The position numbers and the translations under genes were made by a program. The notes beneath the pieces are model-generated. The model searched no databases. It saw only the letters and a list, made by a program, of their open reading frames with translations, and was not told the origin of the DNA. Of a stretch of DNA of 64,000 bases, positions 1 through 64,000 are shown piece after piece (positions within the stretch are counted from its first letter, which is position 1; every line of letters begins with the position of its first letter). This stretch comes from Aromatoleum diolicum (GTDB lineage: Bacteria > Pseudomonadota > Gammaproteobacteria > Burkholderiales > Rhodocyclaceae), in contig NZ_WTVQ01000004.1 in NCBI RefSeq assembly GCF_012910955.1, forward strand, positions 1 through 64,000, given 5' to 3'.

Positions 1-1
1 C

Positions 2-922
2 GTCGTGGCGGCGCTTGCGGACAGCATTTACGTCGTGATCGTCGGTCGCGTGCTGCAGGGGGCGGGGGCGATCTCCGCGGCGGTGACGGCACTTGCGGCC
101 GACCTGACTCGCGACCAGCATCGCACCAAGGTGATGGCCATGATCGGCTCCAGCATCGGTCTGGTGTTCGCGGCCTCGATGGTTGCGGCGCCGCTACTGT
201 ATGCCGCGATCGGCATGGGGGGCATCTTCTGGCTGACGGCCGGTCTGGCATTCGCGGCGATCGGCGTGGTGGTGTATGTGGTGCCGGTGGCGCCGCCCGT
301 GCCGCGTGCAAAAGGCGGGCGATTTGCCGATGTGCTGCGCAATGGGCAATTGATGCGGCTCAACGTCGGCGTATTTGTGCTGCATCTGATCCAGACGGCG
401 ATGTGGGTGCTGGTGCCGGCTGCACTGGTCGCGGGCGGCAATCTGCCGTTGCCCGAGCACTGGAAGGTGTATCTGCCGGCAGTGATCGTGTCGTTTGCCG
501 TGATGGTGCCGGCGGTGATTGCGGCCGAGCGGCGCAACAAAATGAAGGCGGTGTTCAATGGCGCGATTGGGCTGCTGCTGGTCGTGCAGATCGGCCTGTA
601 TGCCTTCGGCCAGAGTGTCGTCGCATTGACGCTGTGGCTGACGCTGTTCTTTGTCGCTTTCAACGTGCTTGAAGCGATCCTGCCGTCGTGGATCTCGAAG
701 ATCGCGCCGGCTCACGCCAAGGGTACGGCGCTGGGTATCTACAACACCCTGCAGTCGGTGGGCCTGTTTCTCGGCGGCATGCTCGGTGGCTGGATCGCCC
801 AGAATTTCGGCAGTGCGGCGGTGAATCTTGTCTGCGCATTGCTTGCTTTGACCTGGCTGCTGCTTGCAGCCTCCATGAACCCGCCCGCCCGCCGTGTCAC
901 GCCGGCCGCGGCGGCGCACTAA
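2..922 (+). CDS. MFS transporter, C-terminal part (5' end outside window)
   Basis: Membrane transporter of the major facilitator superfamily, probably a proton-driven exporter of small molecules in the inner membrane; the substrate cannot be told. The reading frame is open to the left edge, so this is only the last ~306 residues, whereas the family usually has about 400. Hydrophobic helices fill the whole product, and there is a polar, basic loop near the middle (residues ~95-115, with RAKGGRF) as expected between the two six-helix bundles. The [20 protein letters not shown] helix and the glycine-rich helix [17 protein letters not shown] near the end are typical of MFS carriers. It ends 22 bases before ssb, so the two may be co-transcribed. 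Confidence 0.85.
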
Positions 923-944
923 TCTGATACCCGAGGAGAACCGG

Positions 945-1457
945 ATGGCTTCCCTGAACAAAGTTATTCTGATCGGCAATCTGGGCAAGGACCCGGAAAC
1001 CCGTTACGCGCCCAGCGGTGATGCGATCTGCAACCTTACGATCGCCACCAGCGAGACCTGGAAAGACAAGGCGACTGGCGAGAAGAAGGAACAGACGGAG
1101 TGGCATCGTGTCGTGTTCTTCGGCCGGCTGGCAGAGATCGCCGCGCAATACCTGCGCAAGGGCAGCCAGGTGTACGTCGAAGGGCGTCTGCAGACGCGCA
1201 AGTGGCAGGACAAGGACGGGCAGGACCGCTATACGACCGAGATCCGTGCCGACGAGATGAAGATGCTCGGCTCGCGCCAAGGGGCGGGCGGCGGTGATGC
1301 GCCGATGCGCCAGTATGAGGGTGGTGGTGGCTACGATGCAGCGCCGGCACAGGCGCAGGCCCCGGCGCGGCAGGCGCCGCAGCAGCCGGCCGCGCCGAAG
1401 GCTCCGAGTCAGTCGGGCGGTGGTTTCGGGGATTTTGACGACGACATCCCGTTCTGA
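945..1457 (+). CDS. ssb: Single-stranded DNA-binding protein SSB
   Basis: Binds single-stranded DNA as a tetramer during replication, repair and recombination. The product has 170 residues. It opens with [18 protein letters not shown], the classic start of the bacterial SSB OB fold, which runs to about residue 110. A glycine-, proline-, alanine- and glutamine-rich linker follows, and the protein ends in the acidic tip DFDDDIPF that docks replication and repair partners. The start at 945 is chosen over an in-frame upstream start because a GAGGAGAA ribosome site lies just before it and the family begins there. A hairpin terminator follows the stop. Confidence 0.98.
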
Positions 1458-1485
1458 CGCGCAGCTAAGGTCGCAGATGTAGAGT

Positions 1486-1512
1486 AAAGGCCCGCCGCTG
1501 TGCGGGCTTTTC
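1486..1512 (+). terminator. Rho-independent terminator after ssb
   Basis: An inverted repeat (AAAGGCCCGC ... GCGGGCTTTT) with a short loop, closed by a T run, lies about 30 bases after the ssb stop. Because the next gene is on the opposite strand and converges, the A/T-flanked hairpin may stop transcription from both sides. Confidence 0.8.
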
Positions 1513-1535
1513 ATTTGGCGGGAGTCCTCGGCGCT

Positions 1536-2693
1536 CTACACGCGACGTGTGTGCAGTGCGCGTTGCATTCGCTGTAGTGCTTCGTTCAGCAGCGCGCGTG
1601 GGCAGCCGAAATTAAGGCGCACGAAACCGGGCATGCTGAAGGGCGTGCCGTCGGACAGGCCCACGCCGGCAGTCTCGAAAAACTTCACCGGCTCGTCGAG
1701 GCCCGCGTCGCGGCAGTCGATCCATGCGAGGTAGGTCGCTTCGGGCGGGGTGGCACAGAGTCCAGGCATGGTGGCGACGGCGTCGATCACCAGATCGCGG
1801 TTGTGGCGCAGGTAATCGAGCAGCGCCGCACGCCAGGGGCCGCCGTCGCGGTAGGCGGCTTCGGTGGCGACCATGCCGAGCACGTTGGGGTGCGGCACGA
1901 TGCCGCGCATCGCGTGACGAAAGCGCTGGCGCAGTTTGCGGTCGGGGATGATCGCGAAGGCGCAGTACAGCGCGGGGATGTTCCAGGTTTTCGACGGGGC
2001 CATCAGCGTGATGCTGCGGCGGGCTGTCGACGCGTCGAGTGCGGCGATCGGGATGTGCGGCGTGGCGGGATCGAGCACCAGTCCGCAGTGGATTTCGTCC
2101 GAGCAGATGGCGAGGTCGTGGCGTGCCGCGAGTCCGGCGATCCACTCGAGTTCATCGCGGTCAAATACGCGACCGACCGGGTTGTGCGGGTTGCACAGCA
2201 TCAGCAGGCGGGTGCGCGGGCTTATCGCGGCCTCGACGGCGCTGCGGTTCCAGCCCCAGCGTCCGTCGGCAAGTGTCAGCGGGTGGGTGACGAGGCGGCG
2301 TTCGCTGTTGGCGGGGGCGGTGAGGAACGGCGGATAGACCGGCGTGGCGGTGAATACTTCGTCGCCGGCTTCGCCGGTGGCGCGGCAAGCGAGGTTGAAG
2401 CCGGTGACGACGCCGGGCAGCCACACCAGCCAGTCCGCTCCGATGTGCCACGCATGGTCGCGGGCGACGCCTTCGACGACCGCGTCGATGAGTCCGGGCC
2501 AGGCATCGGTATAGCCGAATACGCCGTGGTCGATGCGCCGGTGCAGGGCGTCGATCACCGCCGGCGGGGCGGCGAAGTCCATGTCGGCGACCCACAGCGG
2601 CAGGACATCAAGACCTGCATAGCGCCCCCACTTCTCGCCGGGCATGAGGCTGCGATCGGGGACCTTGTCGAAGTCGAATGAAGCGTGGGGCAT
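1536..2693 (-). CDS. MalY/PatB-type PLP-dependent C-S lyase / aminotransferase
   Basis: Pyridoxal-phosphate fold type I enzyme of the MalY/PatB group, whose members mostly act as cystathionine beta-lyases cleaving C-S bonds. The product has 385 residues, usual for the family. Visible landmarks are PLWVADMDF near residue 32, where MalY/PatB proteins have a conserved WVADMDF-type stretch; CNPHNPVG at ~167; SDEIH at ~198; and SKTWN, whose lysine (~K235) should bind the cofactor. Neighbouring genes converge or diverge, so it appears to be a single gene. The exact substrate (cystathionine, cysteine S-conjugate or other) is not decidable from sequence alone. Confidence 0.85.
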   Translation of the reverse strand: MPHASFDFDKVPDRSLMPGEKWGRYAGLDVLPLWVADMDFAAPPAVIDALHRRIDHGVFGYTDAWPGLIDAVVEGVARDHAWHIGADWLVWLPGVVTGFNLACRATGEAGDEVFTATPVYPPFLTAPANSERRLVTHPLTLADGRWGWNRSAVEAAISPRTRLLMLCNPHNPVGRVFDRDELEWIAGLAARHDLAICSDEIHCGLVLDPATPHIPIAALDASTARRSITLMAPSKTWNIPALYCAFAIIPDRKLRQRFRHAMRGIVPHPNVLGMVATEAAYRDGGPWRAALLDYLRHNRDLVIDAVATMPGLCATPPEATYLAWIDCRDAGLDEPVKFFETAGVGLSDGTPFSMPGFVRLNFGCPRALLNEALQRMQRALHTRRV

Positions 2694-2806
2694 GCGTCAA
2701 TTCCTTGTTGTTGCCGTGTGCAAGTTCGGTGGCCTAGCCGGGCGATATTGACGTGCGAGGGATACAATTAACAAAAATTACTCGCTCCTGTCGGAGGAAC
2801 ACAATC

Positions 2807-3772
2807 GTGCAACACCTGACCGCCCACCCGGACGGAATTCTCGCGGTGGACTCCGGTTATTGCCGGCCCGGATTGGCGGCGATCCATCTCATCATCCATC
2901 ACGGCCGTGCGGCGGTGGTGGACACCGGCACCAATGCGTCGGCGCCGCAGGTGCTGGCGGCACTGGCTGCAGCGGGCATCGCACCGGAACAGGTGCTGTG
3001 GGTGATTCTGACGCACATCCATCTGGATCATGCCGGCGGCGCGGGCAGCCTGATGTGCGCGTTTCCCAATGCAATGCTGGTGGTTCATCCGCGCGGTGTA
3101 CGCCATATGATCGACCCCGCAAAACTGTGGGAGGGGACTTCCGCAGTGTACGGTGCCGAACGCGCTTTCGCGCTGTATGGCCGGCTTGCCCCGGTTGCGG
3201 CGGAGCGCATCGTCGAGGCAAACGAGGGGCTTGAGCTGGATCTGGCGGGTCGTCGCTTGCGCATTCTGGAGACCCCAGGGCATGCGAAACACCATATCTG
3301 TATCTGGGATGAAACGGCGCGGGCGTTCTTTACCGGGGATGTCTTCGGTCTGTCATATCGGGAGCTGGATGTCGAAGGCCGTGCTTTCGTGTTTCCGACG
3401 ACGACGCCGACACAATTCGATCCGGACGCGCTGCACGCGTCGATCGACCGCCTGATGAGTTTCCATCCCGAAGCGATGTATCTCACGCATTACAGCCGCG
3501 TCACCGAGGTCGAGCGCCTGGCGGCCGACCTGCACCGGCTGATCGATACGCAGGTCGCCGTGGCGCGTGCCGCGCGCGGCGACGGTGTGGCGCGGCATGT
3601 CGAGATCCTTGCCGGATTGGAGCAAATCGTGCGCGAAGAGGCGGAGCGTCAGGGCTGGTGCCTGACTGAGGATGAGATATTCGAGGTGCTGCGTACGGAC
3701 CTTGAGCTCAATGCGCAGGGGCTGGGGATCTGGCTGGATGACTGCGCGCTGCGTGAACTGACGTCGGCCTGA
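2807..3772 (+). CDS. MBL-fold metallo-hydrolase
   Basis: Metallo-beta-lactamase-fold hydrolase of 321 residues; the fold includes glyoxalase II, lactonases and many thioester or phosphodiester hydrolases. The metal-binding motif HIHLDH is at residues ~70-75, followed by ETPGHAKHH and FFTGDVFG, which supply the later histidine and bridging aspartate. The C-terminal ~100 residues are alpha-helical and lack a recognisable extra domain. GTG at 2807 is preferred to the in-frame start at 2753 because a GGAGG site (2793-2797) precedes it and the homologous fold begins right after. Divergent from the PatB-like gene; the substrate is unknown. Confidence 0.85.
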   Translation: MQHLTAHPDGILAVDSGYCRPGLAAIHLIIHHGRAAVVDTGTNASAPQVLAALAAAGIAPEQVLWVILTHIHLDHAGGAGSLMCAFPNAMLVVHPRGVRHMIDPAKLWEGTSAVYGAERAFALYGRLAPVAAERIVEANEGLELDLAGRRLRILETPGHAKHHICIWDETARAFFTGDVFGLSYRELDVEGRAFVFPTTTPTQFDPDALHASIDRLMSFHPEAMYLTHYSRVTEVERLAADLHRLIDTQVAVARAARGDGVARHVEILAGLEQIVREEAERQGWCLTEDEIFEVLRTDLELNAQGLGIWLDDCALRELTSA

Positions 3773-3809
3773 GCCCGCCTGGGCGTACCACTGGGGGGCT
3801 GTGCGGGCG

Positions 3810-4481
3810 TCATTGTGTCGGCGCGGGCTCCGGTTGCGCATTGAGTGCCTGATACTTTTCGCGCGCGACGATGTCGCCCTGCTGCGCCGCCTGGAGATAC
3901 CAGTGGGCCGCTTGCTGCACGTCGGCTGCGACGCCGTCGCCGGCCTCGTACATGGATCCGATGATGTACTGCGCGCCGACATGGCCGCTGCGTGCGGCGG
4001 CGAGGTACCAGCGTGCCGCCGCTGCGTAGTCGCGTGCAACGCCCTGGCCGACGAAGTACATCGAAGCCAGGCTGATTTGGGCTTCGGTGTGGCCTTGTTC
4101 GGCGGCGCGGCGATACCATTCGGCTGCAGTCGGCAGTGATTTTTTTACGCCGTTGCCATGGTCATAAAGCAGGGCCAGATTGAATTGCGCCTGCGACAGG
4201 CCGGCGGTGGCCGCACGTCGCAGCCAACGCCACGCGGCATCGGGTTCCGCGTCGGTGGTTTCCTTGCGATACAGCATCATTGCGAGATTGAATTGCGCGA
4301 GGCGATTGCCAGCGCGCGCAGCGCGCTCGAACAGGCGTGCGGCTTCGTCGAGGCGGCCCGCCTCATAGGCTCCGACCGCATTTTCCGCGAGCACTGCAGG
4401 GGGCGTGCTTTCCGCCCGGACGGGGGTGATGACGGCCAACAGTCCAACGCAGAGTAAGGCTCGGTAAGCCGTGCGGCGCAT
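3810..4481 (-). CDS. Exported Sel1-like (TPR) repeat protein
   Basis: A 223-residue protein that should be secreted to the periplasm: it starts MRRTAYRALLCVGLLAVI..., a signal peptide likely cut near VRA-ES. The rest is a row of Sel1-like helical repeats (about 36 residues each) with the signature A..WY..AA..G...AQ seen four or five times, for example AAEWYRRAAEQGHTEAQ. Such repeats mediate protein contacts; no enzyme motif is present. The start at 4481 has a GGGAGGA site just before it, while the longer open frame upstream covers the divergent tcdA gene in antisense and lacks this signal. Confidence 0.85.
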   Translation of the reverse strand: MRRTAYRALLCVGLLAVITPVRAESTPPAVLAENAVGAYEAGRLDEAARLFERAARAGNRLAQFNLAMMLYRKETTDAEPDAAWRWLRRAATAGLSQAQFNLALLYDHGNGVKKSLPTAAEWYRRAAEQGHTEAQISLASMYFVGQGVARDYAAAARWYLAAARSGHVGAQYIIGSMYEAGDGVAADVQQAAHWYLQAAQQGDIVAREKYQALNAQPEPAPTQ

Positions 4482-4583
4482 TGTGGATCCTCCCTTCGCA
4501 CCGTTGGAGCGAAGGTGCGCGGCGGAGTTCAGCGGGCCCGCGCTGCGGTAACATCCAGCCTTCTTCATATTGCTGCGGATTCC

Positions 4584-5405
4584 ATGTCCGGCCTGAGCAT
4601 CGAAACCACTGCCGACGTCGACCGCGAGCGGCGTTTTGGCGGCATCGCCCGTCTGTACGGCGCGGCGGCGCCGACCCGGCTCGAGCGTGCGCACGCGTGC
4701 GTGATCGGCGTTGGCGGCGTCGGCTCGTGGATTGCCGAAGCGCTTGCGCGCAGTGGTGTCGGGCAGATCACGCTGATCGACCTCGACCACGTCGCCGAGT
4801 CCAACATCAATCGCCAGATCCATGCCCTCGATCCGACACTCGGGCAGGCCAAGGTGCTCGCGATGGCCGAGCGCATCCGCGCAATCAATCCGCATGCACA
4901 CGTCGCGACCGTCGAGGACTTCGTCACGCCCGACAACGCTGATGAATTGCTGCGGGATTTCGACGTCGTTGTCGATGCGATCGACAACGTGCGGGCGAAA
5001 GTGGCGATCGTGCTGGTGTGCAAGCGACGTCGCATTCCGCTGATTGTCGCCGGCGGAGCGGGTGGCAAGACCGATCCGGCGAAGATCCGCGTCGATGACC
5101 TGTCACGAACCGAGCAGGATCCGTTGCTCGCGAAGGTGCGCAAGCGGCTGCGCGCCGAACATGGCTTCCCGCGCAATCCGAAACGCCCGTTCGGTATCGA
5201 GGCGGTGTACTCGTGCGAGCCGCTGCGCCTCGACGACCTCGCCTGCGATCTGCCGCACGGGCCGCAGGGGCTCGCCTGCGCGGGTTACGGGTCGAGCGTG
5301 GCGGTGACGGCGAGCGTCGGCATGTTCGCGGCGGCGCGTGCGATCGAACGTCTGCTCGCGGCGCCGGTCGACGCGAGTCCTGATCCTGTCGAGACGCAAG
5401 CATGA
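4584..5405 (+). CDS. tcdA: tRNA threonylcarbamoyladenosine dehydratase TcdA (CsdL)
   Basis: E1-like (ThiF/MoeB superfamily) ATP-dependent enzyme that converts t6A at position 37 of ANN-decoding tRNAs to its cyclic form. The product has 273 residues. FGGIARLYG at the N-terminus and the nucleotide-binding loop GVGGVGSW (~42-49) are diagnostic, followed by DLDHVAESNINRQ and VDAIDNVRAK, as in E. coli CsdL. The ATG at 4584 is taken as start because the conserved region begins ~16 residues later; an in-frame upstream start would overlap the divergent promoter. The stop overlaps the next start (ATGA), so the downstream chelatase gene is translationally coupled. Confidence 0.93.
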   Translation: MSGLSIETTADVDRERRFGGIARLYGAAAPTRLERAHACVIGVGGVGSWIAEALARSGVGQITLIDLDHVAESNINRQIHALDPTLGQAKVLAMAERIRAINPHAHVATVEDFVTPDNADELLRDFDVVVDAIDNVRAKVAIVLVCKRRRIPLIVAGGAGGKTDPAKIRVDDLSRTEQDPLLAKVRKRLRAEHGFPRNPKRPFGIEAVYSCEPLRLDDLACDLPHGPQGLACAGYGSSVAVTASVGMFAAARAIERLLAAPVDASPDPVETQA

Positions 5406-5788
5406 ATGATAAAAACGCCGTGGTGCTGTTTGGACATGGGGCGCGCGACCCCGAGTGGGCGCGGCCGATGCAGCGCACGCGCGAGCGCCTGCTGGCCCTG
5501 GCGCCGGACCTGCAGGTCGAACTCGCCTTCCTCGAATTCATGCAGCCGACGCTCGAAGGCGTGATCGACAAGCTGACGACACAGGGGGTGCGGCGGATAG
5601 CCGTGGTGCCAATGTTCATCGCGCAAGGCGGCCACCTCAAGAGCGACGTGCCGAAGCTGGTCGCCGAGGCGCGCGCGCGCCATCCCGAATGCGAGATCGT
5701 ACAGGCGCTTGCGGTGGGGGAAGCCGACAGCGTAATCGCGGCCATGGCTGCGTACGCGCACCGCTGTGTCACCGCCCCCTTAACCTGA
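5402..5788 (+). CDS. CbiX-like sirohydrochlorin chelatase (short form)
   Basis: Short (128-residue) class II chelatase of the CbiX/SirB type, which inserts Co2+ or Fe2+ into sirohydrochlorin for cobalamin or siroheme synthesis. The family hallmark LFGHGARDP with His12 is at the N-terminus, and a second putative metal ligand lies in PMFIAQGGHLKSDVP (His78). The length matches the single-domain CbiXS proteins that work as dimers. It overlaps tcdA by four bases and is probably translated from the same mRNA, although no functional link between the two products is obvious. Metal preference cannot be read from sequence. Confidence 0.85.
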   Translation: MNDKNAVVLFGHGARDPEWARPMQRTRERLLALAPDLQVELAFLEFMQPTLEGVIDKLTTQGVRRIAVVPMFIAQGGHLKSDVPKLVAEARARHPECEIVQALAVGEADSVIAAMAAYAHRCVTAPLT

Positions 5789-5808
5789 GGAGTGAGCATT
5801 CCGGGGTG

Positions 5809-5836
5809 TTGACTTGCATGAATATTAGAATAAACT
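5809..5836 (+). promoter_or_regulatory. Sigma-70-like promoter of the RND operon
   Basis: TTGACT (5809-5814) and TAAACT (5831-5836) are spaced by 16 bases, a good -35/-10 pair. The expected transcription start is then about 5842-5844, at the MFP start codon, so the mRNA may be leaderless. The promoter is embedded in the palindrome annotated next. Prediction by eye only. Confidence 0.5.
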
Positions 5837-5846
5837 GATATTCATG
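5817..5846 (+). promoter_or_regulatory. AT-rich palindromic operator overlapping the start codon
   Basis: A perfect inverted repeat, CATGAATAT (5817-5825) and ATATTCATG (5838-5846), with a 12-base spacer. The last three bases of the right arm are the ATG of the MFP gene, and the -10 element lies in the spacer, so a bound repressor would block RNA polymerase. The ATATTC/GAATAT half-sites resemble operators of ArsR-family sulfide or persulfide sensors (BigR, SqrR, YgaV), which fits the DUF2892 gene in this operon. The regulator identity is inference; no arsR gene is nearby. Confidence 0.6.
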
Positions 5847-6902
5847 TGTAAATATTCCATCATCCGATTCGTGTTGCCATCGCTCGCGCTGGCACTTGCC
5901 GGCATGGCGCAGGCACAGGTGCCGACCCAGCGCGTCGAGGCGCGTGCGGTCGCATTGACGCATCCGGCAGAGGCCACGCTCGAAGCCGTACATCAGGCGA
6001 CGCTGGCGGCGCAGGTGCCGGGGCGCATCGTCGCATTGAACGTCGATGCGGGCGATCGCGTGGTGAAAGGCGACGTGCTGCTGCGTATCGATGCGGCCGA
6101 AGCCAGCCAGGCAGTCGCCGGTGCTGAAGCCGGGGTCGCGCAGGCGCAGGCCAATCAGATCAATGCGAAGGCGGCCTACGAGCGCACGCGCAGTCTTGTC
6201 GAACGCAAGTTTGTCAGCCGGTCGGCGCTCGATCAGGCGAAGGCGGCCTTCGATGCGGCCGAGGCGCAGCTGCGCGCGGCGCGTGCGGGGCGTGGTCAGG
6301 CAGCGACGGCGCAGGGCTATACGACGATCCTCGCGCCGATGACCGGGCTGGTCGCGGCGCGCCATGTCGAGCAAGGCGAGATGGCCCAGCCGGGCCGGCA
6401 GCTGGTCACGGTGTATGACCCGGCTGCGATGCGTGCGGTGGTCGACGTGCCGCAGCAGCGCCTCGGTGGACTTGCCGACGGGCAGCTGAAGGCTCGCATC
6501 GAGTTGCCGGAGTCCGGCCGCTGGTTCGACGCGGCGGGCGTCACGGTGCTGCCGGCGGCCGATCCGCGTACCCACACCGTGCGCGTGCGCGTCGATCTGC
6601 CGGCGAATGCCGAAGGGCTGGTGCCGGGCATGTTCGCGCGCGTGCATTTCACCACCGGCGAAGGCTCGCGCATCGCAGTGCCGGCCACGGCCATCCTGCG
6701 TCGTGGCGAAATCACCGGCGTGTATGTCGCCGACGGCAAGGGGGGCTTCGGTCTGCGCCAGATCCGTGCCGGCGAACCGCTCGCCGACGGCAGCGTCGAG
6801 GTGCTCGCAGGGCTCGGCGGTGGCGAGGACATTGCGCTCGATCCGGTGCAGGCGGGCATCGCGGCCCGGGCTGCCCGGACCGCGGCCGCGGCCGCGCGCT
6901 GA
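5844..6902 (+). CDS. RND efflux periplasmic adaptor (MFP subunit)
   Basis: Membrane fusion protein of a three-component RND efflux pump, anchoring or lining the periplasm between pump and outer membrane channel. It has 352 residues with an N-terminal signal sequence ending near GMAQA-Q. The barrel-sandwich half motif PGRIVALNVDAGDRVVKGD is followed by an alpha-helical hairpin rich in Ala and Gln (~85-150), then the second lipoyl half (YTTILAPMTGLVAARHVEQGE), and a C-terminal beta-barrel. No Shine-Dalgarno site precedes ATG 5844, consistent with a leaderless message; a later GTG start would destroy the signal peptide. First gene of the operon with the pump and DUF2892 genes. Confidence 0.88.
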   Translation: MCKYSIIRFVLPSLALALAGMAQAQVPTQRVEARAVALTHPAEATLEAVHQATLAAQVPGRIVALNVDAGDRVVKGDVLLRIDAAEASQAVAGAEAGVAQAQANQINAKAAYERTRSLVERKFVSRSALDQAKAAFDAAEAQLRAARAGRGQAATAQGYTTILAPMTGLVAARHVEQGEMAQPGRQLVTVYDPAAMRAVVDVPQQRLGGLADGQLKARIELPESGRWFDAAGVTVLPAADPRTHTVRVRVDLPANAEGLVPGMFARVHFTTGEGSRIAVPATAILRRGEITGVYVADGKGGFGLRQIRAGEPLADGSVEVLAGLGGGEDIALDPVQAGIAARAARTAAAAAR

Positions 6903-6913
6903 CGGGGGCGATC

Positions 6914-9900
6914 ATGAGCACTCCGCTAGGCATCTCCGGCCGCATCGCCGGCGCCTTCCAGCGCAACGCGCTGACCCCGCTGCTGGCGCTGATCCTGCTT
7001 TTGCTGGGGGTGTTCGCGACGCTGATCACGCCCAAGGAGGAAGAGCCGCAGATCGACGTGACGATGGCGAACGTGCTGGTGCCCTTCCCGGGCGCGTCGG
7101 CGCGCGACGTCGAGGCGCTGGTCGCGCGGCCGGCCGAGCAGGTGTTGTCGCGCATGGCCGGCGTCGAGCACGTGTACTCGGTGTCGCGCCCCGGCATGGC
7201 GGTGATCACGGTGCAGTTCGAGGTCGGCGTGCCGAACCAGGACGCGCTGGTCAAGCTGTACGACACGATCCACTCCAACAAGGACTGGCTGAGCCCGCAA
7301 CTGGGCGTCGGCGAACCCATCGTCAAGCCGAAGGGCATCGACGACGTGCCGATCGTCAGCCTGACCTTCTGGACCGCCGACCCCGAGCGCGCCGGCTTCG
7401 ACATGCAGCAGGTGTCGCGCGCGGTCGAACTGGAGCTGAAACGAGTTGACGGCACGCGCGACGTGACGACCATCGGCGGTCCCGGTCACGTGGTCCGCGT
7501 GCTGATGGACACGCAGCGCATGAACGCGCATGGCGTGACCGCGCAGGACACGCGCGCGGCGCTGCAGCTCGCGAACGCGTCGCAGCCGGCCGGCAACCTC
7601 GTCGCCGGCAACCGCGAGGTGCTGGTGCAGACCGGCACCTACCTGGAGTCGGCGGATGACGTGCGCAGTCTCGTCGTCGGCGTCGCCGGCGGCAAGCCGG
7701 TGTTCATGCGCGACGTCGCGCGCGTCGAGGATGGCCCCGATCAGCCTTCGCAGTACGTGTGGTTCGGCACCGGCGCGGCCGCAGCGCAGGCGGGGATTGC
7801 GGAAGCCGGCGTGTTCCCGGCGGTGACGCTGGCAATCTCGAAGAAGCCCGGTGCGAACGCCGCCGATGTCGCCAACAATGTTGTCGCGCGTGCCGAGGCA
7901 TTGCGGGGCGAGATCATTCCCGATGGCGTCGAGTTCACGGTCACGCGCAACTACGGCAAGACCGCCAATGACAAGGCGAACACCCTGATCGGCAAGCTCG
8001 TGTTCGCGACCGCCGCGGTGGTGCTGCTGGTGTTCTTCGCGCTCGGCGCGCGCGAGGCGCTGATCGTCGGCGTCGCCGTTGGCCTGACGCTCGCAGCGAC
8101 GCTGTTCGCGTCCTGGGCGTGGGGTTTCACGCTGAACCGGGTGAGTCTCTTCGCGCTGATCTTTTCCATCGGCATCCTCGTCGATGACGCGATCGTCGTC
8201 GTCGAGAACATCCACCGCTGGCACACCCTGGAGCCGGACACGCAACTGTGGCAGCTGATCCCGCGCGCCGTCGATGAGGTCGGCGGGCCGACGATCCTGG
8301 CAACCTTTACGGTGATCGCGGCGCTATTGCCGATGGCCTTCGTCACCGGGCTGATGGGGCCCTACATGAGCCCGATCCCGATCAACGCGTCGATGGGCAT
8401 GTTCATCTCGCTCGCGGTCGCCTTCGTCGTCACGCCGTGGCTCGCGCAGAAGCTGCTGAAGTCGGTCGATGCGCACCACCACGAGGGCGAGGATAAGCTC
8501 ACCGCCAGGCTCGACCGCGTCTTCCGCAAGACGATGACGCCAATGCTCGACCCGCTGAAGGGCGGTCGCGCGCGGCTCAAGCTGTGGCTCGCGGTGCTGG
8601 TGCTGATTGTCGTGTCGGTGGCGCTCCCGGCCGTGCAACTGGTCGTGATGAAGATGCTGCCCTTCGACAACAAGAGCGAGTTCCAGGTCGTGCTCGACAT
8701 GCCGGTGGGCACGCCCGTCGAGGAGACGGCGCGCGTGCTGCGCGCGATCGGCGAGCATCTCGGCGGCGTTGCGGAAGTCAGCGACTGGCAGGCGTATGCG
8801 GGGACGGCGAGCCCGATCAACTTCAACGGCCTGGTGCGCCAGTACTACCTGAGAAGTGCGCCCGAGATGGGTGATGTCCAGGTGAATCTCGTCGACAAGG
8901 CGCATCGTGAGCGCAAGAGCCACGAGATCGCGGTGTCGGTGCGCGACGAAGTCACGCGCATCGCGCTGGCGGCTGGCGGCAACGCCAAGGTCGTCGAGGT
9001 GCCGCCGGGGCCGCCGGTGCTCTCGCCGATCGTCGCCGAAGTGTATGGGCCGGACTACGCCGGGCAGGTTGCCGTCGCGGCCAAGGTGCGTACGGCCTTC
9101 GAGGGCACGGCGGACATCGTCGGCGTCGATGACACCGTCGATGAGGCGGCGCCGAAACTCCTGCTGCGCGTCGATCAGGCGAAGGCGGCGAGGATGGGGG
9201 TCGCGCAGGCCGACATCGTCGAGGTGGTGCGCCTGGGCCTGTCGGGCGAGGACGTCACGCCGATTCACGGCGGCGACAACAAGTACGAGATCCCGGTGCG
9301 CATCCAGTTGCCGCCGGAGCGTCAGTCGAGCGTCGACGCCCTCCTCGCGCTGAAGGTGCGCGCGCGCGACGGCACGCTGGTGTCGGTGTCGGAGCTGGTG
9401 CGTGTGCAGGAGACCGCGCGCGAACAGGTGATCTACCGCAAGGATCTGCTGCCGGTGGTGTATGTGACCGGCGACATGGGTGGGCGGCTCGACTCACCGC
9501 TGTATGGCATGTTCGACATCCGATCGCAGATCAATGGTATGCCGCTCGACGGTGCGGCGGGGCTTGCTGGCACGCTCGGCGAGTGGTTCATCCGCCAGCC
9601 CACCGACCCCTACGCCGGCTACAGCGTGAAGTGGGACGGCGAATGGCAAGTCACATACGAAACTTTTCGCGACATGGGCGCGGCCTATGCGGTTGGGCTG
9701 ATCCTGATCTACCTGCTGGTGGTCGCGCAGTTCCGCAGCTATCTCGCGCCGCTGATCATCATGGCGCCGATTCCGCTGACGATCATCGGCGTGATGCCCG
9801 GCCACGCGCTACTCGGCGCGCAATTCACCGCGACCTCGATGATCGGCATGATCGCGCTCGCCGGCATCATCGTGCGCAACTCGATCCTGCTCGTCGATTT

Positions 9901-10168
9901 CGTCAACCAGCAGGTACGTGCCGGCATGGAGCTGGGCGAGGCGGTGATCCGCGCCGCCGCGGTGCGCGCCAAGCCGATCGGCCTCACCGCACTCGCCGCG
10001 ATGATCGGCGCGCTGTTCATCCTCGACGACCCGATCTTCAACGGGCTCGCGATCAGCCTGATCTTCGGCATCTTCGTATCCACCGTGCTGACGCTCGTCG
10101 TCATTCCGGTGCTGTATTTCGCCGCGATGCGCAACCGCGTCGCGCAACTCAAGGGAGAAACACCATGA
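6914..10168 (+). CDS. RND efflux pump, AcrB/HAE1-like permease
   Basis: Inner membrane proton-driven RND transporter, 1084 residues, the usual length. The first helix lies in the N-terminal ~30 residues, and two large periplasmic loops are separated by a bundle containing [25 protein letters not shown], the RND signature with the two intramembrane aspartates of the proton relay. A second helix bundle appears near the end ([21 protein letters not shown]). The likely substrates are organic compounds rather than metals, because the metal-type CzcA/CusA methionine motifs are absent, but this is inference. It starts 11 bases after the MFP gene and overlaps the next gene by four bases. No outer membrane partner is encoded here. 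Confidence 0.92.
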   Translation: [1084 protein letters not shown]

Positions 10169-10389
10169 ACCTGACCGTCAACCAGTTCGTCCGCATCTTT
10201 GCCGGCGCCTTCGTGCTGATCTCGCTCGCGCTCGGAGTCGAGGGTTCGCCGCTGTTCGTCAGCAAGAACTTCCTGTGGTTTACCGTCTTCGTCGGCGCGA
10301 ACCTGTTCCAGAGTGGTTTCACACGCTTCTGCCCGCTGGAAATCTTCCTGCGCAAGGCTGGCGTTCCGGACGGCCCCGCCTGCCATTGA
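10165..10389 (+). CDS. DUF2892 small membrane protein
   Basis: A 74-residue protein of the DUF2892 (YgaP-like transmembrane) family, with two hydrophobic segments: RIFAGAFVLISLALGV and the stretch FLWFTVFVGANLFQSGFTRF. Two cysteines are present, one in the family motif FCPLEIFLRKAG and one near the C-terminus (PACH). ATG overlaps the RND stop (ATGA), so it is translationally coupled to the pump. Members of this family are often fused to or next to rhodaneses and ArsR regulators in sulfide-handling loci, which supports a role in sulfur stress for this operon. Function is inferred only. Confidence 0.85.
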   Translation: MNLTVNQFVRIFAGAFVLISLALGVEGSPLFVSKNFLWFTVFVGANLFQSGFTRFCPLEIFLRKAGVPDGPACH

Positions 10390-10497
10390 TACGCGGAACG
10401 CGCCTGCGGCGGGACAGGCCAAGAAAGGATTCGGATTTCGCGATGCCGTAAGGCTACAATCAGGCCGTTACCGACCTCTCAGTCTGCATGCAGCCTC

Positions 10498-10806
10498 ATG
10501 AACGATCGCGTATCCCACATCGAACGGCGGCTTGACCGTCGCATTCCGCTTGGTTGCCCGGCAAGCATCCGGCTGCAGAGCGGCGAAACGATTCCGGCCG
10601 AATGCATCGAAATCAGCGTCGGCGGCATGACGCTGCGCGCCGCTTACGTACCGGGCCAGTTGGAGGTGCTCGAAGTCGCGGTCGCCTCGCCTGCCGGCCA
10701 GGTGTCCCGCCCGCCGCTGGTGACACGGCTCGAAGTCAAGCGCTGCCACTCAGTCGGGCAAGGGATATACGAGATCGGCGGCACCACCGTTCGCGTGGTT
10801 GGCTGA
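10498..10806 (+). CDS. PilZ-domain protein
   Basis: A single-domain PilZ protein of 102 residues, a probable cyclic-di-GMP receptor. The basic patch ERRLDRRIPL near residue 9 gives the RxxxR part, and ECIEISVGGMTL at ~35-45 corresponds to the D/NxSxxG motif, though the first residue is E here instead of D/N, which may weaken binding. The remainder is beta-rich. It is transcribed on its own between the RND operon and dsbB, with which it converges. In Rhodocyclales such proteins often influence motility or type IV pili; any link to the pil genes ~9 kb away is speculation. Confidence 0.8.
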   Translation: MNDRVSHIERRLDRRIPLGCPASIRLQSGETIPAECIEISVGGMTLRAAYVPGQLEVLEVAVASPAGQVSRPPLVTRLEVKRCHSVGQGIYEIGGTTVRVVG

Positions 10807-10830
10807 AGCGCCCGTCATCCCTTGGCGGGT

Positions 10831-11337
10831 TCAGGCGCGCGATTCGCGCCGCAGCATCAGGGCGATCGCGCCCACGGCGATCAGCGTCAGCGTCACCAGC
10901 GACCAGTTCGCAATCGACAGGCCGAGGAAACTCCAGTCGACCTTGGTGCAGTCGCCCGACCCCTGAAAAATCATCGGCAATGCATCGGCCAGCGGAAAGC
11001 TGCCGAGCATGAACTCCAGGTCCGGGCCGCATTCGGCCACTTCCGGCGGGTAGATCTGGATCCAGCTCTGGCGAGCCGCGATGCCGCCACCTGTCAGCGC
11101 AGCCAGCAGGGTCAGACCGGCGTAAACCCGCGTGCCTGTTCGACCCGGATTGTGCAGTCCGCCGACCAGCGCGGTGACGGCGATGGCGATGAAGGCGTAG
11201 CGCTGCATGATGCACATCGGGCAGGGGTCGAGCCCGACGTAGTGCTGCAGGTACAGGCCGAATCCCAGCAAGCCGACGCAGACGGCGGACAGGCTCAGGA
11301 ACAGGACGCGAGGTGACAGGGTGGATGGATTCATCAT
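10831..11337 (-). CDS. dsbB: Disulfide bond formation protein DsbB
   Basis: Inner membrane quinone reductase that reoxidises DsbA. The product has 168 residues with four transmembrane helices. Both cysteine pairs are visible: CPMC at Cys39/Cys42 in the first periplasmic loop (the family CxxC), and Cys103/Cys130 in the second loop. MQRYAFI after the first pair is the conserved quinone-contact region with its arginine. A start at 11334 (second Met) is also possible. Single gene, no dsbA nearby in the window. Confidence 0.95.
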   Translation of the reverse strand: MMNPSTLSPRVLFLSLSAVCVGLLGFGLYLQHYVGLDPCPMCIMQRYAFIAIAVTALVGGLHNPGRTGTRVYAGLTLLAALTGGGIAARQSWIQIYPPEVAECGPDLEFMLGSFPLADALPMIFQGSGDCTKVDWSFLGLSIANWSLVTLTLIAVGAIALMLRRESRA

Positions 11338-11641
11338 CGAGTTGAGCGTGTGAACGAGGCGCGATTGTAGGGCAGTCAGGCGGGTTCGTCGCCGCCAGGA
11401 CGGAAAAGTTCAGCGGCGCGGGGCGATTTTCCGGTGCATGCTCACGGCATCGCCGTGGGGGTGGCGCCTGATCTGGCTGCCGGACCCGATTTGCGTGATC
11501 GAGTCGTGCGTAGTGATCCACGACGCGCAGGCTGAATTGCTGCAATTGGAGCAATAGTGTTATGCGTGAGTGCGGCTTTTATTGGCAACAATTAATCGCC
11601 TAAAGTTGCCCCATCGACAAGCCAACACCACGGAGAACGTC

Positions 11642-12241
11642 ATGAACATCCTGCAGATCAATTCCAGTGCCCGTAGCGAAGGTTCCAACTCCACCCGACT
11701 CGCCGGCACGATCGTCGAGCGCCTGCGCGCCGAAAACGCCGGCGCAAGCGTGGTGGTTCGCGACCTCGCCCGCAACCCGCATCCGGTGCTCGACGAAGCC
11801 GCACTCGGCGCCTTGTTCACCCCGGCCGAACAGCGCACGCCGGAACAGGCAGCGCGCGTGGCCCTCGACGACGCCCTGATCGCCGAGATCCAGGCCGCCG
11901 ACGCGGTGGTGATCGGCGTGCCGATGTACAACTTCGGCGTACCGGCGCAGTTGAAGAACTGGATCGACGCGATCGCTCGCGCCAAGGTCACTTTCCAATA
12001 TACGGCGAACGGGCCGGAAGGGCTGCTCAAGGGCAAGACGGTGTACGTCGCCTTCGCTCGTGGCGGTCGCTACCGTGACACCACGCTGGATTCGCAGGTG
12101 CCCTACCTAACGGCCGTCTTCAGCTTCCTCGGCATGACCGACGTGCGTTTCGCCTTCGCCGAGGGCTTGGCGATGGGGCCGGACGCGGAACAACAGGCCT
12201 TTGCCGAAGCCCAACGCGATATCGAGGCGGCGTTCGCCTGA
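11642..12241 (+). CDS. azoR: FMN-dependent NADH:quinone/azo reductase AzoR
   Basis: Flavodoxin-like dimeric oxidoreductase that reduces quinones or azo dyes with NADH. The product has 199 residues, the normal length. [11 protein letters not shown] with SEGSNST forms the FMN phosphate site at the N-terminus, and [16 protein letters not shown] (~96-111) is the signature of the AzoR family; ARGGRY comes later. The start at 11642 gives the canonical N-terminus; the longer in-frame start at 11570 lies in promoter-like AT-rich DNA. Followed by a GC-rich nested hairpin and then the pirin gene on the same strand. Confidence 0.93.
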
Positions 12242-12242
12242 A

Positions 12243-12315
12243 CGGCATCGCCGCGACCCTAATAGTGATGCGGCGCCCGCCCCGGGCCTCAGTCCGGGCG
12301 CGGGTGGTGATGCCG
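12243..12315. repeat. Nested inverted repeat between azoR and the pirin gene
   Basis: Outer arms CGGCATC (12243-12249) and GATGCCG (12309-12315) enclose inner arms GCGCCCG (12273-12279) and CGGGCGC (12295-12301). The pair can fold into a long two-part stem. It may serve as a terminator or attenuator for azoR, although no T run follows. It ends ~15 bases before the pirin ribosome site. Confidence 0.45.
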
Positions 12316-12344
12316 CCTTTGCCCGAACCGAGGAGGATTGCTCC

Positions 12345-13235
12345 ATGTCCGTCGAACGACTCGCCCTACAAGCCGAATGCGTTACCCAGCCCCGCAACGT
12401 CGAGCGTCTGGTCGCCGGTCAGGCCACCTCCGACGGTGCGGGGGTCAAGCTTACGCGTGTGCTGACCCAGCCGCTGCAGCGCCGGCTCGACCCCTTCCTG
12501 ATGCTCGATGCCTTCGGCAGCAGCGATCCTGGCGACTACCTCGCGGGTTTTCCGGATCATCCGCACCGCGGCTTCGAGACCATCACATACATGATCGCCG
12601 GACGCATGCGTCATCGCGACAGCGCCGGTCACGAAGGCCTGCTCGAGAACGGCGGCGTGCAGTGGATGACGGCCGGGCGCGGCGTCATCCATTCCGAGAT
12701 GCCCGAGCAGGAGGACGGCGTGATGGAAGGCTTCCAGCTGTGGCTGAACCTGCCGGCGCGCGACAAGATGTGTGCGCCCTGGTATCGCGATTTCGCCGCG
12801 GCGGAGCTGCCGTCCTTTATGACCGACGACGGCGTGCAGGCGACGGTGATTGCCGGTGAAAGCCACGGTGTCACGGGTGCGGTGACGCGCGACGCGACGG
12901 CACCGCTGTATCTCGACGTCCATCTGCCGGCAGGCGCACGCTTCGAACAGGCGCTGCCGGCGGGGCACAACGCGTTTGTGTACGTGTATCGCGGCAAGGT
13001 CGAGGTGTCCGGCACGAGCGTCACCGAACAGCGCATGGCGATCCTTGCCAGCAGCGCGACGGCTGATGGCGTCGTGATCGAAGCAGGCGACGCGCCGGCA
13101 CGCGTGCTGCTGGTCGCCGGCCGCCCGCTCGGCGAGCCGATCGCACAGTACGGCCCGTTCGTCATGAACACCCAGGCCGAATTGCAGACAGCGGTGATGG
13201 ATTTCCGCGAAGGGCGATTTGCCGGCGGAGCGTGA
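12345..13235 (+). CDS. Pirin family protein
   Basis: Bicupin of the pirin family, 296 residues. Many bacterial members are metal-dependent quercetinases or redox-sensing regulators; the reaction of this one is not known. The N-terminal cupin carries FPDHPHRGFETITYM with the metal-binding histidines, and HSEMPEQEDGVMEGFQLWLN with the further His/Glu, so the usual His3-Glu metal site is present. The start at 12345 has an AGGAGG site ten bases before. It follows azoR on the same strand with a hairpin spacer in between; azoR-pirin pairs often answer to quinone or electrophile stress. Confidence 0.9.
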   Translation: MSVERLALQAECVTQPRNVERLVAGQATSDGAGVKLTRVLTQPLQRRLDPFLMLDAFGSSDPGDYLAGFPDHPHRGFETITYMIAGRMRHRDSAGHEGLLENGGVQWMTAGRGVIHSEMPEQEDGVMEGFQLWLNLPARDKMCAPWYRDFAAAELPSFMTDDGVQATVIAGESHGVTGAVTRDATAPLYLDVHLPAGARFEQALPAGHNAFVYVYRGKVEVSGTSVTEQRMAILASSATADGVVIEAGDAPARVLLVAGRPLGEPIAQYGPFVMNTQAELQTAVMDFREGRFAGGA

Positions 13236-13355
13236 CGAAAAGGGGGGCGCGAGCAAGCCCCCGCCCGCCGTACGCCGTGTCCTTGCAGGAGCGGCTTCAG
13301 GCGCGAATTTCCTTGCTCACCCTGACCGCGCCTACGGGATGCCTTGACGCGGCGA

Positions 13356-14276
13356 TCAATCTTCCTTGGCGAGCCGGACCAGCGCCGCGACCTGGTCCCG
13401 CACCGGTTGCGGGACGGCGACCTCGCCGGCTAGCATCGCGCGGATCAGCGCGGCATTTTCCGTGACCGCGGGTGCGTCCGGTACGCTCTCGAGCGGCGGT
13501 GCGCCGCCTTCCTCGGCCGGCCACGCGAGTTCCGCGACGCCGTCCCGGAATACCTGCATCGCAGGACGGCGGCGCGGATTCGCGTAGGCCTCCCCCTCGG
13601 TGCCGCGCATCAATAGCGCGCGGCCGCCGTCGGCGACGAGGAACTCGTGCATGCGTTCGAGGTACTCCGGGTGGGTCACGGCGACCACGCGTACACTGCG
13701 GCCGGCGCACGGGTCGATCAGCTTCGCCATCGTGTGGCCACTGCCGCGCACGCCCAGGCGCAGGCGCAGGCTCAGCAGGCGATCCATGCCCGGCAGCAGT
13801 TCGTCGAGGCGCAGGCAGGCGATGCGCCGCTCCGTCAAGGTGCGATGGGCCTCGCCGACACCGAGGGCCGGATGGATGTCGTGCGCCGCGAGCAGTTCGA
13901 ACGGACTTACGCGCGACTCGAAATCGTGCCTTCCCTGGATGAGGACGGGCACGCCTTCGCGCGCGAGCAGCATGGCTACCAGCGGCATCAGGTTGGCCTG
14001 GCGGCGCGCGCCGTTGTAGGTCGGCAGGATCACGCAGCGCGGCCCTGGCGGCACCGCCACCTGCGGGCAGCGTGCGTCGATCGCGCGCTTGAAGCCGAGC
14101 AACTCGTCGCGCGACTCGCTCTTGATGCGCAGCGAAATGACGATCGCGCCGAGTTCGAGGTCTGGCACCTTGCCATCCAGAATGTCGCCAAACAGATGCT
14201 CCGCCTGGGCCGCGTCGAGGTCGCGCGCGCCCTTGGCGCCGCGGCCGATTTCCTTGATGATGGGGGCGTAGGTCAT
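13356..14276 (-). CDS. ybiB: YbiB-like (TrpD2) DNA-binding protein
   Basis: Homologue of E. coli YbiB, a member of the anthranilate phosphoribosyltransferase fold that has lost that activity and binds nucleic acid. It has 306 residues. The N-terminus APIIKEIGRGAKGARDLD and LFGDILDGKVPDLELGAI match the YbiB/TrpD helical domain; LPTYNGARRQANLMPLVA takes the place of the TrpD phosphate site, and HTMAKLIDP comes later. The start at 14276 reproduces the E. coli N-terminus; an upstream in-frame ATG would extend into the divergent dehydrogenase gene. The neighbour is divergent. Confidence 0.88.
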   Translation of the reverse strand: MTYAPIIKEIGRGAKGARDLDAAQAEHLFGDILDGKVPDLELGAIVISLRIKSESRDELLGFKRAIDARCPQVAVPPGPRCVILPTYNGARRQANLMPLVAMLLAREGVPVLIQGRHDFESRVSPFELLAAHDIHPALGVGEAHRTLTERRIACLRLDELLPGMDRLLSLRLRLGVRGSGHTMAKLIDPCAGRSVRVVAVTHPEYLERMHEFLVADGGRALLMRGTEGEAYANPRRRPAMQVFRDGVAELAWPAEEGGAPPLESVPDAPAVTENAALIRAMLAGEVAVPQPVRDQVAALVRLAKED

Positions 14277-14325
14277 GGCGCGATTATGCGTCGCCATGTG
14301 CGTTCCAGCCACAGGAGAATCGATC

Positions 14326-15210
14326 ATGGAAGTCGGATTCATCGGACTCGGTCTGATGGGGCGCCCGATGGCGCTGAATCTGTTGCGTGCAGGTCATCAG
14401 GTGCATGTGTGGAGTCGTCGGCGCGAATCGATGCAGCCGCTGCTCGACGCCGGCGCGGGGGATTGCGCGAGCGCAGCCGACCTTGCGGCGCACGCCGAAG
14501 TCGTCATCAGCATGGTCGCCGATGCGCCGGACGTCGAACACGTCGCGCTCGGGCCGAATGGCGTTGCCGACGGCGCACGGCCGGGCCTGATCTTCGTCGA
14601 CATGAGCACCATCGCGCCGGCGGCGGCGCAGGCGATCGCGGCGAAACTCAAGGCGCGAGGTATCGAGATGCTCGACGCGCCGGTGTCCGGCGGCGAGGTC
14701 GGTGCGATCAACGCGAACCTGACGATCATGGTCGGCGGCGATGCCGCGGCCTTCGAGCGCGCCAAGCCGCTGTTCGCAGCAATGGGCAAGACCGTGTCGC
14801 TGATCGGCGCGAGCGGCGCCGGCCAGGTCGCCAAGGCGTGCAACCAGATCCTCACCGGGGTTGGCGTCGCGGCGGTGGCCGAGGCGCTAAATTTCGCGCG
14901 CAAGAGCGGCGTCGATGCCGGAAAGGTGCGCGAAGCGCTGCTCGGCGGCTTTGCCTACTCGCGCGTGCTGGAAAATCACGGCCAGCGCATGCTAGACCGC
15001 AACTTCAAGCCCGGTTTCAAGGCGTGGATGCACCAGAAGGACATGCGTATCGTCATGGAGGAGGCGCACCGGCTGGGGCTGGCGCTGCCGTCGTCGGCGG
15101 CCACCGCGCAGATGTTCAACGCAATGGTCGGCAGCGGACTCGGCGAGGACGACTCGATCGCGATGCTCAAGTTGTTGGAACGCATGAGCGGCGGGGAGGA
15201 GCAGGGCTGA
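14326..15210 (+). CDS. NAD(P)-dependent beta-hydroxyacid dehydrogenase (GarR/MmsB type), copy 1
   Basis: Beta-hydroxyacid dehydrogenase of the 3-hydroxyisobutyrate/tartronate semialdehyde reductase family, 294 residues. The Rossmann motif GFIGLGLMGRPMA opens the protein; DMSTIAP and DAPVSGGE (~118-125) are the substrate signatures; GAGQVAKACNQI holds the catalytic lysine (~K171). The C-terminal all-helical domain carries KDMRIVMEEA. An AGGAGA site precedes ATG 14326. The next gene is a paralogue overlapping in TGATG. Substrate is unknown; glyoxylate, tartronate or succinic semialdehyde are possible. Confidence 0.87.
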   Translation: MEVGFIGLGLMGRPMALNLLRAGHQVHVWSRRRESMQPLLDAGAGDCASAADLAAHAEVVISMVADAPDVEHVALGPNGVADGARPGLIFVDMSTIAPAAAQAIAAKLKARGIEMLDAPVSGGEVGAINANLTIMVGGDAAAFERAKPLFAAMGKTVSLIGASGAGQVAKACNQILTGVGVAAVAEALNFARKSGVDAGKVREALLGGFAYSRVLENHGQRMLDRNFKPGFKAWMHQKDMRIVMEEAHRLGLALPSSAATAQMFNAMVGSGLGEDDSIAMLKLLERMSGGEEQG

Positions 15211-16088
15211 TGGAGGTCGGATTCGTCGGTCTGGGGGCGATGGGGCGTCCGATGGCGCAGCACCTGCAGCGCGCGGGCCATCGCCTGCACCTGTGGGCGC
15301 GGCGCCCGGAGAGCGTCGTGCCGTTCGCCGGCAGTGGCGCGGTGGTGCATGCGACGCCGGCCACGCTGGCCGCGGCGACCGAGGTGGCGTTCACGATCAT
15401 CACGACCAGTGCGGATGTCGAACGCGTTGCGCTCGGCGAGGGTGGCTTCATCGAAGGGGCGCACCCCGGCTGGGTGCATGTCGACATGAGTACCATCGCG
15501 CCGGACTGCACACGCCGCATCGCCGCGACGCTCGCCGGGTACGGCGCGGCGATGCTCGATGCGCCGGTGTCGGGCGGATCGACCGCGGCCGAGGCGGGGA
15601 CGGTGGCGATGATGGTCGGTGGCGACGCGGCCGTGCTCGAGCGCGTGCGTCCGCTGCTGGAATGCTTTGCACGCGCAATCGTGCACGTCGGCGACAACGG
15701 TGCCGGCGAGGTGGCCAAGGCCTGCAACCAGATGATCATGGTGGCGGCGATCCAGGCCTGCGCCGAAGCGATGCATCTGGCCCGGGCGCACGGCGTCGAT
15801 CTCGCCGCGGTGCGCAGCGCGCTGATGGGAGGATCGGGGGCGTCGCGCGTGCTGGAGGTGATGGGCGATCGGATGGTGCGCCGTGACTTCGCCGCCGGCG
15901 TCGAGGCGCGCCTGCATCACAAGGATTTCGGCATCCTGATGGACGAGGCGGTGAAGCTTGGCGTGCCGCTGCCGATCGCCGCGCAGGTGTGGCAGCAGTT
16001 GAATGCGCTGATGGCGAGCGGTAGCGGGCGCGACGACACTTCCAGCTTGCTGCGCGTGCTGGAGGTGAGCGTCGCAAAGCGGGACTAA
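15210..16088 (+). CDS. Beta-hydroxyacid dehydrogenase, tandem paralogue (copy 2)
   Basis: Second enzyme of the same family, 292 residues, clearly a paralogue of the gene before it: GFVGLGAMGRPMAQHLQRAG at the N-terminus, DMSTIAPDC, DAPVSGGSTAAEAG, and GAGEVAKACNQMIM with the catalytic lysine. Its start overlaps the previous stop (TGATG), and a GGGGAGGAG site lies inside the upstream gene, so the two are translationally coupled. The C-terminal halves have diverged more (HHKDFGILMDEA), suggesting different substrates or a hetero-oligomer. It converges on the class II aldolase gene, overlapping it by four bases. Confidence 0.87.
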   Translation: MEVGFVGLGAMGRPMAQHLQRAGHRLHLWARRPESVVPFAGSGAVVHATPATLAAATEVAFTIITTSADVERVALGEGGFIEGAHPGWVHVDMSTIAPDCTRRIAATLAGYGAAMLDAPVSGGSTAAEAGTVAMMVGGDAAVLERVRPLLECFARAIVHVGDNGAGEVAKACNQMIMVAAIQACAEAMHLARAHGVDLAAVRSALMGGSGASRVLEVMGDRMVRRDFAAGVEARLHHKDFGILMDEAVKLGVPLPIAAQVWQQLNALMASGSGRDDTSSLLRVLEVSVAKRD

Positions 16089-16744
16089 CGCGCCTGCGGC
16101 TTGCCGTACCAGCGGAAGCGTTCGACCACTTCGGCCATTTCCGCGTCCGACAGCAGCACCGGCTCGCCGAGCTGGCGGGTGCGCCAGTACTGCTCGCACA
16201 GCGTCTCGAATTCGATTGCCAGCGCCAGCGCGTTGGCGAGGTTGCGGCCGAACACCAGCATGCCGTGGTTGGCCATCAGGCACGCGGAGCGGTCTTCCAT
16301 CGCCGCGAGGATGTTGTCCGAGAGTGCCTGTGTGCCGAAGGTCGCGTAATCCGCGCAGCGCACCGTGTTGCCGCCGAAGCGCGCGATCATGTAGTGGAAG
16401 GGCGGGATCTCCAGCCGCTGGCAGGCGAGCGCGGTGGCGAAGGGCGCGTGCGCGTGCAGGATCGCCCCGGACTCGGGGCGTCGCGAGTACAGGTCGTGGT
16501 GGAAGCGCCATTCGCTTGACGGGGCGAGACGGCCGGTCGGCGTGCCGTCGGAGCTTACGGCAACCATGTCGTCGGCGCAGCAGGCGTCCGGTGGCATGCC
16601 GCTGGGCGTGATCAGCATGCCGTCGGCCGTGCGCACGCTGACGTTGCCGGCCGTGCCGGTATTGAGCCGCGCGATGCTCATCGCGCGCGCGGTCGCGAGC
16701 AGTTCCTCGCGCCGTTGCGCTTCGGGGGGGGCGGAGTCCGTCAT
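16085..16744 (-). CDS. Class II aldolase/adducin family protein (Ald2-like)
   Basis: Zinc-dependent class II aldolase fold of 219 residues, related to L-fuculose-1-phosphate aldolase and methylthioribulose-1-phosphate dehydratase. TGTAGNVSVR with TPSGMPP form the phosphate-binding part, SEWRFHHDLY is typical, and HAHAPFATALAC plus MANHGMLV provide the metal histidines. Its ATG overlaps the mtnA stop (ATGA), so it is the second gene of an mtnA operon. This pairing is known from the DHAP shunt, where the aldolase splits 5-methylthioribulose- or 5-deoxyribulose-1-phosphate into DHAP and an aldehyde; the standard dehydratase MtnB is the alternative. Choice between the two is inference. Confidence 0.82.
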   Translation of the reverse strand: MTDSAPPEAQRREELLATARAMSIARLNTGTAGNVSVRTADGMLITPSGMPPDACCADDMVAVSSDGTPTGRLAPSSEWRFHHDLYSRRPESGAILHAHAPFATALACQRLEIPPFHYMIARFGGNTVRCADYATFGTQALSDNILAAMEDRSACLMANHGMLVFGRNLANALALAIEFETLCEQYWRTRQLGEPVLLSDAEMAEVVERFRWYGKPQAR

Positions 16745-17808
16745 GCCTGCGCTTCCGGGTACAGGTCGCGCAGCCGTGCCGGCTCGCAGATGCCGCGCTC
16801 GGTGATGATGCCGCTGATGCAGCGTGCGGGCGTCACGTCGAACGCCGGGTTTGCCGCGGCAGTGGATTCCGGAGCAAGGCGCAGGCTGCGTACCGCGCCG
16901 TCGTCGGCAAGCCCCAGCACGGTGCACACTTCGCCGGCGCCACGGTCTTCGATCGGGATCGCGGCGCCGTCCGCGCACGCGAAATCGACTGTCGAGAACG
17001 GCGCCGCGATGTAGAAGGGCACGCCGTGTTCGCGCGCTGCGAGTGCCTTCAGATAGGTGCCGACCTTGTTCGCTGCATCGCCGTTGGCGGCGACGCGGTC
17101 GGCGCCGGTGATCACGACGTCGACGTCGCCGCGCGCGATCAGGATGCCGGCGGCGTTGTCGGCGATCAGGCGCAGCGGCACGCGCGCTTCGCGCAGTTCC
17201 CACGCGGTGAGCAGGCCCTGGTTGCGCGGGCGCGTCTCGCTGACCCAGACCTCGACCGGCAGACCGCGCGCCTGCGCTTCATACACCGGGGCCAGCGCGG
17301 TACCGGCGCCACAGGTCGCGAGCCAGCCGGCGTTGCAGTGGGTCATCACGCGCAGCGGCCGGTCGAGCCCCGTGGCAAGGCGTTCGAGGATGGCGTAGCC
17401 ATGTCGGCCGATCGCGGCGCACATTTCGGCATCATTCCGGCGGATCGCTTCGGCCTCGCGCCACGCGGCGTCGAGCCGATCTGCCGGAGCGAGGGGACGC
17501 AGGCGCCCGGCCATGCGGCCCAGGGCCCAGTGCAGGTTGACCGCGGTGGGGCGGGTGGCGGCGAGGGCCGTCAGCGCGTGTTCGAGTTGCGCGTCGCTGG
17601 CGTCGGCGACGAGCGCGATCGCGACGCCGAAGGCCGCGGTGGCGCCGATCAGCGGGGCGCCGCGCACCTGCATCGCGTGGATCGCGGTGGCGACTTCGTC
17701 GAGTGTCGTCAGGCGTCGCACTTCGCAGCGGTGCGGAAGGAGGGTTTGGTCGAGGATGACGGCGGTGTTGCCGTCGCGTTTGATCGTGGGGATGGGCTGG
17801 GTAAACAT
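16741..17808 (-). CDS. mtnA: S-methyl-5-thioribose-1-phosphate isomerase MtnA
   Basis: Converts methylthioribose-1-phosphate to methylthioribulose-1-phosphate in methionine salvage, and 5-deoxyribose-1-phosphate likewise. 355 residues, normal length. Diagnostic parts are MQVRGAPLIG (~46), THCNAG with the catalytic cysteine, VSETRPRNQG, the aspartate in ITGADRVAANGD, and the C-terminal NPAFDVTPARCISGIITERG. First gene of a two-gene operon with the class II aldolase. It is divergent from a YbdL-type methionine aminotransferase 134 bases away, which could supply the last step of methionine salvage. Confidence 0.95.
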   Translation of the reverse strand: MFTQPIPTIKRDGNTAVILDQTLLPHRCEVRRLTTLDEVATAIHAMQVRGAPLIGATAAFGVAIALVADASDAQLEHALTALAATRPTAVNLHWALGRMAGRLRPLAPADRLDAAWREAEAIRRNDAEMCAAIGRHGYAILERLATGLDRPLRVMTHCNAGWLATCGAGTALAPVYEAQARGLPVEVWVSETRPRNQGLLTAWELREARVPLRLIADNAAGILIARGDVDVVITGADRVAANGDAANKVGTYLKALAAREHGVPFYIAAPFSTVDFACADGAAIPIEDRGAGEVCTVLGLADDGAVRSLRLAPESTAAANPAFDVTPARCISGIITERGICEPARLRDLYPEAQA

Positions 17809-17942
17809 CGGGCTATTTTACCTGCCCGGCGGACGAATGCGCCGCCACGGGTCAGCCGCCGTGGTGGTCCATGATCTGGAGATTGGTGATCGGCGGGCGC
17901 TCTGCGAGAATGCCTTGATCGCCAGAACGCCTCTGTGAAACC

Positions 17943-19100
17943 ATGCCCCATTTTCCTTCACCGATCGAATCCCGCCTGCCGAACGTCGGTACGACGATCT
18001 TCACCGTGATGTCGCGCCTGGCGCAGGAGTGCGGTGCGATCAACCTGTCGCAGGGCTTTCCCGACTTCAACGCGGAAGACGTGTTGTTCGAGCGCGTCGC
18101 ACACTGGATGCGCAGCGGCCACAACCAGTACGCGCCGATGGGCGGCGTGGCGCCGCTGCGCGAGGCGATCGCGCGCAAGGTGTCCGGCCTGTACGGCACC
18201 GACTTCGATCCCGAGACCGAGATCACGGTGACCGCGGGCGCGACGCAGGCGCTATTCACGGCGGTTGCGGCGCTGGTGCATCCCGGCGACGAGGTGATCG
18301 TGTTCGAGCCGGTGTACGACTCCTACGCGCCGGCTATCGAGCTGCAGGGCGGGCGCGTCGTGCGCATGCAGCTTGCGGCGCCCGAATACCGGCCCGACTG
18401 GGATGCCGTCGCGGCCGTGATCACGCCGCGTACGCGCATGATCATGATCAACAGCCCGCACAACCCGACCGCGACCGTGTGGTCGTCCGAGGACATGGCG
18501 CGGCTCGCGGCGCTGACACGCGGCACCGGTATCGTCATCGTCTCGGACGAGGTCTATGAGCACATCGTGTTCGACGGCCTGCGGCACGAGAGCTGTGCGC
18601 AATATCCGGAGTTGGCGGCGCGCAGTGTCGTCGTGTCGAGCTTCGGCAAGACCTATCACATCACCGGCTGGAAAGTGGGCTACGTCGTCGCGCCGCGCGA
18701 ACTGATGGCGGAGTTCCGCAAGGTGCACCAATTCAACGTTTTTACGGTGAATACACCGGTGCAGCTGGCGCTGGCCGACTACATGGGCGATGCGTCGCGC
18801 CACGAGCGGCTCGCCGCGTTCTACCAAGGCAAGCGCGACTACTTCCGCGATGCGCTGGCCGGCTCGCGCTTCGAACTGCTGCCCTCGAGCGGGACGTATT
18901 TCCAGCTCGCACGCTATGGCGCAATCTCCGGGGAAGCGGATAGCACCTTCGTGCAGCGCCTCACGCGTGACACCGGTGTTGCGGCGATTCCCGTGTCGGC
19001 GTTCTTCGCCGACGGGCGCGATGAGCGCGTGATCCGCTTTTGTTTCGCGAAAAACGAAGCGACGCTCGCGGCAGCGTGCGAGAAGCTGCGGCGGGTATGA
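17943..19100 (+). CDS. YbdL-type pyridoxal-phosphate aminotransferase
   Basis: Fold type I aminotransferase, 385 residues, resembling E. coli YbdL (methionine aminotransferase) and kynurenine aminotransferases. NLSQGFPDF near residue 34 is characteristic of this subgroup; SPHNPTATVW (~171) and SDEVYEHIVF (~201) follow; SFGKTYHITGWKVGY has the cofactor lysine (~K236). A methionine/KMTB transamination role would fit the divergent mtnA gene. No clear ribosome site precedes ATG 17943, but the N-terminus matches family members. The start codon is 134 bases from the mtnA start, so both promoters share that gap. Confidence 0.87.
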   Translation: MPHFPSPIESRLPNVGTTIFTVMSRLAQECGAINLSQGFPDFNAEDVLFERVAHWMRSGHNQYAPMGGVAPLREAIARKVSGLYGTDFDPETEITVTAGATQALFTAVAALVHPGDEVIVFEPVYDSYAPAIELQGGRVVRMQLAAPEYRPDWDAVAAVITPRTRMIMINSPHNPTATVWSSEDMARLAALTRGTGIVIVSDEVYEHIVFDGLRHESCAQYPELAARSVVVSSFGKTYHITGWKVGYVVAPRELMAEFRKVHQFNVFTVNTPVQLALADYMGDASRHERLAAFYQGKRDYFRDALAGSRFELLPSSGTYFQLARYGAISGEADSTFVQRLTRDTGVAAIPVSAFFADGRDERVIRFCFAKNEATLAAACEKLRRV

Positions 19101-19153
19101 AACGGGGTGCGTGCTAAACTCATCGGGCTGATATTCGGGTTACATCCTGCATC

Positions 19154-19399
19154 GTGCGCAATCTGCTGATCTTCATCCTTGTTCTTGTCGGTATCTGGTG
19201 GGTGCGTCGCGCCCTGAGCCGGATCGGTCGCGGTGATTCAAAGGCCGGCGGCAGCGGGCGCCCGCGCGCGCTCGCAGAACCCGAACGCATGCTCGGATGT
19301 GAGCACTGCGGCCTGCATGTTCCTGAAAGCGAAGGCGTGCGCGATGGCGATGCCTTCTTCTGCTGCGACGAACATCGGCGCCTGGGTGCGCGGCACTAG
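19154..19399 (+). CDS. PP0621-family small membrane-anchored zinc-ribbon-like protein
   Basis: A short protein (81 residues) that starts with GTG. An N-terminal hydrophobic helix (LLIFILVLVGIWWV) is followed by a basic linker and a C-terminal CEHCGLHVPESEG ... CCDEHRR segment whose cysteines and histidine could bind zinc. This architecture is the PP0621 family, commonly encoded immediately upstream of pilS in beta- and gammaproteobacteria. Its role is unknown. It lies 13 bases before the presumed pilS start. Confidence 0.8.
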   Translation: MRNLLIFILVLVGIWWVRRALSRIGRGDSKAGGSGRPRALAEPERMLGCEHCGLHVPESEGVRDGDAFFCCDEHRRLGARH

Positions 19400-19412
19400 A
19401 GACGCGCGTCCG

Positions 19413-20983
19413 ATGCGCGCCACGGCAGCAGATGGATTCGACGCGACACGCTGGGTGCCGCTGCGCTACCTGAATTTTTTCCGCCTGATCATCGCCGGCT
19501 TCTTCCTCGTCGCCGGCCTCGAGCTCAATCTCGGAAGCGATGCGCCGAAGGTCTTTAACGGTGCGGCCCTGGCGTACGTCGGCGCGGTGCTGGCGCTCGG
19601 CTTTCCCGACGCAGCACGCCGGTTCGGCATCGACCGCCTGATAAGCCTGCAGGTCATCATCGACATCGTCCTGCTGACCCTCATCATGTGGGCCAGCGGT
19701 GGCTACCGCAGTGGCATGCCGGTGCTGATGATGGTGATCCTTGCCGGCGCCGGCCTGGTGGCGCAGGGACGGATGGTGCTGTTCTATGCTGCATTGGCGA
19801 CGGTGGCGGTGCTCGCGGAAAACGTCTGGCGTTACTTCAGCGGTGGTACGCCGGGGGATTTCCTGCAGGTCGGCATCGTCTGCATCGGCTTTTTCGGCAT
19901 TGCGATCACCGCGCACCTGCTGGCGCTGCGCGCCCGGACCAACGAATCACTGGCCGTGTCGCGTGGCGAGGCGCTTGCCACGCAACAGGCGGTCAATGAA
20001 CGCATCATCCGCGACATGCAGGACGGCGTGCTGGTGCTCGGCGCCGATGGCATCGTGCGCCAGGCGAACCCGCGCGCTGCCGAACTGCTCGGGGTGTATC
20101 AACTCGAAGGCCTGCGCCTGGCCGATCTCGACGAGGAATTCGCCGATGTGCATGGTCTGTGTGGCGGCCCGGAAGGCAGCCTGCGTCGTCTGGGTCCGGC
20201 CGGCAAACTGTTGCGTTGCCGCGCGCTGGGCGCGCTCGATGATGATGCGAACGAGACCGGGCACGGGGCAGGCGGTGAGACATTGATCTATCTCACCGAC
20301 TTTGAAGAGATCCAGACACACGTCCAGCAACTCAAGCTTGCCGCGCTGGGGCGCCTCACCGCCAGCATGGCGCACGAAATCCGCAACCCGCTGTCGGCCG
20401 TCACCCAGGCGGCGGAACTGCTGACCGAGGAAAAGCGCGGCGAAGTGCAGACGCGCCTGATACGCATCATCAATGACAACGCGCGTCGCATCGAACGCAT
20501 GATTCGCGACGTGCTCGCGCTCGGGCGGCGCGAGGAAGCGCTGCCGGAAGCCTTGCCGCTCGCGTCCTTCGTGTCCAGTCTGATCGATGAATTCGCCCTC
20601 GCCAGCGGGGCCGAGCGCGAGATCTATTGCGCCGACATCCCGCACGAGGCGACCTTCGCCATTGATCGCGCGCACCTGCACCAGATTCTCGACAACCTCA
20701 TCGGCAACGCCCGACGCTACTGCTCGGGCAAGCCCGGGTCCGTGCGTGTTTTCGTGTCCGCCGAAGGCATTGGCCGGATTGCGCTGCACGTGCTCGATGA
20801 CGGTCCGGGTATCGTCGAGTCCGAGCGCGGGCGCGTGTTCGAACCCTTCTTCACCACTCATCCCAAAGGAACCGGCCTCGGGCTGTATATCGCCCGCGAA
20901 CTGGCCGAAGCCAATGGCGCGTCGCTCGAATTGCGCGACAATGCCCCCGGCGCCCATTTCGTGCTCACCGGACGGAGTCAGCC

Positions 20984-20987
<4 letters not shown>
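19413..20987 (+). CDS. pilS: Sensor histidine kinase PilS of the type IV pilus system
   Basis: Membrane histidine kinase (524 residues) that with PilR controls pilin transcription. Six hydrophobic helices fill roughly residues 25-185. A PAS-like region follows (NERIIRDMQDGVLVLGADG), then the H box ASMAHEIRNPL with the phosphorylated histidine around residue 322, an N box (HQILDNLIGNARRYC), and the ATP-lid motifs DDGPGI and GTGLGLYIARELAEANG. The start at ATG 19413 leaves a short cytoplasmic N-terminus. It overlaps pilR by four bases. Assignment as PilS rests on the six-helix sensor, the sigma-54 partner regulator and the nearby pilin with a sigma-54 promoter. Confidence 0.9.
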
Positions 20988-22375
<1,388 letters not shown>

Positions 22376-22474
22376 GGCGGTCGTCGCGGTCCCGAACTAT
22401 GGTCGGGTTCGAAGCTATCCACCAATCCCGCCCCCTCTTGATCCATGCCCGGGAACACGATCTTTTCCGCTTTC

Positions 22475-22861
22475 CTACCACACGGTGCGTATGCCGAACG
22501 CAGTAAAAGCCGGGTCGCAAGTCATGAGGGGCACGGATTCCAGTTCGCTTTGTGCCGCCAGCATCCTGTCGAAAGGGTCGCGATGTTCGACCGCGTAACC
22601 GCCCGCTTTCAGGCCGTGAAAATGAGTTACCGACATATGCTCAAAACCGTCGGCCGCGACTAATTCATCGAAACGGCGCACAGCATCGACTGCTTCATTC
22701 AATTTTCCGAGTCGGTGTTTCGTCGCGATTTCCCATGCGCTTGCGGCGCTGACGAGTATCGCGTTGGCTTCGTCGCTAATCGTGTCGCGTGCAATCCGTG
22801 ACAGGCGCGGGTCATCGGTGAACCACCACAGCAACGCGTGCGTATCGAGCAGAACTCTCAT
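22475..22861 (-). CDS. PIN-domain toxin (VapC-like)
   Basis: Probable toxin of a type II module, a PIN-fold ribonuclease of 128 residues. LLDTHALLWW gives the first acidic residue (Asp6), SAASAWEIATKHRLG the glutamate, and HRDPFDRMLAAQ the later aspartates, so the metal site appears complete. The ATG at 22861 overlaps the stop of the antitoxin gene by four bases. In-frame starts further upstream lie inside the antitoxin gene and are rejected. The close relation to the toxin at 31519 suggests the same subfamily. Confidence 0.88.
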   Translation of the reverse strand: MRVLLDTHALLWWFTDDPRLSRIARDTISDEANAILVSAASAWEIATKHRLGKLNEAVDAVRRFDELVAADGFEHMSVTHFHGLKAGGYAVEHRDPFDRMLAAQSELESVPLMTCDPAFTAFGIRTVW

Positions 22862-23091
22862 CGACCCTCCCATGCGTCGAGTTCCGCGTCCGGCAGCGGC
22901 TCGAAGAAGGCGTCGCCGATGCGCCCGGCGAGGCGCCCCGGGCACCGCTTCGTTGCCGCCGGTGCGAGAGGCATCAAGCGCGCATACGGTTTTCCGGCCT
23001 TGGCCAGAATGATCTCCTGTCCCGCATGGGCTCGTTCAAGCAAACGGGAAAAATGCGTCTTGGCTTCATGGACGTTCACGACAACGCTCAT
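22858..23091 (-). CDS. Phd/YefM-type antitoxin
   Basis: A 77-residue protein with the N-terminal Phd/YefM DNA-binding fold (VNVHEAKTHFSRLLERAHAGQEIILAKAGKPYARLMPL) and an acidic C-terminal tail that should neutralise the PIN toxin encoded just downstream. The four-base overlap with the toxin gene and the palindrome just upstream are typical of autoregulated toxin-antitoxin operons. Confidence 0.88.
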   Translation of the reverse strand: MSVVVNVHEAKTHFSRLLERAHAGQEIILAKAGKPYARLMPLAPAATKRCPGRLAGRIGDAFFEPLPDAELDAWEGR

Positions 23092-23106
23092 TCTGTCCTC
23101 CTGAAT

Positions 23107-23128
23107 GACTTAGTGCATGGACTAAGTC
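23107..23128 (-). promoter_or_regulatory. Palindromic operator of the toxin-antitoxin operon
   Basis: Perfect inverted repeat GACTTAG (23107-23113) and CTAAGTC (23122-23128) with an eight-base spacer, 16 bases upstream of the antitoxin start on the minus strand. The position and symmetry suit autorepression by the antitoxin. The binding protein is inferred. Confidence 0.65.
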
Positions 23129-23399
23129 TAGCATGGTCGTCGCGAAATGACGGCTCGCGACACGGGCTGCTGCAGCGGAGCAAGGCGATGTCGATTACGT
23201 ACCCGCGGTGTTCCAGTGGCCAGGCTTATTGCGGCGTTGCCTGCGAAGGACGTTGCCCGTTGCCACTAAAAATGCGGCCTTGAGCATGGCGGCGTGGGCG
23301 GCCGGTGTCGGCACGGTGCGGAGCGTTTGAACCATTGGCCGCGGGACGTTGGTGAGCCGCAATAAATTGAGTCTGCCCCCATTTCGACCACGATGGTGG

Positions 23400-23549
23400 C
23401 ACGACCCGGACACTGACAGCGACGACGAACGCATCCGCGTGCTGCGCATGCTCGACGACACCCGCTGGAACCGATCCGAAGCCGTGCGGCGGCTGGGCAT
23501 GACGCTCCGGCAATTGCGTTACCGGCTGGAGAAGTGGGGATTGGAGTGA
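23400..23549 (+). pseudogene. Duplicated pilR 3' end (remnant, copy B)
   Basis: Encodes the last ~50 residues of PilR (DSDDERIRVLRMLDDTRWNR and the following helix-turn-helix) with two changes, A to V and the terminal M to L. Preceding bases do not encode the receiver or AAA+ domain, so this is not a working regulator. An isolated Fis-like DNA-binding domain could be made from an upstream in-frame start at 23349, but no ribosome site is visible. The copy is followed within 50 bases by the pilA-type terminator hairpin, suggesting it preserves an older pilR downstream junction. Confidence 0.85.
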
Positions 23550-23601
23550 GGCGCTCCGGGGCCGGTTTTGCGGGCTTCTGTTAAGACTCGGCCGCAACAA
23601 A

Positions 23602-23661
23602 AAAGAGACCGCCGCAGCGGTCTCTTTCGGGAAGGGGGAAGAGCCAGAGAATCGTGGTCTG
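23602..23661. repeat. Terminator-containing 60-bp element, copy 1
   Basis: Perfect 11-base stem AAAGAGACCGC / GCGGTCTCTTT (23602-23612, 23617-23627) with loop CGCA, then a purine-rich spacer and GAGAATCGTGGTCTG. The same arrangement recurs at 27956 and at 30278 (directly after pilA). It follows the pilR remnant and precedes the first IS110-type element. With A and T runs on both sides it can terminate both strands. Confidence 0.8.
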
Positions 23662-24818
23662 AAAATCATCTAACCGGCCTCCCGCCGCCGTAGTACGGCG
23701 GGGTTAAAGTGAGTTTGCGAACTGCTTTAGCCAACGGGAGACCGGAGATGAAATATAGCGGAATTGACCTTCACTCGAACAACAGTGTGGTGACCGTGAC
23801 CGACGACGAAGATCGTGTGGTGTCAGAAAAGCGACTGCCCAACGATCTACCGAAAATTCTTGGATTTCTGTCGCCGTGGCAAGACGATCTGGCGGGAGTT
23901 GTCGTTGAATCGACCTTCAACTGGTACTGGCTGGTCGATGGTCTGCAAGCGGCGGGCTTCAGGGTGCATTTGGCCAACACCACGGCGATCAAGAAGTACG
24001 AAGGGCTCAAGCACAGCGGAGACGAAGCCGATGCGCGTTACCTTGCCCACCTGCTGCGACTGGGGATACTGCCGACGGGAACCATCCTGCCGCCGGACCA
24101 ACGCGCCGTGCGCGACCTAAGCAGGAAACGCATGCAACTGGTGCGTAGTCGCACCGCCCACATTCTGGCCGTCGAGAACATTACCGCCCGCCAGCATGGT
24201 GCCCGGATCAGCAGCAACCAGGTCAAGCATCTGACGGCCGAGAGCGTCGATCAGATGCCGCTGTCGGACGATGTGGCGCTGGCGATCAAGGCCAACGTGG
24301 CGGTCATCACGACGCTTTCCACGCAGATCGACCTCCTTGAAAAGCGTCTGCAGGAAAAGGTGGTGGCGCGACCGGAGTATGGACTGCTCACCAGCGTACC
24401 GGGCATCGGTCAAGTGCTGGCGACCACGATCCTGCTGGAAACGGGGCCGATCGAGCGCTTTGCCGCCGCCGGCAATTTCGCTTCCTACGCGCGTTGCGTC
24501 GATAGCGTGCTCACCAGCAACGGCAAAAAGAAGGGGGAAGGCAACACCAAGAACGGCAACAAGTACTTGGCCTGGGCCTTCGTCGAGGCGGCTAACTTTG
24601 CGCTGCGCTACTGTGCCGAGGCGAAGCGATTCTACGAGCGAAAGAAGGCAAGACGAACAACGCGGTGGCGATCAAGGCGCTGGCGCACAAGTTGGCGCGG
24701 GCGTGCTTTCACATTCTGAAGGAGCGCAAACCGTTTGACGTGACGCGCTGCTTCACATGAGTTTCGACGGCACCGGCGAGCCAGAAATGGGGACTGGGGT
24801 TGAACCGACTGGTCTGAA
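23655..24818 (+). mobile_element. IS110-family element 1 (degenerate)
   Basis: Insertion sequence around a frameshifted IS110-family recombinase. The nine-base word TGGTCTGAA occurs at 23655-23663 and again at 24810-24818, and these are taken as tentative boundaries; IS110 elements lack terminal inverted repeats, so the ends are uncertain. The left noncoding part (about 90 bases) contains a perfect hairpin CCGCCGT-AGT-ACGGCGG just before the gene. It appears to sit in terminator element copy 1. Confidence 0.6.
23748..24760 (+). pseudogene. IS110-family transposase, frameshifted near the 3' end
   Basis: DEDD (RuvC-like) recombinase: KYSGIDLHSNN with the first Asp at residue 7, VVVESTFNWYWL with the glutamate, and HSGDEADARYLAHLL with the last two aspartates; the C-terminal Tnp domain has LLTSVPGIGQVLATTIL. 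Around 24650 the frame changes: the expected ...KAKTNNAVAIKALAHKLARAC continues in the -1 frame to a stop at 24758-24760, consistent with one lost A in the GCAAGACG run. Read in the original frame the protein ends in arginine-rich nonsense at 24719. A sequencing error or programmed shift is less likely but not excluded. Confidence 0.8.
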
Positions 24819-25146
24819 TTGGACACCGGGTGCCGTCACCCATTTGCAGCGAAAGCGGATCGCCCGCAACGCGAGCCAGCCAGGGATTGGCACCGATGTC
24901 GGTAGCCACGGGTCTGTGAGGAATCCAGTGGACGCGTTGCGGCACCAACGTTCTTCTGGGGCGGCGAAGCAGCCAGGGCGACAGCCAGATTCATCGCCGC
25001 TCGCTTGATCCTGATGGGCAGGGCCAACGCACTTAATTGTCATCGAGCGCCTCGCATATCCTAATTGCATGCGCGGAACATGAAAGCCGTTCACACTCAA
25101 GCACTTGCACAGGCATCTTGTGGACCGCGCGTAAAAGGCGTCTACT
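24819..25146. other. Gap between the two IS110-type elements, no recognised gene
   Basis: About 330 bases without a supported gene. Short open frames exist on both strands but none has a ribosome site or a familiar motif. It may be the remainder of an older insertion or the right flank of IS element 1. Confidence 0.5.
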
Positions 25147-25232
25147 CTAATGGAATGGTCGCCCCTGCCTAACCGGCATCGATGTGCCAAAGTGGGAATG
25201 GAATGTTTCCACGAACGGAAGAGGCGACCGAA

Positions 25233-26261
25233 ATGAAGATTCCGACGATTGGGATTGACCTGGCAAAGAACGTGTTTCAGGTGCACGGCGTGGATGAGCG
25301 AGGCAAGGTACTGTTGAGGAAGCAATTGCGGCGGGATCAGATGGCGGCGTTCTTTGCGAACCTCTCGCCGTGCGTAATCGGCATGGAAGCCTGCGGCAGT
25401 GCTCATTACTGGGCGAGGAAGCTTTCTGCGCTGGGACACACGGTCAAGCTGATGGCGCCGCAGTTCGTCAAACCGTATGTCAAGTCGAACAAGAACGACG
25501 GGGCGGATGCTGAAGCGATCTGCGAAGCGGTGGGGCGGCCAAACATGCACTTCGTGCCGGTGAAGACCGGTGATCAGCAAGCGGTGCTGGCACTGCATCG
25601 AGCACGACAAGGAATGGTTCAAGCACGTACCGCGCAGGCCAACCAGATTCGTGGTCTGCTGTCCGAATTCGGTATCGTCATACCGCAGGGCATCGGCAAT
25701 ATTGCCAAGCGCTTGCCGGACATTCTGGAGGACGGAGAAAACAGTTTGCCCGGTATGTTCCGCCAGCTGATCCAGCGGCTTGGCGATCACCTGAAAGAAC
25801 TGGAGCGGCAGGTCGGTGAGTTGGAAGTGCAAATCCAGCTCTGGCATCGCGAAAGCGAAGCCAGCCGAAAGTTGGCCGAGATTCCCGGCATTGGCCCGAT
25901 CACGGCCAGCGCCCTGGTAGCCTCGGTCGGCAATGCGAAGAGCTTTGAGAATGGACGACAGATGGCGGCCTGGCTCGGGCTGGTGCCACGACAGCACTCC
26001 AGCGGCGGCAAGCCGACGTTGCTGGGCATCAGCAAGCGGGGCGACATTTACTTGCGCACCTTGCTCATCCACGGCGCCCGATCGGTGATTCGAGTAGTGG
26101 AACACAAGGTCAATCAGGCGGACGAGTGGCTCAAGCGTCTCTTGGGCCGGAGGAACAAGAACGTTGCGGCGGTGGCACTGGCCAACAAAAACGCACGCAT
26201 CGTCTGGGCGCTGTTGGCGCATGATCGCCGCTACGCGGCGGGCTACGGGCCGGCAGCTTGA
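25233..26261 (+). CDS. IS110-family (IS1111 subgroup) transposase
   Basis: Intact recombinase of 342 residues. DEDD residues are visible as Asp9 (TIGIDLAKNVF), Glu52 (IGMEACGSAHYW), Asp89 and Asp92 (NDGADAEAICEA). The C-terminal Tnp domain has EIPGIGPITASALVA and GLVPRQHSSGGKPTLLGISK with the serine thought to act in recombination. The ATG at 25233 is chosen because the family begins with this MKIPTIGIDLAK stretch; an upstream in-frame ATG at 25182 lies in the noncoding left end. No frameshift or stop, so the element may still move. Confidence 0.92.
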   Translation: MKIPTIGIDLAKNVFQVHGVDERGKVLLRKQLRRDQMAAFFANLSPCVIGMEACGSAHYWARKLSALGHTVKLMAPQFVKPYVKSNKNDGADAEAICEAVGRPNMHFVPVKTGDQQAVLALHRARQGMVQARTAQANQIRGLLSEFGIVIPQGIGNIAKRLPDILEDGENSLPGMFRQLIQRLGDHLKELERQVGELEVQIQLWHRESEASRKLAEIPGIGPITASALVASVGNAKSFENGRQMAAWLGLVPRQHSSGGKPTLLGISKRGDIYLRTLLIHGARSVIRVVEHKVNQADEWLKRLLGRRNKNVAAVALANKNARIVWALLAHDRRYAAGYGPAA

Positions 26262-26490
26262 ACACGGGATATCCACAGGCACTCGCCCGCCAGCGTAGGA
26301 GGCGCGCTGGCGAGCGCCTGTGGATATCCACGAAGCATCGTTGCATAACAGCAATAGTTTCGTGACGGAGGTACTCCAAGGGTTGCTCAGGCAATCATGA
26401 AGTGATGGCAAGACAGGTAAGACCGTGGGCGGCATAACCCGGAAAAGACGTTGGAATTTCGATTCCGTTACTCTAATAGGGCGTCGTCCA
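26262..26490 (+). ncRNA. Candidate bridge/seek RNA region of the IS1111-type element
   Basis: The 3' noncoding end of IS1111-subgroup elements is known to encode the guide RNA (bridge or seek RNA) that pairs with element ends and target. Here 229 noncoding bases follow the transposase stop. They begin with a strong hairpin (26267-26329), and the word TACTCTAAT, also found at the left end, lies near 26469. No promoter or loop assignment was possible by eye; the call rests on layout and family knowledge. Confidence 0.4.
26267..26329. repeat. Long inverted repeat after the IS1111-type transposase
   Basis: Arms starting GGATATCCACAGGC and ending GCCTGTGGATATCC pair over ~24 bases with one mismatch and a four-base bulge (CTCGCC/GGCGAG and AGCG/CGCT inside). 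The loop is ~8 bases. It begins five bases after the stop codon and may end the transposase message or start the guide RNA. Confidence 0.8.
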
Positions 26491-26501
26491 GCGCATTCCA
26501 T

Positions 26502-27741
26502 CAGGGACATGGGTAACGCCCAATCAAAGTCCGGATGTATGGCTGCAATCCTCACCTTCTCGCCTCATCGACTGAACGCTTGGCGCCGATGCCCTTGATG
26601 AGTTGCCTCGCCCAGATCGAGGACCCGCGCCGGGCGGGCTACGCGTGTCGCCATGACCTGGAGGAAATCCGGGCGATCGCAGTCTGTGCAGTGTTGTGCG
26701 ACGTGAACAGCTTCGAAGACATGGCGTTCTGGGCCGAACACAAGGTGGCCTGGCTCAAGCGTTTTCTGAAGCTCGAGGGCGGCATCCCGTCCCATGACAC
26801 CTTCAATCGGGTGTTCCGCATTCTCGATCCGCGCACCTTCGAAGACGCCTTCCGGCGCTGGGTGGGCGGGATCGTGCCGGCGGTGGGCAGCGGCACGCTC
26901 GCCGTTGATGGCAAGACCGTGCGCGGCTCGGGCGACGGCAAGAACGGCCCCATCCATGTGGTGAGCGCGTTTGCCACGGAATGCGGCCTCGTACTGGGGC
27001 AGCAGAAGATCGATGGCAAGAGCAACGAGATCAGCGCCATTCCCGAGTTGCTCGACGCGCTGCTGATCAAAGGCTACCTGGTGAGCCTCGACGCGATGGG
27101 CTGCCAGAGCGAGATCGCCGCCAAGATCCTGGAGAAGAAGGCCGACTACCTGCTGGCCGTCAAAGGCAATCAGCCCGGCCTGCAGAGCGTGCTGCACGAG
27201 CGCTTCGGTGTCGCCCAGCGGCACGCGCTGGAACTGGCAGGACAATCTGCCCGGTGCTCCGAGCAATCCCACGGCCGCTTTGTCTGGCAGGGCTTCTGGG
27301 TCGCATCCAACGCGGACGAGGTGGACACCGCACGCTGGCCGGGCTGCCGGATGCTGGGCATGGTTGAATCGCTGCGCAAGGTAGGCGACAAGGAGTCGGA
27401 GCCGGAACGCCGCTACTACATCAGTTCCCGCATACTTTCGGCGCAAGCCTTCGCATCTGCCGTGCGGGCGCACTGGGGTATCGAGAACAGCGTGCATTGG
27501 ATGCTCGACGTGAATTTCCGCGAGGACGCCGCCACCGTACGCAAGGACAATGCGGCCGACAACCTCTCCCGCCTCAAGCGCATCGTCCTCAACCTCCTGA
27601 AGGTCGAGACCGCGACGGCCTCCTTCGGCAAGATCAGCCTCGCCAAGAAACGCAAACTCGCCTCTTGGGACGACGACTACAGGATGGCGATGCTCGGGAT
27701 TACGCCGATTCACGACATATAAGTGCGATGACCCTGTCCTG
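26502..27741 (+). mobile_element. ISAs1-family insertion sequence
   Basis: A single transposase gene bounded by imperfect inverted repeats: left CAGGGACATGGGTAACGC (26502-26519) and right GCGATGACCCTGTCCTG (27725-27741). The 8-10 base target duplication expected for ISAs1 was not found, so the element may have recombined after insertion or its ends are slightly different. Its left end abuts the IS1111-type element. Confidence 0.7.
26589..27722 (+). CDS. ISAs1-family transposase
   Basis: DDE transposase related to the ISAs1/H-repeat group, 377 residues from ATG 26589. IEDPRRAGYACRHDLEEIRAIAV at the N-terminus, SHDTFNRVF, the first catalytic Asp in LAVDGKTVRGS, YLVSLDAMGCQSEIA with the second, and HWGIENSVHWMLDVNFREDA with the glutamate are all present, and YLLAVKGNQPGL is typical. 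The frame is intact. A start at 26535 would add 18 residues lacking family similarity. Confidence 0.9.
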   Translation: MPLMSCLAQIEDPRRAGYACRHDLEEIRAIAVCAVLCDVNSFEDMAFWAEHKVAWLKRFLKLEGGIPSHDTFNRVFRILDPRTFEDAFRRWVGGIVPAVGSGTLAVDGKTVRGSGDGKNGPIHVVSAFATECGLVLGQQKIDGKSNEISAIPELLDALLIKGYLVSLDAMGCQSEIAAKILEKKADYLLAVKGNQPGLQSVLHERFGVAQRHALELAGQSARCSEQSHGRFVWQGFWVASNADEVDTARWPGCRMLGMVESLRKVGDKESEPERRYYISSRILSAQAFASAVRAHWGIENSVHWMLDVNFREDAATVRKDNAADNLSRLKRIVLNLLKVETATASFGKISLAKKRKLASWDDDYRMAMLGITPIHDI

Positions 27742-28118
27742 ATGGGTGTCTGGCGCGATTCGTCGCAGCCATGATTTGAAGAAACGGGCGCGATCGGCAA
27801 CTGTGAGTGGCGTAGGGAAAGATTGAAAACTGGCGGCCGGCGCCGCCATGGAATCGTTTGCTCGCTTGACGCCGGCCGGCTAATGGGTGTCCCTATTTCA
27901 TGTCCCTATTTCACTTCAAAATCGAGTCTGAGCCCATTTTTTCACTTGGAAAAGAAAAAGACCGCCGCAGCGGTCTTTTCGGGAGAAAGGGGAAGGCCGG
28001 GAAATCGTGGTCTGTCCCCCATTTTTCCCTATTTTTCCCTGTTTCCTTTTAAGTGGGTGTCCCTTTGTTTCTCAGTTTACCTCTTTACCTCTTTGTTTAT
28101 TCCTCTGGTTTCTTGTCT
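27742..28118. other. Intergenic segment with terminator element copy 2 and a pyrimidine tract
   Basis: No gene seen. It holds the duplicated words GTCCCTATTT, the motif GAGTCTGAGCCCATTT (27924-27939), terminator element copy 2 (27956-28014) and a ~100-base pyrimidine-rich tract (28015-28118) with the tandem ATTTTTCCCT repeated twice and TTTACCTC repeated twice. On the minus strand this is the 3' flank of the GT-C gene. Confidence 0.7.
27956..28014. repeat. Terminator-containing 60-bp element, copy 2
   Basis: Ten-base stem AAAAGACCGC / GCGGTCTTTT (27956-27965, 27970-27979), loop CGCA, then a purine-rich spacer and GAAATCGTGGTCTG. Same order as copies 1 and 3. On the minus strand it lies 140 bases after the GT-C gene stop and can terminate it. 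Confidence 0.8.
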
Positions 28119-30128
28119 CTATTGCGCGACGACGATGCGATTCTGTTTGTCTCCACGCGGTCGGATTTCTATGTTGGCCGCCCCTTGTTCGAGTTTTACC
28201 GGGTCGACGACAATGCTGAAATTAGGTGATGTACTGTTGTTGGCATTGATTATCCGTTCGATGACGACAGCTTCTCGCGATTTACCGTCCTCCGTTGTAT
28301 TGCCTTGGGTTCCGGTGCGCGTTTGGCTCAAGACTTCGTTGGCGCGCTCCGGATTCCCGTTGTTGATCGACCAGACTGCCTTCCAGAAAGCCGTTCTGGT
28401 GTCGCCACGGTACGCTTCGACCTTGTCCATGGCTTCGAAAGCGGCATCGAGTCGCCCCAAGTCCGAGCTGGTTTCCCCAATGATGAACCATACATAGGCC
28501 CCAAGAAACTCAGCTTTGTTGATCTGCGGGTTCTGGATGAGTTGTGAAGCGACGTCGTTGATTGCTTCGATGGTTAGCCCGCTGCACTCGCCCGACTGGG
28601 CAAGCCCTTGGAGATACGTCAGGGTGTCAAGGGATAGGCGTTCGATGATGGCTGAACGGGCTGACTGGCGAACTGCCATTAACTGCTCGGTGACGTCTTC
28701 CCCTGCCATGCAGCGCATCTTGAGTGCCTGCAGTCTGAGAGCGAGGTAGGATGGGTTCCGTCGAAAACCCTCGGTCAATTCCCGCTCCGCTTGCACGAAC
28801 TGTCCTTGTCTGCTCCAGGTGGCCGCGGCCATCAGGCGCGCTCGGACGGAATCCGGAAAATGACTGGTCCATACGATAGCGCCGAGGGTCGGATCGCCCC
28901 AAGGGGCCGCAATTCCGCTCGTGATAAATGCGGAAGCCGCTAAGGTTCCAATCCCGGCCGCCGCCTTGGCGCCGGGTTTAAGCGAAGGCAGGCCGCTGAC
29001 GAGCAACATGTAGGCAAGCGCGATTACAGCGGCTGACGCCAAATAGTTGCGATGCTCGAAATAGAGCTCCAGCGGAAATATGGACGATTCGAGTGCGTGG
29101 CACGCAAAGAAACTCAGGACGCAGAGCGCCGCGACCGGATACTTGCGACGCACCCGTATTGCGAGCGCAAAGGCCAATCCAACTGCAACTAACGAAAAAA
29201 GGGCAACGGGTTCCGAGAATATGTTGCTGACCACTGAAAACTGGTCGTTGAAGATACCGATCTTCTGTGCCGAGGGGGCGAGTGTGTTCTTGACATAAGT
29301 CCCTACTACGAGCGGTTGCGTGAGTATCCGTTCCCACCACGTGAAGGGCTGCCATGCGAACGAATCGACGTATTTCGACCATGGAATCAGATGTGTGGCA
29401 AGCAGGACAAAGTAGGGTGCCAGCATTGTGACCCTCCATGCGCGGATGAAGGGTGTTGCAGCGTTAGCGCCGAAGATCGTGAACTCGAATGCAAGCACTA
29501 TCAGCGGGAGGGTGGCGGCATTCTCCTTTGCGAGAGAGCCGATGATCGCGCCTACCGCCAAGCCTCCAAGCATGAGCCCGATGCCGGCGCGCTTTTCCTC
29601 GTAATAGCGATGCCGACCCGCGACATAAGCGATGAGGCCGACCAGCATGAAGAATGTGCTGAGAAGCGTCATCCTCTGCACGACGTAAAGTGTCGTCGCC
29701 GTGTGTGCGGGATTCACCAGCCAGAGTGCGGAGATCCAGAATGCGGCTGAGCGAGAGATTGGGCTCGCAATCGCGACAATTCGCGAAACGAGCAGGTAGA
29801 TCAGCAAGCCATTGCAAAGGTGCAAGGCGAGATTCGTGATGCGAAAGGGGCCGGCATCGTCCGGCCAGTTGAGCGCGTCGAGCAGAAAACTGGCCATCGA
29901 TATGGGCCGCCCGGATGGGCCTGAGTGATTGCCTGACACGAATACCCAAGCCGATTCGAGTGAAGGCGATGCGAGAAACGCATCGAGTTTGTTCAGGTTC
30001 GAAAAGTCATCAAGTTGGAAATCGCCGGCGAGTCCGGGGAAATATGCCAGAACCGTCAGAAGACACGCAGCGGCTAGCGCTGCGAGCGTTAGGATAGAGC
30101 GACGAGTGACTGCGGCTTTGTTTATCAT
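28119..30128 (-). CDS. GT-C-like membrane glycosyltransferase with C-terminal helical repeat region, next to pilA
   Basis: A 669-residue inner membrane protein. The first helix is followed by GLAGDFQLDDFSNLN, whose Asp pair (~40-41) in the first periplasmic loop is the usual catalytic motif of GT-C transferases that use lipid-linked sugars. About ten further helices reach residue ~420; the last ~230 residues are soluble and helical, TPR-like (QGQFVQAERELTEGFRRNP). It lies immediately downstream of pilA on the same strand, the place of pilin glycosyltransferases such as TfpW in some pseudomonads, so pilin O-glycosylation is the leading guess. The start at 30128 is uncertain (weak ribosome site; upstream frame open to 30233). 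Base composition looks less GC-rich than the core genes. Confidence 0.7.
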   Translation of the reverse strand: MINKAAVTRRSILTLAALAAACLLTVLAYFPGLAGDFQLDDFSNLNKLDAFLASPSLESAWVFVSGNHSGPSGRPISMASFLLDALNWPDDAGPFRITNLALHLCNGLLIYLLVSRIVAIASPISRSAAFWISALWLVNPAHTATTLYVVQRMTLLSTFFMLVGLIAYVAGRHRYYEEKRAGIGLMLGGLAVGAIIGSLAKENAATLPLIVLAFEFTIFGANAATPFIRAWRVTMLAPYFVLLATHLIPWSKYVDSFAWQPFTWWERILTQPLVVGTYVKNTLAPSAQKIGIFNDQFSVVSNIFSEPVALFSLVAVGLAFALAIRVRRKYPVAALCVLSFFACHALESSIFPLELYFEHRNYLASAAVIALAYMLLVSGLPSLKPGAKAAAGIGTLAASAFITSGIAAPWGDPTLGAIVWTSHFPDSVRARLMAAATWSRQGQFVQAERELTEGFRRNPSYLALRLQALKMRCMAGEDVTEQLMAVRQSARSAIIERLSLDTLTYLQGLAQSGECSGLTIEAINDVASQLIQNPQINKAEFLGAYVWFIIGETSSDLGRLDAAFEAMDKVEAYRGDTRTAFWKAVWSINNGNPERANEVLSQTRTGTQGNTTEDGKSREAVVIERIINANNSTSPNFSIVVDPVKLEQGAANIEIRPRGDKQNRIVVAQ

Positions 30129-30277
30129 TGCAAGCGAAGTGTTGCGGTTTCCAGTCCGTATCTCTTGCCATAGCAACAGGCGCACGATGACGGTTTGGAT
30201 AGTGGCAGAGTCAAGGCATAGCTTCGGGGGCACTACACTGACCGAAAATAGTAGTAAAAACTTGTACTCATAAAGAA

Positions 30278-30340
30278 AAGAGACCGCCGCAGCGGTCTCC
30301 TTCGTTCAAAAGCTGTGGGGAAAACCGGAGAATCGTGGTT
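30278..30340. repeat. Terminator-containing element, copy 3 (pilA terminator)
   Basis: Stem GAGACCGC / GCGGTCTC (30280-30287, 30292-30299) with loop CGCA. Read on the minus strand the right arm side comes first and the stem is followed by TCTTTTCTTT, a proper rho-independent terminator ~55-75 bases after the pilA stop. The GAGAATCGTGGT tail lies between the hairpin and pilA. This is probably the parent of copies 1 and 2. Confidence 0.82.
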
Positions 30341-30355
30341 TATCCCAAACTTCCC

Positions 30356-30802
30356 TTAGCGGCATACTGACGGACGATACTTCGCATTGAGCGTCCCGGC
30401 CGTGCAGGCCCAGGAAATCGAACCGCCAGTCGGAATCGTCGAGGCTGTCGCCGTTCCTGCCAAAGCACTCGCACCCGAAGTTGGCACCATTTCAATCGTT
30501 TTCCCGCCATCGATTGCCGTCGTCGTCGTGATGGTAATCTTGCCAGTCGTTTGGTCGATTGCCACCGACGCGATGTTCGGAGTCGCCGAGGGTGCCGACC
30601 AGCCAGCATCAAAGTTCTTGCCGTTTGCAGCGTTTTCCGCGACTGAAACTTTGGCCGACGAGGCGAGAGTCAAACCCTCGCTCACCTTCGCCCGCACCGT
30701 GTAATCCTGATACGCCGGCAGCGCCACCGCCGCCAGAATGCCGATAATCGCCACGACGATCATCAGTTCGATCAGGGTAAAGCCTTGCTGAACCTTTTTC
30801 AT
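30356..30802 (-). CDS. pilA: Type IV major pilin PilA
   Basis: Prepilin of 148 residues. The leader MKKVQQG is cut before the phenylalanine of [20 protein letters not shown], the classic type IVa N-terminal helix with Glu5. [14 protein letters not shown] ends the helix. The C-terminal disulfide loop is formed by the cysteines in WACTAG and PSVCR. A serine/threonine/alanine-rich head ([23 protein letters not shown]) offers possible O-glycosylation sites. CAAGGAG lies upstream of ATG 30802. The sigma-54 promoter and PilS/PilR nearby indicate regulation; the GT-C gene follows on the same strand after the terminator. Confidence 0.96.
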
Positions 30803-30851
30803 GATGCATCTCCTTGAGGGAAACCACGGAAAACCCGCTTGGTATCCCTAA

Positions 30852-30867
30852 GGCAACTGCTGTGCCA
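30852..30867 (-). promoter_or_regulatory. Sigma-54 (-24/-12) promoter of pilA
   Basis: On the minus strand TGGCACAGCAGTTGCC matches the consensus with GG and GC exactly ten bases apart. It is ~50 bases before the pilin start, giving a ~40-base leader. Several TGTC/GACA words (30988-30994, 31032-31054) further upstream could be PilR sites. Confidence 0.82.
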
Positions 30868-31273
30868 GCTTCCGGGAAATGCGCGCGCGCCGAATCTGAA
30901 AATAAATAAACACGCGTAAAAACAAATATATAGCGCAATTTGCGAGTCTGCCGGGCAGGAGCCCTCCGTCAGCCGCATCCGTGAAAATTGTCACAATCTG
31001 CGTCAAGCCACGACAAGGGCGGGTGCTACGAGTGTCAGATGTTGACAATGTCACGCGGCACGGCGCGGTGTGACGGGTCTCCGGCGAGTCGTGGCGCAGG
31101 ATGCAGAATCAGCAGGAGCGGTTTTCAAGGATTAACCGTATGCGACTGAGTCCCGAGCAAGTGACACCCATGAGGGGCCGATGCCTTGCGGGCAGGGGCC
31201 GAGGCATATTGCCGTTGCGCGCCGTCTTGGGCTTAGCTAGACTTGGCTAGGTGCGAGTTTAACGGGAGATTCG
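30868..31273. other. Upstream regulatory region of pilA and of the second toxin-antitoxin operon
   Basis: About 400 bases without a gene. Near pilA it is AT-rich (30898-30940), then come TTGTCAC, GTGTCAG and TTGACAATGTCAC, possible activator sites. At the right, GCTAG occurs twice (around 31236-31252) just before the antitoxin start, a possible operator. Nothing else was recognised. Confidence 0.5.
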
Positions 31274-31522
31274 ATGCAAACCGTCAATATGCTGCAAGCC
31301 AAGTCCACGCTATCCCGCTTGGTGGAGGCCATCGAACAAGGGCAAGAACGCGAAATCGTTATCGCCCGGAATGGACGCCCCGCGGCCCGACTGGTGCCGA
31401 TCGATGCGGCTCCGGCAGGCAAACGCATCGGCGTGGCAAAAGGCATGTTCGAGGTGCCGGACAGTATCGACGCCCACAACGATGAGGTGGCTCGATTGTT
31501 CATGGGCGGGGTGCAGTCTTGA
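31274..31522 (+). CDS. Phd/YefM-type antitoxin
   Basis: An 82-residue antitoxin with N-terminal VNMLQAKSTLSRLVEAIEQG followed by REIVIARNGRPAARLVPID, the Phd/YefM fold, and an acidic C-terminal part (EVPDSIDAHNDEVARLF). GGGAG lies just before the ATG. It overlaps the PIN toxin gene by four bases. Confidence 0.9.
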   Translation: MQTVNMLQAKSTLSRLVEAIEQGQEREIVIARNGRPAARLVPIDAAPAGKRIGVAKGMFEVPDSIDAHNDEVARLFMGGVQS

Positions 31523-31905
31523 ACCTGCTGCTCGATACGCACGTCGCCCTGTGGGCGATCACGGACAGTCCGAAACTACCGCAGAAGGCGCGTGATGTGA
31601 TCGCGTCGCCCAAAACGACGGTATGGGTCAGTGCCGCAAGCGTATGGGAAATTGCGATCAAACATGCGCTGGGTCGAGGCGATATGCCTGTGTCGAGCCA
31701 GGACGCGGTGCGCTATTTCCAGGAGTCCGGGTATCGCATCCTTCCCATCGAGGCAGAACACGCGGTCGCTGTTGAGGACTTGTCCGCGCATCACCAAGAC
31801 CCCTTTGACCGGATGTTGGTGGCACAGGCGCTTGTGGAGCCGATGCGGTTGATGACTCACGATCCGCTGGTGGCGCTCTACAACGACACGGCCATCAAGA
31901 TTTGA
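31519..31905 (+). CDS. PIN-domain toxin (VapC-like)
   Basis: A 128-residue PIN ribonuclease toxin starting with TTG (TTGA overlap with the antitoxin stop). LLLDTHVALWAI supplies Asp6, SAASVWEIAIKHALG the glutamate and HHQDPFDRMLVAQAL the later aspartates. Same length and motif set as the toxin at 22475, so the two modules are relatives flanking the pilin region. Confidence 0.9.
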   Translation: MNLLLDTHVALWAITDSPKLPQKARDVIASPKTTVWVSAASVWEIAIKHALGRGDMPVSSQDAVRYFQESGYRILPIEAEHAVAVEDLSAHHQDPFDRMLVAQALVEPMRLMTHDPLVALYNDTAIKI

Positions 31906-31972
31906 CGGATGGGATAATGGGCATAGGTGATACTTTGCGCTGTTTCTCGTCGATGAACTGGAGGTTTGTCCC

Positions 31973-32272
31973 ATGCGCCTGAGCGCACAGCAGGCGGAAG
32001 CCATCCATCACCTCGCTCGCGAACTCGGTGGGCCGCTGGCGCGCGTCCGCTTGTTCGGGTCGCGGCTCGACGACTCGGCGCGCGGGGGCGATCTCGATCT
32101 GCTGCTGGAGCTGCCGGATCCCGTCGATAACCCGGCGCTCCTGAGTGCGCGCGTGGCGGCGCGTGTTTCGCGTCTGATGCAGGGGCGGCGGGTGGACGTG
32201 GTGCTTGCGGCCCCCAACCTGAAGCACCTTGCGATCCACGACATCGCGATCAAGGAGGGGGTGTTGCTATGA
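31973..32272 (+). CDS. mntA: MntA-type nucleotidyltransferase antitoxin
   Basis: Minimal nucleotidyltransferase of 99 residues. RLFGSRLDDSARGGDLDLLL carries the GS-X9-DxD catalytic motif, and VDVVLA later the third acidic residue. In MntA/HepT systems the enzyme adds AMP to the toxin HepT and neutralises it. ATGA overlap with hepT supports the assignment. Confidence 0.88.
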   Translation: MRLSAQQAEAIHHLARELGGPLARVRLFGSRLDDSARGGDLDLLLELPDPVDNPALLSARVAARVSRLMQGRRVDVVLAAPNLKHLAIHDIAIKEGVLL

Positions 32273-32748
32273 TGCTGGAGCCTGGCTTTGCCAGCCGCAT
32301 GCAGTTTCTCGTGCGCGTGGTGCGCAAGGAAGCGGGGCATCTCGCTGCGACGGACCGACGGCTGTTCGCGGGCGGCTTTACTCAGGAAGATGCGGTTCGG
32401 CTCGAATCGGAGCCGGACCTTGCCGAACGTGTCGACGCCTTTGTCGGCCGCTTCAGCCGGCTGCAGGACACCGTGGGCGACAAGCTCTTGCCCGTCTTCC
32501 TGATTGCGCTGGGCGAGACGGCGGGGGCGGCCATCGACAACCTGGATCGCGCCGAGCGACTGGGGTTGCTCGATTCGGTGGACGATTGGATGGTGATGCG
32601 CAAGCTCAGAAACCAGATGGTTCATGAGTACGTCGAAGACCCGACGATCCTGTGTTCTGCGCTGCTGGCGGGGCACGCGTTCGTTCCGGCGCTCATCGGC
32701 GTGGCCGACAGATTCGTCGCGGAGGCTGGTCGGCGCGGGTGGGCATGA
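32269..32748 (+). CDS. hepT: HepT-like ribonuclease toxin
   Basis: All-helical HEPN-type RNase, 159 residues. The Rx4HxY active-site motif reads RNQMVHEY near residue 113; the tyrosine is the residue AMPylated by MntA in characterised systems. Translationally coupled to mntA (ATGA). The motif is complete, so the toxin is probably functional. Confidence 0.88.
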   Translation: MMLEPGFASRMQFLVRVVRKEAGHLAATDRRLFAGGFTQEDAVRLESEPDLAERVDAFVGRFSRLQDTVGDKLLPVFLIALGETAGAAIDNLDRAERLGLLDSVDDWMVMRKLRNQMVHEYVEDPTILCSALLAGHAFVPALIGVADRFVAEAGRRGWA

Positions 32749-32886
32749 ACGCTGCGGGGAAAAGGGAAAAAGGGGGCCAGGCTCGATTTCTACCCCGCTG
32801 GATCAGCATTCATTGTGTATCGCAATTGAGAACGATAAAAGGTATGTAAACGGGGCTGCGCTGGATTTCTCGTGTCTCGGCGGCAA

Positions 32887-33065
32887 TCAGACTGACTTGG
32901 GTTCCAGCCAGTTCTTGACGCGAAGCCCTTCCACGCGGGAAAACTCGCGGACATTATCGGTGACCAAAGTGGCGTCCAGAGCCAGTGCTTGCGCCGCTAT
33001 TCACAGATCGTTGCCGCCGACGGGTGTGCCTTTTTTATTCGAGGTCAGCGCGGATGATGCCTCGC
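32887..33065 (-). pseudogene. Remnant of a VapC toxin gene (3' end, with internal stop)
   Basis: Minus-strand translation gives KKGTPVGGNDL, then a TGA (33001-33003), then IAAQALALDATLVTDNVREF and SRVEGLRVKNWL, the typical C-terminal half of VapC/FitB PIN toxins. The N-terminal half with the first acidic residues is missing; the remnant ends where the cusA coding region ends. It is therefore truncated and stopped. It has no antitoxin partner. Confidence 0.85.
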
Positions 33066-36000
33066 TCACCCGGGCAAAAGCGAAGTCTGTTCGACTGCGG
33101 GCTGGGCGATGGCCTGTTCGAGCCCGCGCTTGAGACGCCATTCCTTGACCAGTGCATAGATCGCCGGGATCACGCCGAGCGTCAGCACGGTCGAGGACAG
33201 CATGCCGCCGACCATCGGGGCGGCGATGCGGCTCATGACTTCGGAGCCGGTGCCGCTGCCCCACATGATCGGCAGCAGGCCGGCGATGATGGCGACGACG
33301 GTCATCATCTTGGGGCGCACGCGCTCGACGGCGCCTTCCATGATCGCGTGGTAGAGGTCGGTGGCGTCGGGTTGGCGGCCTTCGGCGGTGCGCTTCGCCT
33401 TGGCGGCTTCCCACGCGTGGTCGAGGTAGATCAGCATGACGACGCCGGTTTCGGCGGCGACGCCGGCCAGCGCGATGAAGCCGACGGCGACGGCGACGCT
33501 CATGTTGTAGTCGAGCCACCACATCAGCCAGATGCCGCCGACCAGCGCGAACGGCACCGACAGCATGACGATGAGGGTTTCGGTGAGGCGGCGAAAGTTG
33601 AGGTACAGCAGCAGGAAGATGATCGCGAGCGTCAGCGGTACGACGACGGCGAGCTTTTCCTTGGCGCGTTCCATGTATTCGAACTGGCCGCTCCAGGTGG
33701 CGTAGTAGCCAGGCGGGAAGCTGACCTTTTCGGCGACGGCGCGGCGCGCGTCGGCGACGTAGGAGCCGATGTCGCGGTCGCGGATGTCGACGAACACGTA
33801 GGCGGCGAGGAGCGCGTTCTCGGTGCGGATGGCGGGCGCGCCCTTGGTGAGCGCGACTTTCGCCAGCTGGCCGAGGGGCAGGTTGCCGCCGCCCGGTAGC
33901 GGCACGAAGACTTCCGCTGCGATGCGGCGCGGGTCGTCGCGCAGGTCGCGCGGATAGCGCACCGCGACGTTGTAGCGTTCCAGACCCTCGACGGTGGTGG
34001 TGACCGGCTCGCCGCCGAGGGCGGTGGCGACGACCATCAGGAAGTCGTCGACGGTGATGCCGTAGCGGGCGAGCTGGGCGCGGTCGGGGACGATGTCGAG
34101 GTAGAAGCCACCGGTGACGCGTTCGGCGTAGGCGCTGGTGGTGCCGGGCACGTCGCGCACCGTGGCTTCGATCTCGCGCGCGACGCGCTCGATGACGGCG
34201 AGGTCCTTGCCGAAGACCTTGACGCCGATCGGCGTGCGGATGCCGGTCGACAGCATGTCGATGCGCGCCTTGATCGGCATCGTCCAGGAGTTGGCGAGGC
34301 CGGGGAATTTCAGCGCGGCGTCCATCTCGGCGATGAGCTTGTCGGTGGTCATGCCGGGCCGCCAGTCGGACTCGGGCTTGAGGTTGATGATGGTCTCGAA
34401 CATTTCCAGCGGCGCCGGGTCGGTGGCGGTGGTGGCGCGGCCGGCCTTGCCGTAGACGGATTCGACTTCGGGGAAGGTCTTGATGATGCGGTCGGTGGTA
34501 GCGAGCAGTTCGGCGGCCTTGGTGACCGACATGCCCGGCAGCGAGGCCGGCATGTAGAACAGCGTGCCTTCGTTGAGTGTCGGCATGAATTCGGCGCCGA
34601 TGCGGTTCGCCGGGTAGATCGTGATCGCCATCGAGGCGAGCGCGGCGGCGATGGTGAGCCAGCGGTGGCGCATCACCGCGGCGATGATCGGGCGGTAGGT
34701 CCAGATCAGGAAGCGGTTCACCGGGTTTTTCGCTTCCGGCATGATGCGGCCGCGGATGAACAGCATCATCAGCACCGGCACCAGCGTCACCGACAGCAGC
34801 GCGGCGCCCGCCATCGCGAAGGTCTTGGTGAAGGCGAGCGGCGAGAACATGCGGCCTTCCTGGCCTTCGAGCGTGAACACGGGCAGGAAGGAGACCGTGA
34901 TGATCAAGAGCGAGAAGAACAGTGCCGGGCCGACTTCCTTGCACGCGCGGATCATCGCTTCGGCGCGTTCGGATGGCGAGGTGCCCTCGGGCTTGAGTTG
35001 ATGCAGCTGTTCGAGCCGCTTGTGGGCGTTCTCGATCATCACGATCGCGGCGTCGACCATCGCGCCGATGGCGATCGCGATGCCGCCGAGGCTCATGATG
35101 TTGGAGCCGAGGTCCAGCGAGCGCATCGCGATGAAGGCGATGAGGATGCCGATCGGCAGGGTGATGATGGCGACGAGGGCGCTCCTGACGTGCATCAGGA
35201 AGATGATGCAGACGGCGGCGACGATCAGGCTTTCCTCGATCAGCGTCCATTTCAGGTTCGCGATGGCGCGTTCGATCAGGGTGGAGCGGTCGTAGACCGG
35301 CACGATGGAGGTGCCTTCGGGGAGCCCCGCGGAGATTTCGGCGATCTTGGTCTTGACGTTGGCGATCACCTCGAGCGCGTTCTGGCCGAAGCGCGCCATG
35401 ACGATGCCGGAGGCGACTTCGCCTTCGCCGTTGAGCTCGGCGATGCCGCGCCGCTCGGCCGGCACCATCTCGACGCGCGCGACGTCGCGCACCAGCACCG
35501 GCGTGCCGCCTTCGCTTTTCAGCACCAGCTCGGCGATGTCCTGCGCGTTCCGCAGGTAGCCGCGCCCGCGCACCATATATTCGGTTTCGGCCAGTTCGAC
35601 GACGCGGCCGCCGACGTCGCGGTTCGATGCGCGGATCACCTGCGCGACGCGCTCGAGCGGGATGCCGTAGGTGGCCAGGCGGTGCGGGTCGACGGTGACC
35701 TGGTATTCCCTGACGAAGCCGCCGAGGCTGGCGACTTCGGCGACGCCCTGCGCCTTGGTGAGCTGGTAGCGCACGTACCAGTCCTGCAGGCTGCGCAGTT
35801 CGGCGAGCGAGCGGTCCTTGCCGGTGAGCGCATATTGATAGACCCAGCCGACGCCGGTGGCGTCCGGGCCGATCTGCGGCGCGACGCCGGCGGGCATGCG
35901 CCCGGCGGCCGAGGACAGGTATTCGAGCACGCGCGAGCGCGCCCAGTAGATGTCGGTGCCGTCCTCGAAGATCACGTACACGTAGGACGCGCCGAACATC

Positions 36001-36257
36001 GAAAAGCCGCGCACGACCTTGGCCTTGGGCACCGCGAGCAGCGCGGTCGTCAGCGGGTAGGTGACCTGGTCCTCGACGACTTGCGGCGCCTGGCCGGGGT
36101 AGTCGGCATAGACGATCACCTGCACATCGGAGAGATCCGGCAGCGCATCCACCGGCGTGTTCTTCAGCGCATAGAGGCCCGCGGCGCTGACAAACAGCGT
36201 CGCCAGCAGCACCAGGAACACGTTGCGTGCCGACCAGTCGATGAGGCGGTTGAGCAT
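33066..36257 (-). CDS. cusA: Copper/silver RND efflux pump CusA
   Basis: Heavy-metal RND transporter, 1063 residues, exporting Cu+/Ag+ from periplasm or cytoplasm with CusB and CusC. The first helix and PVDALPDLSDVQVIV are typical of the HME family, and IGAMVDAAIVMIENAHKRLE is the helix 4 signature with the proton-relay acids. NEGTLFYMPASLPGMS and KARIDMLSTGIRTPIGVKV match the methionine-bearing cleft regions of E. coli CusA, supporting monovalent copper/silver rather than zinc/cobalt. Last gene of cusC-cusB-cusA. A GC-rich hairpin spacer of 155 bases separates it from cusB. Confidence 0.93.
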   Translation of the reverse strand: MLNRLIDWSARNVFLVLLATLFVSAAGLYALKNTPVDALPDLSDVQVIVYADYPGQAPQVVEDQVTYPLTTALLAVPKAKVVRGFSMFGASYVYVIFEDGTDIYWARSRVLEYLSSAAGRMPAGVAPQIGPDATGVGWVYQYALTGKDRSLAELRSLQDWYVRYQLTKAQGVAEVASLGGFVREYQVTVDPHRLATYGIPLERVAQVIRASNRDVGGRVVELAETEYMVRGRGYLRNAQDIAELVLKSEGGTPVLVRDVARVEMVPAERRGIAELNGEGEVASGIVMARFGQNALEVIANVKTKIAEISAGLPEGTSIVPVYDRSTLIERAIANLKWTLIEESLIVAAVCIIFLMHVRSALVAIITLPIGILIAFIAMRSLDLGSNIMSLGGIAIAIGAMVDAAIVMIENAHKRLEQLHQLKPEGTSPSERAEAMIRACKEVGPALFFSLLIITVSFLPVFTLEGQEGRMFSPLAFTKTFAMAGAALLSVTLVPVLMMLFIRGRIMPEAKNPVNRFLIWTYRPIIAAVMRHRWLTIAAALASMAITIYPANRIGAEFMPTLNEGTLFYMPASLPGMSVTKAAELLATTDRIIKTFPEVESVYGKAGRATTATDPAPLEMFETIINLKPESDWRPGMTTDKLIAEMDAALKFPGLANSWTMPIKARIDMLSTGIRTPIGVKVFGKDLAVIERVAREIEATVRDVPGTTSAYAERVTGGFYLDIVPDRAQLARYGITVDDFLMVVATALGGEPVTTTVEGLERYNVAVRYPRDLRDDPRRIAAEVFVPLPGGGNLPLGQLAKVALTKGAPAIRTENALLAAYVFVDIRDRDIGSYVADARRAVAEKVSFPPGYYATWSGQFEYMERAKEKLAVVVPLTLAIIFLLLYLNFRRLTETLIVMLSVPFALVGGIWLMWWLDYNMSVAVAVGFIALAGVAAETGVVMLIYLDHAWEAAKAKRTAEGRQPDATDLYHAIMEGAVERVRPKMMTVVAIIAGLLPIMWGSGTGSEVMSRIAAPMVGGMLSSTVLTLGVIPAIYALVKEWRLKRGLEQAIAQPAVEQTSLLPG

Positions 36258-36412
36258 GTCAGGCCTCCCGCTGGGCCGCCCCGAGGGAGGCCTGCGCCCC
36301 CTCGGGGGGGTGAGGCAGGGGTTTCACGGCGTACTGCGCCGTGCCTGCCGAACGGGCCGGCTGTGCAAAGCCGGCCCTTCGCGAACTCGCAGAGCGTGGG
36401 GGTTGTTTCATC
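36258..36412. repeat. GC-rich inverted repeat spacer between cusB and cusA
   Basis: Perfect nine-base arms AGGCCTCCC (36261-36269) and GGGAGGCCT (36285-36293), followed by a C tract and a G run (GCGCCCCCTCGGGGGGG). It may damp expression of cusA relative to cusB or stabilise the upstream mRNA. A similar GC-rich block lies after cusF (~39375-39412). Confidence 0.6.
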
Positions 36413-37981
36413 TCAGTGGCCTTTGTGGTCGGCCGCTGCGGCGGGCGCGATGCGTGTCACCGCGAATTCGCCGGGTGCGCGCTGCTCGAACTCGAAGCGG
36501 ATGGCGCTGCCCGGGGCGACCCCCTTGGCGACGTCGGGGGATGCCAGCGCGAAGTCCATCGTCATCGCCGGCCACTGCAGTGCGGGAATCTCGCCGTGGG
36601 TGATGCTGACGCTGCCGGCGGCGGTATCGATGGCGTCGAGCGTGCCTTCGCCCGAGTACGCTGTGGTGTCGGTGGCGCCATCCTTGCCGGCGGTGAAGCT
36701 CGCGAGCGCGGCGCGCAGGTTGCTTTCGGCGTCGATGAGGAAGTTCGCCGACACGACCACGCGATCGCCGGCGGCGACGCCTTCGAGGATCTCGATGTGC
36801 TCGGTGCCGCGCCGGCCGACGGTGACGGGCTTCGGCACGAAGCGGCCTTCGCCCTGCGCGAGCAGCACGACCTGGCGTTCGCCGCTGTCGATCAGCGCCG
36901 AGGCGGGCACCGTCAGCGCCGGCGCGGTCGTGCCGGTGGCGACTTCGGCATGCGCGAACAGGCCGGGGCGCAGCAGGTTCCCGGGATTGGCGAGTTCGAG
37001 GCGCATCTGCGTGGTGCGCGTCGCGGCGTCGAGCGTCGGGTACAGGTAGGCGACCTTGGCGGCGAAGCTGCGTCCGGGGAAGGCGTCGAGCGTCACCGTC
37101 GCGACCTGGCCGGCCTTTACGCGTGGGAGATCGCGTTCATAGACGTCGGCGAGCACCCACACCGAGGACAGGTCGGCGATGCGGTACAGCGCCTCGCCGG
37201 GCATGAAGCGCATGCCTGCGACGGCCTTCTTTTCCAGCACGATGCCGTTGGCCGGAGACGTGAAGGTGAGCCGGCCGTTGCCGGGAGAGGTCGAGGTAGG
37301 CCGGTCGTTGCCGGCCTTGGCGCCCTCGGGCAGCTTCATCTGCCAGTTCGACACGCGTGCGCGGGTCGCGTCGGCGAGGCGCTGCGCGGCGGCGGCCGCG
37401 GCGGGATCGGTCGCGGCTTCGCGCTGCAGGCGTTCGGCGATCTGCAGTTCGGCGCCGGCCGACACGAGTTCCGGGCTATACACGGAGAACAATGGCTGGC
37501 CGCGGCGCACCGGGTCGCCGCTGGCGCTGACGTGCAGTCGTTCGATCCAGCCTTCGAAGCGCGGTGCGACGTCGACGATGCTGCGTTCGTTGATCGCGAC
37601 GCGGCCGACGACGCGCACCGGTTCGTCGAGCGTGCGCAGTTCGGCCTCGGCGGTGCGCACGCCCAGGGTCTGCAGGCGCGAGGGGCTGACCGTGACGGCG
37701 CCGCTGTCGCCGCGCCCGGCATCCTCGCCTTCGTATACGGGGATGTAGTCCATGCCCATCGAGTCCTTTTTCGGCACCGGCGAGGTGTCGGGCAGGCCCA
37801 TCGGGTTGCGGTAGTAGAGGAGCTTCTTGTCGCCGGTGGCATCGGCTGCGGGTGGCGTGGCGGTCGATCCGGCCGGGTTTGCGGCGGCCGGGGGCGCGTT
37901 GTGGGTGCCAGCCCAGTAGCCGGCGCCGAGCGCGAGAGCGACCGCGACGGCGGCGATAGTGAGTTGCGCGGCGGGTTTCAC
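36413..37981 (-). CDS. cusB: CusB adaptor fused to a CusF-like copper-binding domain
   Basis: Periplasmic adaptor of the Cus pump, 522 residues. After a membrane anchor (QLTIAAVAVALALGAGYWAG) there is a heavy-metal-binding segment LLYYRNPMGLPDTSPVPKKD with DSMGMDYIPVY, then the barrel-sandwich/hairpin/beta-barrel regions (RFEGWIERLHVSASGDPV). The last ~75 residues (GTLDAIDTAAGSVSITHGEI, WPAMTMDF) are a CusF domain with His, Trp and two Met ligands. The GTG start overlaps the cusC stop (GTGA). A longer open frame extends upstream only because it shadows cusC. Confidence 0.92.
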   Translation of the reverse strand: MKPAAQLTIAAVAVALALGAGYWAGTHNAPPAAANPAGSTATPPAADATGDKKLLYYRNPMGLPDTSPVPKKDSMGMDYIPVYEGEDAGRGDSGAVTVSPSRLQTLGVRTAEAELRTLDEPVRVVGRVAINERSIVDVAPRFEGWIERLHVSASGDPVRRGQPLFSVYSPELVSAGAELQIAERLQREAATDPAAAAAAQRLADATRARVSNWQMKLPEGAKAGNDRPTSTSPGNGRLTFTSPANGIVLEKKAVAGMRFMPGEALYRIADLSSVWVLADVYERDLPRVKAGQVATVTLDAFPGRSFAAKVAYLYPTLDAATRTTQMRLELANPGNLLRPGLFAHAEVATGTTAPALTVPASALIDSGERQVVLLAQGEGRFVPKPVTVGRRGTEHIEILEGVAAGDRVVVSANFLIDAESNLRAALASFTAGKDGATDTTAYSGEGTLDAIDTAAGSVSITHGEIPALQWPAMTMDFALASPDVAKGVAPGSAIRFEFEQRAPGEFAVTRIAPAAAADHKGH

Positions 37982-39318
37982 AATGCGTCTCCGACCAGTT
38001 TTTCGAGTTCGAACAGGGCCATGCGGGATTCGACTTCGGCCTGCAGCAGCGCCATGCGGGTGTCGACGAGCTGGCGCTCGGCTTCGAGCACGGCGTCGAA
38101 GTCGGCGCGCCCGGTCTCGAAGGCGGCGCGCGTCGCATCGCGGGTCGCCCGGGCCTGCGGCAGCAGCGTGCTGCGGATCAGGCGTTGCGTTTCCTGCCCG
38201 CTGGTGAAATTGGCGTAGGCGGCGCCGATCTCGCCGGCGAGGCGCGAGCCTGTCGCGTCGCGGCGCGCGTCGGCGGCGGCGAGCATGTGTTCGGCTTCGC
38301 GTTCGCGGGCGCGGCGCGCGGATTGCTGCAGCGGGATCATCACTTCGAACATCAGATCCCAGGACTGGCTCTCGCCACGCGGGCGGTTGTTCGTGAGACC
38401 CATCGAAAAGTCGGGGTAGCGGTCGGCCCAGGTGCGTTCGCGTTCGAGGCGCGCGGCTTCGATGCCGCGCTCGTCGGCAGTCAGTGCGGGATTCCGGGCG
38501 CGGGCACGGGCGACCAGGGCGGGTAGTTCGAGCGCCGCGGGCAGCGCGGCCGGGTCGGCCGGCGTGGCGAGCGGGGCGTCGGGCGCGCGTGCGAGCAGGC
38601 CGTTGAGCGCGGCGGCGGCGCCCCGGCGGCGCTGTTCGATGCCGACCTGTGCGAGGCGCTGGCTGGTGAGCTCGCGCTGCGCGCGCAGCACCGCCTGTTG
38701 CGGCGCCAGGCCCTGGCGGTAGCGCGCGAGCATGGCTTCTTCGAGGCCACCGAGCAGCGCGAGCGATTCGCGCGCGAGGGCGGCTTCGCGGTCGGCGGTG
38801 TAGTAGCGCAGCCAGGCGTTCTTGATTTCGGTGGCAAGATCCAGCCACGCGGCATCGAGCCCGGCCGCGGCCTGATCGGCCTTGGCGCCGGCGGCGCGGC
38901 TTTGCAGCTCGCGTTTGCCCCAGCCGGGCAGCGGCTGGATGATGCGGTAGCGGGTCTCGCCGACCTGGCCCGGGAGCAGCGTGGTGCCGCCACCGCGCAT
39001 GGTGTTGGTGAAGTCCATCAGCTCGACCTGGAAGTTCGGGTCGGGCAGCGCCCCGGCCGATTCGATGCGCTCGCGCGCCGCCGCGGTTTCCGCGCGTTGG
39101 GCGGCGAACGCCGGGTTGGTCGTGCGCGCATGGTCGAGCAGGGCGCTGACGCTCGCGCCAAGCGGTGAGGCGGGCATCGCGGCGGGATAGGAAGGGGCGA
39201 CGGGGAAAGTCTGTACGCTTTCCTGCGCACGAGCCGCAGTGCCCGAAAACACCGTGGCGGCGATCAGCACTTGTGCGATCAAGCGTGTTCCGCATGCGCC
39301 TGCGATTGACGGGGTCAT
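37978..39318 (-). CDS. cusC: CusC-like TolC-family outer membrane channel
   Basis: Outer membrane factor of 446 residues with a signal peptide (LIAQVLIAATVFSGTAARA) and no lipobox, unlike E. coli CusC. Two tandem alpha-helical/beta segments are seen, with repeated Ala/Arg/Glu-rich coiled-coil stretches (ARTTNPAFAAQRAETAAARE; ARARNPALTADERGIEAARL). First gene of the cusCBA operon, overlapping cusB by four bases. Probably opens the exit duct for the pump. Confidence 0.9.
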   Translation of the reverse strand: MTPSIAGACGTRLIAQVLIAATVFSGTAARAQESVQTFPVAPSYPAAMPASPLGASVSALLDHARTTNPAFAAQRAETAAARERIESAGALPDPNFQVELMDFTNTMRGGGTTLLPGQVGETRYRIIQPLPGWGKRELQSRAAGAKADQAAAGLDAAWLDLATEIKNAWLRYYTADREAALARESLALLGGLEEAMLARYRQGLAPQQAVLRAQRELTSQRLAQVGIEQRRRGAAAALNGLLARAPDAPLATPADPAALPAALELPALVARARARNPALTADERGIEAARLERERTWADRYPDFSMGLTNNRPRGESQSWDLMFEVMIPLQQSARRAREREAEHMLAAADARRDATGSRLAGEIGAAYANFTSGQETQRLIRSTLLPQARATRDATRAAFETGRADFDAVLEAERQLVDTRMALLQAEVESRMALFELEKLVGDAL

Positions 39319-39432
39319 TCGACGGAACTCCGGTAGAGCGTGACTTAGGTAGGTGCGAAGGCGCTTCTTCTTGTTACCCGCAAGGGGTGGCCCCCGGCGG
39401 GGGGCGGGCCGGACCCATGGCAGTCGTTTCCA

Positions 39433-39780
39433 TCACTGGGCCATTTCCAGTTGCTTGACGCTGAACACGCCGTCGACGCGTTCGGCGACGAAGCGGATTT
39501 TGTCGCCCGCCTTGACCTTGTCGAGCATCGCCGCGTCGCCTACGCGGAAAGCCATCGTCATCGCCGGCATGCCCAGGTTTTCGAGCGGGCCATGAGCGAT
39601 GGTGATCTTGCCGGCGGCCTTGTCGACCTTGCGCACGGTGCCGTCGGACATTTTCATTGCGCTGGCGGGCGCGACGTTTGCCGCGGCGACATGCTGTCCG
39701 TGGTGCCCGCTCTGCGCCAGCGCCGGGGTGGACGTCAGCGCGAACAGGCCGAGGGTCGCGACGAGGAGGGAGGTTTTCAT
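39433..39780 (-). CDS. Small periplasmic CusF-like copper-binding protein
   Basis: A 115-residue exported protein (signal MKTSLLVATLGLFALTSTPALAQ). The OB-like CusF fold shows GTVRKVDKAAGKITIAHGPL and MPAMTMAF, giving the His and two Met ligands, but the tryptophan that covers the copper in E. coli CusF is replaced (LGMPAMTM instead of WPxMTM). It precedes cusC on the same strand, separated by ~115 bases of GC-rich DNA. It may hand Cu+ to the pump alongside the CusF domain of CusB. Confidence 0.87.
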   Translation of the reverse strand: MKTSLLVATLGLFALTSTPALAQSGHHGQHVAAANVAPASAMKMSDGTVRKVDKAAGKITIAHGPLENLGMPAMTMAFRVGDAAMLDKVKAGDKIRFVAERVDGVFSVKQLEMAQ

Positions 39781-39855
39781 GGTGCGTGCTCCGTGTAGGG
39801 CCGGGGATTGCCTGCAGTATGAAAAATGGCGCCGGACAGAAACCTGACCCGAGGG

Positions 39856-39869
39856 TTACATCTTTGTAA
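39856..39869. promoter_or_regulatory. CusR/CopR-type copper box
   Basis: TTACATCTTTGTAA is a TTACA-N4-TGTAA palindrome, the form of the box bound by CusR/CopR response regulators. It lies in the 157-base gap between the divergent cusF-cusCBA and cusRS units and could control both. Confidence 0.8.
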
Positions 39870-39937
39870 TCTTGAACGGCGCCTGCCGAGGCCGGGCACA
39901 ATGCGTTCCATAGCGAGTTGGTGGCAAGGAGCCCGCG

Positions 39938-40609
39938 GTGAAGATCCTGATCGTCGAAGACGAACCCAAGACCGGCGATTATCTGCGCCAGGGCCTGGTC
40001 GAGGCCGGCTTTGTCGTCGATCTCGCGCGCGATGGCATGGATGGCCTGCATCTGGCGCTGACCGGTGATTATGACCTGATGGTACTCGACGTGATGCTGC
40101 CGGCGCTCGACGGCTGGAGTGTGCTGCAGACGGTGCGGCGCGCCGGGCAGGAACTGCCGGTGCTGTTCCTGACGGCGCGTGACCAGGTCGAGGACCGCGT
40201 GCGCGGGCTGGAACTCGGCGCCGACGACTACCTCGTGAAGCCCTTCGCGTTCTCCGAACTGCTCGCACGCGTGCGCACGCTGCTGCGCCGGGGCAAGTCG
40301 AAGGAACCCGACGTGCTGCGCGCGGCGGACCTCGAACTGGACCTGTTACGCCGCCGCGTGATGCGCGCGGGCCAGCGCATCGACCTGACGGCCAAGGAAT
40401 TCGGCCTGCTCGAACTCTTGCTGCGTCGCCAGGGCGAAGTGCTGCCGCGATCGCTGATCGCCTCGCAGGTGTGGGACATGAATTTCGACAGCGACACCAA
40501 TGTGATCGAAGTGGCGGTGCGCCGGCTGCGCGCGAAAGTCGATGACCCCTTCGAGCCCAAGCTGATCCGCACCGTGCGCGGCATGGGCTACGTGCTCGAG
40601 GCGCCGTGA
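39938..40609 (+). CDS. cusR: Heavy metal response regulator CusR
   Basis: OmpR-family response regulator of 223 residues, GTG start. [19 protein letters not shown] is the signature N-terminus of CusR/CopR/IrlR regulators; the phosphorylated aspartate is in [14 protein letters not shown] (~51). The winged helix domain ends with [20 protein letters not shown] and [12 protein letters not shown]. The box at 39856 is the presumed target. cusS follows with an overlapping start. Confidence 0.93.
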
Positions 40610-42102
40610 TGCCGAGGCTGTCGCTCACGCTGCGCCTGACGCTGCTGTTCGGTGCGCTCTTCGCCGCGGTGTTGCTGGGCCTGGGGGCCTACATCTCGGC
40701 GACGGTGGAGCGCCACTTCGAGGAGGGCGATCTGGTCGAATTGCACGGCAAGCTCGAGCTCGCCCGTTCGGTGCTCGCGCAGGTGCGCGACGAGGCCGAT
40801 TTCGCGAACGTCGCGCAGCAGCTCGACAGCGCGCTGGTGGGGCACCACAGCCTGTCCATTGCGGTGGTGCGCGACGGCGGCGCCGGCGAGATCCTGTTCG
40901 CGTCCTCGGGGGCCGGATTTCCGGAGCGCGTGGTCCGCGAGGCGACTGTTGCCGACGCGACGGCCTATCCGGCGGCGCGGGTGTGGGAGCAGGACGGACA
41001 CAGCTACCGCGGCGTCGTCGCGAGCGCCCGGACGGGGATTGCAGACGCGCCGGCGGCGCGCGTCGTGGTGTCGATGGATATCGAGCATCACCGCGTCTTC
41101 ATGCGCGATTTCGAGCGGTCGCTATGGCTCGCGGTGGCGCTGGCGATTGTCGCGACGGGCCTGCTCGGCGCGGTCGCGGCGCGCGGCGGTCTGGCGCCGC
41201 TGCGCAATATGGCCGAGGTCGCGCGCGGTGTCTCGACCAAGCACCTGCACGCGCGCATCGGGATGGCGGATCTGCCGGTCGAGCTCGAGGCGCTGGCGGG
41301 CGAACTGAACGCGATGATGGCGCGGCTGGAGGACGGTTTCCGCCGGCTGTCGGAGTTCTCGTCGGACATCGCGCACGAGTTGCGCACGCCGATCAGCAAC
41401 CTGATGACGCAGACGCAGGTCGCGCTGAGCCGGGCGCGCGATCCCGACGCCTGCCGCGAGATCCTGCTGTCGAACCTGGAGGAATACGAGCGGCTCGCGC
41501 GCATGATCGCCGACATGCTGTTCCTCGCGCAGGCGGACAACGGGCTGCTGCCGCGTCCCGCGGAGACGCTGGCGCTCGCCGACGAGGCGCGGGCGCTGGC
41601 GGATTTTTACGAGGCGCTGGCGGAGGAAAGGGGGCTGCGGCTGGAATTTGCGGGTGATGCGACGGTGCGCGGCGACCGCCTGATGTTGCGACGCGCGCTG
41701 TCGAATCTGTTGTCCAACGCACTGCGCCATACCGCGGCGGGAGGCACCGTGAGGATCGCGATCGACACGGTCGGCGACGGCGGCACGGGCGTGGCGCGGC
41801 TTGCGGTGAGCAATCCCGGCGAGGCTATCCCGCCCGAGCACCTGGCGCGCATCTTCGACCGTTTCCACCGCGTCGATGCGGCGCGCGCGCGGCAGAGCGA
41901 CGGCGCGGGGCTGGGCCTCGCGATCACGCGCTCGATTGTCGAGGCGCATGGCGGCCGCGTCGAGGTCGAATCCGCGCACGGCCTCACTACCTTCACGCTC
42001 CATCTGCCGCTTGCGAGCGCCGGCGCCACCGGACTTGCCGCGAATACCCGGCGCGCGGAACCTCCGCCGCCCGGCACCGACCAATTATCGTCAACCGTCT
42101 GA
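40609..42102 (+). CDS. cusS: Heavy metal sensor histidine kinase CusS
   Basis: Membrane kinase, 497 residues from ATG 40609 (a GTG one codon earlier is equally possible). Two helices (residues ~8-30 and ~167-188) bracket a periplasmic sensor domain with several histidines and acidic residues. The HAMP segment is followed by the H box SSDIAHELRTPISNL (His ~253), an N box (RRALSNLLSNALRHT) and the G box GAGLGLAITRSIVEAHGG. Overlap with cusR (TGATG). It should sense periplasmic Cu+ or Ag+. Confidence 0.92.
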   Translation: MPRLSLTLRLTLLFGALFAAVLLGLGAYISATVERHFEEGDLVELHGKLELARSVLAQVRDEADFANVAQQLDSALVGHHSLSIAVVRDGGAGEILFASSGAGFPERVVREATVADATAYPAARVWEQDGHSYRGVVASARTGIADAPAARVVVSMDIEHHRVFMRDFERSLWLAVALAIVATGLLGAVAARGGLAPLRNMAEVARGVSTKHLHARIGMADLPVELEALAGELNAMMARLEDGFRRLSEFSSDIAHELRTPISNLMTQTQVALSRARDPDACREILLSNLEEYERLARMIADMLFLAQADNGLLPRPAETLALADEARALADFYEALAEERGLRLEFAGDATVRGDRLMLRRALSNLLSNALRHTAAGGTVRIAIDTVGDGGTGVARLAVSNPGEAIPPEHLARIFDRFHRVDAARARQSDGAGLGLAITRSIVEAHGGRVEVESAHGLTTFTLHLPLASAGATGLAANTRRAEPPPPGTDQLSSTV

Positions 42103-42117
42103 AATCGAGGAATTGTC

Positions 42118-42579
42118 ATGAAGTCTCATACCCCGTCGCGTCGCCCGCTTGCCCTCATCGCGACACTCGCGCTCGCCGCGGCCTTCGCCGCGCCGGCCTT
42201 CTCCGCCGGCGACGAAGTGGTGATGTACAAGGATCCCAATTGCGGCTGCTGCGGCAAATGGGCCGAGCACATGCGCGCCGCCGGCTTCAAGGTCAAGGAA
42301 GTCAAGAGCACCGAGATGAGCACGGTGAAGCGCGAGGCGGGCGTGCCGCAGGCGCTGGGGTCGTGCCATACCGCGAAGGTCGGTGGCTATGTCGTCGAGG
42401 GCCACGTGCCAGCGGCCGACGTGAAGCGCCTGCTCGCCGAGAAGCCGAAAGTCGCAGGCATTTCCGCGCCGGGCATGCCGCAGGGTTCGCCCGGGATGGA
42501 GGGGCCGTATCCGGCCGACCGCTACGAGGTGGTGAGCTTCTCCGGCGACGGCAAGACGCGGGTATTTGCGTCGCACTGA
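42118..42579 (+). CDS. Exported DUF411 metal-binding protein
   Basis: A 153-residue periplasmic protein with signal peptide (LALIATLALAAAFAAPAFSA). VMYKDPNCGCCGKWAEHMRA holds the CxCC motif typical of DUF411 proteins, which are found in copper resistance loci; SCHTAKVGGYVVEGHVP has another Cys and His, completing a probable copper site. It begins 15 bases after cusS, so it belongs to the cusRS transcript. Confidence 0.87.
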   Translation: MKSHTPSRRPLALIATLALAAAFAAPAFSAGDEVVMYKDPNCGCCGKWAEHMRAAGFKVKEVKSTEMSTVKREAGVPQALGSCHTAKVGGYVVEGHVPAADVKRLLAEKPKVAGISAPGMPQGSPGMEGPYPADRYEVVSFSGDGKTRVFASH

Positions 42580-42621
42580 GTGCCGAGTGAGATGGGGCGG
42601 AGCGCCCCGCGGGAGCGGATC

Positions 42622-42951
42622 ATGTACAAGAGCTTCGTGGCCGCGCTCAGCGCGGTGCTTCTGTTGTCCTCCAGTGCGACGGTTGTCGCGCAGCAACCGG
42701 ACACGGTCACCGGCGACCGCGCGGGGGACATGACGGCGGATCTGGTGCTCGTGCGGCCACTGGGGATCGTCGGCACGGTGATCGGGGCGGCGGTGTTCGT
42801 CGTGTCGCTACCTTTTACGCTGCCGACCGGCTCGGCAGGGGACGCCGCACACGAACTGGTCGGCAAGCCCTTCGAATACACCTTCAACCGGCCGCTCGGC
42901 GACTTCCAGCACTGCGGGGCGGATCGCCATCCCTGCGGCAGCCGGCCGTAA
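42622..42951 (+). CDS. Small exported protein of unknown function
   Basis: A 109-residue product with signal peptide (VAALSAVLLLSSSATVVAQQ) and one further hydrophobic stretch (GIVGTVIGAAVFVVSLPFTL), followed by a C-terminal segment with two cysteines (FQHCGADRHPCGSRP). Related short proteins are sometimes labelled multidrug transporter-like, but no transporter domain is visible. GGGAG precedes ATG 42622; the earlier in-frame ATG lacks it. It lies within the cusRS-DUF411 gene string, suggesting a role at the envelope under metal stress. Confidence 0.75.
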   Translation: MYKSFVAALSAVLLLSSSATVVAQQPDTVTGDRAGDMTADLVLVRPLGIVGTVIGAAVFVVSLPFTLPTGSAGDAAHELVGKPFEYTFNRPLGDFQHCGADRHPCGSRP

Positions 42952-42956
42952 GCGTG

Positions 42957-43406
42957 ATGCGGTTCGGTTTTGTCGCCGGTATTGTCGCGACGGTGCTGCT
43001 GGCGCTGGCGGGCTGTTCCGCGCCGGCCGACGGCGGCATCGATCCCGCCAATCGCGGGCAGGTTGTGCGCGGCGAGGCGCTTTACCGCCAGCATTGCGCC
43101 GCGTGTCACGGCGCGCAGCGCGAAGGCCAGCCGGAGTGGCGCAGGCGACTGGCCAACGGACGCCTGCCGGCGCCGCCGCACGATGCGTCGGGCCACACCT
43201 GGCACCATCCGAACGAATTGCTGATCAACATCATCCGCGACGGCATGGTGCCGCCGTGGGCGCCCGACGGCTACGCGAGCGACATGCCGGCGTTTGCCGG
43301 AAAGCTCAGCGAGGAGGACATTCGCGCCGTGCTCGCGTTCATCCAGAGCAGCTGGCCGGCCGAGGTGTGGAGCGCGCGCGAGCAGATGGCGCAGCAGCGG
43401 CGCTGA
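42957..43406 (+). CDS. Lipoprotein cytochrome c (class I)
   Basis: A 149-residue monohaem cytochrome c. The lipobox LALAGC indicates membrane anchoring after cleavage. The haem motif is CAACH (~48-52), and the distal Met ligand is probably in SDMPAFAGKLSEEDI, the usual class I arrangement. GTG-ATG precedes; ATG 42957 is preferred. It starts five bases after the preceding gene, thus probably in the same operon. It may pass electrons during copper or oxidative stress; the partner is unknown. Confidence 0.87.
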   Translation: MRFGFVAGIVATVLLALAGCSAPADGGIDPANRGQVVRGEALYRQHCAACHGAQREGQPEWRRRLANGRLPAPPHDASGHTWHHPNELLINIIRDGMVPPWAPDGYASDMPAFAGKLSEEDIRAVLAFIQSSWPAEVWSAREQMAQQRR

Positions 43407-43485
43407 GCCGAAAAGTCAGGATGCCGGCATGGCCTTGGCGCTGGTATCCTTGAGCGCTTTTCCCGCTCCGGCCGGATAGTCCCCA

Positions 43486-44187
43486 ATGAACGAATCCTTC
43501 AAGCGCGGCGCCCGCGAGGGCTTCAGGCTGATGCTGCCGATGTCGGTGGGCCTCATCCCGTGGGCCATCGTCACCGGCGTGGCGATGCGCTCGAGCGGCT
43601 TGTCGGCGCTCGAGTCGATGGGCATGAACCTGATCGTGTTCGCCGGCACCGCCCAGCTCGGCACCCTGCCGCTGATCGCGTCCGGCGCACCGCTGTGGCT
43701 GATCGTGCTGACCGCGCTGGTGCTCAACCTGCGCTTCGTGATCTTCAGCGCGGCGATTGCGCCCGCTTTCCATGGCCAGTCGTGGTCGCGGCGCATCGCG
43801 TCGAGCTATCTGCTGGTCGATGGCGTGTTCATCCTGTGTTCCGAAAAGCTCTTCAATTCCGATGACCCGCAATGGCGCTGGGGCTTCTACCTCGCACCGG
43901 CGCTGTGGTGCTGGTTCGTGTGGCAGCTCGGCGGGCTGGCCGGGGTGCTCGGGGCCGGCGTGATTCCGAAGGACTGGTCGCTGGAATTCATGACGACGAT
44001 CGCGCTGACGGTGATGCTGGTGCCGATGGCGCAGCTGCGCACGATGATGGTCGCGGCGCTGGTCGGCGGGCTCGGGGCGGTGGCGCTGCGCGGCCTGCCG
44101 CTCAAGCTGGGCGTCATCGCCGGCATCGCGCTGGGCATCGCCGCGGGCTTCGCGGCCGACTGGCACGACAGGCGGGGGCAGGCATGA
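43486..44187 (+). CDS. azlC: AzlC-family branched-chain amino acid exporter, large subunit
   Basis: Membrane protein of 233 residues with about six helices, of the AzlC/YgaZ family that exports branched-chain amino acids. KRGAREGFRLMLPMSVGLIPW and MNLIVFAGTAQLGTLPLIA are characteristic. It overlaps the azlD gene by four bases (ATGA), as in most azlCD operons. Confidence 0.92.
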   Translation: MNESFKRGAREGFRLMLPMSVGLIPWAIVTGVAMRSSGLSALESMGMNLIVFAGTAQLGTLPLIASGAPLWLIVLTALVLNLRFVIFSAAIAPAFHGQSWSRRIASSYLLVDGVFILCSEKLFNSDDPQWRWGFYLAPALWCWFVWQLGGLAGVLGAGVIPKDWSLEFMTTIALTVMLVPMAQLRTMMVAALVGGLGAVALRGLPLKLGVIAGIALGIAAGFAADWHDRRGQA

Positions 44188-44510
44188 TCGAAGGCGTGTG
44201 GCTGTGGATCACCTTCGGCCTGATCGCGGCGGCGACGATCTTGCCGCGCGGCAGCTTCATCCTGCTCGGCGAGGGCACGCGCCTGCCGCCGGCGCTGCAG
44301 CGCGCGCTGCGCTATGCACCGGCCGCGGCCTTGTCGGCGCTGATCGTGCCGGATCTGCTGCTCGATGCGGGCGCGTTCGATCCGCTGAATCCGAAGCTCG
44401 TCGCGGGCCTCGTGGTGATCGTTGCCGCCGCGCGCTCGCGTAATCCGTGGCTACCCTTCATCGCCGGCATGGGGGTGTTGCTGCTGCTGCGCAAGGGGCT
44501 GGGCTGGTAG
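44184..44510 (+). CDS. azlD: AzlD-family transporter, small subunit
   Basis: A 108-residue membrane protein with about four helices, the AzlD/YgaH partner of AzlC. LWITFGLIAAATILPRGSFI and RALRYAPAAALSALIVPDLL match the family. It is translated from the azlC message via ATGA. Confidence 0.9.
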   Translation: MIEGVWLWITFGLIAAATILPRGSFILLGEGTRLPPALQRALRYAPAAALSALIVPDLLLDAGAFDPLNPKLVAGLVVIVAAARSRNPWLPFIAGMGVLLLLRKGLGW

Positions 44511-44529
44511 CCGGCCGGCCCGCAGGGCT

Positions 44530-45441
44530 TCAGGTCAGGATGAAATTTGCGTCCGGCACGGGCGCCGGCGGCGGCGTTTCGCCGAGCATTTCGCGCAGGC
44601 TCGCGTCGATGCCGGCGACCAGCGTGTCGAGCGCGAGATCGTTGGCCAAGGTGCCGAACGGATCCTCGATCTCGTCGCTGAGCTCTTCCAGCGCGAAGAA
44701 GGTGTAGGACACGAAGGCCACCACCAGCGGCGTCATCAGGCCGATCGAGTCGACCAGGCCGAAGGGCAGCAGCATGCAGTAGAGATAGGCGCTGCGGTGC
44801 AGGATCACCGAATAGGTGAAGGGCAGCGGCGTGTTGGCGATACGTTCGCAGCCGCCGAGCGCGCCGGACAGTTCGTTGAGCGATTGTTCCATCTGCTGCG
44901 CGGCGATCGGTTCGAGTTGGCCCGCCGTGCGGCGCTCGCGCAGCCATTCGCCGAGCCACAGCAGTACCAGTGCGGGGGCGAAGCGCGCATCGCGCAGGCG
45001 ACTGAGCAAGTCGGCAGGCAGCAGACCCTCGAGTGCGGTGTCGCGCGGCCTGCCACGCAACTGGTTGCGCATCGTGGTCGCGAAGCCGATCAGTCCGAGG
45101 ACGAAAGGCCGGGGTTCGACGCCGCGCCCTGTCATCGTCAAGGCCTGCCGCGCCAGGTTGCGCGATTCGACCAGCACTGCGCCCCACAGCTTGCGCGCTT
45201 CCCAGTAGCGGTCATAACTGACGTTGATGCGGAACCCGAGGAAGATCGCCAGCGCGACGCCCATCAGCGAGAAGGGCGCGGAGTTCAGCGTGACTTTCCA
45301 GTGGAACAGCTGCCCGTGGAACAGCACGACCGCGGACGAGAGCGCGATGATGAACAACTGTTGGGAGAGAATGCGGGGAACCAGCGACCCGCGGCGAACG
45401 AACAGCAGACGGACCCAATGCGGGCGGGGACGGACGATCAC
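44530..45441 (-). CDS. Bestrophin-family channel protein
   Basis: Bacterial bestrophin homologue (YneE/RFP-TM type), 303 residues from the GTG at 45441. IVRPRPHWVRLLFVRRGSLV at the start, MGVALAIFLGFRINVSYDRYWEARKLWG, and PLVVAFVSYTFFALEELSDEIEDPFG are the hallmark sequences, the last with the acidic cluster. The related KpBest channel is cation-selective. Longer in-frame starts (to 45531) lack family similarity. Physiological role unknown. Confidence 0.87.
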   Translation of the reverse strand: MIVRPRPHWVRLLFVRRGSLVPRILSQQLFIIALSSAVVLFHGQLFHWKVTLNSAPFSLMGVALAIFLGFRINVSYDRYWEARKLWGAVLVESRNLARQALTMTGRGVEPRPFVLGLIGFATTMRNQLRGRPRDTALEGLLPADLLSRLRDARFAPALVLLWLGEWLRERRTAGQLEPIAAQQMEQSLNELSGALGGCERIANTPLPFTYSVILHRSAYLYCMLLPFGLVDSIGLMTPLVVAFVSYTFFALEELSDEIEDPFGTLANDLALDTLVAGIDASLREMLGETPPPAPVPDANFILT

Positions 45442-45703
45442 GGCTCGGGAGCAGGCATGTCGCGGCGCGACGAAGCGAGAATTTTCGCAGGTTTTGTGAA
45501 GCCGCAATGGAAAATTTTGTGCACTGCACACTGGAAGTGCGACGAGTGCGTCGGGCGTCCGCTATGCCGGCCGGCGTGCCGCGGCAATACCGTCGTCCGT
45601 GGCGGCGGGGGGGCGATCCGGCCGCGGTGTCGTGGAACGGTGTGGAGCGCGCCCACCGCGGTGGTGAGTCGCGGCTCCTTCGGTGACGATCGCCGGTGTG
45701 CGA

Positions 45704-46171
45704 TCAGCAGGTCTTGCAGGTTTCGACCGGCAGACCGCGCTTGACCCAGCCCGGACCGGCGGCGCTGCCGCTCATGCCTTCGCTGACGTTATACACACGG
45801 GTGAAGCCCTGCGCGGCGAGGAGGCGCTGCACCTGGCTGCTGCGGTTGCCACTGCGGCAGATGACGGCGATCGGCGCATCGCGCTTGCCGCCGACGCGGG
45901 CGAGCACGTCCTTGGTGAAACCTTCGGCGCCGCCCGGGTGATACATGTTGATCGGCGTCGCGCCGGGCGCGATGCCGGTTTCGCGCCATTCTTCGGGCGT
46001 GCGTACGTCGATCAGCGTCATTTCACCGGTGCTGGCGCGGGCGCGTGCCTCGGCGGGGCTGATTTCGGGTGTCGCGCCCTGCTGGGACTGGGCGGTGGAA
46101 AAGGGTAGCAGCACAGCGGCCGCGGCGAGGAGCAGCGCGCGACGGCTCAGAAGACGAACAGGGATCGACAT
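45704..46171 (-). CDS. Exported rhodanese-like sulfurtransferase
   Basis: A 155-residue single-domain rhodanese with a signal peptide (RRALLLAAAAVLLPFSTAQS), probably periplasmic. The active-site loop is CRSGNRSSQ with Cys105. LIDVRTPEEWRETGIAPGA is the usual N-terminal motif. CGGAG ahead of ATG 46171. Two more cysteines are at the C-terminus (ETCKTC). An AT-rich palindrome lies 72 bases upstream, reminiscent of sulfide-sensor operators. Confidence 0.9.
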   Translation of the reverse strand: MSIPVRLLSRRALLLAAAAVLLPFSTAQSQQGATPEISPAEARARASTGEMTLIDVRTPEEWRETGIAPGATPINMYHPGGAEGFTKDVLARVGGKRDAPIAVICRSGNRSSQVQRLLAAQGFTRVYNVSEGMSGSAAGPGWVKRGLPVETCKTC

Positions 46172-46242
46172 GGCGAACTCCGGTAAACGGGTGAGGCAGG
46201 TGGTCAACGGTTTTAAGACCGGCCGTTGGCTTCCGAGTTCGT

Positions 46243-46256
46243 CATATTAGCATATG
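46243..46256 (-). promoter_or_regulatory. AT-rich palindrome upstream of the rhodanese gene
   Basis: CATAT-TAGC-ATATG is a perfect inverted repeat and also contains promoter-like AT-rich sequence for the minus strand. It may be an operator of an ArsR-type sulfur sensor, but the spacing differs from the RND palindrome at 5817. Confidence 0.45.
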
Positions 46257-46303
46257 CTTACTCTGGTGCCTGCCGCTGCCACTGCCTGTCACCGAGCGGT
46301 CCG

Positions 46304-46945
46304 TTAGCCCGCTAGCCAGGCGAGTCCGCCGGCCAGGGCCAGCCCGCCGCTCGCGAGCCCCGCGAGTCGCCGCGGCGAGCCGTGCAGCCGCCCCCACAGC
46401 CAGAAGCCGGACAAACCGAGGAAGGCCAGCCCCAGCGCGGCGGCGTCCGACAGCAGCACCCATGCCGGGCCGGTACCGATCGCCATGTGCAGGCGCGCGA
46501 GATACAGCCACACATTCGGCTTGGTGCGCTTCGCCTCGGCTTGATGACTGCCGCGCCAGTACTCGACCTGCACCGACTCGGACGGCGTGTCGGCGCGCAA
46601 GGTCCAGCGCTCGGGCTGACGGACTTCGCCGCCGTCCCAACTCACGACGCGGGCCGGCTCGACGCGCGGCGTGAGGGCGGCCGCATCGACGCCGAGCGCT
46701 GGCGCGAGTGCCGCGGCGAGCGCGCGCGGGTCGGCCGGCGTCGCCTCCACCGGCAGCAGTTGCGTGATTTCCTTGCGGTCGAGCGCGGGGATCTTCATCT
46801 GCGCGCGGTGGTTCAGCAGGAAGCCGGTGCACGCGAACAGCAGCAGCATCGCCGCGAGGCCGAGGCCGAACCAGGCGTGGATGCGGCGTAGCCATTTCTG
46901 CGAGTTGCCGCGGCTGGCGGCAGGGCCGGGGTGACGGTGGATCAT
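46304..46945 (-). CDS. PepSY-associated transmembrane protein (PiuB-like)
   Basis: A 213-residue membrane protein. An N-terminal cytoplasmic basic tail leads to LRRIHAWFGLGLAAMLLLFACTGFLLNH, followed by a periplasmic domain and two C-terminal helices (WVLLSDAAALGLAFLGLSGFWLW; LAGLASGGLALAGGLAWLAG). Such PepSY proteins often accompany siderophore receptors and are proposed to reduce ferric siderophores. It begins 7 bases after the receptor gene stop, in the same operon. Confidence 0.87.
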   Translation of the reverse strand: MIHRHPGPAASRGNSQKWLRRIHAWFGLGLAAMLLLFACTGFLLNHRAQMKIPALDRKEITQLLPVEATPADPRALAAALAPALGVDAAALTPRVEPARVVSWDGGEVRQPERWTLRADTPSESVQVEYWRGSHQAEAKRTKPNVWLYLARLHMAIGTGPAWVLLSDAAALGLAFLGLSGFWLWGRLHGSPRRLAGLASGGLALAGGLAWLAG

Positions 46946-46952
46946 TGTTTGC

Positions 46953-49079
46953 TCAGAAGTGGAAGGTCGCGGTCGCCTGCAGGGTGCGCTGCGCGCCCGG
47001 CTGGTTCAGGCCATTGACGCTGCCGTGCGCGCTTGCCCAGTACTCGCGGTCGAACGCGTTCTTGAGGTTGAACGCGAGGTCGTAGGCTTGGCTGCGGTAC
47101 AGCAACGCGGCGTCGAACACCGCGAAACCGGGCAGGCGCACGAGGTTGTCGGGCGAGGCGTATTGCGAAGACTGCGCGTGCACGCCGCCGCCGAGGCTCC
47201 AGCCGCGGCCGAGTTCGCGCGTCACCCACAGCGAGCCGCTGTGGCGCGGCGTCAGCGCGGCATCCTTGCCTTCGAAGGGCACGGTCACGCGCTGTGTGCC
47301 GAAATTCGTGCCGCCGGTGGCAGTGGATTTGACCGTTTCGCTATCGAGATACGCATAGCCGGCGTGAATCTGCCAGCCGGCGGCGGGACGGCCGGAGAGC
47401 GACAGTTCGAGGCCGTTGGTGCGCTGCTTGCCGGCGTTGAGGGTCTGGCGCGTGACCGGCTCGGTGATCTTCATGTCGCTGCGCACCAGCTGGAAGACTG
47501 CGGCGCCGGCGGACAGCGCGCCGCCGAGGAAGTCCCACTTGGCGCCGATCTCGCGGTTGGTCGTGATCTCGGGATCGCTGTCGACGTTGGACGCGCTCAA
47601 CTGGAACTGCTCGCCCGAAGGCTGGAAGGAGCGCGACACCGAGACGTAGTAGGACTGCATCGCATCGGGCTGCCACACGAGCCCCGCGCGCGGGCTCCAT
47701 TCGCGGTCGGTGCGCGCGAAGTCCGGTTTGCCGGGCTCGGTGGTCTTCTGGCGGTATTCGTCGTGGCGGATGCCGACGAGCGCTTTCCACCGCTCGCCCA
47801 GCGCGATCTGGTCCTGCAGATAGAACGCGCTGCTGTCCTGCCGCGTGACATTGTCGATGGTGCGCGAGTTCGGCGCCGTCGTGGCATAGGGCGGGATCGC
47901 GCCGCCGGGGTTGAACAGCGGCACGCGGTCGATGCCGATCCAGTTGTCGATGTCGAGGCTCTTGTCCTGGCTGCCGAGTTCGATGCCGTACAGCAGAGTG
48001 TGGGTCATGCCGCCCAGCTTGAGCCGCTGCGTGAGTTCCAGCTGATTGAACCAGCCGTGTTCGTCGCGGACGACATGGCCGTGGGTGCGCTGCATGAACA
48101 GTTCGCCATTTGCCAGCGTGTAGGCACTGCCGGAGCGGTACAGGGTGTTGTCGCGATCGAGTTTGAAGTCGTAATAGCGCAGCACGTTGCGCAGCGACCA
48201 ATCGGTGTCGATGCGGTGCGACAGCGTGGCGGTCGCGGTATTCATCGTCGCCGTGGTCGTGTCGTCGCGCTCCGCGTCGCCCGAGCCGTAATAGGTGTCG
48301 TGATCGACGTCGAGCGGGCGGCCGTAGTCGTCGGGAATGCCGAAGTCGGTCGGGCGCCGGTCGCGGTTGTGCGCGAGCTGCAGCAGCAGGCGGGTGTCCT
48401 CGCCGAGCTTGAGGTCGAGCGAGGGCGCGATCGCCTCGCGCTTGATGAAGGACTCGTCGCGGAAACCGGTCGAGTCCTCGAAGGCGCCGGTCAGGCGGAA
48501 GGCGTGGCCGTTCTCGCCGAGCGCGCCGGCGGTGTCGAAGCTGATGCGTTTCTCGCCTTGGGAGTCGAGCTGCAGCGTGACTTCGCGGATCGCCTGCGGC
48601 GTCGGCAGCTTGCTGACGCGGTTGATGATGCCGCCCGACGAGCCGCGCCCGTACAGCACCGCGGCCGGGCCCTTGAGGACCTCGATGCGCTCGGTGTTCG
48701 ACAGGTCGCGAAAATACAGCGCGTCGTCGCGCACGCCGTCGAGGAAATTGTCGCCGATCGCGGTGAAGCCGCGGATCGCGAACTGGTCGCGCTGGCCGTC
48801 ACCCATGTTGAGCGTCACGCCCGGCACGTTCTTCAGCGCATCGGCGAGCGAGCGCGCGCCCTGGTCGGCGATCAGCTCGGGTCCGACGACGTTCACGGTC
48901 TGCGGGATGTCGCGCAGCGGTGCGGCCCCCTTGGTTGCCGAGGACGACACCAGCGGGTTGTACGACGGGGCGGCACCCGCCTGTTCGGCGGTGACGGTCA
49001 CGGCGGGCAAGGTGGCCTGGGCCGCGGCCAGCGCGGGCAGCGCAGCCATAAGCGCCACGCTGAGGGTGGTAAGACGCAT
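46953..49079 (-). CDS. TonB-dependent siderophore receptor 1
   Basis: Outer membrane ferric siderophore receptor of 708 residues. A signal peptide (LSVALMAALPALAAAQ) leads to the plug domain with RDIPQTVNVVGPELI, KNVPGVTLNMGDGQRDQ, IRGF and IEVLKGPAAVLYGRGSSGG, features of the FhuA/FpvA-like siderophore group. The 22-strand barrel ends in the outer membrane C-terminal phenylalanine (ATATFHF). The ATG at 49079 has GGAGCT before it; the open frame extends upstream into the promoter region and is rejected. Co-transcribed with the PepSY gene. A Fur-like box lies ~95 bases upstream. Confidence 0.92.
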   Translation of the reverse strand: MRLTTLSVALMAALPALAAAQATLPAVTVTAEQAGAAPSYNPLVSSSATKGAAPLRDIPQTVNVVGPELIADQGARSLADALKNVPGVTLNMGDGQRDQFAIRGFTAIGDNFLDGVRDDALYFRDLSNTERIEVLKGPAAVLYGRGSSGGIINRVSKLPTPQAIREVTLQLDSQGEKRISFDTAGALGENGHAFRLTGAFEDSTGFRDESFIKREAIAPSLDLKLGEDTRLLLQLAHNRDRRPTDFGIPDDYGRPLDVDHDTYYGSGDAERDDTTTATMNTATATLSHRIDTDWSLRNVLRYYDFKLDRDNTLYRSGSAYTLANGELFMQRTHGHVVRDEHGWFNQLELTQRLKLGGMTHTLLYGIELGSQDKSLDIDNWIGIDRVPLFNPGGAIPPYATTAPNSRTIDNVTRQDSSAFYLQDQIALGERWKALVGIRHDEYRQKTTEPGKPDFARTDREWSPRAGLVWQPDAMQSYYVSVSRSFQPSGEQFQLSASNVDSDPEITTNREIGAKWDFLGGALSAGAAVFQLVRSDMKITEPVTRQTLNAGKQRTNGLELSLSGRPAAGWQIHAGYAYLDSETVKSTATGGTNFGTQRVTVPFEGKDAALTPRHSGSLWVTRELGRGWSLGGGVHAQSSQYASPDNLVRLPGFAVFDAALLYRSQAYDLAFNLKNAFDREYWASAHGSVNGLNQPGAQRTLQATATFHF

Positions 49080-49172
49080 CGGAGCTCCGGTCGGGAAGGT
49101 TGCTGGCTGGCGATCCGGCCGGAGAAGGCGGAGTGGCTGGCTGAGTGTGTGCGGATTGTATCGCGATGTAGA

Positions 49173-49192
49173 AATGCGAATCAATCGCAATT
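49173..49192 (-). promoter_or_regulatory. Fur-like box upstream of receptor 1
   Basis: AATGCGAATCAATCGCAATT is a near-palindrome (TGCGA ... TCGCA) and matches the AATGCGAAT-type iron boxes recurring in this window. It is ~95 bases before the receptor 1 start. Fur binding is inferred. Confidence 0.7.
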
Positions 49193-49369
49193 GTGGCATG
49201 CCGAGCAGCGGCCCATCCTCGTGCGCGGACGGAAGCGGTGCAGCAGTGATGCAGTGTTCAAGCCGCATTGCCAAGCCCCGCGCCGGCGTGGCGCAAACGG
49301 CGTCGTCGGCGCGGCACATCCGGGTCAGGCTGCCGGGCGAGCCGCTGAACGTGACGGCAGAAGAGTTGC

Positions 49370-49412
49370 AAGTGCGAATCGTTATCGTTTAGGATGCGAA
49401 CCGTTCTCAATT
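49370..49412 (+). promoter_or_regulatory. Double Fur-like box upstream of receptor 2
   Basis: AAGTGCGAATCGTTATCGTT and GATGCGAACCGTTCTCAATT stand in tandem ~110 bases before the receptor 2 start. Both share the TGCGAA core with the other boxes. Fur control is inferred. Confidence 0.65.
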
Positions 49413-49521
49413 GTTACAAACGCATTTCACCTCCAGGGCGATCCCTCACGAATTTTTCAATCACCGGCAAGCCAGGCGACATCTCTCCCAGCCAGCCACG
49501 ATTCACACAGGAGCAAGATAG

Positions 49522-51633
49522 ATGTCGTTCGATTTTCGACTGAAGCCGGTCGCGTTTGCCATGTTCGCCGTTCTCGGTTCCGGCAGTCTCGTGCATGCCG
49601 CCGACGCGGTGCTGTCGCCGGTTCTCGTCCAGGGCGAGGCCGAGCGCGCCGACGGCCCGGTGCAGGGCTACCGCGCAACGCGTTCCGCCACCTTCACCAA
49701 AACCGACACGCCGCTGAAGGAGGTGCCCGCGTCGATCACCGTCGTGCCCGAGAGCCTGATCAAGGACCAGGCGATGAGCGGCATGTCGGACGTGCTGCGT
49801 TACGTGCCGGGCACGACCGCCGCGCAGGGCGAAGGCAACCGCGACCAGATGGTGATCCGCGGCAACAACACGACGGCCGACTTCTTCGTCAATGGCATCC
49901 GTGACGACGCGCAGATCTTCCGCGACCTGTACAACCTCGAGCGCGTCGAGGTGCTGAAGGGGCCGGGCGGCATGACTTTCGGCCGCGGTGGCGCCGGCGG
50001 CGTCGTCAATCGCGTGACGAAGCGGCCGGTGTTCGGTCTCGTCGCCGAGGTCGGCGTCACCGTCGGCAGTTTCGACCAGCTGCGCGGCACCGTCGACGTC
50101 GGCAACAAGCTCAACGACGCGGCGGCATGGCGCCTGAATGCGATGGCGGAACGCGCCGACAGTTTCCGCGACGGCGTCGACCTGAAGCGCTACGCATTCA
50201 ATCCGAGCGTCACGCTGACCCCGGGCGGCAACACCGCGCTGACCCTGGCGTACGAGCGGCTCTACGACGAACGCACCGCCGACCGCGGCATCCCGTCGCA
50301 GGGCGATCGCCCGTTCGACACCCGCCGCAGCACCTTCTTCGGCAACGCCGACCAGAGCAAGTCGCGGGCGATGGTGGACGCGATTTCGGCGGTGCTCGAG
50401 CACGATTTCGGCGGTGTGCAACTGAAGAACAGCTTCCGTGTCACGCAGTACGACAAGTTCTACCAGAACGTCTTCGCCGGCGGTGCCGTCAATGGTGCCG
50501 GCACCGTCCGCATCTCCGCGTACAACAGCTCGAACCTGCGCACCAACTTCTTCAACCAGACCGACCTGACGACCAGGTTCGCCACCGGCGGACTGCAGCA
50601 CACTCTGCTCGCCGGCGTCGAACTCGGCCATCAGGACAGCGACAACGAACGCAATACCGGTTTCTTCGGCAACGCGGCGAACGCGACCGTGTCGGCGGCG
50701 AACCCGTTCGCGAGGGCGACGAGCTTCCGCTTCAACGGCACGGACGCGAACAACACCGTGACCTCGGACACTTTCGCGGCCTACCTGCAGGACCAGATCG
50801 CGCTCTCCGAACACTGGAAGGTGCTCGCCGGCCTGCGCTACGACCAGTTCAAGGTCGAACTCGATGACAAGCGCACGACCACGACGCGCCAGGACCTGTC
50901 GCGCACCGATAACGAAGTCAGCCCGCGCGCCGGCCTGATCTGGACGCCGACCCCGGCACAGACCTACTACGCGAGCTACAGTTACGCCTTCCTGCCGTCG
51001 GGCGAGCAGCTGAGCCTCGCCGCGAATACCGACGATCTGGCGCCGGAAAAGGCGGTCAACTACGAGATCGGCGCGCGCTGGGACCTCGCGCCGGAACTCA
51101 CGCTGTCTGCCGCGCTGTTCCGCCTCGATCGCGAGGACATGAAGGTCGCCGACCCGCGTGACCCCGCGAGCGGCCGCCTGGTGCAGTCCGGCGAGCAGCG
51201 CACCGAAGGCGTCGAAGTCGGCCTGCAGGGGCGGATCACGCCGTGGTGGCAGGTCTATGCCGGCTACGCAAATCTGGACGCCGAGATCACGCAGACGACG
51301 TCGAGCGCGCCGAAGGGGAGCAAGGTCGGCCTCGTGCCGGAGCACATGGCGTCGCTGTGGAACCGCTTTGACTTCGGCGGCGGCTGGGGGGCCGGCCTGG
51401 GGGTCGTACATCAGTCGTCGGTCTACACGTCGTTCAGCAACGCGGTGAAGCTGCCGGCCTTCACGCGTGTCGACGGTGCGCTGTACTACAGCTTTGCCGG
51501 CGGCAAGACGCGCCTCGCGCTCAATGTCGAGAACCTGTTCGACAAGAAGTATTACCCGACCGCGCATAGCGACACCAACATCAGCCCCGGGGCGCCGCTC
51601 AACGCGAAGCTGACCCTCAGCACCGCGTTCTGA
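49522..51633 (+). CDS. TonB-dependent catecholate-type siderophore receptor 2
   Basis: Outer membrane receptor of 703 residues. A signal peptide (FAMFAVLGSGSLVHAADA) leads to a plug domain with KEVPASITVVPESLIKDQ, RYVPGTTAAQGEGNRDQ and VEVLKGPGGMTFGRGGAGG, resembling the Fiu/BfrD-like catecholate receptors. The barrel ends with LNAKLTLSTAF. AGGAG precedes ATG 49522. It is divergent from receptor 1 with 441 bases between, containing Fur-like boxes for both. The ligand is unknown. Confidence 0.92.
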   Translation: MSFDFRLKPVAFAMFAVLGSGSLVHAADAVLSPVLVQGEAERADGPVQGYRATRSATFTKTDTPLKEVPASITVVPESLIKDQAMSGMSDVLRYVPGTTAAQGEGNRDQMVIRGNNTTADFFVNGIRDDAQIFRDLYNLERVEVLKGPGGMTFGRGGAGGVVNRVTKRPVFGLVAEVGVTVGSFDQLRGTVDVGNKLNDAAAWRLNAMAERADSFRDGVDLKRYAFNPSVTLTPGGNTALTLAYERLYDERTADRGIPSQGDRPFDTRRSTFFGNADQSKSRAMVDAISAVLEHDFGGVQLKNSFRVTQYDKFYQNVFAGGAVNGAGTVRISAYNSSNLRTNFFNQTDLTTRFATGGLQHTLLAGVELGHQDSDNERNTGFFGNAANATVSAANPFARATSFRFNGTDANNTVTSDTFAAYLQDQIALSEHWKVLAGLRYDQFKVELDDKRTTTTRQDLSRTDNEVSPRAGLIWTPTPAQTYYASYSYAFLPSGEQLSLAANTDDLAPEKAVNYEIGARWDLAPELTLSAALFRLDREDMKVADPRDPASGRLVQSGEQRTEGVEVGLQGRITPWWQVYAGYANLDAEITQTTSSAPKGSKVGLVPEHMASLWNRFDFGGGWGAGLGVVHQSSVYTSFSNAVKLPAFTRVDGALYYSFAGGKTRLALNVENLFDKKYYPTAHSDTNISPGAPLNAKLTLSTAF

Positions 51634-51771
51634 TACCCCGCAAGCCGTGCGCGCTATCCACCAGGTAGCCGGCCGGCCATCCTGGCACGATGGCCGGCCC
51701 CGCTGGCGCGGCGGTGGGCGCGGACCGGGCTGGCCTGACAGCGCGTGTCCTCTGCGCGCATCGCTGGCGTT

Positions 51772-52341
51772 TCAGTCGCGCAGATCCGCGGGCGTATCGA
51801 CGTCCGTCAGCACGCCGGGTTCATCGGTTTCGAGCAACTGAATCGTCGCTTCGCGCAACAGCGTGCGTGCGCCCTCGTCCCCTGACAGGGCCGCGAGCCG
51901 GTTGCCCCAGTCCCCACCGAATCCGACCGGATGGCCGCGCTGTCCCGAATGCAGTGGGGCGACCACGCGCGCGGGCGCGTCGATGGCGTCGGCGACCGCG
52001 CGGATCACCGCGGGCGGCAGCCACGGCATGTCGGCGAGCGCCACCACCCAACCGCTAGCGCCTGCGCTGGCCTGCACCGCCTGTGCCAATGCGCTGCCCA
52101 TGCCGAGTTCGGCCTCGCGACATTCCAATACCGCGCAGCCGGCTTCGATCAGCCAGCGCACACGCTCCGCATGGCCCGGTCTGACGACGGCGAGGCTGCC
52201 GGGCAGGGCGGCGCACAAGGCGCGGGCACTATGCCACAGCACCGGCCGCCCATCGGCGAGCGGCGCGAGCAGCTTGTCCTGCCGGCCGCTGGCGTCGAAG
52301 CGCCGGCCGTAGCCGGCAGCCAGCAGGATGCCGCGGATCAT
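51772..52341 (-). CDS. MocA-like molybdenum cofactor cytidylyltransferase
   Basis: Nucleotidyltransferase of 189 residues of the MocA/MobA family, likely forming the cytidine dinucleotide version of molybdopterin for xanthine dehydrogenase-type enzymes. [21 protein letters not shown] is the nucleotide-binding signature; [12 protein letters not shown] holds a metal Asp; HPVGFGGDW is typical of MocA. It overlaps the xdhC stop by four bases, and serves the molybdenum hydroxylase genes upstream. Confidence 0.9.
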
Positions 52342-53360
52342 CGCGTCGCGCAGGCCGACAGGGTGTCGGCGGCGATGTCGAGTGCCGCCTTGGCGGTCGC
52401 GACCTTGAGCACGCGTTCCGCGGCGACGCCATTCTTGACTGCGACCAGTTCGGCGGCGATCGATACCGCGATCTCGCCCGGTGTGCGGCTGCCGATATAC
52501 AGGCCCGCCGGGCCGCGCAGCGCGGCGACCTGCTCCGCGTTGAGGTCGAATTCCCGCAGGCGCTCGCGCCGCGCCGCATTGTTGCGCCGCGAGCCGAGGG
52601 CGGCGACGTAGAACGCGGGCGAGCGCAGCGCTTCCATCAACGCGAGGTCGTCGAGCTTGGGGTCGTGGGTGAGCGCGACCACCGCCATGCGCGCATCGGG
52701 GCGCATCGCGGTCACGACGTCGTCGGGCATTTCGCGCGTCAGCGTCGTGCCGGGGATATTCCATTCCTCGCGGTATTCCTCGCGCGGATCGCAGATCGTG
52801 ACCGCGAAATCGAGGCCCTGCGCGATGCGCGCGAGGCTCGCCGAGAGCTGGCCGGCGCCGATCAGCAGCAGGCGGTAGCGCGGCCCGAAGACGCTGGTGA
52901 GGGTTTCGCCGTCGAAGGCGGTGCCTTGTTCGGGGTGTGCGGCAGCGAGCGTGCTGCGGCCGCTGGCGATATCCAGCCGGCGCTCGACCAGTTCGCCGGC
53001 CGCAAGGCGCGCGAGCAGTGCATCGAGTGGCGCCGCGTCGCGCAAGGGTTCGAGCACCAGTTCCATCGTGCCGCCGCAGGGCAGGCCGAAGCGGCGTGCA
53101 TCTTCGGCGCCGACGCCGTAGCTCACATGCTGCGGCGACTCGGGCATGCCATCGCGCTGCAGGCGGTAGATCAGGTCATCCTCGATGCAGCCGCCGGACA
53201 CCGAACCCACCGCGCGGCCGTCGTCGCGCAGCGCGAGCAGCGCGCCCGGCGGGCGCGGCGACGAACCCCAGGTGCGCACCACGGTGGCGAGCATCACCCG
53301 GTGGCCGTCGTCAAGCCAGGCGCGGGCGCGAGTCAGGACTTCGAGATCCAGGCTGTCCAT
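52338..53360 (-). CDS. xdhC: XdhC-family molybdenum hydroxylase maturation protein
   Basis: Binds and delivers sulfurated molybdenum cofactor to xanthine dehydrogenase-type enzymes. 340 residues: an N-terminal XdhC/CoxI domain with [15 protein letters not shown] and [12 protein letters not shown], and a C-terminal Rossmann domain with [17 protein letters not shown] and [13 protein letters not shown]. It starts 11 bases after the large subunit gene stop and overlaps the MocA-like gene, forming one operon. Confidence 0.92.
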
Positions 53361-53371
53361 GGTGGTTCTCC

Positions 53372-55582
53372 TCAGGCCTTGAGCTGCTCACCAATCGGCA
53401 ATGTGCGGATGCGTTTGCCGGTGGCAGCGTACAGCGCATTGGCCAGCGCAGGCGCAATCGGTGGCACGCCCGGCTCGCCGACGCCGGTGGGCTTGGCGGC
53501 GGAGGGCACGATGTGCACTTCCACCTTCGGCATCTGGTCGATGCGCAGCACCGGGTAATCGTGGAAATTCGACTGTTCGACGAGCCCGTCCTTCAGCGTG
53601 ATCGCGCCGGAGAGCGCCGCGGCCAGGCCGAAACCGATGCCGCCTTCCATCTGCGCGCGGATCACATCCGGATTGACGGCGACGCCGCAATCGACCGCGC
53701 ACACCACGCGATCGAGCTTGAAGCTGCCGTCGGGCGCGACCGTGACCTCGACCACCTGGGCGACGAAGGTGTGGAAGGATTCATGTACCGCAACGCCGCG
53801 CGCGCGCCGGCTGGCTTTCGCCGGAGCGAGGGGCTTGCCCCAGCCCGCCTTGTCGGCCGCGAGCTTGAGCACGCCGGCGTGGCGCGGATGGGCGCCAAGG
53901 AGTCCAAGACGGTAGGTGACCGGATCGGCACCGGCGGCGACCGCGAGCTCGTCGATGAAGACTTCCGTTGCAAAGGCGGTATGCGTCGAACCGACCGCGC
54001 GCCACCATTGCACCGGCACCTTCACCTGCGCGTTGGTGGTGTGGAGCTCGACCTGCAGGTGGGGAATGGCGTAGGGCAGGTTGGCGGCGCCCTCGACGGA
54101 ACTCCCGTCGACGCCGTCCTTGACCCCCACCGCCTCGAAGGCCGTGCCGGTGAGGATCGACTGGCCGACGATGCTGTTCGCCCACGCGAGCGGTTTGCCC
54201 TGCGCATCGAGCGCGGCGCGCAGGCGGTGCAGGTAGAGCGGGCGATAGTGGCCGCCACGCATGTCGTCCTCGCGCGACCACACCAGCTTGACCGGCGCCC
54301 GCCCGCCGATCGCCTTGACGATGTGGGCGGTCTCGACGAGGTAGTCGGACTGCGGGTTGGCGCGGCGGCCGAAGCTGCCGCCGGCGAACAACATGTTGAG
54401 CTTCACCTGTTCGGGCTTGAGGCCGAGGACGCCCGCGACGGTCCGTTGGTCCACGGTCTGGAACTGTTCGCCGTTCCACACTTCGCAGCCGTTCGCGTCG
54501 AGGCGCATCACGCAGTTGATCGGCTCCATCGCGGCGTGGGCGAGGAAGGGGAAGGCGAACTCGGCCTCGAAGACTTTTGTCGCCTTGCCCAGCGCGTCGT
54601 CCGCATCGCCGTCGCGGCGGGCGATGGCGCCGGGGGTGGCGGCGAGCTTGCGGTAGTCGGCGAGGATCTGCTCGCTGCTGCCGCGATAGGCTGCGGACTC
54701 ATCCCAGTCGATCTTCAACGCGTCGCGGCCCTTCTTCGCGGTCCAGTAGTCGCGCGCCAGCACCGCGACGCCGGTCGGAATGCGCACCACGTCCGCGACG
54801 CCGGCGACTGCGCGCGCGGCCTGCTCATCGACGCTCTTCACGGTCGCGCCGAAGCGCGGCGGGTGCGCGACGACGGCGACGAGCATGCCGGGCAGCTTCA
54901 CGTCCTGCGTGAATTGCGCGCTCCCGGTGGTCTTGGCGACGCTGTCCTTGCGCGGCGCGTGGCGGCCGATCAGCTGGAAGTCCTTCGGGTCCTTGAGCGT
55001 GACCTGCTGCGGCACGGGTTGGCTGGCGGCGGCCTCGGCGAGTTCGCCGAAGCGCGCCTTGCGACCGCTCTTCGCGTGGCTGACAACGCCGGCCTTCACG
55101 CGGATCTCGCCGGCCGGCACTTTCCAGCGTTCGGCCGCGGCCTGTACCAGCATCGCACGCGCGGTTGCGCCGGCCTGGCGCATTTGCTCGAAGGAGTTGG
55201 CGATCGCGCTGCTGCCGCCCGTGCCCTGGGCCGGCCCCCAGGACAGGTTGTTGTAGCGCGCGGCATCGGCAGGTGCCGCTTCGACGACCACCTGCGCCCA
55301 GTCGGCGTCGAGCTCCTCGGCGACCAGCGTCGCGAGGCCGGTGTAGGTGCCCTGGCCCATCTCGAGGTGCTTGGCGATCACCGTCACGCTGTTGTCGGTG
55401 CCGATGCGCACGAAGGCGTTGGGTGCGAACTCGGCACTGCCTGCGGTGCTGCCCGCCGCGGCACCGGCGATGCCGGGGGCGCCGGTACTGGCGGCATGAG
55501 CGCCGGGCAAGACGAGGGCGAGGGTAAGGCCGGCGCCGGCCTTCAGGAAGTCGCGGCGCGACGCGTTGGCGATGCGGTTCAT
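53372..55582 (-). CDS. Molybdopterin-binding aldehyde/isoquinoline oxidoreductase large subunit (IorB-like)
   Basis: Large catalytic subunit (736 residues) of a xanthine-oxidase-family enzyme with a Tat signal ([19 protein letters not shown]), so it is exported folded. The organisation resembles isoquinoline 1-oxidoreductase beta subunit and periplasmic aldehyde dehydrogenases. [17 protein letters not shown] and [19 protein letters not shown] are molybdopterin contacts; [17 protein letters not shown] near the C-terminus carries the glutamate expected to act as base. It pairs with the 2Fe-2S subunit upstream (four-base overlap). The substrate is not known. Confidence 0.9.
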
Positions 55583-56052
55583 GCTGCGCTCCTCTTCGCC
55601 AGCGTCCGGGCGGCTTCGTGGATGGCGGCGCGGATGCGCACGTAGGTGGCGCAGCGGCACAGGTTGCCACTCATCGCGGCGTCAATGTCGGCATCGCTTG
55701 GCTTGGGGTTGGAAGTCAGCAGCGCGGTCGCCGACATGATCTGGCCGGACTGGCAGTAGCCGCACTGCACCACGTCGAGCTTCTGCCAGGCTGCCTGCAC
55801 CGCCGCCCCGACGCGCACGGCGCCAACGCCTTCGATGGTGGTCACGCGCTTGCCGGCGACCTCGGACACGGGCGTCGAACAGGAGCGCACTGGCTGGCCG
55901 TCCACATGCACGGTGCACGCGCCGCACAGCGCCATGCCGCAGCCGAACTTGGTGCCGGTCATGTCGAGTCCGTCGCGCAGGACCCACAGCAGCGGGGTGT
56001 CGTCGGGCAGCTCGGTATTTACCGGCTTGCCGTTGAGGGTGAAGCGGGTCAT
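55579..56052 (-). CDS. 2Fe-2S small subunit of the molybdenum oxidoreductase
   Basis: Iron-sulfur subunit of 157 residues with two [2Fe-2S] clusters: [21 protein letters not shown] (shortened motif CGxxxCGxC...C) and [12 protein letters not shown] with [12 protein letters not shown]. It has no signal peptide and should travel with the Tat-exported large subunit. ATG 56052 is chosen because the domain starts directly ([10 protein letters not shown]). First gene of the operon small subunit-large subunit-xdhC-MocA-like. Confidence 0.93.
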
Positions 56053-56187
56053 CGGCCGTCTCCTGGAAACGAACAAGATTGCGGACAGCAGAGCCGAGGC
56101 CCGACTGCATCCGGATTTTCACAGCTTAGACCCTGAGTCTTTTAAGATCGACGTATAAATGCTGCATGCGTCTTGAAGGAGAGCTTA

Positions 56188-57099
56188 ATGATCGAGCCCG
56201 CGTTGTTGCCCGCCCTGGCGGCATTCGAGTGTGTCGCCCGTCACGCGAGCTTCAGCCGCGCGGCGGCCGAGATGGGGTTGTCGGCGTCGGCGCTGTCGCA
56301 GTCGCTGCGCGGGCTGGAGAGCCGCCTCGGGGTAAGGCTGCTGGCGCGCACCACTCGCCATGTCGGCTTGACCGAGGAAGGTGCGCGCCTGCTCGACGGC
56401 GTACGGCGTGGTCTCGGCGAGTTTGGCGGCGCGCTCGCGACGCTCGACCAGGCACGCGAGCAGCCCGCCGGTACGGTGCGCATCACCATGCCGCGCATCG
56501 CCTACGCGAAGTACTTCGCCCCGCACGTCGAAGCCTTCGCCGCACGCTACCCGGCGGTCGGCATCGAATTTTCGCTCGACGACAAGCTCGCCGATCTCGT
56601 TGCCGACCGCTTCGACGTCGGCCTGCGCATGGGCGAACAGATCGCCGGCGACATGGTGGCGATCCCCTTCGGACGTGCCCAGCGTCTGATCGTCGCCGCC
56701 GCGCCGGCATATTTCGAGCGTCATCCGGTGCCGCTGCAGCCCGAAGATCTGGCCGCGCACGACTGCATCCGCTTCCGCTACCCGACCAGCGGGCGCCCGG
56801 CACGCTGGTCCTTCCGGTGGGACGGGCGCGAACTGGAAGTCGAGGTGAACGGACGCTTCGTCATCAACGATATCGAAGCCGAACTCGACCTGCTGCGTCG
56901 CGGTCTCGGCATCTCGCAGGTGCTCGAATCGACGGTGCTCGATGACGTCCGCGAAGGGCGGCTAAAAACGGTGCTGGACGATTACGCCTCGCCGCTGCCG
57001 GTGGCGCACCTGTATTTCCCCAGCCGCGCGCAGATGCCGGCGCGGCTGAGGGTGTTCATCGATCACTTCCGCAGCGCGAACAGCCGCGAACCCGGCTGA
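56188..57099 (+). CDS. LysR-family transcriptional regulator
   Basis: LysR-type regulator of 303 residues. The helix-turn-helix reads AFECVARHASFSRAAAEMGL, SASALSQSLRGLESRLGVRL. The rest is the periplasmic-binding-like effector domain (PAGTVRITMPRIAYAKYFAP). It is divergent from the molybdenum hydroxylase operon with 135 bases between, so it probably controls that operon. ATG 56188 follows an AAGGAGAG site; the TTG at 56173 would overlap it. Confidence 0.9.
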   Translation: MIEPALLPALAAFECVARHASFSRAAAEMGLSASALSQSLRGLESRLGVRLLARTTRHVGLTEEGARLLDGVRRGLGEFGGALATLDQAREQPAGTVRITMPRIAYAKYFAPHVEAFAARYPAVGIEFSLDDKLADLVADRFDVGLRMGEQIAGDMVAIPFGRAQRLIVAAAPAYFERHPVPLQPEDLAAHDCIRFRYPTSGRPARWSFRWDGRELEVEVNGRFVINDIEAELDLLRRGLGISQVLESTVLDDVREGRLKTVLDDYASPLPVAHLYFPSRAQMPARLRVFIDHFRSANSREPG

Positions 57100-57121
57100 G
57101 GGGGCGTTGCCGGCCGGCGCT

Positions 57122-58507
57122 TCACCACAGGTAGAACATCGCCACCCACGGCATTACCGCGCCCGCAGCGGCGGCGGCGAAGGCGAGCAACGCCGCCGCC
57201 CCGCGTGTCCGGGGCGGCACGGCACGGCGCACCTGGGCGATACCGAGCGCGAGGCTGGCGATTGTCCCGGCGGCGAGCAGCAGGCCGCGCAGCTCGGGCA
57301 GTGTGGAGAGAACGATGCCTTCGGCCGACAGCAAGGTGACGGTCAGCCCCGACAGGCCGAGGAACACGCCGACGCCGCCAAGCGGGATCAATGCGTAGGC
57401 GAGGCGCAGGTGCCCGTCCGGCTCTCTCAGCAGCTGCGCGGCGACGCGCAGCCACAGGCTGATCCAGCCGCCGATGAGAACCGCTGCAGTGCCGATGTAG
57501 CCGAGGATCAGCAGCCCGTCGAGCCAGGTGAACACGTCGTTGGCTTCCGGGTAATGGGTCAGCAGCCACCACGGAATATCGTCACCGAGCAGCGCGAACG
57601 CGTCGCGTTCGACCAGCCAGTCGGCGGCGGCGAGCTTGGCCTGCACGAACCACGGCGATGCCGACCACTGGAAGGCGCCGATCGCCGTGCCGATGATGCC
57701 GAATACGAGCAGGTGGACTTCCCAGCGATCGACGTCCTGCGTGCCGAGCTGTGCGATTTCGGACCCCGGCGCGCGTGCCGCGAGCCGTACGGCGTCGCGG
57801 TGGCCGGCGCAGCGTCCGCACATGTGGCACTCGGCGGCACTTGCCATGCGCCGGATGTCGACCAGCGGCGCGCAGTTGATCGGGATCACCTTCTTCGCCG
57901 GCGGCGTCTCCCACGCGTCGCGGTCGGTACGGAAATGCACCGGCGCGAGCCGCGCGAGCAGACCGAACACGCCGTTCACGGGACACAGATGGCGGCACCA
58001 CACGCGCTTGTTGCGGCCGTACACGAGACCGACCGCGATCGCCGCGACGGTCGAACCGCCCAGCACCAGCAGCGCCGCTTTCGGGTATTCATACACGCTG
58101 ACGAGCTGTCCGTAGATCGTCGTGCCGAGGAAGGCGACGAAGGGCCAGCCGCCCCATTTGATCCAGCGCGGCACCGGGCGCCCGAGGCCGAAGCGCGACA
58201 CCTGCTCGGAGACGAAGCCTTCCGGGCACAGCACGCCGCACCACACCCGTCCCATCAGCATCATCGAGATCAATACGAAGGGCCACCAGATGCCCCAGAA
58301 CGCGAACTGCGCGGCCAGCGTCAGGTTGTCCCACAGGTGCGCATCGGACTCCGGCAGCGGCAGGAAGGCCGGCGTGATGACGAGGAACAGGTAGGCGGCG
58401 AGCACCACCCACTGGATGCCGAGGATCCAGCCGCGGTGGCGGCGCATCGCCTCGCCGAGCTGCGCCAGCCAGGCACTGCGCGGAGCGGGCAGGGCGCAAG
58501 CGCTCAT
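57122..58507 (-). CDS. ftrD: FtrD-like polyferredoxin membrane protein
   Basis: Membrane protein (461 residues) with several helices and NapH/NosR-like ferredoxin motifs: WCGVLCPEGF, WCRHLCPVNG and CHMCGRC. As the fourth component of the ferrous iron uptake system FtrABCD it would accept electrons released when Fe2+ is oxidised. Last gene of the ftr operon, 2 bases after ftrC. The later helices (WISLWLRVAAQLL, LIPLGGVGVFLGLSG) form the C-terminal membrane part. Confidence 0.88.
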   Translation of the reverse strand: MSACALPAPRSAWLAQLGEAMRRHRGWILGIQWVVLAAYLFLVITPAFLPLPESDAHLWDNLTLAAQFAFWGIWWPFVLISMMLMGRVWCGVLCPEGFVSEQVSRFGLGRPVPRWIKWGGWPFVAFLGTTIYGQLVSVYEYPKAALLVLGGSTVAAIAVGLVYGRNKRVWCRHLCPVNGVFGLLARLAPVHFRTDRDAWETPPAKKVIPINCAPLVDIRRMASAAECHMCGRCAGHRDAVRLAARAPGSEIAQLGTQDVDRWEVHLLVFGIIGTAIGAFQWSASPWFVQAKLAAADWLVERDAFALLGDDIPWWLLTHYPEANDVFTWLDGLLILGYIGTAAVLIGGWISLWLRVAAQLLREPDGHLRLAYALIPLGGVGVFLGLSGLTVTLLSAEGIVLSTLPELRGLLLAAGTIASLALGIAQVRRAVPPRTRGAAALLAFAAAAAGAVMPWVAMFYLW

Positions 58508-58509
58508 CG

Positions 58510-59322
58510 TCAGGTTCTCCGCTGCGTGCGGCCGAGGCACATGACAAGCGCCCAGTAGCCGAACCAGGCGACGAGCACCATCAAGGAAGGCTGCGCCCGG
58601 TAGCCGGCGAATGCGGCGGCGATACCCCCGGTGGTGCTGGCGTCATCGAGCAGCAGCGAGCTGTCCCACACCGGTTCGACGAGCGGCGGCAGCCACTCCA
58701 GGTCGATCAGGCGTTCGACGCCGGACACCAGCAACGCTGCCGCGAGCAGCAACAGCATGATTTCGGTCGCCCGGAAGAACACCCGGCTCGGTAGCCACCG
58801 CGCGCCGCCCTGGATCAGCCATGCCGTCGCCAGCGCCAGCACGAAACCGATGCCGGCACCGGCGAACATCTGCGCAAGGGTTGCGCCCGACTGCTCCATC
58901 GCCAGCCCGTAAAGGAACAGCACGGTCTCCGCCCCCTCGCGGCCGACGGCGATTGCTGCGAGCACTGCGACCGACGCGCCGCCTGCGGTTTCCGCCGCGC
59001 GCGCAAGCCCGGCTTCGAGTTCCCCTTTCATGTGCCGCCCGTGGCTGCGCATCCACAACACCATGTGCGTGATGAGGCCCGCCGCAACGAGCATGATCGC
59101 CGTCTGGAAAAGGTCCAGCGCGTCGGCAGCGAGCCAGCCGTGTACGCCCAGCATCGCCAGCGCCAGCAGCCCCGCGAGCACCAGTCCGCCGCCGACGCCG
59201 GCCCACAGGTGGCGCACGCCGATCTGCGCATCGCCGCGTGCGCGGATCCACGCGTGCAGGATGCTGATCACCAGAATGGCCTCGACGCTCTCGCGCCACA
59301 CCATGAAGAGGGCGTTACCCAT
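58510..59322 (-). CDS. ftrC: Ftr1-family iron permease FtrC
   Basis: High-affinity iron permease of 270 residues, seven helices. The REXXE motifs are present as RESVE (10-14) and REGAE (128-132), the iron pathway residues. It works with the periplasmic FtrA and cupredoxin FtrB, and with FtrD, as in Bordetella FtrABCD. It is flanked by ftrB (20 bases upstream) and ftrD. Confidence 0.92.
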   Translation of the reverse strand: MGNALFMVWRESVEAILVISILHAWIRARGDAQIGVRHLWAGVGGGLVLAGLLALAMLGVHGWLAADALDLFQTAIMLVAAGLITHMVLWMRSHGRHMKGELEAGLARAAETAGGASVAVLAAIAVGREGAETVLFLYGLAMEQSGATLAQMFAGAGIGFVLALATAWLIQGGARWLPSRVFFRATEIMLLLLAAALLVSGVERLIDLEWLPPLVEPVWDSSLLLDDASTTGGIAAAFAGYRAQPSLMVLVAWFGYWALVMCLGRTQRRT

Positions 59323-59343
59323 GATGATTTCCTCGATGTCCGC

Positions 59344-59703
59344 CTATTTCGCGACGAAGCGTCCCTTCGCGGTGTCCGGATGGAATTCGCCGAAGAACGG
59401 ATAGGTGCCGGGTTTCAGTGGCGGGAAGATGGTGCTGCGCGTCACGCCCGGCCCGACCACCAGCTCCTTGAACGGGCGCGTGGTCTCGAATTCCTCGGGG
59501 CCGGCGTTGCGGTTGATGAGCGTCAGGCGAAAGCGCGTGTTGGCCGGCACCTCGATCGTTTCGGGCATGAGGTGGCCGTTTTCGGCGATGACCTCGAAAG
59601 TCGGCATCTCGGCGCGTGCGAGTCCTGGCAGCGCAAGCGCGCAGCCGCCCGCGAGCGCAGCGGCGAGCACGCGCGCCGCGCGCGACGAGGACCGGCTGCC
59701 CAT
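59344..59703 (-). CDS. ftrB: Cupredoxin-like protein FtrB
   Basis: Small exported cupredoxin (119 residues) with signal peptide (RVLAAALAGGCALALPGLARA). The fold shows FEVIAENGHLMPETIEVPANTRFRLTL and FGEFHPDTAKGR, where the His and other potential copper ligands lie, although the classic Cys ligand is absent. FtrB proteins are proposed to oxidise Fe2+. It overlaps the intercistronic region with ftrA by only one base gap, so it is in the same operon. Confidence 0.87.
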   Translation of the reverse strand: MGSRSSSRAARVLAAALAGGCALALPGLARAEMPTFEVIAENGHLMPETIEVPANTRFRLTLINRNAGPEEFETTRPFKELVVGPGVTRSTIFPPLKPGTYPFFGEFHPDTAKGRFVAK

Positions 59704-59704
59704 C

Positions 59705-60250
59705 TCAGTAACCACCCTTCTTGCCGGTGCCGGCGTAGGTGAATTCGTTTTCCACGGTAAACGCTTCGAACCACGGGCGCACGCCGGTCTGGCGGTCGGT
59801 GTGGCGGCCAAAATGGCTGCCGTGGTTCGCGCCCGGCGGCAGGATCGTGTATTTGACCTTGTACTTGCCGGGGCCGGAAAGCTTGATGTTGTCGCCGTAG
59901 TGCGGGCCGTCATTGGCCACCATCGGCATGAATTCACCGGACTGCTTCCAGTCGCTGCCGAGCTTCGCGATCTCGAACTTCACCGTCAGGTACGGAACCC
60001 AGCTGCCTTCCTCGAAACCGTTCGGGTTGTCCGCCAGCGCGCGGATGTCGGCCTCGATGTGGATGTCGGACTCGGACGCCTTCTTCATCATCCCCGTCGG
60101 CTCCATTTCCACCGGCTGCAGATACACCGCGGCGATCTCCATACCGCTGCGCTGCTGCGGTTTGCCGATCGGGTACTCGAGAGCGTGGGCGCCGAACGAC
60201 AGGGCAGCGAGGGCTGCGATGGACAGGGGGCGGAACGGGAAGCGAAGCAT
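59705..60250 (-). CDS. ftrA: Periplasmic iron-binding protein FtrA (P19 type)
   Basis: P19/FtrA-type periplasmic protein of 181 residues, signal peptide RPLSIAALAALSFGAHA-LEYP. Conserved metal ligands can be seen: Glu/His in DIHIEADIRA, Met and His in GEFMPMVANDGPHYGDN, and GSHFGRHTD. It binds ferrous iron with copper as cofactor in characterised homologues. First gene of the ftrABCD operon; GAGGAAAG before ATG 60250 and a Fur-like box ~80 bases upstream. Confidence 0.92.
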   Translation of the reverse strand: MLRFPFRPLSIAALAALSFGAHALEYPIGKPQQRSGMEIAAVYLQPVEMEPTGMMKKASESDIHIEADIRALADNPNGFEEGSWVPYLTVKFEIAKLGSDWKQSGEFMPMVANDGPHYGDNIKLSGPGKYKVKYTILPPGANHGSHFGRHTDRQTGVRPWFEAFTVENEFTYAGTGKKGGY

Positions 60251-60330
60251 GGGGCTTTCCTCTTTCTTGCGATGTAGGGAGTGGACCGCGGATAACCAGA
60301 ATGCGTGAATGCAGATGCAAATACTAACGA

Positions 60331-60350
60331 GAATGCGAATTAATCGCAAT
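60331..60350 (-). promoter_or_regulatory. Fur-like box of the ftr operon
   Basis: GAATGCGAATTAATCGCAAT is an almost perfect palindrome around ATTAA (TGCGA ... TCGCA), 80 bases before ftrA, and closely resembles the box at 49173. Iron repression through Fur is inferred. Confidence 0.75.
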
Positions 60351-60486
60351 GATGCCGGCGAAAATGGCGACGCTGTGTCCTGTCGTGGTGTTTGCGATAC
60401 GTAGCCGGAAATGGCCGGCGCGTCCCGTCGCTAGTCAGGCTTTGCGGCGCGGATTGGCTTCCGGCGGGATAACGAGCGGTCCTGCG

Positions 60487-61257
60487 CTACGGGTGCGCGA
60501 GCGCGGGGCTGCGCTTGGCGTCGTGCGGCACGGCGTGCGCGGGCGTCGGGATGGCTCGCTCGGGTGCCCTTCCGGTCTCGCCGAACGGCGCGGCCTGTGC
60601 TTCAAAATGTTCCAGATCGAGGTGTAGCAGCACCGCCGGCGCATCGACGCGCGGGCAATTACGGACTTCGCCGATGCGGCGGAAGTGAAGCACGCGCTCG
60701 TAGAACCCCGCATGGCGTGGATTGACCTCGATGAAGGCGTCGGTGACCTTGTGGAGGGTGCGGCCGTAGAGGTAGGCGAGGTAGAACAGGCTCGCGAGCA
60801 CGTGGTGGGAGCTGTACTGCGGGTCGATCGCGAACGTCGAAAGTTCGCAGATCTTCCGCTTCAGCCCGCGAAAGACGTCGACTTCCGGCCCGTACAGTTC
60901 GTCGACCAGCAGGCCCTCGCCGGTGTCGAGCCCCAGCGTGAGCGTCGCGAAAAGGGTCCCCCGGTGTGAGCCGCCAAAGGCAATCCGGTCCGGCGACTCG
61001 GGCGGACGGGTGACGCTCGTTGTCTGGTAGCCGTGCCGGCCGTACATGCGCTCGACGAGCGCCGCGATCTGACCGAATACGGATCGCCCCGCGACGCCGA
61101 AGCAATGGTTGCCGCACGTGAATCCGCACACGCCGGAACCATTTGCCGCCCTGCATGCGGCCGTGCGTGCCCCCGCGAACGCGCAGGGCGTGGGGAAGTG
61201 ACCGGCGGCGGGGCGATTCTGCCGGATGCCCGGATCAGCGAAACCGATTGGCCACAT
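60487..61257 (-). CDS. FeeM-type N-acyl amino acid synthase-like acyltransferase
   Basis: GNAT-like acyltransferase (256 residues) of the FeeM/LuxI-like type that joins acyl chains from acyl-ACP to amino acids or other amines. MYGRHGYQTTSVTRPPESPD and LVDELYGPEVDVFRGLKRKICELSTFAID, then HVLASLFYLAYLYG and FIEVNPRHAGFYERVLHF are the recognisable core. The N-terminal ~50 residues are cysteine-rich and without clear similarity. The start at 61257 has GGGGAGGG seven bases before. A distal palindrome (61384) may regulate it. Similar enzymes in Rhodocyclales sit near exosortase loci, but none is seen here; the product is unknown. Confidence 0.75.
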   Translation of the reverse strand: MWPIGFADPGIRQNRPAAGHFPTPCAFAGARTAACRAANGSGVCGFTCGNHCFGVAGRSVFGQIAALVERMYGRHGYQTTSVTRPPESPDRIAFGGSHRGTLFATLTLGLDTGEGLLVDELYGPEVDVFRGLKRKICELSTFAIDPQYSSHHVLASLFYLAYLYGRTLHKVTDAFIEVNPRHAGFYERVLHFRRIGEVRNCPRVDAPAVLLHLDLEHFEAQAAPFGETGRAPERAIPTPAHAVPHDAKRSPALAHP

Positions 61258-61383
61258 GATGCCCTCCCCATGCGAGTCGGAACCCCGTGGCGAACCGCTG
61301 CTGCCATGGGCGTGCGTCGCTTATGGTGAAGAGAATAGCCACCGGGAAAGGCGCGGACATCGGCGCATGCTCCCCCTTTGTCT

Positions 61384-61397
61384 ATGACAATCGTCAT
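61384..61397. promoter_or_regulatory. Palindrome upstream of the FeeM-type gene
   Basis: ATGACAATCGTCAT is an inverted repeat (ATGAC / GTCAT) in the ~230-base gap between the FeeM-type gene and the efflux outer membrane gene, about 130 bases before the FeeM-type start. It may be a regulator site; nothing else was recognised in the gap. Confidence 0.4.
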
Positions 61398-61487
61398 GGG
61401 CAAAGGAGGTCTGCAAGTTGCCGGATGCGGATGCTCTTGCCGGCGTTGGCGCTCGCCGCGCCGGCCGCTGCGCGCTCCCGGGCGAGC

Positions 61488-62942
61488 TCAGCCCGGAGCC
61501 GATGGCGGCGCCGTCGCAGCCTGCCGCGTCCAGCCGCCGCCCAGCGCCTTGTAAAGATCCACCGCGCCGGAGAGCCGCGCGAGCCGCAATTGCGCGAGCT
61601 GGTCCTGCGCCTGGAAAAGGGTGCGCTGGGCATCGAGCACTGCGAGCAGATCGTCTGCGCCCTCGCGGTAGCGCAGTTCGGCGAGCCGCAGCGCCCGCCG
61701 CGCCTCGTCGCGGATCAGCAACTGCGTGGCCTCCTGCTGGCGGTCGCGCTCCGCGTTGCCGAGGGCATCCTCGACTTCCTTGAGCGCGCTGTGGATCGCC
61801 GCGCGGTAGTTTTCGACCAGCTCCTGGCGACGCGAGCGCGCGGTGTCGACCTGACCGCGCAGGCGTCCGCCGTCGAACAGGGTTTGCGCCAGACCCGCGC
61901 TCAGACCCAGCGTACTCGCCGGGTTGGCGAGCGATAGCAGCGCGGTGCTGGCGAGACCGGCCGAGCCGGACAGTTCGATGCGCGGCAGCAACGCGGCACG
62001 TGCCGCGGCGACGTCGGCGTCGGCGGCCGCAAGCTGTGCCTCGGCACTGGCGAGATCGGGGCGGCGCGCGAGCAAATCGGACGGTAACCCGGGGGCGACG
62101 GCGGGAATGATCAAGCTGGCGAGTGCGCCACCCGTGGGATCATTGCCTTGCGGGAGTGCCTCGGCAAAGTCCTGCGGCGTGCGCCCGACGAGCAGCGCGA
62201 GCGCGCTGCGGGTCTGGCGTTCCTGCGTTTCGAGCGGCAGGATGGCCGCGCGCTGCGCCAGCACCGTGCTGCGCTGGCGGCTGACGTCGAGCGCCGAGGC
62301 TGCGCCGTTGCGGTAGCGCGCCTCGGCGATGCCAAAGACGCGCTCGGCGATGGCCAGGTTGTCGCGTGCGATGTCGATGCGTTCGCGCGCCGAGAGCAGC
62401 TGGAAGTAGGTGTTGGTGACGCCGGCCAGCAGGGTCAGGCGCGCCGTTTCGCGGTCGTAGCGGCTCGCCGCGAGGCTCGCGTCGGCGCCCTGGATGCCGG
62501 CCGCAAGACGGCCCCAGAGGTCTACTTCATAGCCGATCGACAGCGACGCCCCCGACGATTCGCTGTCCACGGCGCGGCTGCCGTCGCCGGCTTCGCTGCG
62601 GCGCCAGCCGGTGTCGGCACCCATGCTCGCCGAAGGCAGCAGCGTCGCGCCGGCGGCGCGTAGCGCGATCTCGGCCTGGCGCACGCGTTCGATGGATACC
62701 CGAAAATCCGGGTTGCCGGCGAGCGCTTCGTCGATCAGCGCCTCCAGGCGCTGCGACGCGAAGTCGCGCCACCACTGCGCACTGGGGCGCGCGGCGTCGG
62801 CCTGGACGGGTTCGCCCCAGGACGACGGCAGCGCGACGTCCGGTCGCGTGGCGGGTTCGGTGATTGCGCAGCCGCCGAGGATCAGCGCGATGGCAGCGGC
62901 AAGCGAGAGACGAGGAGCGGGGGAGTGCATGGTGGGATTCAT
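61488..62942 (-). CDS. NodT-family outer membrane efflux lipoprotein
   Basis: Outer membrane factor of the NodT/OprM group, 484 residues. A lipobox at LILGGC indicates a lipid anchor (cysteine ~27). Paired repeats typical of TolC-like channels are seen: [20 protein letters not shown] and [20 protein letters not shown]. The ATG at 62942 overlaps the macB stop (ATGA); an ATG four codons later is an alternative. The gene belongs to a MacAB-type tripartite efflux operon of which the pump gene leaves the window on the right. Confidence 0.9.
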
Positions 62943-64000
62943 TCCGACGCGAGTGCGACGACCGGGTCGAGGCGGGCCGCCTTGCGCGCCGGCAAATAGC
63001 CGAAGATCAGACCGGTGGCAAAAGCGCAGCCGAAGGCGAGCAGCACCGGTGGCAGCGAATACTCGATCGGCGTCTCGAAGGTTTCGATGATCGCCGCGGC
63101 GGCCAGACCGACCGCAACGCCGATCACGCCACCGAGCGCGGAAACCACCAGCGCCTCGATCAGGAACTGCTGCAGGATGTTCTTCATGCGTGCGCCGGTC
63201 GCCATGCGGATGCCGATCTCGCGCGTACGCTCGGTGACCGACACCAGCATGATGTTCATCACGCCGATGCCGCCGACCAGCAGCGAGATCGCGGCGACGG
63301 TGCCGAGCAGCACGGTCAGCGTGTTCTGGGTTTCCGAGGCGCTTTCGATGATCGACGCCATGTTGCGGATCTGGAAGTCCTCGATGCCGGCGTGGCGCGC
63401 CTGCAGCAGCGTGTGCACGGTCTCCTGGGTGTCGTCGATCTGCGCGACGTCGACGACGGCGACGATCGCACTGCGCAGGTGGCGCTGGCCGGTCAGGCGC
63501 AAGCTGCCGGTCGAGTACGGGACGAAGATCACGTCGTCCTGGTCCGAGCCCCACGGCGTCGCGCCCATCGGTCCCATCACGCCGACGACCTGGAACACCA
63601 GGCTATTGACGATCACGTATTGACCGACCGGATCGGCATCGCCGAACAGCGCCTTCGCCACCGTCTGACCAAGCACCGTGACCGTCGCATAGCTGCGTTC
63701 GTCGTCGGCGGAAAAGAAGGTGCCGCGCGCCACTGGCCAGTCGCGCGCGATCGTGTAGTCGGCCCCGGTCGCGGACGCGGACGTACGGTGGTCGGCATTG
63801 CCGTAGCGGATCGTGATCCCGGTGCTCTGCTCCGGTACTGCCGCGAGCACGTTCGGCAGTTCGGCGATCGCGCGCACGTCGTCGGGCACCAGTGTCGCGG
63901 TGGTGTCGCGGCCGCGCTGGTTCGGCGCACCGGGACGCACCGTCAGCAGGTTGGTCCCCATCGCGCTGATGCTCGCGACGACGTCGCGCTTGGCGCCGTC
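62939..64000 (-). CDS. macB: MacB-type ABC efflux permease, C-terminal part (runs off the window)
   Basis: The last ~353 residues of a MacB/FtsX-type transporter. A periplasmic domain ([20 protein letters not shown] ... NVLAAVPEQ) precedes three C-terminal helices, [28 protein letters not shown] being the family signature, and [30 protein letters not shown]. The frame stays open to base 64000, so the ATPase domain and start lie beyond the edge. Overlaps the NodT gene by four bases. Substrates of MacB pumps include peptides, macrolides and siderophores. Confidence 0.92.

Follow-up and report, generated by a model that had tools for sequence, protein, structure and literature searches.

TfpW of Pseudomonas paraeruginosa PA7, a pilin D-arabinofuranose (D-Araf) transferase for group IV pilins that is encoded directly behind pilA, is among the described systems closest to the locus studied here. 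The PA7 genes are given in the order pilA, tfpW, tfpX in part of one paper (PMC12369383), and passages of two papers call TfpW a pilin glycosyltransferase or oligosaccharyltransferase (PMC11841053, PMC12369383). Parts of the former also report that tfpX is dispensable for modification, describe attenuation of accessory genes by a terminator behind the pilin gene, and state that pilin glycosylation by TfpO and TfpW shields pili from phages (PMC11841053). TfpO, TfpM and PglS are O-oligosaccharyltransferases of the Wzy_C type, described in part of PMC12645811 as often encoded near their target and, as a class, as glycoengineering tools. Full-length prokaryotic homologues of TMTC1-4, the O-mannosyltransferases of the animal endoplasmic reticulum, are noted in part of PMC7801869.

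Here we analysed 64,000 nucleotides of Aromatoleum diolicum (assembly GCF_012910955.1, contig NZ_WTVQ01000004.1, positions 1 to 64,000; hereafter the window), in which a probable pilin glycosyltransferase is encoded next to pilA.

Organisation of the pilA locus

A preliminary description of this DNA had placed a polytopic protein right after pilA, and both genes are indeed present on the minus strand, 227 nt apart. The features of the locus are as follows.

30356..30802, minus strand: pilA, type IV major pilin and proposed acceptor, 148 aa (Pfam Pilin 3.1e-16, N_methyl 1.2e-10)
30276..30304, minus strand: GC-rich hairpin in the gap separating the two genes, which may be an attenuating terminator (family D3)
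28119..30128, minus strand: GT-C/TPR protein, 669 aa, proposed pilin glycosyltransferase (AlphaFold2 model, relatives, TfpW homology)
28854..30128, minus strand: membrane domain with predicted GT-C fold (residues 1-425) and some 11 membrane segments (own model, structure matches, hydropathy)
30006..30011, minus strand: D40 D41, Asp pair in the first periplasmic loop and putative catalytic/metal site (invariant in 62/62)
29043..29069, minus strand: E354-Y362 (ELYFEHRNY), family signature (conservation; motif in 80/80 loci, the best 80 of 473)
28233..28853, minus strand: TPR domain at the C-terminus, roughly residues 426-632, periplasmic by prediction (model, structure and profile matches)
23709..27722, plus strand: three transposase genes downstream of the GT-C gene (Pfam: two IS110, one DDE_Tnp_1)

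The open frame of the GT-C gene runs from a GTG over 28119-30233 (minus strand, 704 aa); the start used throughout is the ATG at 30128, giving the 669-residue protein MINKAAV.... The hairpin in the gap between the genes belongs to a family with three copies in the region and is absent from the terminator list of a pattern scan. An RND-pump gene flanks pilA. The insertion sequences mentioned in the preliminary description correspond to the three transposase genes, which occupy the place taken by a partner GT2 gene in many GT-C relatives. In 1-kb windows, the G+C content is 0.54-0.58 at 27.5-31.5 kb, 0.58-0.64 across the transposase region and 0.65-0.73 at 20-22 kb and 33-40 kb.

Ser/Thr-rich stretches in the PilA head had been suggested as acceptors. 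The residues are there, with 25 Ser/Thr in 88 residues (0.284), but this content is not unusual among pilins: the fraction was 0.237 +/- 0.043 in 44 comparison pilins upstream of GT-C family members, a set that includes a few up to 2.7 kb from the GT-C family gene. Ser/Thr content was thus dropped as a discriminator.

Predicted fold and conservation of the GT-C/TPR protein

Searched as a single sequence, the protein gave only TPR_19 in Pfam (2.5e-4, below the Pfam cut-off), nothing near a cut-off in NCBIfam and no phmmer match among solved structures. When the family profile was compared with solved structures, the matches listed (60 rows of 130) were TPR or other repeat proteins, and the tail matched TPR proteins. 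We modelled the protein with AlphaFold2 from an alignment of 62 family members including the window row (A1). The full-length model reached a pLDDT of 89.4 and a pTM of 0.89, with a helical-repeat tail, and the membrane domain modelled alone (residues 1-425) reached 89.6 and 0.92.

GT-C enzymes ranked first when the full-length model was compared with known structures in VIA-align, led by Stt3 (8age, Z 19.1, rmsd 4.7, 328 residues) and including Pmt2 (6p25, Z 17.7), with both matches lying within residues 3-423; the tail matched TPR proteins, including the pilus factor PilW (2vq2, Z 12.2). For the membrane domain, 43 entries at Z 19.1-9.5 were followed by a receptor at Z 4.9. By title, 39 of the 43 are GT-C enzymes (Stt3 19.1, Pmt2 18.6, ArnT 16.2) and the other four are GPI-transamidase chains, whose PIG-U we take to be GT-C-like. 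Foldseek also placed GT-C enzymes first for the domain alone, none of them at E <= 0.001 (best 2.2e-3, Pmt4), and listed TPR and other repeat proteins for the whole model. Because Foldseek gave no E-value under 0.001, the fold claim rests on VIA-align. Comparison of a predicted structure with GT-C folds had been set as a check beforehand, and a GT-C fold is what was found; we assign this predicted fold to the membrane domain with high confidence. Since Stt3 and Pmt2 tie, an en bloc and a single-sugar mode of transfer are inseparable by fold.

Hydropathy gave about 11 membrane segments (overlapping segments were merged by eye), a positive N-terminus and a 262-residue tail, from which the loop carrying the Asp pair and the tail are predicted to be periplasmic. 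These results bear out two further points of the preliminary description, an Asp pair in the first periplasmic loop (D40 D41, behind the first hydrophobic segment; the loop is predicted) and a C-terminal helical repeat, which is TPR-like by the helices of the model and the sub-threshold TPR_19 match.

D40 and D41 are invariant in all 62 rows of A1, the window's included, as are R74, H103, P140, Q151, R152, K201, Y278, E347, L353, E354, Y356, F357, E358, H359, R360, N361, Y362, W410, S427 and R429. Eight of the nine positions of ELYFEHRNY are thereby invariant in 62/62 and L355 is nearly so. Pfam at 1e-3 matched only TPR-type repeats in the 62 members (12 families, with TPR_19 in 20 members and DUF1736 not among the 12), and Wzy_C was absent from them and from the window protein. 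Of 77 columns that are conserved in 85% of the remaining 61 members, the window protein itself deviates at 11, H139N and R260Q among them, and keeps 66. Its end branch measures 1.82 against a median of 0.54 in a quick tree, in which the placement of this long-branched row is unsure, and its best identity to any tree row is 31%. In the same tree, a gene of a same-family genome lies near a Thauera phenylacetica gene (branches 0.05 and 0.12), which makes a betaproteobacterial host of the Thauera/Azoarcus group probable.

Pilin linkage across genomes

Relatives of the GT-C/TPR protein are encoded in 473 of 520 candidate stretches. For the best 80 of these 473, from GTDB genomes, we counted neighbouring genes by profile search. 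At 51/80 loci a pilin gene on the same strand ends no more than 500 bp upstream, compared with 0/76 loci with room that have a same-strand pilin within 500 bp downstream. The upstream pilin was found at 21/29 loci in the window's family and at 23/24 Pseudomonadaceae loci. Because pilins are upstream at 51/80 and downstream at 0/76, the linkage is not chance, and the meaning that the preliminary description had attached to the position beside pilA extends to a recurrent trait of the family. The link recurs in Pseudomonadaceae, Rhodanobacteraceae, Moraxellaceae, Methylococcaceae and others, with family genes following a pilin gene in numerous Gammaproteobacteria and some Betaproteobacteria, and the pilin label is clustered on the tree (11 changes, versus 25.9 when shuffled). 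The remaining 29/80 loci have no pilin within 500 bp; a few of them are at contig ends and many are from Woeseiaceae. Not all family members therefore need act on pilins, and some may have other targets. A second GT-C gene follows the first in Rhodanobacter, Dyella and Solimonas loci.

The Pseudomonadaceae set comprises 24 of the 25 loci L115-L139, one being unrecognised by the script, with L140-L144 left out. It derives from a profile search of 398 Pseudomonadaceae that found 40 at 1e-5; the 16 lowest-ranking (from L140 on, in 15 further genomes) cover the tail alone or are fragments and were excluded from the neighbour counts. One Pseudomonas locus is both in this set and among the best 80 (L115 is the same gene as L023), and a single-protein search in the Pseudomonas genus of L023 found 1/298, namely its own genome. 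Counts from a motif script were lower (pilins 39/75 and 48/80, GT2 24/76) and were replaced by the profile-based ones. Searches of CC-licensed PMC papers listed none on a pilA - GT-C/TPR - GT2 cassette, as judged from titles and the opening lines of abstracts.

A GT2 partner of the sugar synthase type

A partner GT2 gene starts within 1 kb downstream at 30/80 of the same best 80 loci, 22/29 in the window's family and 18/24 in Pseudomonadaceae. Pilin and GT2 are both present at 26/80, 19/29 and 17/24, respectively, and PF00535 matched 29 of the 57 genes next downstream. We aligned the GT2 partners (A4; 29 rows, chosen by eye from the downstream genes, plus a GT2 gene on contig C98 of the window's own genome) and found one tight family with 51-79% identity to the first row. 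Against solved structures the GT2 profile matched ArnC (2e-26), DPM synthase (3e-25) and sll0501 (9e-23), which we take to be GtrB-like, and NCBIfam matches were to archaeal and bacterial polyprenyl-phosphate sugar synthases, all below curated cut-offs. This type of partner, a predicted synthase of lipid-monophosphate-linked sugars, points to single-sugar donors.

The window's own genome holds a single outstanding GT2 of the partner type, the C98 gene (475 bits; next 87), and none of its nine GT2 matches is on the window's contig. The C98 gene stands beside three tandem GT-C paralogues, one of which was tested for TPRs, and near a GDP-mannose 4,6-dehydratase-type gene; sugar-nucleotide and methyltransferase genes are near the paralogues, and no pilin was seen there. 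Since the sole outstanding GT2 is on C98 and none is on the window's contig, the window enzyme may borrow a lipid-linked sugar made at the C98 locus.

We also observed that the window copy has no adjacent GT2, sits on a very long branch and lies behind a possible terminator, features that point against activity on pilin.

Comparison with TfpW

In PA7, the gene order is pilB / pilA - TfpW (641 aa) - TfpX (245 aa) - tRNA-Thr. Aligning A1 with PA7 TfpW in hhalign gave a probability of 97.9% (E 3.7e-13, 415 columns), with the Asp pair on the Asp pair; direct BLASTP of the window protein against TfpW was weak (best piece 1e-5, 22%). Pfam found no TPR in PA7 TfpW itself; it did find TPRs in one of its nearest three relatives and in three shorter relatives linked to pilA. 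The TPR-like tail had been thought to set the window protein apart from TfpW. This comparison does not support that view: TfpW is homologous and has about 200 residues behind its last membrane helix, some of its relatives have TPRs, and since it is a distant homologue the architecture is probably not new. The separation from the PilO/TfpO/PglL class was better founded, given the lack of Wzy_C and a profile probability of 1.7% against a PglL-type protein.

The sugar donors of the two enzymes appear to differ. PA7 carries its presumed D-Araf genes as a UbiA / FAD oxidase / SDR cluster at 6.46 Mb, and its DprE1-type oxidase, which scores 1421 bits in PA7 itself, had a weak partial match in the window's own genome (33%, 146 residues, 32.5 bits). 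Conversely, the partner GT2 has no near counterpart in PA7, where the best match reaches 81 bits (475 here). PF04030 (ALO) had also been tried as a DprE1 marker, with no match in the window's own genome and a sole PA7 match at 6.31 Mb, outside the 6.46-Mb cluster; this result was dropped because the marker misses DprE1, and the DprE1-type protein was used instead. An adjacent tfpX was likewise not seen, with no minus-strand frame of >=90 aa at 27801-28118 and transposase genes beyond. On these sequence comparisons the window protein is homologous to TfpW in kind and its donor is probably different, because of the weak partial DprE1 match here and the lack of a close partner GT2 in PA7, and D-arabinofuranose is an unlikely sugar for it. 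We did not file it as TfpW because the D-Araf pathway was not found. Part of PMC11841053 refers to TfpW-encoding species in general, wording under which some proteins of the family may already be classed as TfpW homologues by others.

The pilA locus within the genus

A PilA homologue is present in 17/17 genomes of the genus, with best matches of 43-62% identity in the others, and the GT-C/TPR gene of the window in 1/17, its own genome. Nine other genomes have weaker GT-C matches (best E 1e-25 to 1e-30), three in each and clustered as on C98. Longer stretches around a pilA covered 12 of the 16 other genomes; in G101 and G138 the PilA match used was the second-best one. In these 12, a PglL-type gene (Wzy_C, Wzy_C_2, PglL_A) lies behind pilA in G823 and G830, and a TPR/GT41 gene in G193 and G138. 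By frame reading, an RND-pump gene also flanks pilA in G823, G830 and G193 and was not seen in G138. The other eight stretches have transposase-like frames or no clear gene, and a Pfam scan of one of them gave no match. The position behind pilA thus looks like an exchangeable slot for predicted pilin-modification genes. That the DNA had been acquired, as the preliminary description held, is supported by the low G+C, the insertion sequences and the sporadic presence; the data agree with acquisition of the GT-C gene in this genome, though it may instead have been lost from the others.

Discussion

Because of the predicted fold, the conserved residues and the recurrent pilin linkage, we consider it likely that the window protein is a GT-C-class glycosyltransferase dedicated to pilin, a variant of the TfpW kind that uses a polyprenyl-phosphate-linked sugar. 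In such a pathway, the cytoplasmic GT2 encoded on C98 would load a single sugar onto polyprenyl phosphate, and the product would then be flipped across the membrane into the periplasm. There the predicted GT-C domain, through the conserved D40 and D41 of its first periplasmic loop, would bind the lipid-linked sugar. The TPR tail may grip the head of PilA or bring it close to where pili are assembled, which would allow sugars, probably other than the D-arabinofuranose of TfpW, to be added onto Ser/Thr of PilA.

The window copy might instead be the decayed remnant of a former pilA - GT-C - GT2 cassette, its GT2 cut off by insertion sequences and the enzyme drifting with no modification of pilin. 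The long branch, the 11 changed columns of 77, the contig devoid of GT2 matches and the three transposase genes at the GT2 place would all fit. We nevertheless regard decay as unlikely, as the gene keeps an open frame of 669 codons, 66 of the 77 conserved columns, an intact D40 D41 and EHRN signature and a confidently predicted fold, and a partner-type GT2 is found elsewhere in the genome. Transfer of a preassembled, lipid-diphosphate-linked glycan such as an O-antigen unit to pilin, as by TfpO, PglL or Stt3/PglB, would accord with Stt3-type structures ranking with PMT-type ones and with the term oligosaccharyltransferase applied to TfpW in part of PMC12369383. This en bloc mode seems very unlikely, since the GT2 that often accompanies the family is of the lipid-monophosphate sugar synthase type, which points to single-sugar donors, and since Wzy_C is absent and the profile shows no similarity to a PglL-type protein (1.7%).

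Slightly less credible still is an enzyme with a different acceptor, be it a polysaccharide, a lipid or some other protein of the envelope, whose place beside pilA has other causes. Such an acceptor could account for the 29 of the best 80 relatives (of 473) lacking a pilin within 500 bp and for the C98 paralogues, which have sugar-nucleotide and methyltransferase genes nearby and no pilin in view, but it sits poorly with a pilin link that recurs over several families and on one side only (0/76 downstream). A TfpW-like arabinosyltransferase that draws on decaprenyl-phospho-D-arabinofuranose is the reading suggested by profile homology to PA7 TfpW; the weak partial DprE1-type match in this genome (33%, 146 residues) and the distance of PA7 from the partner GT2 (81 bits, versus 475 here) make it highly improbable.

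The GT-C/TPR family is widespread, largely unstudied and often travels with its own sugar-donor maker, and the GT2 partner gives a direct, testable prediction on the donor. Different types of enzyme follow pilA within a single genus, which suggests exchange of pilus decoration as a unit. We tentatively put forward, as a possibility somewhat short of probable, that pilA - GT-C/TPR - GT2 forms a widespread, self-contained class of pilin glycosylation and a bacterial counterpart of TMTC O-mannosylation, in which the GT2 would make the lipid-linked sugar, the GT-C domain would add it and the TPR tail would give pilin specificity. TfpW would then be the studied outlier, with a D-Araf pathway replacing the GT2, and the module would be exchanged with PglL- and GT41-type modules at pilin loci.

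Among known systems, TfpW of PA7 shares with the window protein the place directly behind pilA, the Asp pair in the first loop and, comparable to the C-terminal region here, about 200 residues behind the last membrane helix. It differs in its 18% identity to the GT-C/TPR family, in its signature (GHERF, versus ELYFEHRNY) and in having tfpX and a presumed D-Araf cluster, versus a GT2 partner. The Wzy_C-type enzymes resemble the system in often being encoded near their target, and two genomes of the genus have a PglL-type gene following pilA; the window protein and its family are set apart from PilO/TfpO, TfpM, PglS and PglL by the lack of Wzy_C and by the low profile probability against a PglL-type protein. 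Three-component systems of periplasmic glycosylation (GtrA/GtrB/Gtr and GT136 types) also pair a polyprenyl-phosphate sugar synthase with a GT-C enzyme, as described in part of PMC11127046. They have O antigen as the acceptor, in contrast to the pilin predicted for the window enzyme. TMTC1-4 are described in part of PMC7801869 as having a GT-C part of 11 segments with DD in the first lumenal loop and lumenal C-terminal TPRs, to be compared with the periplasmic TPR tail predicted here. The model and hydropathy likewise place a GT-C domain and a C-terminal TPR region across the membrane, in predicted topology, as in TMTC. By description, rather than by sequence comparison, the two are distinguished by DUF1736, missing from the 62 members of the GT-C/TPR family, and by their acceptors, cadherin in TMTC and, as predicted, pilin here.

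Repeats and PIN-domain genes in the window

We observed that the 3' end of a pilR-like gene recurs 1174 bases downstream at 96% identity, with a PIN-domain gene between both copies; a second PIN-domain gene lies upstream of pilA. One GC-rich hairpin occurs in three copies, one of them behind the GT-C gene (the proposed pilin glycosyltransferase).

20984-22375, pilR-like gene
22226-22382, 3' end of the pilR-like gene
22475-22945, minus strand, PIN-domain gene
23400-23556, second copy of the pilR-like 3' end
23601-23629, hairpin copy behind the repeated pilR end
27954-27982, hairpin copy behind the GT-C gene
30276-30304, hairpin copy behind pilA
31519-31905, second PIN-domain gene

Paralogues and related loci in other genomes

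Another contig of the same genome carries three tandem GT-C paralogues next to a GT2 gene of polyprenyl-phosphate sugar synthase type, from which they run divergently (L149:3790-10544; coordinates after L-numbers are within that locus). No pilin was seen near these paralogues. Clusters of three weaker GT-C matches, as on this contig, were found in nine other genus genomes. Behind a pilA, other genus members carry PglL-type (Wzy_C-type O-oligosaccharyltransferase) genes in two cases and TPR/GT41 genes in two (L191:1469-3220, L192:1564-3204, L193:1928-4870 and L194:2479-5427).

In ten loci (L041, L051, L057, L059, L065, L068, L069, L071, L081 and L084), the frame following the GT-C gene starts like a distinct second GT-C with its own DD motif (Asp pair), a call made by reading the frames and tested in L065 only.

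Shorter pilA-linked DD-motif/TPR proteins of 540-548 aa are encoded at three Pseudomonadaceae loci, at two of which tRNA-Thr comes after the protein's gene.

L133:1480-3126, shorter DD-motif/TPR protein
L148:3306-4931, shorter DD-motif/TPR protein
L146:3628-5250, shorter DD-motif/TPR protein

Compared with TfpW, the pilin D-Araf transferase of Pseudomonas paraeruginosa PA7, these shorter proteins show 15-18% identity.
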